A stretch of 36,629 bases of DNA from positions 1 to 36,629 of the forward strand of contig JABEVD010000167.1 in NCBI GenBank assembly GCA_013044025.1, given 5' to 3'. The notes under the pieces are model-generated. The model was not told where the DNA came from and did not search any database. It saw nothing but the letters and a program-made list of their open reading frames with translations. Of this stretch, positions 1 to 36,629 are shown piece after piece. The first letter of the stretch is position 1, and the number at the start of each line of letters is the position of its first letter. The position numbers were made by a program, and so were the translations under genes. This DNA is from Burkholderiales bacterium. Its GTDB lineage: Bacteria > Pseudomonadota > Gammaproteobacteria > Burkholderiales > JABEVD01.

Positions 1-657
1 CAGATTCGCGAGCTCGATTCCATTCTTGCGGAACTGAAAGGTTTGAAGCGCGGCAGGCTCAACATCGCCGTCGTCAGCACCGCCAATTATTTCGCGCCGC
101 AATTGCTCGCGGAATTTTGTTCTCAATATCCTGAAATCAAGGTGAGCTTGAATGTGGGGAACCGCGAAAGCGTTCTGAAGCAACTTCACGACAACGAGAT
201 CGACCTCGCGATCCTCGGCAGGCCCCCCAAGGGGATCGAGGTGGAAGCCCATCCTTTCATGGAAAACCGCATCGTGATCATCGCTGCCGGCAATTCCCCC
301 TATGCATCCGAATCCGCCATTCCCCCGACCAGGTTTCAGGACGAGACTTTCATCATGAGGGAGCAGGGTTCAGGGACCAGGATCGCAACCGAAGAATTTT
401 TCGCGGCTCATCATGTGAGGATCAAGACCGGAATGGAAATGAGCACGAACGAGTCGGTGAAACAGGCGGTGCAGGCTGGGATGGGGCTCGGCGTGCTTTC
501 CCTGGACACGGTGATGCTGGAAGTCGAAACCGGGCGGCTGGTGGTCCTGGATGTCCAGGGCTTTCCGATCATTCGCCACTGGTACATCGTTCACCGCGAA
601 AGCAAGCGTCTTTCAGGCGTTGCTGCAGCCTTCAAGAAATTTCTGATCAGCAAATGA
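1..657 (+). CDS. LysR-family transcriptional regulator, CbbR-like, effector-binding domain (5' end truncated by window)
   Basis: Frame open from position 1 (QIRELDSILAELKGLKRGRLNIAVVSTANYFAPQLLAEF...); LysR substrate-binding domain pattern; next to Calvin-cycle genes. Confidence 0.85.
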   Translation, partial: QIRELDSILAELKGLKRGRLNIAVVSTANYFAPQLLAEFCSQYPEIKVSLNVGNRESVLKQLHDNEIDLAILGRPPKGIEVEAHPFMENRIVIIAAGNSPYASESAIPPTRFQDETFIMREQGSGTRIATEEFFAAHHVRIKTGMEMSTNESVKQAVQAGMGLGVLSLDTVMLEVETGRLVVLDVQGFPIIRHWYIVHRESKRLSGVAAAFKKFLISK

Positions 658-681
658 AAAAGGCGGCCGAAGCCGCCTTTT
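658..681. terminator. Bidirectional rho-independent terminator between the LysR gene and fba
   Basis: aaaaGGCGGCcgaaGCCGCCtttt hairpin with A and T tracts between convergent genes. Confidence 0.85.
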
Positions 682-696
682 CGTGGACTGAATCGA

Positions 697-1761
697 TCAG
701 TTGATGACCGCTTTCAGTTCTCCTTTTGCATAGCGTTGTGCCATCTTGTCGAGGGAGATGGACGCGATCTTCGATGCCTGGCCTGCGGAGCCGAAAGCCT
801 CGTACCTTGCCTTGCAGATTTCCTTCATCGCCTTGGTGGAAGCGGCGAGGAATTTGCGTGGATCGAAGTTCTTGGTGTCTTCGAACAGGTGCTTGCGGAT
901 CGAGCCGGTGGAAGCCATGCGCAGGTCGGTGTCGATGTTCACCTTGCGAACACCATGCTTGATTCCTTCGACGATTTCCTCGACCGGAACGCCATAGGTT
1001 TCGCCCATGTTGCCGCCGAACTTGTTGATCACTTCGAGCCATTCCTGCGGAACGGAGGAAGATCCGTGCATCACCAGATGGGTATTGGGAATGCGGGCAT
1101 GGATTTCCTTGATGCGGTCGATGCGCAGCACGGCTCCGGTGGGCGGTTTGGTGAACTTGTATGCGCCATGCGAAGTGCCGATGGCGATCGCAAGCGCGTC
1201 GACCTGGGTCAGCTTCACGAATTCTGCAGCTTCGTTCGGGTCGGTGAGGAGCTGGTCGTGGGAGAGCACGCCTTCCGCGCCATGACCATCTTCCGCTTCG
1301 CCCTTTCCACTTTCGAGGGATCCCAGGCAGCCGAGTTCTCCTTCGACGGAAACACCCACTGCATGCGACATTTCCACCACCTTGCGGGTGGTATCCACGT
1401 TGTACTCGAAAGAGGAGGGGGTTTTCGCATCTTCCATCAGGGAACCGTCCATCATCACGCTGGAGAAACCGGAGCGGATCGCCTGGATGCAGATTGCTGG
1501 AGATGCGCCATGGTCCTGGTGCATGACGACCGGGATGTGAGGATAGGCTTCGACCGCTGCCTCGATCAGATGACGCAGGAATGCTTCACCTGCATACTTT
1601 CTCGCACCAGCAGAACCCTGCATGATCACGGGGCTGTTGCATTCGTCAGCCGCCTGCATGATCGCCTGGACCTGTTCAAGATTGTTCACGTTAAAAGCCG
1701 GAAGCCCATAGCCGTGTTCGGCAGCATGGTCCAGCAACTGTCTCATCGATACAAGAGCCAT
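697..1761 (-). CDS. fba: Fructose-1,6-bisphosphate aldolase, class II
   Basis: [30 protein letters not shown]...[10 protein letters not shown]...; 354 aa; class II aldolase motifs. Confidence 0.95.
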
Positions 1762-1796
1762 TTTTTTCCTCCTTCAGATAAATTCAGATTCAAATA

Positions 1797-3236
1797 CTAG
1801 ATGTGAGTTTTCCTGTTGTCACCCACCCTGACGATTTTCATCGTGTTGGTGCCGCCAGCCTGACCGATCGGCTCGCCGATGGTCAGGGCGATGAAGTCTC
1901 CATCTTCGATGATGTTTTGCTCGAGCAGCACTTCCTCGACCTTTTCCAGCAGCTTGTCCCTGTCATAACCATTGAATTCACCGATGATGGGATAGACTCC
2001 CCTGTAAAGGGTCATTTTCCTTCTGGTGTTTTCGATGTTGGTCATCGCATAGATGGGTACGCCGCTGTTGATTCTGGACATCCAAAGCGGGGTGGATCCG
2101 GATTCGGTCAGGGATGCGATGGCCTTGAGCTTGAGGTGGAATGCCGTGAAACAGGTCGCCATCGCGATGGACTGGTCGATCCTGGTGAATTCCCGGTTGA
2201 GGAATCCTCTTTCGAGGGACGCCTCCACCGCTTTTTCCGCTTCGACGCAGATTCTGCTCATCGCTTCGATGGTCTCGACAGGATATTTTCCAGCCGCGCT
2301 TTCCGCTGAAAGCATCACGCCGTCGGTCCCGTCGAGCACTGCGTTGGCGACATCGGACACTTCCGCACGGGTGGGAATCGGGTTTTCGATCATCGATTCC
2401 ATCATCTGGGTCGCGGTGATGGTCAGCTTGTTCTTGTCCCTTGCAAGCTTGATCATCTTTTTCTGCAGGGCGGGCACTGCCGCATCTCCCACTTCCACGC
2501 CGAGATCTCCTCGCGCCACCATGATGCCGTCGCTGGCGTCCAGGATTTCTTCGAGCGCGGGAATGGCTTCCGCCCGCTCGATCTTCGCGATGAGCAGACC
2601 GTGACCGCCTGCATTTCTCAGCAGTTCTCTCGCAAGGTGGATGTCGCTGCCGTTCCTCGGAAAGGAAACCGCCAGATAATCGGCTCCCAGCTGGGCGGCC
2701 GTCCTGATGTCTTCCTTGTCCTTTTCGGTCAAAGCCGGTGCGCTAAGACCTCCGCCCTGGCGGTTGATTCCCTTGTTGTTGGAAAGCACGCCGCCATGCC
2801 TGACCGTGCAATGGATTCTCGGTCCGTTGATCGAATCGACCGACAGCACGATCCTTCCGTCGTCGAGGAGGAGTATGTCTCCCTTTTCGACATCCTGTGG
2901 AAGCGTTTTGTAATCCAGTCCGACCCTTTCCTGGTTTCCCAGTTCGCATTCCGCATCGAGAATGAAGGGGTCGTTTCTTTCCAGCCGGATTTTGGTATTT
3001 TCGAACTTTCCAATCCGGATTTTCGGTCCCTGTAGATCCGCCATGATTCCGACGGATTTTCCCAGCTTGTCGGCGATTTTCCTGACCAGTTCCGCTCTGC
3101 GGATATGGTCCTGTGCCGTGCCATGAGAGAAATTCATGCGAACCACGTCCATGCCCGCCAGAATCATCTTTTCGAGCATGTCGGCTTCTGAGGAGGATGG
3201 CCCCAGGGTTGCTACAATTTTCGTTCTTCGTTGCAT
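1797..3236 (-). CDS. pyk: Pyruvate kinase
   Basis: MQRRTKIVATLGPSSSEADMLEKMILAGMDVVRMNFSHG...; 479 aa; MVARGDLGVEVG and TATQMMESM motifs. Confidence 0.97.
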   Translation of the reverse strand: MQRRTKIVATLGPSSSEADMLEKMILAGMDVVRMNFSHGTAQDHIRRAELVRKIADKLGKSVGIMADLQGPKIRIGKFENTKIRLERNDPFILDAECELGNQERVGLDYKTLPQDVEKGDILLLDDGRIVLSVDSINGPRIHCTVRHGGVLSNNKGINRQGGGLSAPALTEKDKEDIRTAAQLGADYLAVSFPRNGSDIHLARELLRNAGGHGLLIAKIERAEAIPALEEILDASDGIMVARGDLGVEVGDAAVPALQKKMIKLARDKNKLTITATQMMESMIENPIPTRAEVSDVANAVLDGTDGVMLSAESAAGKYPVETIEAMSRICVEAEKAVEASLERGFLNREFTRIDQSIAMATCFTAFHLKLKAIASLTESGSTPLWMSRINSGVPIYAMTNIENTRRKMTLYRGVYPIIGEFNGYDRDKLLEKVEEVLLEQNIIEDGDFIALTIGEPIGQAGGTNTMKIVRVGDNRKTHI

Positions 3237-3261
3237 ATTCTTGGCTGATTCAAGGAGAGGT

Positions 3262-3280
3262 GCCAGCCCAAAGGGCTGGC
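3262..3280. other. Intercistronic hairpin between pgk and pyk
   Basis: Perfect 8-bp inverted repeat GCCAGCCC-aaa-GGGCTGGC. Confidence 0.6.
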
Positions 3281-3286
3281 AAAATT

Positions 3287-4468
3287 TTATTGTGCGCGCT
3301 GCTCAAGAATTTCCACAGAGGGAAGCGTCTTGCCTTCAAGGAACTCGAGGAATGCGCCGCCAGCCGTGGAAATGTACGACACCTTGTCATAAATGTCGTA
3401 CTTCTGGATCGCAGCGATGGTGTCGCCGCCTCCAGCCAGGGTGAATGCAGGGGTTTTCGCAATCGCTTCTGCAATGGTCCTGGTTCCTTCTCCGAACTGG
3501 TCGAATTCGAAAACGCCGACAGGACCATTCCATACGACGGTTCCAGCTTTCATGATGATTTCTGCCAGTTCAGCCGCCGATTTCGGTCCAATATCGAAAA
3601 TCATGTCGTCTTCGGCCACATCCCCGGCATCCTTCAGAACAGCCGGTTCGTTTGCGTCGAATTTCTTTCCGACCACGACATCGACCGCGATGGGAATGTT
3701 CGCACCCCTAGCCGACATTTTCTCCATGAGACTCTGCGCGGTGGGCACGAGATCGTCTTCACAGAGGGATTTGCCAACAGGTTTTCCGGTCGCCTTCAGG
3801 AAGGTGTTCGCGATTCCGCCGCCCACCACCATCTGATCGACCTTCTCGGAAAGAGATTCGAGCACGGTCAGCTTGGTCGAGACCTTGGATCCGCCGACGA
3901 TTGCCACCATCGGACGTGCAGGATTGGCCAGCGCTTTTTCCAGCGCATCCAGTTCTTCGGTGAGCAGGATTCCGGCACAGGCCACAGGCGCATATTTTGC
4001 CACGCCATGGGTCGAAGCTTCTGCGCGGTGTGCCGTGCCGAATGCATCCATCACGAAGATGTCGCAAAGGGCCGCGTATTTCTTCGCGGTCTCGTCCACG
4101 TTTTTCTTTTCGCCGACATTGACTCGACAGTTTTCGAGAACGACGAGTTCTCCGGATGCGACTTCGAATCCGCCATCCACCCACTCCCGTATCAGGCGCA
4201 CCGATTTTCCGAGACGCTCGGAAATGTTGTCAGCCACCGGCTTCAACGAAACTTCCTCGGTGAATTCGCCTTCAGTCGGCCTGCCGAGGTGGGATGTGAC
4301 CATCACTTTCGCTCCCTTGGACAGGCAGTGGTTGATGGTTGCCATCGAGGCAGTGATCCTCGCATCGGAAGTCACTTTGCCATCCTTCACCGGTACATTC
4401 AGGTCGGCCCGGATCAGAACCTTCTTGTCCTTCAAATCAAGGTCAGTCATTCGAATGAATTTAGCCAT
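3287..4468 (-). CDS. pgk: Phosphoglycerate kinase
   Basis: [38 protein letters not shown]...; start placed at 4468, where a good SD (AGGAAG) precedes ATG, rather than at the longer ORF start 4525. Confidence 0.95.
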
Positions 4469-4525
4469 TTTCTTCCTACTGCGAATGTTGAATGTGGAGC
4501 GGCATTGCGCTCCTCCCAAAAACAA

Positions 4526-4547
4526 GAGGCACAGTTTTCTGTGCCTC
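4526..4547 (-). terminator. Terminator- or attenuator-like hairpin between gap and pgk
   Basis: GAGGCACAG-tttt-CTGTGCCTC perfect 9-bp stem; on the minus strand it is followed by TTGTTTTTGGG. Confidence 0.65.
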
Positions 4548-4557
4548 GATTATCGTC

Positions 4558-5568
<1,011 letters not shown>

Positions 5569-5587
5569 CTATTGGTATGTGAAAGTG

Positions 5588-7600
5588 TTACAGGAGGCCC
5601 GTCACCTTGGCGACGACATTGTCCGCAGTGATGCCGAAATGCTTGAACAGTTCTCCAGCCGGTGCGGATTCTCCGAAAGTATCCATGCCGACCACTTCCC
5701 CTTCCAGGCCGACATATTTGCGCCAGAAATCGGTGACGCCGGCTTCCACTGCCACGCGTGCCACTCCCTTTGGCAACACGCTATCCCTGTATTCCTTTTC
5801 CTGACGATCGAACACGTTGGTAGAGGGCATGGATACGACGCGCACGCCGATTCCCTTTTCGGCAAGCGCCTTTTGCGCCTGCATGGCCACTTCCACTTCG
5901 GATCCGGTCGCGATCAGTATCGCCTTCAGTTCTCCCTGTGCTTCGGAGAGAACATAGCCGCCCTTCCGGATGTTGGAAATGGTCTGATCGTCCCTTTGCT
6001 GGAATTTCAGGTTCTGGCGGCTGAAAATCAGCGAGGAAGGTCCGGTCTTCCTTTCCACCGCGCAAGTCCAGGAAATCGCGGATTCGATCGTGTCGCAGGG
6101 GCGCCCTACGTCCATGTTGGGAATGTAGCGCAGGGTGGAAATCTGTTCGACCGGTTGATGGGTGGGGCCGTCTTCTCCCAGGCCGATCGAATCGTGCGTG
6201 AACACGTAGATCACCCTTTGCTTCATCAGCGCAGACATCCTGAGTGCGTTTCTCGCATATTCCGAGAACATCAGGAAGGTTCCGCCAAAGGGAAGAATGC
6301 CGCCATGCAGGCCCATGCCGTTCATGATGTGCGCCATGCCGAATTCACGAACGCCGTAGCTGATGTAGTTGCCGGATTTCTTGCCGTGAACGTGATGGCA
6401 TCCCGGCCAGTTGGTCAGATTCGAACCGGTCAGGTCAGCGGAACCGCCCACGAATTCAGGCAGTGCGGGCTGAAGGCCAGTGATGCAGTTTTGCGAAGCC
6501 TTGCGGGTTGCGATCGTTTCAGCCTTTTCCCTGGTCTTTGCGATGAAAGCGGCTACATGGCTTTCCCAGTTTGCGGGCAAATCTCCTGCCATGCGGCGCT
6601 TGAATTCCGCTGCTTCTGCAGGGTAGGCGCTTTCGTATTCCGCGAACTTGTTGTTCCAGAGGGTTTCGATCCCTTCACCCTTCACCCTGGCATACCAGCC
6701 TTCGTAGACTTCCTGGGGAATTTCGAAGGGAGGGTATTCCCAACCGATGTTGGCACGGGTATCCGCCACTTCCGCATCGCCAAGTGCTGCACCGTGAACG
6801 TCGTGCGTACCTTCCTTGTTGGGGGATCCCCTGCCGATGACGGTCTTGCAGCAGATCAGCGTAGGCTTGTCCGTAACCGCCTTCGCTTCGTTGGTCGCTT
6901 TGTCGATGGCAACCGGATCGTGACCGTCTACACCGGAAATGACATGCCAGCCATAGGCTTCGAAGCGCTTGGGAGTGTCGTCCGTGAACCACCCTTCGAC
7001 ATGTCCGTCGATGGAAATGCCGTTGTCATCCCAGTAGCCGATCAGTTTTCCGAGACCCCAGGTTCCTGCCAATGCGCAGGCTTCGTGGGAGATGCCTTCC
7101 ATCAGACAGCCGTCACCCATGAAGACGTAGGTGTAATGGTTGACTATGTCGAAACCCGGGCGGTTGAACTGTTCCGCCAGAATTTTTTCCGCCATCGCCA
7201 TTCCGACCGCATTGGTGATTCCCTGGCCGAGAGGACCGGTCGTGGTTTCCACGCCCGGGGTATAGCCGTATTCCGGGTGGCCCGGCGTCCTGGAATGCAA
7301 CTGGCGGAACCTCTTGAGTTCCTCGATGGGAAGATCGTACCCGGTCAGGTGAAGCAGTGCGTAGATCAGCATGGAGACATGACCGTTCGAAAGAACAAAC
7401 CGGTCGCGGTCAGCCCATTTCGGATTGGCAGGGTTATGCCTCAAATGCCTGTTCCACACGACTTCCGCAATTTCCGCCATGCCCATCGGGGCGCCGGGAT
7501 GTCCGGAATTGGCTTTCTGAACCGCATCCATGGCGAGAGCGCGTATGGCATTGGTCAGTTTGCTGAATGTTGGTTTGCTCAAATTCTCGGAATTTGCCAT
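5588..7600 (-). CDS. tkt: Transketolase
   Basis: 670 aa; ...[30 protein letters not shown]...; [16 protein letters not shown]-binding motif. Confidence 0.97.
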
Positions 7601-7638
7601 TGGTTTGTCCTCGTTGCCCTTAGAACCTGTCTTGATGC

Positions 7639-7661
7639 AAATCCATTATGTTTATGGATTT
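7639..7661. promoter_or_regulatory. Perfect inverted repeat upstream of tkt, candidate operator
   Basis: AAATCCAT-tatgttt-ATGGATTT, about 40-60 bp upstream of the tkt start codon. Confidence 0.45.
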
Positions 7662-7929
7662 ACATATAGTTACCGTTTATCAACATGGGAAACGCAGCAT
7701 GTTCGCTTTCCCGGCCAAAAGATTTGTGATTATTACTCATTGAAACTTCCATGGCAACTCGAAGGCGGGTCTTCGTGATTTCTTCGCTTTTTGTGTTCCC
7801 AGATTATTTTTTTCAATTTGTAAAAAGAATAATACTGATAGAGTTGCATGGTTTTCTGTATTGAAAATATTCAATAATAAAAACAATATTTTATATTTGA
7901 TTTTTAACTTGATGAAGCTGCGTTCAGCC

Positions 7930-7984
7930 TGTGGACAAATTGTTGTGAATTTAAAAAATTTTTTTCAGGAACCATTTATTCACA
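7930..7984. promoter_or_regulatory. Inverted pair of DnaA-box-like 9-mers, copy 1
   Basis: TGTGGACAA (7930-7938; reverse complement TTGTCCACA, one mismatch) and TTATTCACA (7976-7984; fits TTWTNCACA). Confidence 0.65.
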
Positions 7985-8214
7985 GTTTATTGTTGCGATT
8001 TTCCGTGTTGATGTCGAATTTCAGGATTTCATGAATTTTGGTATTCCTTCACACCCTTTCGGCGAGTCATGCCGATTGACACTCACTCTATCTTTTCAAA
8101 TTTGTAAAAATAATAGAACTGATAGAGGCGGCTGTTTTTCTGTATTGAAAAATATAGATTTTAAAAACAGATTGTTATCTTGATATTTGGGGCTTGATGA
8201 AGCGGGGCTTTGCC

Positions 8215-8269
8215 TGTGGATAAATTGTTGCAAATTTTGAATTATCCCTTTCGGAACCATTTATCCACA
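8215..8269. promoter_or_regulatory. Inverted pair of perfect DnaA boxes, copy 2
   Basis: TGTGGATAA (8215-8223; reverse complement TTATCCACA) and TTATCCACA (8261-8269). Confidence 0.8.
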
Positions 8270-8280
8270 GTATTTTTCGT

Positions 8281-9537
8281 TCAGTTTTTTCTGAATTTGA
8301 TGCCGAGTTGTTTGAGCTTTCGGTACAGATGGGTTCTTTCCAGGCCCACATTTTCGGCCACTTTGGTCATTCCGCCGTTTTCCCTGGAGATGTGGTATTC
8401 GAAATAAATCCTTTCGAATATGTCCCTGGCTTCCCTGAGGGGCATGTCAAGAGGAAAATCCATTCCCCTGTTTTCCTTTTTCGGCTGCTGCTTGGACAGC
8501 ATCTGACTGGCATTTTCCTGGGTGATTTGCTCTTCCTGCGAGGTCAGGGCAAGAGATTTGACGACCGCGATGAGCTGGGAGATGTTTCCAGGCCATTCGT
8601 AATTTCTCAGCGTGTTGAGCGCCCCCGTGCTGAATTTGCGGATGGGCGTTTCCTTGGATTCCACGAATCTGGAAAGGATGTGATTTGCGATATTCGGGAT
8701 GTCCTCAGGATGGGATCGAAGGGGAGGGATGACCACGGTGAGGCTTACGAGCGCCTGAAACAAATCTGCGTCGTATTCGCCGATGGCGACCCGTTCTGCG
8801 ATCTGTTGCGTGGATCCACAAATCAGCCTGATCTTGTTTTCCTCGATATGCTCGAGCAAGGCGAGCAGTTTCTTCTGTTGCTCCTTGTTGAGATCTCCGA
8901 TTTCCCGGATGAACAATACCCCTTCCTTGGCCTTGTCGATCCATTCGGATGAAGGCCTGTCCAGTTCTTCCGGATCGATGATTTCCATCCATGGGAAATT
9001 CTGGTTTCTGAAATAATTTGCACATATTTCGATTTCGCTTCCCGGTTCTCCAGTGATGAGGATCGGCATGGAATGTTTTCCCGCCTGCTCCAGCGTTCTG
9101 TAGAGTTTCACCATCGCTTGCGATTTGCCGAGCGCCGCCAGTGAAAGCGTGGGAGGGGGAGCTGCATCGTTCCTTTGCAATGCCCTTCCCACCGTGCTGA
9201 TGAGCTTTTGCAGCGCGATCGGCTTTTCGAGAAAGTCGCAAGCACCGATCCTGGTTGCTTCGATGGCCGTCTCGATCGTACCGTGGCCGGACATCATCAC
9301 CACCGGCATCGTCAACTGACCTGAACTTGCCCATTCCTTCAACAGTGAAATGCCGTCCGTATCCGGCATCCAGATGTCGAGCAGCACCAGATCCGGTCTG
9401 GAGTGGTTCCTGAATTTCCTGGCCTGTTCGGCATTTTCAGCCAACGCGACCTGGTAGCCTTCGTCCGACAGAATTTCCGATAGAAGATCCCGGATCCCGA
9501 TTTCGTCATCCACGACAAGAATCTGATTTGAACTCAT
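8281..9537 (-). CDS. NtrX-like response regulator with degenerate sigma54 AAA+ domain and Fis-type HTH
   Basis: REC domain (ILVVDDE, LVLLDIWMPDTDG, FLEKPI); AAA+-like region; C-terminal Fis HTH (MTKVAENVGLERTHLYRKLKQLGI); adjacent to an NtrY-like kinase. Confidence 0.85.
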   Translation of the reverse strand: MSSNQILVVDDEIGIRDLLSEILSDEGYQVALAENAEQARKFRNHSRPDLVLLDIWMPDTDGISLLKEWASSGQLTMPVVMMSGHGTIETAIEATRIGACDFLEKPIALQKLISTVGRALQRNDAAPPPTLSLAALGKSQAMVKLYRTLEQAGKHSMPILITGEPGSEIEICANYFRNQNFPWMEIIDPEELDRPSSEWIDKAKEGVLFIREIGDLNKEQQKKLLALLEHIEENKIRLICGSTQQIAERVAIGEYDADLFQALVSLTVVIPPLRSHPEDIPNIANHILSRFVESKETPIRKFSTGALNTLRNYEWPGNISQLIAVVKSLALTSQEEQITQENASQMLSKQQPKKENRGMDFPLDMPLREARDIFERIYFEYHISRENGGMTKVAENVGLERTHLYRKLKQLGIKFRKN

Positions 9538-11655
9538 TCAACTCTCCAATATCGACGGGATGCAGATGTCGATGCTCGCACCATTGGGTGAAAGATTTGC
9601 GATCTGAATCTTGCCATGATGCTCTTCCACGATCTTTTTGACGATCGCAAGTCCGAGCCCGGTGCCTTTCGGCTTGGTTGTAACGTAAGGTTCGAAGGCC
9701 CGGTTCAGGATCTGATCCGGAAAACCGGGGCCGTTGTCCGAGATGGTAAGGCGCACCTGCCTGTCCGTTGAAGTCGTCTTCACCAGGATCACCGGTTTTT
9801 CCGTTTCCGTCAAAGCATCCTGCGAATTTTTCAGGAGATTGTGAATCACCTGCCTCAACTGGGTTTCATCCCCCCTTATTTTTGGCAGACCATCCTGAAG
9901 CTGGGTGTTGACTCCGATCGATTCGTACAGGGTCAGCACTTCACGAACCAGTGCATTGAGATCGGTTTCCCTGAAATTGGGTTCTGACGATTTTGCATAC
10001 TTGCTGAATGCGTCGACCATGTTCTTGAGGGCTGCGACCTGATTCACGATCGTCTGGGTGGATCTCGTCAGCATCCTGTTTTCCTGCTCACCGAGCTTGT
10101 CGGCAAGCTTGTGTTGAATCCTCTCTGCCGATAGCTGTATCGGGGTGAGCGGGTTCTTGATTTCATGGGCAAGCCTTCTCGCCACTTCTCCCCATGCAGC
10201 ATTTCTCTGTGCCTGAACGAGATGCGTGATGTCGTCGAATACCACAAGATATCCCTTTTCCGTACCTTCAGGAAGCTGAGATCCCCTTAACAGCAGGATC
10301 TGGTTTTTCCCTTTTCCCGTGATTTCGATCTGTTTTTCCCAATCCCTGTATGCGTACGTCCTGAAATTTTCCTCGATTTCGATGGCTACCGTTTCCAGGG
10401 AGGTTGCGATTTCCTTCCAGTTTCTGAGCGGGACGAGGATGAGTTTCGAAAGCTCCGAGTTGAGTATGTTGCAGGCTGCCGGGTTGGCTGATTTGAGATG
10501 AAAATCTTCATCGAATGAAAGCACGCCGGAAGACAGGTTGGAAAGTATGCTTTCCAGATAGGCTCTGGCGCTTTCCACCTGCGCATGGTTCTTCTGGATG
10601 GATTCCCTTGCTTCGGCAAGCTGGTGCGTCATGATGTTGAAAGATTGAGTCAGGATACCCAGTTCGTCCCTGCTTTTGACCGGATGGTACTGGCTGAAAT
10701 CGCCCTGCGCCACCGCTCTGGTTCCCTGTGCCAGGATCGCAAGCGGCGCGCTCAGCCTTTCACTGATGTAGAAGGAAACCGCGAGCGCACAGAGCAGCGC
10801 GAGAAGCAGCGAAAGCGTGAGAGTGAGTCCATACAATCTTTTCAGTCCGAGTCTGGAAAGGGTGAGTCCCTGATAATCCCTGTAGACATTCTGCACGGAT
10901 TCGGCATCCTGGGCGATCTGTTTTGGTACATGCTTGAGTACCTGAAGCACCCGGATGTCTTCGTTCAGCTTGAGAACATTCACCGGAGCGACCACCTGGA
11001 TGTAAAGGCCTTTTCCGGGAATCGATTCAATATTGCTGTATGTTTTCTGGATCCTGATCTGGTGAAGGATGGATGGTGATGGAAATCCCAGTACCATTGC
11101 GCTGTTTTCTGCACCTGAATAGGCGATGATCTTCCCATTTTGCCTGAACAGGGCCCCTTCCTGAGCGCCCGTCTGATCCAGCAAGTGTCCGAATCTTGCC
11201 AGAAGATCATCGTCCGGCACATCTATGAGGGAAAAGGCCATGGAATCGGTTCTTTTTTCCAGATCTTTCCGCATGTCATCGAGGGTGGTCCTTCCCAGGT
11301 TCAGCCCGCTTTCCAGCGCCTTGTCCACACGAACGTCGAACCAGGATTCGATGCTTTTCGAGAGAAACTGCACGGAAAGACTGTAAACCAGCACTCCTGG
11401 CAGGATCGACATCAGGGAGAAGAACATCAACAGCCTGAAGGTGAGCCTGGAACCGAATTTTTTCGATCTGATTTTATTGAACAGATCGTATATCTGGTAG
11501 AAAACGACTGCGGACAGGAGCAATACCACTGCTCCTCCAAGCCCAAGCAACAGCGTGAAATGCTTCGAGAAGGAAGCGGTATTCGCGCTCGCGAGGGAAA
11601 GCCGGTACAGCAGGACCCCGCCCATGAACGCGCAGATGGTGATGATGTATTTCAA
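9538..11655 (-). CDS. NtrY-like sensor histidine kinase (N-terminal TMs, HAMP, PAS-like, HisKA, HATPase)
   Basis: LAHEIKNPLTPIQLSAERIQHKL (H box), NLLKNSQDAL (N box), ISDNGPGFP and GTGLGLAIVKKI (G boxes). ORF extends to 11733, but a TTG at 11655 just past the upstream stop (11669) is a likelier start; start uncertain. Confidence 0.85.
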   Translation of the reverse strand: MKYIITICAFMGGVLLYRLSLASANTASFSKHFTLLLGLGGAVVLLLSAVVFYQIYDLFNKIRSKKFGSRLTFRLLMFFSLMSILPGVLVYSLSVQFLSKSIESWFDVRVDKALESGLNLGRTTLDDMRKDLEKRTDSMAFSLIDVPDDDLLARFGHLLDQTGAQEGALFRQNGKIIAYSGAENSAMVLGFPSPSILHQIRIQKTYSNIESIPGKGLYIQVVAPVNVLKLNEDIRVLQVLKHVPKQIAQDAESVQNVYRDYQGLTLSRLGLKRLYGLTLTLSLLLALLCALAVSFYISERLSAPLAILAQGTRAVAQGDFSQYHPVKSRDELGILTQSFNIMTHQLAEARESIQKNHAQVESARAYLESILSNLSSGVLSFDEDFHLKSANPAACNILNSELSKLILVPLRNWKEIATSLETVAIEIEENFRTYAYRDWEKQIEITGKGKNQILLLRGSQLPEGTEKGYLVVFDDITHLVQAQRNAAWGEVARRLAHEIKNPLTPIQLSAERIQHKLADKLGEQENRMLTRSTQTIVNQVAALKNMVDAFSKYAKSSEPNFRETDLNALVREVLTLYESIGVNTQLQDGLPKIRGDETQLRQVIHNLLKNSQDALTETEKPVILVKTTSTDRQVRLTISDNGPGFPDQILNRAFEPYVTTKPKGTGLGLAIVKKIVEEHHGKIQIANLSPNGASIDICIPSILES

Positions 11656-11668
11656 GGCCGTGCAAATA

Positions 11669-12202
11669 TCATGGTTTGAACTTCCACTTGTACCAGTCCG
11701 AATCGAGATTCCATTCGCTGGAGGCCAGCGCATCGATCTGGAATGGTTTTGGCAGCATCGATATGTCCAGACTCATCCTGATCCTGCCCGTATAGATTTC
11801 CTCCCTGCTGAGGGTGGATGGATCGATCACCTGTTTGTGTATCAGGCTTCCCAGAACCTTCACTGCGTCTTCCAGGTGGTCGAAATTCTGGTATAGCGGT
11901 CCCGTGCTCAGGCGATACTGTTGGGTGAGGGCGTTGTAACTCAGTTTGGTATGCCAGGAATCTTCCGAAATCTTTTTGTCGAACCAGTACCAGCGCGCTT
12001 TCGTGAGCTCGAATTCGGTCAGAAAGTTCAGGGAGATGCCTTTTCTCAGTGCATCTTCAAGTGTCGGATTGAGTTTGATTTCAAAGTAGGCGTTGAGCCT
12101 GTAGTCGTCTGAAGGTGTGAATTCTGCGGTTTTGACCCGGATCCCTTCTGCGTGAGCGGAAACGCAGAACAGCAGGATCGCCAGGATCTGGAAAAGTCTG
12201 AT
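11669..12202 (-). CDS. DUF4390-like exported protein (start codon uncertain)
   Basis: ...RLFQILAILLFCVSAHAEGIRVKTAEFTPSDDYRLNAYFEIKLNPTLEDAL...; signal peptide-like N-terminus; position between rsmB and the NtrY-like gene. The ORF-track start (12427) lies far inside rsmB. Confidence 0.65.
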   Translation of the reverse strand: MRLFQILAILLFCVSAHAEGIRVKTAEFTPSDDYRLNAYFEIKLNPTLEDALRKGISLNFLTEFELTKARWYWFDKKISEDSWHTKLSYNALTQQYRLSTGPLYQNFDHLEDAVKVLGSLIHKQVIDPSTLSREEIYTGRIRMSLDISMLPKPFQIDALASSEWNLDSDWYKWKFKP

Positions 12203-12209
12203 GAATGGT

Positions 12210-13475
12210 TCAGTTTTTTTGCAAGATGGCGTAGAAGAAGCCGTCGTGCAGTTCGTTTGGGAGCAGTTGACCATTCCGAATATTGTCATCCAGAGCAAGC
12301 AGGCTGGCGTTTCTGGTTTTATCGACGAATCGCGAGACGAGTTCGCTGTTTTCTTCCCTGAATATGGAACAGGTACAGTAGAGCAATTTACCACCGTTCT
12401 CCAAAGTTTTCCACAGTGTTTCCACAATCCGGAGCTGCGTTTCGGAGAAACTGGCGACGTCTTGCGGTCTTCTCAGCCATTTGATATCGGGATGTCTTTT
12501 GGTCACGCCAGATGCGGAGCAGGGTACATCCGCCAGGATTCGCTGGAACGGAATCCCGTCCCACCAGGTTTCCAGCCTGGTTGCGTCTCCTTCCACCACT
12601 TTGCCGGATATGCCGAGTCTTGTGAAGTTTTGCCGGATGCTTTCCAGTCTGGAAGCGTTGGAGTCCATCGAAAGAAGATCGATTTTGCAGGATTCGAGCA
12701 TGTGCGCGGATTTTCCGCCCGGTGCAGCACAGGCATCGAGTACGCGCATTCCTTGCCGAAGGTCCAGGAGTTTCGCTGCAAATTGCGCACCGAAATCCTG
12801 AACCGAAGACAAGCCTTCTGCGAAGCCGGGGATTCTTTCCACATTCATCGGTTTTTGCAGACGGATTGCGGTCTCCGCAAGCACCTCGCAGTCGATTTCT
12901 TCCTTTCGCAGCATCGATGCGTATTCCTCCATCGATGTCCTCGACAGATTCACCCGCAGTGTCATCGGAGGTTTCAGATTTCCAGCTTCCAGGATTTCCA
13001 TCCAGTTGTGCGGATACTGCTCTTTTACTTTTTCCATCCACCATTTCTGGTAGTTGAATTTTGCCACCAGGTCTTCCGATGCTTCCTGCAGGATGTTTTC
13101 CTTGTTGCGCAGCAGATTTCTCAGAACGCCATTGGTGAAGTTCCTGATTCCGGTTCCGTATTTTGCGCAGGATTCGACCGCGTTGTTGACGATGGCATGG
13201 CTGGGCGCCCTGGTATGCAGGATCTGGTAGACGAATACCAGGAGCAGGGCCTGCACATCGGGGTTTTCCGGTTTCCTTTTCACGAGACGGTCCAGCACGA
13301 AGGCAGTTTCTCCATAATGGCGCATCACGCCATAGGAGATATCCTGTACCGCTCCCCTTTGTTGCTGGGTGAGGTTTGGGTTTTTTTTCCAGATTCCTTC
13401 GAGCGTTTGCGCCAGATTCTTTCCCTCCAGCGTGGCGCGTACTGCTTGTGCCGACAGGCGTTGCGACTGGATCAT
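12210..13475 (-). CDS. rsmB: 16S rRNA (cytosine(967)-C(5))-methyltransferase RsmB
   Basis: NusB-like N-terminus; VLDACAAPGGKSAHML, DVPCSASGVTKRHPDIKW, LLYCTCSIFREENSELV motifs. Confidence 0.93.
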   Translation of the reverse strand: MIQSQRLSAQAVRATLEGKNLAQTLEGIWKKNPNLTQQQRGAVQDISYGVMRHYGETAFVLDRLVKRKPENPDVQALLLVFVYQILHTRAPSHAIVNNAVESCAKYGTGIRNFTNGVLRNLLRNKENILQEASEDLVAKFNYQKWWMEKVKEQYPHNWMEILEAGNLKPPMTLRVNLSRTSMEEYASMLRKEEIDCEVLAETAIRLQKPMNVERIPGFAEGLSSVQDFGAQFAAKLLDLRQGMRVLDACAAPGGKSAHMLESCKIDLLSMDSNASRLESIRQNFTRLGISGKVVEGDATRLETWWDGIPFQRILADVPCSASGVTKRHPDIKWLRRPQDVASFSETQLRIVETLWKTLENGGKLLYCTCSIFREENSELVSRFVDKTRNASLLALDDNIRNGQLLPNELHDGFFYAILQKN

Positions 13476-13476
13476 T

Positions 13477-14409
13477 TTATTCGAGCACCGTGCCTGCTAT
13501 CAGTGAATTTCCTGCAACAACCTGGGCTGCATCCATTTTTTTTCCGCCAGCCTTCTGCAACTTGAGTATCGAGATTGCATCCTTTGCGCAGGATACGATG
13601 ATCCCGTTTTTGCCGGCTTCCAGTATCTGCCCAGGGCTAGTTGCATTTCGCTCCACGATGCAAGCCTCCCATATCTTGACCGCGCTATCCCCCATTCTGC
13701 ATGTGCTTCCCGGGTAGGGATTGTATGCGCGGATTTTCTTCAATATCTCTTGCGCGGGCAGATTCCAGTGCAGAATCGCTTCTGTTTTCTCGATCTTGGT
13801 TGCGTAAGTGGACGATTCGTTGTCCTGTACGGTCGAAGGATAACGTTTTGCTTCCGGAGGGATTTTCAGCAATTCCACGATCGACTCCGCACCGATGGCT
13901 GCGAGCCTGTCGTGAAGCGATCCAGCCGTTTCTTTTTCCTGGATCGGTGTTTCGATGATGCGGATGATGTTTCCAGTATCCAGACCTTCATCCATCTGCA
14001 TGAGCGTGATGCCGGTCTTATCGTCGCCGGCGAGGTTTGCCCGCTGTATTGGTGCAGCTCCTCTCCATCTCGGAAGGATCGATGCATGAATGTTGATCGC
14101 CCCGTATCTTGGCATTTCCAGAATATCTGCCGGAATGATGATTCCGTAGGCGGCCACGATCATCAAGTCGGCACCGGTCGACGCGATGGCTTCCCTTGCC
14201 TCTAGATCCTTCCTCAGACTGGAAGGCTGAATCAGATCAAGCCCATGTTTCTGCGCAAGAATTTTCACAGGGCATGGCGTGAGCTTCATTCCCCTTCCGG
14301 CAGGTTTGTCCGGTTGCGAGAGAACGAGTTCGATCTGGTGGCCGGCATGGATCAATGCCTCGAGGGCCTTTGCCGCGAAATCCGGCGTTCCCGCGAATAC
14401 GATTTTCAA
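13477..14409 (-). CDS. fmt: Methionyl-tRNA formyltransferase
   Basis: MKIVFAGTPDFAAKALEAL...; INIHASILPRWRGAAPIQRA motif. Confidence 0.97.
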   Translation of the reverse strand: MKIVFAGTPDFAAKALEALIHAGHQIELVLSQPDKPAGRGMKLTPCPVKILAQKHGLDLIQPSSLRKDLEAREAIASTGADLMIVAAYGIIIPADILEMPRYGAINIHASILPRWRGAAPIQRANLAGDDKTGITLMQMDEGLDTGNIIRIIETPIQEKETAGSLHDRLAAIGAESIVELLKIPPEAKRYPSTVQDNESSTYATKIEKTEAILHWNLPAQEILKKIRAYNPYPGSTCRMGDSAVKIWEACIVERNATSPGQILEAGKNGIIVSCAKDAISILKLQKAGGKKMDAAQVVAGNSLIAGTVLE

Positions 14410-14410
14410 T

Positions 14411-14914
14411 TTACATTCTTTCCCTGGCGAGTTTCTTCATTTTGGCCAGGATTCTGGTCTGCTTGAGACGGGAGAGGTATTCCACGAAGACTTTCCCCTT
14501 GAGATGATCGATTTCGTGCTGGATGCAGATGGAAAGCAGGCCATCTGCATCGATTTCGAACGCTTCGCCCTTGAGGTTTCTGGCCCTTGCCTTGATTCTT
14601 TCGGCACGGTTCACCGTTTCGTAGATCCCGGGTACGGACAAACATCCTTCTTCCAGGGTGGATTTTCCGCTCATCGACACGATTTCAGGATTGATGAGTA
14701 CGACGGGACGATTTCTCTGTTCCGAGATGTCGATCACGATGATCTGCTTCTGCACGTCAACCTGGGTTGCGGCGAGGCCGACCCCCGGCGCTGCGTACAT
14801 CGTTTCCAGCATGTCTGCCACCAGCGGCTCCAGGCTTGCCCCGAATTCTTCAACCGGGTTTGCCTTCAGATGGAGCCTTTCATCCGGATACTGGAGAATT
14901 TTCAATATCGCCAT
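14411..14914 (-). CDS. def: Peptide deformylase
   Basis: [18 protein letters not shown]...; [29 protein letters not shown] motifs. Confidence 0.97.
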
Positions 14915-14990
14915 AAATACTTGCCAATTTGCCTAACGGGATGCAGAATCTAATCAGTTCTGTCAAACGCTTTTGTCGTCTGGAGCCCTG

Positions 14991-16046
14991 ATGCGTCGCC
15001 TTATTATATCTTCGATTTTGGTTTTGATCTTGTCCCCGTTGCCGGTTTTCGCGGAGGCGCCCAAGCTTCAGGACAATGTTCCGAACCGATATGTCGTTGT
15101 GCCCGGGGACACGCTTTGGGGCATTGCAGGCCGCTTTCTCAAGAATCCATGGAAATGGCCGGAACTTTGGGGAGAAAACAGGGAGGAAATCCAGAACCCG
15201 CATCTGATTTATCCTGGCGATGTGATCGTGCTGGATACCAGCGGCGGAACTCCCCATCTCCGGGTACTTTCCTCGAGCCAGGTCTCCTCCGATCCCGGCG
15301 CGCCTCCCAATCTTGAAACGGTGCGCCTGAGTCCGGGGATACAGACGCGCGATCTCGGGAGGGCGATCCCTTCCATTCCCATCTCCGCGATCGCTCCTTT
15401 TCTCAACAATACCCGGATCGTAGAGGAGAAGTCCTGGAATGAAGCACCGAAGGTCGTATCCGGGGACAATTACGATTACATTCTTGGCGCAGGTTCCTCT
15501 GCCTTCGTCGAAGGACTTCCATCGGGTTCCATTGTCAGATGGGATATTTTCCGCAAGGGCAGAAAAATTTTCGATCCGGATAGTGGAAAGTTGCTTGGCG
15601 TTCAGGTCGATTATTGCGGCGAGGGCAGAGTCACGAAATTCGATCACCCAAGCCGTATCGATATTGTGAAATCCACAAGGGAAATCGACGTGGGCGACCG
15701 GCTTTATCCAACCGTCGATTCCCTGATCACGCATTATATCCCGCATTCCCCTGATACCCAGGTCAAGGGCAGGATCCTTTCCGCTGACGGGAAGACGACG
15801 CAAATCGGTAAGAACGATGTCGTGCTGCTGAATATCGGCACACAGGATGGCATCGAGCTCGGCGACGTGCTGGCTGTTTACAGAAAAGGGAAGGACATCA
15901 TGAGCGGCAGAAAGGTCGATGTCACGCTTCCTGACGATCGGATCGGTCTGGTTCTCGTATTTCGCGCTTACGAACATGTTTCCTACGCGCTCGTGATGCA
16001 GAGCAAGGATACGATCTCGGCTTCCGATACGGTCAAGACTCCCTGA
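14991..16046 (+). CDS. LysM domain-containing exported protein
   Basis: MRRLIISSILVLILSPLPVFAEA signal peptide; YVVVPGDTLWGIAGRFLKNPWKWPELWGENREEIQNPHLIYPGDVIVL LysM domain. Confidence 0.88.
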   Translation: MRRLIISSILVLILSPLPVFAEAPKLQDNVPNRYVVVPGDTLWGIAGRFLKNPWKWPELWGENREEIQNPHLIYPGDVIVLDTSGGTPHLRVLSSSQVSSDPGAPPNLETVRLSPGIQTRDLGRAIPSIPISAIAPFLNNTRIVEEKSWNEAPKVVSGDNYDYILGAGSSAFVEGLPSGSIVRWDIFRKGRKIFDPDSGKLLGVQVDYCGEGRVTKFDHPSRIDIVKSTREIDVGDRLYPTVDSLITHYIPHSPDTQVKGRILSADGKTTQIGKNDVVLLNIGTQDGIELGDVLAVYRKGKDIMSGRKVDVTLPDDRIGLVLVFRAYEHVSYALVMQSKDTISASDTVKTP

Positions 16047-16051
16047 TTTCG

Positions 16052-17119
16052 ATGCGCCCCGATGCTGAAGACTGGATACGCCTGTCTCTTCTGCAAGGCA
16101 TCGGAAATTCGCTATCCGTCAAGCTGATCCGCCATTTCGGGAGTCCAGGGAACATTTTTTCCGCTGCGCCCGGTGAATTGGGTATTGTGGCAGGCACGGA
16201 CCTGGCTACGGTGATTCTGAAGGGCGCTGATCCTTCTTCCGTCTCAAGAGCAATGCAATGTCTTTCCCGTGAGGGATATGACCTTCTGACCCTTTGCGAT
16301 CCGGATTACCCGGTGGCGCTTTCCAACATTTCTTCCCCACCCTTGCTGCTATATCTCCGCGGAAACAGGAATTTTCTTACCTCCACCTGTTTCGCGGTAG
16401 TCGGAAGTCGCAACCCCACTCCATCTGGTCTGGAGGCCGCTTTTTCCTTCTCGGAGTCCCTGAGCGCTGCCGGATTATGCATCGTGAGCGGTGTGGCGCT
16501 CGGAATCGATGGTGCCGCACACCGCGGCGGTCTTGCCGGCGGGTCCGGCTCCATCGGTGTGCTCGGTACCGGGATCGACATCGCTTATCCGTCCTCCCAT
16601 CGTACCCTCTATCAGGATCTGGAAAAAGGCGGGCTGCTGCTTTCCGAATTCCCTCCCGGCACCAAACCCTTGAGGCAGAATTTTCCGCGCAGAAACCGAA
16701 TCATCAGCGGTCTTTCCATCGGTTGTCTCGTGGTCGAGGCTGGCATCCATAGCGGTTCACTGATTACCGCACGCCACGCTCTCGAACAGGGCAGGGATGT
16801 TTTTGCCGTTCCAGGATCGATCAATTCGCCCCTTTCCAAGGGTCCTCATGAATTGATCAGGCAGGGAGCGATCCTCGTGGAGCGAGTTTCCGACATTCTT
16901 GAACAGTATTCCCTGCAGTTGCCAGAAACGGCTATTTCCGGTTCTCATCCGCAGGACGATCCGGTTCTTTCCGCCATGGGCTTCGACCCTGTGGATTTCG
17001 ACACGCTCGTTTTGCGTACCGGAATTTCTCCACAGACGCTCTCTGCGTTGCTCGTCGATATGGAAATTTCCGGCTCCATTCGCAGCATATCGGGTGGTCT
17101 CTATCAGCGTTTTCAATAA
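16052..17119 (+). CDS. dprA: DNA processing protein DprA/Smf
   Basis: VVGSRNPTPSGLEAA, SGVALGIDGAAHRGGL, LLSEFPPGTKPLRQNFPRRNRIISGLS motifs. Confidence 0.95.
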   Translation: MRPDAEDWIRLSLLQGIGNSLSVKLIRHFGSPGNIFSAAPGELGIVAGTDLATVILKGADPSSVSRAMQCLSREGYDLLTLCDPDYPVALSNISSPPLLLYLRGNRNFLTSTCFAVVGSRNPTPSGLEAAFSFSESLSAAGLCIVSGVALGIDGAAHRGGLAGGSGSIGVLGTGIDIAYPSSHRTLYQDLEKGGLLLSEFPPGTKPLRQNFPRRNRIISGLSIGCLVVEAGIHSGSLITARHALEQGRDVFAVPGSINSPLSKGPHELIRQGAILVERVSDILEQYSLQLPETAISGSHPQDDPVLSAMGFDPVDFDTLVLRTGISPQTLSALLVDMEISGSIRSISGGLYQRFQ

Positions 17120-17123
17120 TACC

Positions 17124-17152
17124 TTGATCAATCCCGATTTTGTTTCTATGAT
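17124..17152 (+). promoter_or_regulatory. Candidate sigma70 promoter for topA
   Basis: TTGATC-N17-TATGAT. Confidence 0.45.
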
Positions 17153-17184
17153 CCTCCCATTCCTGAACGTATAGCCATATAAAG

Positions 17185-19707
17185 ATGTCGAAAAACCTTC
17201 TGATCGTCGAATCGCCATCCAAGGCAAAGACGCTTAAAAAGTATCTTGGAGCCGATTTTGATATTCTGGCAAGTTTTGGCCATGTCAGGGATCTCGTACC
17301 GAAGCAGGGTGCGGTCGATCCTGACCATGATTTTGCCATGGATTATCAGCTGATCGAACGCAATGCTCGCCATGTTGATGAAATCGTCAAGGCCGCGCAG
17401 TCCGCCGATCAGATTCTTCTGGCCACCGACCCGGACCGTGAAGGGGAGGCGATTGCCTGGCATATCTCCGAGATTCTGAAATCGAGGCCCAAGCTGAAGG
17501 AGAAACCTCTGAAGCGGGTCGCATTTTACGAGATCACCGAATCTGCCGTGAAGCATGCCATCGAGCATCCGCGTGACATTTCCATGCCGCTCGTGAATGC
17601 GCAGCAGGCGCGTCGTGCGCTCGATTACCTGGTTGGATTCAATCTCTCCCCGCTGCTCTGGAGAAAGGTGCGCCCAGGTCTTTCCGCGGGTCGTGTGCAG
17701 AGTCCTGCGCTTCGCCTCATCGCAGAACGTGAGATAGAAATCCAGAATTTCAAGTCTCAGGAATTCTGGACCATTCACCTCGACAGTCACAAGGAAAGCG
17801 AGTCCTTCACGGCGCGCCTTTTCCAGTATCGTGGATCGAAGCTGAAGCAATTCGACATCGGAGACGAACAAAGACAGGCCGAGATCTTGCGGGATTTTTC
17901 CAGCGTACGTACGGCCCGCGTGGATTCCATTGAAAGGAAGCGCAAACTTCGCTATCCGTCTCCCCCTTTCATTACGTCCACCCTGCAACAGGAAGCTGTG
18001 AGGAAGCTGGGCATGACCACGGACCGCGCCATGCGCATTGCACAGCAGCTCTATGAGGGTATCGATGTTGGCGGCGCAACGGTCGGCCTCATCACTTACA
18101 TGCGTACCGATTCGCTTTCGCTCGCGAAGGAGTCGGTGCAGGAAATCCGCGAGTATGTGCGCGACCATTTTGCCCAGGATTATCTTCCGGCGAAACCCAA
18201 TCAGTACAAGAGCAAGGTGAAAAATGCCCAGGAGGCGCATGAGGCGATCCGACCGACTTCCATTTTCAGGACACCTTCTTCCCTCTCCAGTTATCTCAAT
18301 CCGGAGCAGTTGAAGCTGTACGAAATGATCTGGAAGCGCGCGGTTTCTTCGCAGATGAATCCTGCGCAGTTCGACACGGTGAGCCTGGACATCTCCGCAG
18401 CGCATGATGACACTCTTTTCCGCGCAACCGGTCAAACGCTGGTTTTCCCCGGGTTCATTGCGGTATACAAGGAAGGCGTCGACGACGAGGACGAAGCGGA
18501 GGAGGGAAGATTGCCGCAGTTCGAGGTCGGTGAGTCGATTCCTGTAGACCGTGTTTTCGGAGAGCAGCATTTCACACAGCCTCCGCCCCGTTACACCGAG
18601 GCATCCCTGGTCAAGTCACTCGAGGAATTTGGAATCGGCAGGCCTTCGACTTATGCTTCCATCATTTCCACCCTGCTCGACCGTGAATATGTTCAGCTCG
18701 ATCGCAAGCGCTTCATTCCCACCGATGTCGGCTATGTGGTAAATCGCTTCCTAACCGAGCATTTCAATGCGTATCTCAATTACGACTTCACAGCCAATCT
18801 CGAAGATCAGCTCGATTCCGTTTCTGCCGGCGATAGGGAATGGATTCCGCTTCTGCACGATTTCTGGGGTGGGTTTCATTCTCTCGTAGACGAGAAGAAA
18901 AACATTTCGAGGAAGGATGTCACACAGGAGTTGCTCGACGAGGCTTGCCCAAAGTGTGGGAAACCCCTCTGCACGCGCCTTGGTCGAAGGGGAAGGTTCA
19001 TCGGTTGCAGTGCCTATCCGGAATGCGATTACACGCGCAATCTCGGGACCGAGGAAGATACCTCCGCTCCGGAGCAGAGATTGCTCGGCGTGGACGAAGC
19101 TTCAGGAGCCGATGTGATGCTCCTGCGCGGCCCGTACGGCTATTACCTGCAGGTGGGTGAAGCGCTGGAAGGAAAGAAGCCGAAGCGGGTTTCCTGGCCC
19201 AAGGAAATCCCTGTGGAGAACGCGAGCATGGAGGTCGCATCCCAGCTGCTTTCCCTTCCACGGGATCTGGGAAAGCATCCGGAGACCGGGAAAAAAGTGG
19301 TTGCGAACATCGGACGGTTCGGTCCCTATGTGAATCACGATGGTGTTTTCAAATCCATTCCGAAGGAAGAGAGCGTTTTTTCCATCGGCCTGGAGCGTGC
19401 CGTTGCCCTTCTGGCCGAACCCAGGATCGACAAGAATCTGGTACGCGAACTTGGCAGGCATCCTGCGGACGAGAAACCGATCGGGATTTACAAGGGACGT
19501 TACGGTTCCTACATCAAGCATGGCCGTAACAATGCCAAGATACCTTCCGGCATGGATGAAGACTCGGTGACGCTGGAGGCTGCTATCGAAGCTCTTTCAC
19601 AGAAGGAAGAAAAGAAACCTGTGAAGGCCAGGAAGTCCTCGAAAGCTGCTGAAGCCGGAACGGAGAAAAAAACGAAGAAGAGCACCCGCAAGAAATCGGA
19701 AGCGTGA
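17185..19707 (+). CDS. topA: DNA topoisomerase I
   Basis: MSKNLLIVESPSKAKTLKKYLG...; SAGRVQSPALRLI; one CPKCGKPL...CSAYPECDY Zn-finger; Lys-rich C-terminus. Confidence 0.97.
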   Translation: MSKNLLIVESPSKAKTLKKYLGADFDILASFGHVRDLVPKQGAVDPDHDFAMDYQLIERNARHVDEIVKAAQSADQILLATDPDREGEAIAWHISEILKSRPKLKEKPLKRVAFYEITESAVKHAIEHPRDISMPLVNAQQARRALDYLVGFNLSPLLWRKVRPGLSAGRVQSPALRLIAEREIEIQNFKSQEFWTIHLDSHKESESFTARLFQYRGSKLKQFDIGDEQRQAEILRDFSSVRTARVDSIERKRKLRYPSPPFITSTLQQEAVRKLGMTTDRAMRIAQQLYEGIDVGGATVGLITYMRTDSLSLAKESVQEIREYVRDHFAQDYLPAKPNQYKSKVKNAQEAHEAIRPTSIFRTPSSLSSYLNPEQLKLYEMIWKRAVSSQMNPAQFDTVSLDISAAHDDTLFRATGQTLVFPGFIAVYKEGVDDEDEAEEGRLPQFEVGESIPVDRVFGEQHFTQPPPRYTEASLVKSLEEFGIGRPSTYASIISTLLDREYVQLDRKRFIPTDVGYVVNRFLTEHFNAYLNYDFTANLEDQLDSVSAGDREWIPLLHDFWGGFHSLVDEKKNISRKDVTQELLDEACPKCGKPLCTRLGRRGRFIGCSAYPECDYTRNLGTEEDTSAPEQRLLGVDEASGADVMLLRGPYGYYLQVGEALEGKKPKRVSWPKEIPVENASMEVASQLLSLPRDLGKHPETGKKVVANIGRFGPYVNHDGVFKSIPKEESVFSIGLERAVALLAEPRIDKNLVRELGRHPADEKPIGIYKGRYGSYIKHGRNNAKIPSGMDEDSVTLEAAIEALSQKEEKKPVKARKSSKAAEAGTEKKTKKSTRKKSEA

Positions 19708-19730
19708 AAAAGGGGCCACTGGCCCCTTTT

Positions 19731-19731
<1 letters not shown>
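19707..19731. terminator. Bidirectional rho-independent terminator shared by topA and gyrB
   Basis: aaaaaGGGGCCactGGCCCCttttt; 11-bp stem including the A/T tracts, between convergent stop codons. Confidence 0.9.
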
Positions 19732-23233
<3,502 letters not shown>

Positions 23234-23246
23234 GATCTATACCTGG

Positions 23247-24587
23247 TCAGTTTCTCAAAATCTGCAGTAACGTATTGAATTCACGTGATATATCCGGATT
23301 TGAGGAGCGCAGCTCGGCGATTTTTCTGCAGGCGTGGAGCACGGTGGTGTGATCCCTTCCGCCAAATGCTTCTCCAATATCCGGCAGACTCATCTGGGTC
23401 AGTTCCTTCGTGAGCGCCATGGCCATCTGCCTCGGTCTTGCCAGCACGCGTGTCCGCTTCTTGGAGTACATGTCGGCGACCTTGATTTTATAATAATCCG
23501 CTACGGTCTTCTGAATGTTTTCTATGGATACCTGGCGGTTCTGTACCGCGATCAGATCCTTCAACGCTTCCTTGGCCAGGTCCAGGTTTACAGGGTTTCC
23601 CGTGAAGCGGCTGTAGGCGAAAACCCGCTTCAATGCTCCTTCGAGTTCCCGAATGTTGGAGCGGATATGCTTCGCGATGAAAAACGCCACGCTCTCATCG
23701 ATGTTCATATTCTCCATTTCGGATTTCCTGAGCAGGATGGCTACGCGCATTTCCAGCTCGGGCGGTTCGATCGCTACCGTGAGCCCCCATCCGAATCGCG
23801 AGATCAGTCTGTCTTCAACCCCGGCGATTTCCTTCGGATAGGTGTCGCAGGTGATGATGACCTGGCGCTTGGAGTCGACAAGCGCATTGAATGCGTAAAA
23901 AAATTCCTCCTGGGTTCTCGCCTTTCCGCTGAAGAACTGGATGTCGTCGATGAGCAGAAGGTCCAGGGAATGATAAAATTGTTTGAAATCGTCGAATGCC
24001 TTGTGGCGATATGCCTTCACGACATCCGATACATATTGTTCGGCATGGGTATAGCGTATCTTCGCTTCCGGATTCCTGGACTGAACCAGATTGCCGATGG
24101 CCTGGATGAGGTGGGTCTTGCCAAGGCCAACTCCGCCATAAATGAAAAGCGGGTTGTAAGCCAGGCCGGGATTTTCCCCGATCTGGATCGCGGCGGCACG
24201 CGCGAGCTGGTTTGCTTTGCCCGTGACGAAAGTGTCAAAGGTGAAGGCAGGATTGAGCCTGCTATGCTCGCGCCTGATTTTGGCTTCGTCCTGAATTTGG
24301 CGGGAAGCAATCGCGGGGGCTGCAGCGGGAGAGCTGGTCTTTACAGCCGGATTGCCCTTCGCGGTGAGTTCGAAAGGAATTTCCTCTCCGAAATATTCCT
24401 GTGACCAGCGAACGATGCTGGGAAGGAAACGGTCCTTCACCCACAGCAGAACGAAAGGGCTGGGGGCGATGATGCTGAATCCTTCGTCGCCCTGTTCGAT
24501 TCTGAGCGGCTTGATCCAGGTGTTGAACTGTTGTGCGGAAAGTTCGTTCTTGAATCTGTCGAGGCAGGATTGCCAGAAGTTATCCAT
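23247..24587 (-). CDS. dnaA: Chromosomal replication initiator DnaA
   Basis: [22 protein letters not shown] Walker A; C-terminal signature [15 protein letters not shown]-terminal [21 protein letters not shown]. Confidence 0.98.
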
Positions 24588-24631
24588 CGTGAGATCGGGT
24601 TGGAATGAATCCGGGTAAGGGCAGATTCGAA

Positions 24632-24662
24632 ATTTTAGCCGAATTCGCCAGACTTATCCACA
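24632..24662 (-). promoter_or_regulatory. Candidate dnaA promoter with overlapping DnaA box
   Basis: Minus strand: TGGATA-N17-TAAAAT (24660-24632); perfect DnaA box TTATCCACA at 24654-24662 overlaps the -35. Confidence 0.55.
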
Positions 24663-24689
24663 GCCCGAGGCTGCATTGCCGGTATGGGG

Positions 24690-24719
24690 TTGACACCGGG
24701 AGCAATTCCGGGTTGTAAT
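24690..24719 (+). promoter_or_regulatory. Candidate sigma70 promoter for rpmH
   Basis: TTGACA-N18-TGTAAT upstream of rpmH. Confidence 0.6.
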
Positions 24720-24745
24720 AAGCAGTTTTTCAAGGGAGAGTCGAC

Positions 24746-24880
24746 ATGAAACGTACGTATCAGCCTTCGGTTACGAGGCGCAAGCGCACGCACGGTTTTC
24801 TGGTGAGGATGAAGACCCGTGGCGGTCGCAGCGTCATCCGGGCCAGGAGAGCCAAGGGAAGAACGCGGCTCGGTTTGTGA
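24746..24880 (+). CDS. rpmH: 50S ribosomal protein L34
   Basis: [44 protein letters not shown] (44 aa); SD AAGGGAGAG. Not in the ORF track because it is short. Confidence 0.98.
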
Positions 24881-24881
24881 G

Positions 24882-25250
24882 TTGGCGGACAACGGGTTTC
24901 CGAAATCGTGCAGGATCCTGAAAGCGGACGAATTTTCGTCCGTTTTTGGTTATGGGCGCTCGGTCCGCGGCAAATATTTCCATCTGTCCTGGAAGCCGGG
25001 CAAGGGCGATTCGGGAAGACTGGGTGTCGTGACTCCCAAGCGGGTACAGAAACTTGCGGTAGGCCGGAATCGCGCCAAAAGAATGGTTCGGGAATATTTT
25101 CGACTCAACAGGCGTCTTGTGACCGGACTTGATGTTATAGTCCGTCTGCGGCGCGCCATCACATGCGCCGAAATGGAACTCGCCCGCAGGGATCTCGGCG
25201 AAATTTTTGTCAGGGTGGCAAATGAAGCAGGTGCTGATCTGGTTGATTAG
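24882..25250 (+). CDS. rnpA: Ribonuclease P protein component (start uncertain, likely TTG)
   Basis: ...[32 protein letters not shown]...[14 protein letters not shown] RNase P signature. Confidence 0.92.
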
Positions 25251-25431
25251 GGCATATCAGTATGCCCTGAGCCCTTTGCTGGGACAGAACTGCAGGTTCT
25301 CTCCGACCTGTTCGGAGTATTGCTGCCAATCTCTTGTCAGGTACGGTTTTTTCAAGGGATTATGGTTGGGTCTGCGCAGGATCGCGCGCTGTCATCCCTT
25401 CAATCCGGGAGGATATGATCCTGTTCCCTGA
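25222..25431 (+). CDS. yidD: Membrane protein insertion efficiency factor YidD
   Basis: [38 protein letters not shown]...[14 protein letters not shown]. Confidence 0.95.
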
Positions 25432-25448
25432 CGACAGGATAAAGGATT

Positions 25449-27080
25449 ATGGATAATAAACGACTGATTGTCTTCATGGTGTTTTTCTTCTCCGTTCTGC
25501 TGCTTTGGAAGAAATGGCAGATCGATCATAATCCGGTCGAGAAGAAGGTAGCCGCTACATCCTCCGCCACTTCGGAGCAGCAGACCGCTGCTCATTCCGA
25601 GCAGGTTTCTTCTGCTCCTGTGGACAACCTGCTGCAAAATGGCAAGCCAATCCATGTGCGCACCGATCTCATGGATGCCGAGATCGATACCGCAGGCGGT
25701 GATCTGAGGTCGCTCTCCCTGACCAAATATCGCGAATCCGGTGATCCTTCGAAGCCCTATTCCTTCCTTCATGTCGCCGGCGGCAGGGTTTACATCGTTC
25801 AATCCGGTCTGATCAGCGACGGCCTGCCCACGCACAAGACGATTTTCACTGCAGAGCGCTACGACTACGAGATGGCCCCTGGAAAGGACGACCTGAGCGT
25901 GACGCTGCAGGCTCCCCCAGCCGCTGGTTACAGGGTGGAAAAGATTTATACATTCCACCGCGGAAGCTACATCGTCGATATTTCCTATCGCGTGACCAAT
26001 ACCGGTAGCGCACAGATGAAGCCCTATGCCTACTTCCAGTTCGTGCGGGACGGGGAACCCCCGGTCGGTGCGGCCAGATTCGCAAAAACCTATACCGGCG
26101 CAGCGGTTTATACGCAGAATGCCAAGTTCGTCAAGGAAGACTTCTCGGACATCGAAAAGGGCAAGGTGGATTATCCTGAGAAGAGCCGCGATGGCTGGAT
26201 TGCGATGATCCAGCATCATTTCGTCTCCGCATGGTTGCCCAATGGGGATGTTTCCAGGGAATTCTATACCAGAAAGGTTGGAAGCGATCTGTACTCGGCA
26301 GGAATCGTCGTCCCGCTCGGCGACATCGAAGCCGGGAAGACCCAACAGGTCGAAATGCCGATGTTCGTCGGACCGCAGGAGCAGGATCTTCTGGCAAAGA
26401 CCGCGCCCGGACTGGATCTCGTGGTCGATTACGGATGGCTGAAAATCCTGGCGAAGCCGCTTTTCTGGGGCCTGTCGCTGGTGCATCACTGGGTTGGCAA
26501 CTGGGGTTACGCGATCGTGATCGTGACCTTGCTGATCAAGCTCGCCTTCTTCCCGCTTTCCGCAGCCAGTTACAAGTCGATGGCGAGGATGAGGGCAGTC
26601 AGTCCCAAGCTGCAGAAGCTGAAGGAACAGTATGGCAACGATACCCAGCGCGCGAACCAGGCGATGATGGAGCTGTACAAGACCGAAAAGATCAACCCTT
26701 TCGGCGGCTGTCTGCCGATCATGATCCAGATTCCGGTTTTCATCGCGCTGTATACCGTGCTGCTCACCACGGTCGAATTGCGCAATGCTCCTTTCATGCT
26801 CTGGATCCAGGATCTTTCGCAGCCCGATCCCTTCTATGTGTTGCCGCTCATCTACGACATCACCATGATCCTGCAGACCCGCCTGAATCCGCCACCGCCT
26901 GATCCGATGCAGGCGAAAGTGATGCAGATCATGCCGGTTGCATTCAGTGTGATCTTCTTTTTCTTCCCGGCAGGGCTTGTTCTGTACTCGATGGTGAACA
27001 ACGTGCTTTCCATCGCCCAACAGTGGCATATCACCCGCACCGTAGGAAAGACCATAGCAGCCGATGCAGCAGGCAAGTGA
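25449..27080 (+). CDS. yidC: Membrane protein insertase YidC
   Basis: MDNKRLIVFMVFFFSVLLLW...; WGYAIVIVTLLIKLAFFPLSAASYKSMARM...; 543 aa. Confidence 0.97.
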   Translation: MDNKRLIVFMVFFFSVLLLWKKWQIDHNPVEKKVAATSSATSEQQTAAHSEQVSSAPVDNLLQNGKPIHVRTDLMDAEIDTAGGDLRSLSLTKYRESGDPSKPYSFLHVAGGRVYIVQSGLISDGLPTHKTIFTAERYDYEMAPGKDDLSVTLQAPPAAGYRVEKIYTFHRGSYIVDISYRVTNTGSAQMKPYAYFQFVRDGEPPVGAARFAKTYTGAAVYTQNAKFVKEDFSDIEKGKVDYPEKSRDGWIAMIQHHFVSAWLPNGDVSREFYTRKVGSDLYSAGIVVPLGDIEAGKTQQVEMPMFVGPQEQDLLAKTAPGLDLVVDYGWLKILAKPLFWGLSLVHHWVGNWGYAIVIVTLLIKLAFFPLSAASYKSMARMRAVSPKLQKLKEQYGNDTQRANQAMMELYKTEKINPFGGCLPIMIQIPVFIALYTVLLTTVELRNAPFMLWIQDLSQPDPFYVLPLIYDITMILQTRLNPPPPDPMQAKVMQIMPVAFSVIFFFFPAGLVLYSMVNNVLSIAQQWHITRTVGKTIAADAAGK

Positions 27081-28401
27081 CACGATAGCAGCGATCGCCA
27101 CTCCGCCCGGCAGGGGGGGAGTGGGCGTGATTCGCATTTCCGGATCCGCGGTTCCGGACCTGATGCAGGCGCTTCTGGGAAAATATCTTTCTCCCAGGAA
27201 GGCATCGCTTTGCAAGTTTCTCGACGAATCCGGCGAAGCCATCGATTACGGAATCGCTTTGTATTTCAGGGCGCCGCATTCCTATACGGGTGAAGACGTG
27301 CTGGAGTTGCAGGGGCACGGCGGAATGATGGTTCAGAGGCTGCTTCTCGAACGCTGTCTTGCGCTGGGCGTGCGGATGGCCGATCCCGGTGAATTCACGA
27401 GAAGGGCTTATCTCAACGACATGATCGATCTTGCCCAGGCCGAAAGCGTGGCCGACCTGATCGATGCTTCTACGCGAAGCGCTGCAAGAAGCGCGGTTCG
27501 TTCCCTTCAGGGCGATTTTTCGCGCAGGATCCAGGAAGCGGTCTCTTCCCTCGTCGAGCTCAGGATGCTGGTGGAGGCTGGCCTCGACTTTCCAGAAGAG
27601 GATATCGAGCCTGCTTCCCTGGATGAAGCCAGGAAGAGGGCAACCTCGATTCTCAAGGATATCCTCTCGATCATCGAAGCCGCAAGACAGGGAGTGATCC
27701 TTCGGGCCGGGATCCAGATCGCCATCGCAGGCAAACCCAATGCGGGAAAATCCAGCCTGTTGAATCTGTTGTCCGGAGACGAAGTGGCCATCGTGACGGA
27801 AATCCCGGGCACCACCCGCGACGCGATCAGGCAATCCATCGAAATAGGCGGAATTCCCGCGCATATCGTGGACACGGCAGGACTCAGGGAATCGGAAGAC
27901 CCTGTCGAGAAGATAGGCATGGAGCGGGCGAGAAAAGTCATCGGCCAGTCCGATCTGATTCTCTACATCGCGGATGCTGCTTCAGGCCTGGACGAAGAAG
28001 ATGACAGAATACTGGCCGGTCTTCCTGATCTTCCCAGGCTCGTGGTGATGAACAAGATCGACCTTGCAGGATTCGATCCGGTCGTGGACGATCGTTCGGG
28101 GCATCATACGGTATTCATGTCGGCAAAGCAGGGCAGGGGGCTGGATCTTCTCAAAGAGGAGCTTCTCGCCATGCTTTCGTGGCACTCCCTGGGAGAAGAT
28201 CAGTTCATCGCACGCGAGCGGCATGTGAATGCGCTGCAAAAGGCCAGTCAGTCCGTGAGCCGTGCCCTGGATACAGAAGCACCGGAATTCATGGCGGAAG
28301 AATTGAGGGAGGCGCAGCTCGCCCTTTCCTCGATCACCGGCGAATTCACTCCCGACGATCTTCTTGGCGAAATTTTTTCGCGCTTCTGCATCGGCAAGTA
28401 G
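27064..28401 (+). CDS. mnmE: tRNA modification GTPase MnmE (TrmE)
   Basis: [27 protein letters not shown]...; [13 protein letters not shown]-terminal FCIGK. Confidence 0.97.
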
Positions 28402-28407
28402 CCGATC

Positions 28408-28423
28408 CGTTTCACGTGAAACT
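28408..28423. promoter_or_regulatory. parS-like ParB binding site (mnmE-mnmG spacer)
   Basis: CGTTTCACGTGAAACT; perfect 14-bp core palindrome GTTTCACGTGAAAC. Confidence 0.85.
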
Positions 28424-28480
28424 CGATATCCGACCGCGGAAAAGTGGAGTATCATTAATTTCTCATTCGAGCGCACGAAC

Positions 28481-30361
28481 ATGTATCCAGTAAAGTTTGA
28501 CGTGATTGTCGTGGGGGGCGGGCACGCCGGTACCGAAGCGGCACTGGCTGCTGCCAGGATGGGCGCAAAGACTCTTCTGCTCACTCACAACATCGAAACG
28601 CTTGGACAGATGTCGTGCAATCCGGCCATTGGAGGAATCGGCAAGGGGCACCTCGTCCGTGAAATCGATGCGATGGATGGCGCCATGGCCCTGGCTGCAG
28701 ATGAAGCGGGCATTCACTTTCGCATCCTCAATTCGAGCAAGGGCTATGCGGTCAGGGCGACCCGGGCTCAGGCGGACAGAATGCTCTACCGCCAGGCCAT
28801 CCGCAGGCGCCTCGAATCCACAGAAAATCTCTGGTTGTTTCAGCAGGCGGTGGACGACATCATTCTGGATGGAGATCGTGCGGCAGGAGTGGTCACCCAG
28901 CTCGGAATCCGATTCCGTGGCGAAACGGTCATCCTGACGGCCGGGACCTTCCTCGCCGGCTTGGTTCATGTCGGCCTGAAAAATTATCAGGCCGGCAGGG
29001 CGGGCGATCCCCCTTCGGTCAGCCTTTCAGCCAGACTGCGCGAGATGAACCTGCCCGCAGGCAGGCTGAAAACCGGCACGCCGCCCAGAATCGACGGAAA
29101 AAGCATCGACTTTTCCCGCCTCGAGAAGCAGCCCGGTGACGATCCCGTTCCGGTGTTCTCCTTCATCGGCAATGCGGCAATGCATCCGCAGCAGGTCGCG
29201 TGCTGGATCACCCACACCAACGAAAATACCCATGAAATCATTCGCGCAGGACTGGATCGTTCGCCGATGTTCACCGGGGTGATCGAAGGAGTGGGGCCAA
29301 GATATTGCCCATCGATCGAGGACAAGGTGACACGCTTTGCCGAAAGGCAAAGCCATCAGATCTTCCTCGAACCGGAAGGATTGCACACCTCCGAGATCTA
29401 TCCCAACGGCATTTCAACGAGCCTCCCATTCGACATACAGCTGAAGTTGATCCATTCCATCGAGGGACTGGAGAATGCGCATGTCACGAGACCCGGATAT
29501 GCGATCGAGTACGATTATTTCGATCCGCGAAACCTCCACGGCACCCTGGAAACCCGTTCGGTCAGCAATCTTTATTTTGCCGGTCAGATCAATGGCACGA
29601 CCGGCTACGAGGAAGCGGCTGCTCAGGGAATGCTTGCAGGAATCAATGCAGTGCTTCGATCCAGGGACCAGGAAGGATGGTGTCCTTCCAGAAGCGATGC
29701 TTATCTCGGCGTGATGGTGGACGATCTGACGACCAGGGGCGTGACCGAGCCTTACCGCATGTTCACCAGTCGCGCAGAATACCGCTTGCTGCTTCGCGAG
29801 GCTAATGCGGACCAGCGGCTTACGCCGAAGGCACGTGAACTCGGGCTGGTGAGCGAAGAGCGCTGGGCGGGGTTTTGCAGAAAGATGGAGGCCATTTCGC
29901 GCGAGACGGAGAGGATGAAATGCACATGGGTCAATCCGGCGAACCTGGATCCGGAAGTTGCGCAAGCGCTGCTCGGTAAGCAGATCGAACGCGAATACAG
30001 CCTGCACGATCTTCTGAGGAGACCGGAAGTGGCGCACGCAGACTTGCTTCGCATCGCGCGACCGGATGAAGACATCCCGGATGAGGTGGCGCAGCAGGTG
30101 GAAATCCAGGCAAAGTACCAGGGATACATCGATCGCCAGACCGAGGAGATCGTCAGATTGAAGCAGTACGAAGAGCTTCCGCTCCCGGAGCATCTGGATT
30201 ACGATGCCGTAACGGGACTCTCGGCGGAAACTCGCCAGATTCTGAAAAGAGATCGCCCGGAGACCATCGGAAAGGCTTCCAGGTTGTCCGGTATCACACC
30301 TGCGGCAATTTCCCTGTTGCTCGTGCATAGAAAACGGGCGGAAGAGAAACTTTCGGCATGA
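28481..30361 (+). CDS. mnmG: tRNA uridine 5-carboxymethylaminomethyl modification enzyme MnmG (GidA)
   Basis: [28 protein letters not shown]...; start set at MYPVKF, not the longer ORF that runs across the parS spacer. Confidence 0.97.
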
Positions 30362-30972
30362 GCAGCTTCGAAACGGGCCTGGAACAGCTCGGTGTCCGGC
30401 TTCCTGACGAAGCGATCGCAGGAATGCTTTCCTATGTCGATCTGATGGCGAAATGGAACCGGGTCTATAATCTTACGGCGATCCGGGATCGTGAAAGAAT
30501 GATCAGCCATCACCTGCTGGACAGTCTTTCCGTACTGGCACACCTGGAAGGAAAGACATTCGCGGATATCGGAAGCGGAGGGGGTCTTCCCGGGATTCCC
30601 CTTGCCATCGCATGTCCGGATTCCGAGTTCACGCTCGTGGAAAGCAACCAGAAAAAATCGAACTTCCTGAAACAGTGCCGCATCGAGCTTGGACTACACA
30701 ATGTCCGCGTGGAAGCGCGCAGGGTGGAGGAAGTGAGCGGACACTTCGACTGCGTGATTTCCAGGGCATTTGCGGATGCGGCGGAGTTCGTGAATCTTTC
30801 CCGGCATCTCCTGGCTGAAGGGGGAATGCTCGCAGCAATGAAGGGTAAGGATCCGGAAGGGGAATTGTCCAGGCTTCCGAATGATGTGGAAATCGTAAAA
30901 GTGGTCCGCCTCGAAGTTCCTTTCGTCGAGGGAGAGCGGCATCTGGTCATCATGAAAACCAAATCTGAGTAG
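30358..30972 (+). CDS. rsmG: 16S rRNA (guanine(527)-N(7))-methyltransferase RsmG (GidB)
   Basis: ...[31 protein letters not shown]...[15 protein letters not shown]; 4-bp ATGA overlap with mnmG. Confidence 0.96.
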
Positions 30973-30975
30973 CGT

Positions 30976-31746
30976 ATGTCTGCGAGAATTCTGGCGATCA
31001 CCAATCAGAAGGGTGGGGTCGGCAAAACGACGACGAGCGTGAATCTGGGGGCAAGCCTCGCTGCAGCCAAGCAGAGGGTGCTTGTCGTCGATCTCGATCC
31101 TCAGGCCAATGCCACGATGGGAAGCGGGATCGACAAGAAAAAGCTCAGAAGCACCATCTACCATCTGTTGCTCGGCCAAAAAAGGATCGATGAGGTGCTC
31201 GTCAGATCCGAGACGGCGCAATACGACATGCTTCCCGCCAACCGGGATCTGGCGGGAGCGGAGATCGAACTGGTCGAAGAAACGGGGCGGGAAACCAGGC
31301 TCAAGGATGCGCTTGATTCGGTGGCGCAAAATTACGACTACATCCTCATCGATTGCCCGCCCGCATTGAATCTGCTCACGGTAAACGGACTGTGCGCGGC
31401 GCATGCGGTGATGATCCCGATGCAGTGCGAATATTATGCGCTGGAAGGATTGAGCGACCTCATCAACACCATCAAGCGGGTACGCGCCAATCTGAACAGC
31501 AATCTGCAGATAGAAGGTTTGCTTCGAACCATGTTCGATCCGAGAAACACGCTGGCGCAACAGGTTTCCGACCAGCTGCAGAACCATTTCGGCGACAAAC
31601 TCTACAGGACGGTGATCCCGAGAAACGTTCGTCTTGCGGAAGCGCCGAGCTACGGTTTGCCTGCGATGGTGCATGACAAGTCGTCCAAGGGAGCGGCAGC
31701 CTATCTGACGCTGGCTGGAGAATTGCTCAACCGCCACGGCGCATGA
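30976..31746 (+). CDS. parA: Chromosome partitioning ATPase ParA (Soj)
   Basis: MSARILAITNQKGGVGKTTTSVNLGASLA...VDLDPQANAT. Confidence 0.96.
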   Translation: MSARILAITNQKGGVGKTTTSVNLGASLAAAKQRVLVVDLDPQANATMGSGIDKKKLRSTIYHLLLGQKRIDEVLVRSETAQYDMLPANRDLAGAEIELVEETGRETRLKDALDSVAQNYDYILIDCPPALNLLTVNGLCAAHAVMIPMQCEYYALEGLSDLINTIKRVRANLNSNLQIEGLLRTMFDPRNTLAQQVSDQLQNHFGDKLYRTVIPRNVRLAEAPSYGLPAMVHDKSSKGAAAYLTLAGELLNRHGA

Positions 31747-31774
31747 GGCGAGAAATAAGGAAATGAGGGTGCAA

Positions 31775-32608
31775 ATGGCAAAAATGAAGGGACTGGGCAG
31801 GGGGCTTGAGGCGCTTCTGGGAAGCGAATCCGAATCGACGCAGGGTGAAGTGAAAAATCTGTCGATCGACGATCTGCAACCCGGAAAATATCAGCCGAGA
31901 AGCCAGATGGACGAAGAGTCCCTGAGGCATTTGTCCGAATCGATCAGAAAGCAGGGGATCATGCAGCCGATCCTGGTCAGGCCGATCGGAATGGACCGAT
32001 ACGAAATCATCGCCGGGGAGAGGCGCTGGCGGGCATCCAGGATTGCAGGCCTGGAACAGGTTCCGGTGCTGGTCAGGGAAGTTGCAGACGAGGCGGCGCT
32101 ATCCATGGCGCTCATCGAAAACATCCAGAGGGAGGATCTGAATCCGCTGGAGCAGGCGCAAGGAATCCAGCGTCTGATCGACGAGTTCGGGATGACCCAT
32201 CAGGGTGCAGCCGAAGCTGTCGGCTATTCCCGAAGCGCAGTGAGCAATCTGCTGAGGTTGCTCAATCTGTGCGCGCCGGTCCAGGAGCTGCTCATGCATG
32301 GGAAAATCGACATGGGCCATGCCAGGGCACTGCTGTCACTGGAAAATGCGGAGCAGATCGAGGTGGCGAATGTGGTCGTGAAAAAACAGCTTTCGGTGAG
32401 AGAAACCGAAAGACTGGTGCAGGCCCTGCAAAAACCGCCGAAGCCCGAGAAGAAAATCGATCCCGACGTGAGCAGGCTGCAGGAAGAAGTCTCGGCGAGA
32501 GTGGGAACCAACGTGGTCATCAATCAGGGCAAGAAGGGGAGCGGAAAGATTACCATCGAATATTCCAGTCTGGATCATCTGGATACCTTGCTTTCCCTGC
32601 TTCATTAG
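31775..32608 (+). CDS. parB: Chromosome partitioning protein ParB (Spo0J)
   Basis: MAKMKGLGRGLEALLGS...; GERRWRASRIAGLEQVPVLV; ENIQREDLNPLEQAQGIQRL; HTH QGAAEAVGYSRSAVSNLLRLLNL. Confidence 0.96.
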   Translation: MAKMKGLGRGLEALLGSESESTQGEVKNLSIDDLQPGKYQPRSQMDEESLRHLSESIRKQGIMQPILVRPIGMDRYEIIAGERRWRASRIAGLEQVPVLVREVADEAALSMALIENIQREDLNPLEQAQGIQRLIDEFGMTHQGAAEAVGYSRSAVSNLLRLLNLCAPVQELLMHGKIDMGHARALLSLENAEQIEVANVVVKKQLSVRETERLVQALQKPPKPEKKIDPDVSRLQEEVSARVGTNVVINQGKKGSGKITIEYSSLDHLDTLLSLLH

Positions 32609-32621
32609 GAATCCCCTATGT

Positions 32622-32650
32622 TTGACAGGGATCAAAAACATTGTTAACAT
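32622..32650 (+). promoter_or_regulatory. Candidate sigma70 promoter for the atp operon
   Basis: TTGACA-N17-TAACAT in the parB-atpI spacer. Confidence 0.6.
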
Positions 32651-32673
32651 CCCGATGATTGTCTGAAGGCGCG

Positions 32674-33868
<1,195 letters not shown>

Positions 33869-33917
33869 TTTTTTTTACCAACCTTTGTTTACTTTTAATT
33901 TACAGGAGAAAAAATAA

Positions 33918-34157
<240 letters not shown>

Positions 34158-34197
34158 TCGTTAAGCACAGCGGAACATAACCGAAGAAAGATCTTGC

Positions 34198-34668
34198 ATG
34201 AACATCAATGCAACACTTCTCGGCCAGACGATCATGTTCGTCATGTTTGTCTGGTTCTGCATGAAATACATCTGGCCGCCCATCACCAATGCGATGGGGG
34301 AGCGTGCGAAGAAGATTGCCGACGGATTGGCGGCGGGTGAGCGCGGCAAGAACGAGCTCGAACTTGCAACCAAGCGTTCCGTGGAAATTCTGCACGACGC
34401 CAAGCACAAGGCAGCAGAGATCATCGCGCAGGCTGAAAGCAGGGCCGGTCAGATCATCGATGAAGCCAAGACGGGCGCGAAGCAGGAAAGCGAACGCATT
34501 CTGACCGGCGCCAAGGCAGAGATCGACCAGGAAGTGTATCGCGCCCGCGAAGCGCTGCGCGATCAGGTGGCTGCACTGGCCGTAGCCGGCGCGGAAAAGA
34601 TCCTTCGCGCTGAAGTCAATGCGGCCAAGCACGCAGAACTTCTCAAAACCATCCAGGCTGAACTGTAA
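34198..34668 (+). CDS. atpF: F0F1 ATP synthase subunit b
   Basis: [33 protein letters not shown]...; amphipathic coiled-coil. Confidence 0.96.
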
Positions 34669-34677
34669 AGGACCGTT

Positions 34678-35214
34678 ATGGCGGAGATCGTCACAATTGC
34701 GAGACCCTATGCCGAAGCGGTTTTCCGCGTGGCGAAAGAGAAGGGTACACTGGAGGACTGGTCCGGCATGCTGGGATTCATGGCGGCAGTCTCCGAAGAC
34801 GCCGGAATGCAGTCATGCATCAATGATCCCAACGTCACGCCGGGGAGACTCGAGGAATTGTTTCTCTCCGTCTGCAGCGGCAAGCTGGATGAAATGGGCA
34901 GAAATCTTGTCGGCGAGCTGATCCACAATGGAAGGCTCGGGGTTTTGAAGGAGATCTACGATCACTACGAAACCCTGAAGGCCGAAGAGGGCGGAGTCCT
35001 CGATGCCGTCGTGACTTCGGCGTATCCGATGTCCAGCGACCAGTTGAAGGATCTGGTCGGGCGGCTGGAAGAAAAGTTCAAGAAAAAAGTGGATGCCTCC
35101 GTGAATGTCGACCCCGAGTTGCTGGGCGGGGTGAGGATAGTGATCGGCGATGACGTGATCGATGCATCGGTGCGCGGCAAGTTACAGGCGATGGCATTCG
35201 CCCTTACAAGATAG
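34678..35214 (+). CDS. atpH: F0F1 ATP synthase subunit delta
   Basis: [28 protein letters not shown]...; ends [31 protein letters not shown]. Confidence 0.96.
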
Positions 35215-35222
35215 GAGTTATC

Positions 35223-36629
<1,407 letters not shown>

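Follow-up and report, generated by a model that had tools for sequence, protein, structure and literature searches.

In Bacillus subtilis and other bacteria, the basal unwinding system consists of a DnaA-box, a spacer, and DnaA-trios (PMC8287927, PMC6669920). The oriC of Escherichia coli lies apart from dnaA and has an AT-rich unwinding element beside its DnaA boxes (PMC8287927). On chromosome 1 of the betaproteobacterium Cupriavidus metallidurans CH34, the GC-skew switch is next to three perfect DnaA boxes within 213 nt, ~90 kb from dnaA-dnaN-gyrB, and this site is the predicted origin (PMC2864759). In most of the betaproteobacterial families analyzed here, the canonical origin site is the gap between dnaA and dnaN.

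We analyzed a 36,629-nucleotide contig (the window) from a Burkholderiales bacterium and compared an element in its ntrX-tkt gap with these systems. The element resembles the dnaA-dnaN oriC of other families (G019, G022, G023, G031, G036, and others) in having opposed boxes 46-47 bp apart (35-58 bp in some), an AT-rich stretch, a DnaA-trio-like block ~100 bp from box 2, and a start just past the upstream stop codon. It differs in following ntrX rather than dnaA and in being twofold in the window species. Like the basal unwinding system, it has DnaA boxes beside an AT-rich trinucleotide-repeat region, but its trio-like block is ~100 bp from a strong box, and a close box (≤16 bp) is at best degenerate. 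As in E. coli, it is separated from dnaA and has an AT-rich candidate unwinding element by the boxes. The E. coli arrangement is a separate evolutionary event with a different box array. C. metallidurans, also a betaproteobacterium, likewise has an origin candidate away from dnaA; the accessible part of that report describes a different place and box arrangement and no tandem module.

We conclude that the ntrX-tkt gap very probably holds the chromosomal replication origin of this genus, lost from dnaA-dnaN, re-established after ntrX, and later tandemly duplicated in the window species. Origins away from dnaA are already known; to these, the location between ntrX and tkt, the move as a cassette, and the tandem twin add new variants. 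In the freely licensed literature, we found no report of the ntrX-tkt site, of dnaA-dnaN being emptied in return, or of a comparable tandem twin in nature.

Tandem modules between ntrX and tkt

The ntrX-tkt gap of the window species is 680 bp long and contains two ~190-bp modules (Table 1). The modules form a direct repeat (7805-7897 with 8089-8181 and 7908-7991 with 8193-8276, at an offset of 284-285 bp). A preliminary description of this DNA had proposed tandem modules of this size, and the repeat is real, ~75% identical and beyond chance in shuffled sequence. That description had also placed four DnaA boxes here with an outer spacing of 55 bp in both copies, all of which proved exact, and had assigned an AT-rich stretch to each module; among all 100-bp windows of the contig, these two stretches rank lowest in stability. 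Written as forward-strand letters, the boxes are TGTGGACAA (7930-7938), TTATTCACA (7976-7984), TGTGGATAA (8215-8223), and TTATCCACA (8261-8269). Read along the ntrX strand, the locus runs from ntrX through pair 2 and its AT-rich stretch (2), then pair 1 and its AT-rich stretch (1), to tkt.

Table 1. Positions of the candidate origin modules and related features in the window.
Feature	Position	Strand	Remarks
oriC module copy 2 (candidate), adjoining ntrX stop	8089..8276	-	75% identity to copy 1; top model match, score 48.1
oriC module copy 1 (candidate), tkt side	7805..7991	-	repeat of copy 2; second-best model match, score 44.3
DnaA box 1, copy 2	8261..8269	-	TGTGGATAA on ntrX strand, perfect; start ~12 nt past ntrX stop
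DnaA box 2, copy 2	8215..8223	-	TTATCCACA on ntrX strand, perfect; 46 bp from box 1, start to start
DnaA box 1, copy 1	7976..7984	-	TGTGAATAA on ntrX strand, 1 mismatch
DnaA box 2, copy 1	7930..7938	-	TTGTCCACA on ntrX strand, 1 mismatch; 46-bp spacing as in copy 2
AT-rich candidate DNA unwinding element, copy 2	8104..8203	.	second least stable 100-bp window of contig
AT-rich candidate unwinding element, copy 1	7803..7902	.	least stable 100-bp window of contig
DnaA-trio-like block, copy 2	8102..8128	-	CCTCTATCAGTTCTATTATTTTTACAA on ntrX strand; ~100 bp from box 2; beats shuffles, p=0.004
DnaA-trio-like block, copy 1	7818..7844	-	ACTCTATCAGTATTATTCTTTTTACAA on ntrX strand; beats shuffles, p=0.014
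dnaA-dnaN gap	23234..23246	.	13 bp; canonical betaproteobacterial oriC site, lost here
Single perfect DnaA box upstream of dnaA	24654..24662	.	kind conserved in relatives; not part of origin

The arrangement of the boxes was rare in shuffled sequence. When two opposed boxes within 80 bp of each other and with ≤1 mismatch each were counted as a pair, shuffling the 680-bp gap 2000 times with dinucleotides preserved gave a pair in 2 cases and two pairs in none. In the whole 2.56-Mb assembly, the box-pair pattern matched the two modules only. Both copies have the trio-like block at the ~95-116 bp from box 2 that is typical of betaproteobacterial-type oriC, and that of copy 2 has the same position as in the dnaA-dnaN origins of other families.

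The opposed box pair was present after ntrX, with one module each, in all six congeners that have an assembled ntrX-tkt gap (a count that leaves out G002, with no ntrX match, and G005, whose contig ends inside ntrX). The preliminary description had named a search for the repeat in related genomes as a check, and the box pair is indeed kept in all six. The congener module consists of a TGTGnnTAA box, a YTRTCCACA box 46 bp away (47 bp in G004), an AT-rich stretch, and, in most cases, a CTTTATTAG-like block. The AT-rich stretch by the box pair had a stability rank of 1-3 in the six congener contigs (1 being least stable). The congener trio-like blocks were mostly at the expected position, none being individually significant against shuffles. 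Weak boxes 11 bp from box 2, sought across the set, were present in only part of it. A gapped percent identity between the AT-rich modules was discarded because shuffled controls scored similarly.

A model built from other families picked out the same modules. The three-block model (box 1, box 2, and trio-like block, with their spacings) was trained on 19 dnaA-dnaN gaps from families outside the genus only. When both strands of 590 kb of genus contigs were scanned, the top eight matches were exactly the eight ntrX-tkt modules, those of the window scoring 48.1 and 44.3 and those of the six congeners 34.5-40.0. The next best match scored 24.1, and random AT-rich sequence reached up to 24-31 with the same model. 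A scan with the boxes only gave an identical top eight.

Reciprocal change at two sites and the position of the skew minimum

The dnaA-dnaN gap was 13-23 bp in all seven genus members compared. Of 23 other families, 19 had a gap of 176-238 bp, and most of these have boxes and then a trinucleotide-repeat block before dnaN. The usual betaproteobacterial position of oriC, between dnaA and dnaN, is thus not that of the element in the window, where 13 bp separate the two genes. The same pair and order were found in the dnaA-dnaN gap of other families, with the boxes at a similar distance past the stop of the upstream gene. The opposed pair at 46-47 bp is common to the congeners, G036, G019, G022, and G021, and in G036 and G019 the two boxes are perfect and exactly 46 bp apart. 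The converse pattern was found at the new site. Among ~30 betaproteobacteria outside the genus in which ntrX and tkt are adjacent, the gap between them was 54-312 bp and none had the box pair; within the genus, it spanned 307-386 bp and held a single pair, except in the window species, where it spanned 680 bp and held two.

The minimum of cumulative GC skew was at the element, not at dnaA, in three of three long congener contigs. It was at 134,459 in G006 (214 kb; element at 134,796-134,850), at 59,627 in G007 (86 kb; element at 60,114-60,168), and at 9,644 in G003 (151 kb; element at 10,240-10,294), that is, ~0.3-0.65 kb from the element (about 340-600 bp when measured to the near edge of the box pair) and 17-33 kb from dnaA. 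The preliminary description had named GC skew as a check and had offered a true origin, a bipartite origin, or a DnaA-titration site as readings of the locus; these minima, together with conservation of the box pair, favor the true origin. The 36.6-kb contig of the window has a shallow skew with a minimum at 18.8 kb and is too short and flat to decide. Among families with a canonical gap, the minimum was within ~1 kb of a dnaA-dnaN gap holding DnaA boxes in G022, G023, and G031 and ~1 kb from the gap in G036; in two canonical-looking families (G037 and G024) the contig minima were elsewhere.

We also compared third-codon skew in matched genes from ntrX to dnaA, taken relative to topA/dprA on the other strand. 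The sign was reversed in seven of eight genus members, and 12 of 13 canonical families had a positive value (p=0.0016, with no correction for kinship); because the genus members are akin, these counts represent few independent events. The contrast in the window's own matched genes was about zero. Breakpoints corrected for gene strand, using codon-model gene calls, were diffuse; they favored the element over dnaA in G006 and G007 and did not favor it in G003, which has only 10 kb on one side.

The arrangement suggests how the element could work. We propose that, in an ancestor of the genus, a ~190-bp oriC was lost at dnaA-dnaN and established directly past the ntrX stop, ~16-31 kb away. If the element works like the basal unwinding system (PMC8287927, PMC6669920), DnaA would bind the opposed box pair with its 46-bp spacing, and an ATP-DnaA oligomer seeded from the boxes would be guided onto the trio-like strand of the adjacent AT-rich stretch. 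The duplex would open there, and helicase would be loaded in both directions. A later tandem duplication of the module would account for the four boxes and the two candidate unwinding elements of the window species. The main copy is probably copy 2, whose boxes are perfect, with copy 1 perhaps serving as an accessory or a spare; the twin modules could form one composite origin, or a working copy plus a spare.

Alternative readings of the locus

Two other readings of the box pairs would place the origin elsewhere. The preliminary description had suggested a DnaA-titration site, and a datA- or DARS-like titration or reactivation site controlling an origin elsewhere, for example at dnaA-rpmH, would account for boxes without a neighboring dnaA at a locus near dnaA, as a control site might be. 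However, such sites are distinct from an origin that lies elsewhere, and in three congeners the skew minimum falls at the element, the genus has lost the canonical dnaA-dnaN site, and the element has the full architecture of the origins of other families. Pure titration in particular is disfavored because the genus genomes yielded no other origin-like site or cluster of boxes, and we regard a control site as very unlikely. The second reading, which puts the origin in the dnaA-rpmH spacer and gives the ntrX-tkt pairs a secondary role, we consider still more improbable. Genes run leftward from dnaA and rightward from rpmH, and the spacer does hold one perfect DnaA box, the only one there, as first described. 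However, a single perfect box upstream of dnaA was found in most betaproteobacteria examined, including families with the skew minimum and boxes at dnaA-dnaN, and because of this recurrence it looks like a dnaA-promoter box, probably autoregulatory, rather than an origin cluster. The skew minima of G006, G007, and G003 are 17-33 kb from that spacer, at the element. The preliminary description also needs correcting on one point, in that the canonical site of this group is the dnaA-dnaN gap and not dnaA-rpmH.

A further possibility qualifies the origin reading without replacing it: copy 2 alone could be the origin and copy 1 a decaying, functionless duplicate. This would fit the congeners, which have a single module adjoining ntrX, and the one mismatch in each box of copy 1. 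However, the 46-bp spacing is exact in copy 1, which also retains a trio-like block (p=0.014) and the least stable window of the contig, and the box variants of copy 1 are those of the sole module of G008. We consider a functionless copy 1 quite plausible but lean slightly against it.

Displaced candidates in other lineages and genomic setting

Displaced origin candidates were also found in other families with short dnaA-dnaN gaps (G016, G012, and G035), which behave as predicted. In G016 (gap 36 bp), the best model match was at 256,982, between two genes identified by sequence as flgB and lgt, and the skew minimum was at 257,981; the candidate, G016:C22:256949-257150, is 64 kb from dnaA. In G012 (gap 106 bp), a cluster of six boxes, four of them perfect, was located together with a trio-like block at G012:C1:1695210-1695430, 414 kb from dnaA. 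The skew was examined afterwards, and the minimum in the stretch read was at 1,700,308, 5 kb from the box cluster, with none at dnaA. In G035 (gap 41 bp), two tandem origin-like modules lie at G035:C9:74899-75320, ~15 kb from dnaA, as two TGTGGATAA...TGTCCACA pairs at a distance of 246 bp, with TTATCCACAG and a possible trio-like block after each pair; the contig skew minimum was at 79.9 kb in a noisy profile. In G040:C4 (gap 88 bp), GC skew was near-monotonic through dnaA over 210 kb with no minimum there. The origin of G040 is probably away from dnaA; we did not locate it.

The dnaA-dnaN gap is the usual place of oriC and is not a functional requirement, as the candidates of G016 and G012 sit elsewhere at a skew minimum. 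A simple rule held in the Burkholderiales cases tested: where the gap is well below ~170 bp, the origin is to be expected elsewhere. The genus provides a case of origin relocation at the level of sequence, with an emptied old site, an occupied new site, and ~30 relatives in which the new site is still empty, and it suggests that replication origins in bacteria can move about as small cassettes. With rather more doubt than belief, we extend this to the order: the Burkholderiales origin might be a compact ~200-bp cassette that has moved repeatedly (in the genus, G016, G012, and G035), sometimes with tandem duplication (independently in the window species and G035) into composite origins in which both unwinding elements function. 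Relocation would reverse the direction of replication through dnaA-dnaN-gyrB...ntrX, and therefore the effects of head-on orientation on genes could be compared between relatives. The tandem twin lets one ask what a doubled origin does to the control of initiation.

The gene order around the element is fba-pyk-pgk-gap-tkt, the element, ntrX-ntrY-rsmB-fmt-def, dprA and topA on the other strand, gyrB-dnaN-dnaA, the rpmH side, and mnmE-mnmG-rsmG-parA-parB (pgk and rpmH named from position alone). The window assembly is betaproteobacterial, in 242 contigs, and every genus sequence is a fragmented assembly. The genes from ntrX to dnaA are mostly directed towards the proposed origin, which counts against it. 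A parS-like site, GGTTTCACGTGAAACA, lies where gyrB and dnaN adjoin in the window (22110-22125) and has counterparts in G005, G006, and G007; these three genomes have a second parS-like site near mnmG. That parS is still near gyrB and mnmG also counts against the origin reading. As an origin marker, parS did not discriminate; it appears that parS stayed near dnaA although the origin moved. Upstream of tkt, a block at 7705-7757 is kept across the genus (GATTTGAGATTATTACTCAT in congeners) and contains a GAG-ATTATTA-CTC palindrome; the block may serve the tkt-gap-pgk-pyk-fba cluster as a LysR/CbbR-type operator.
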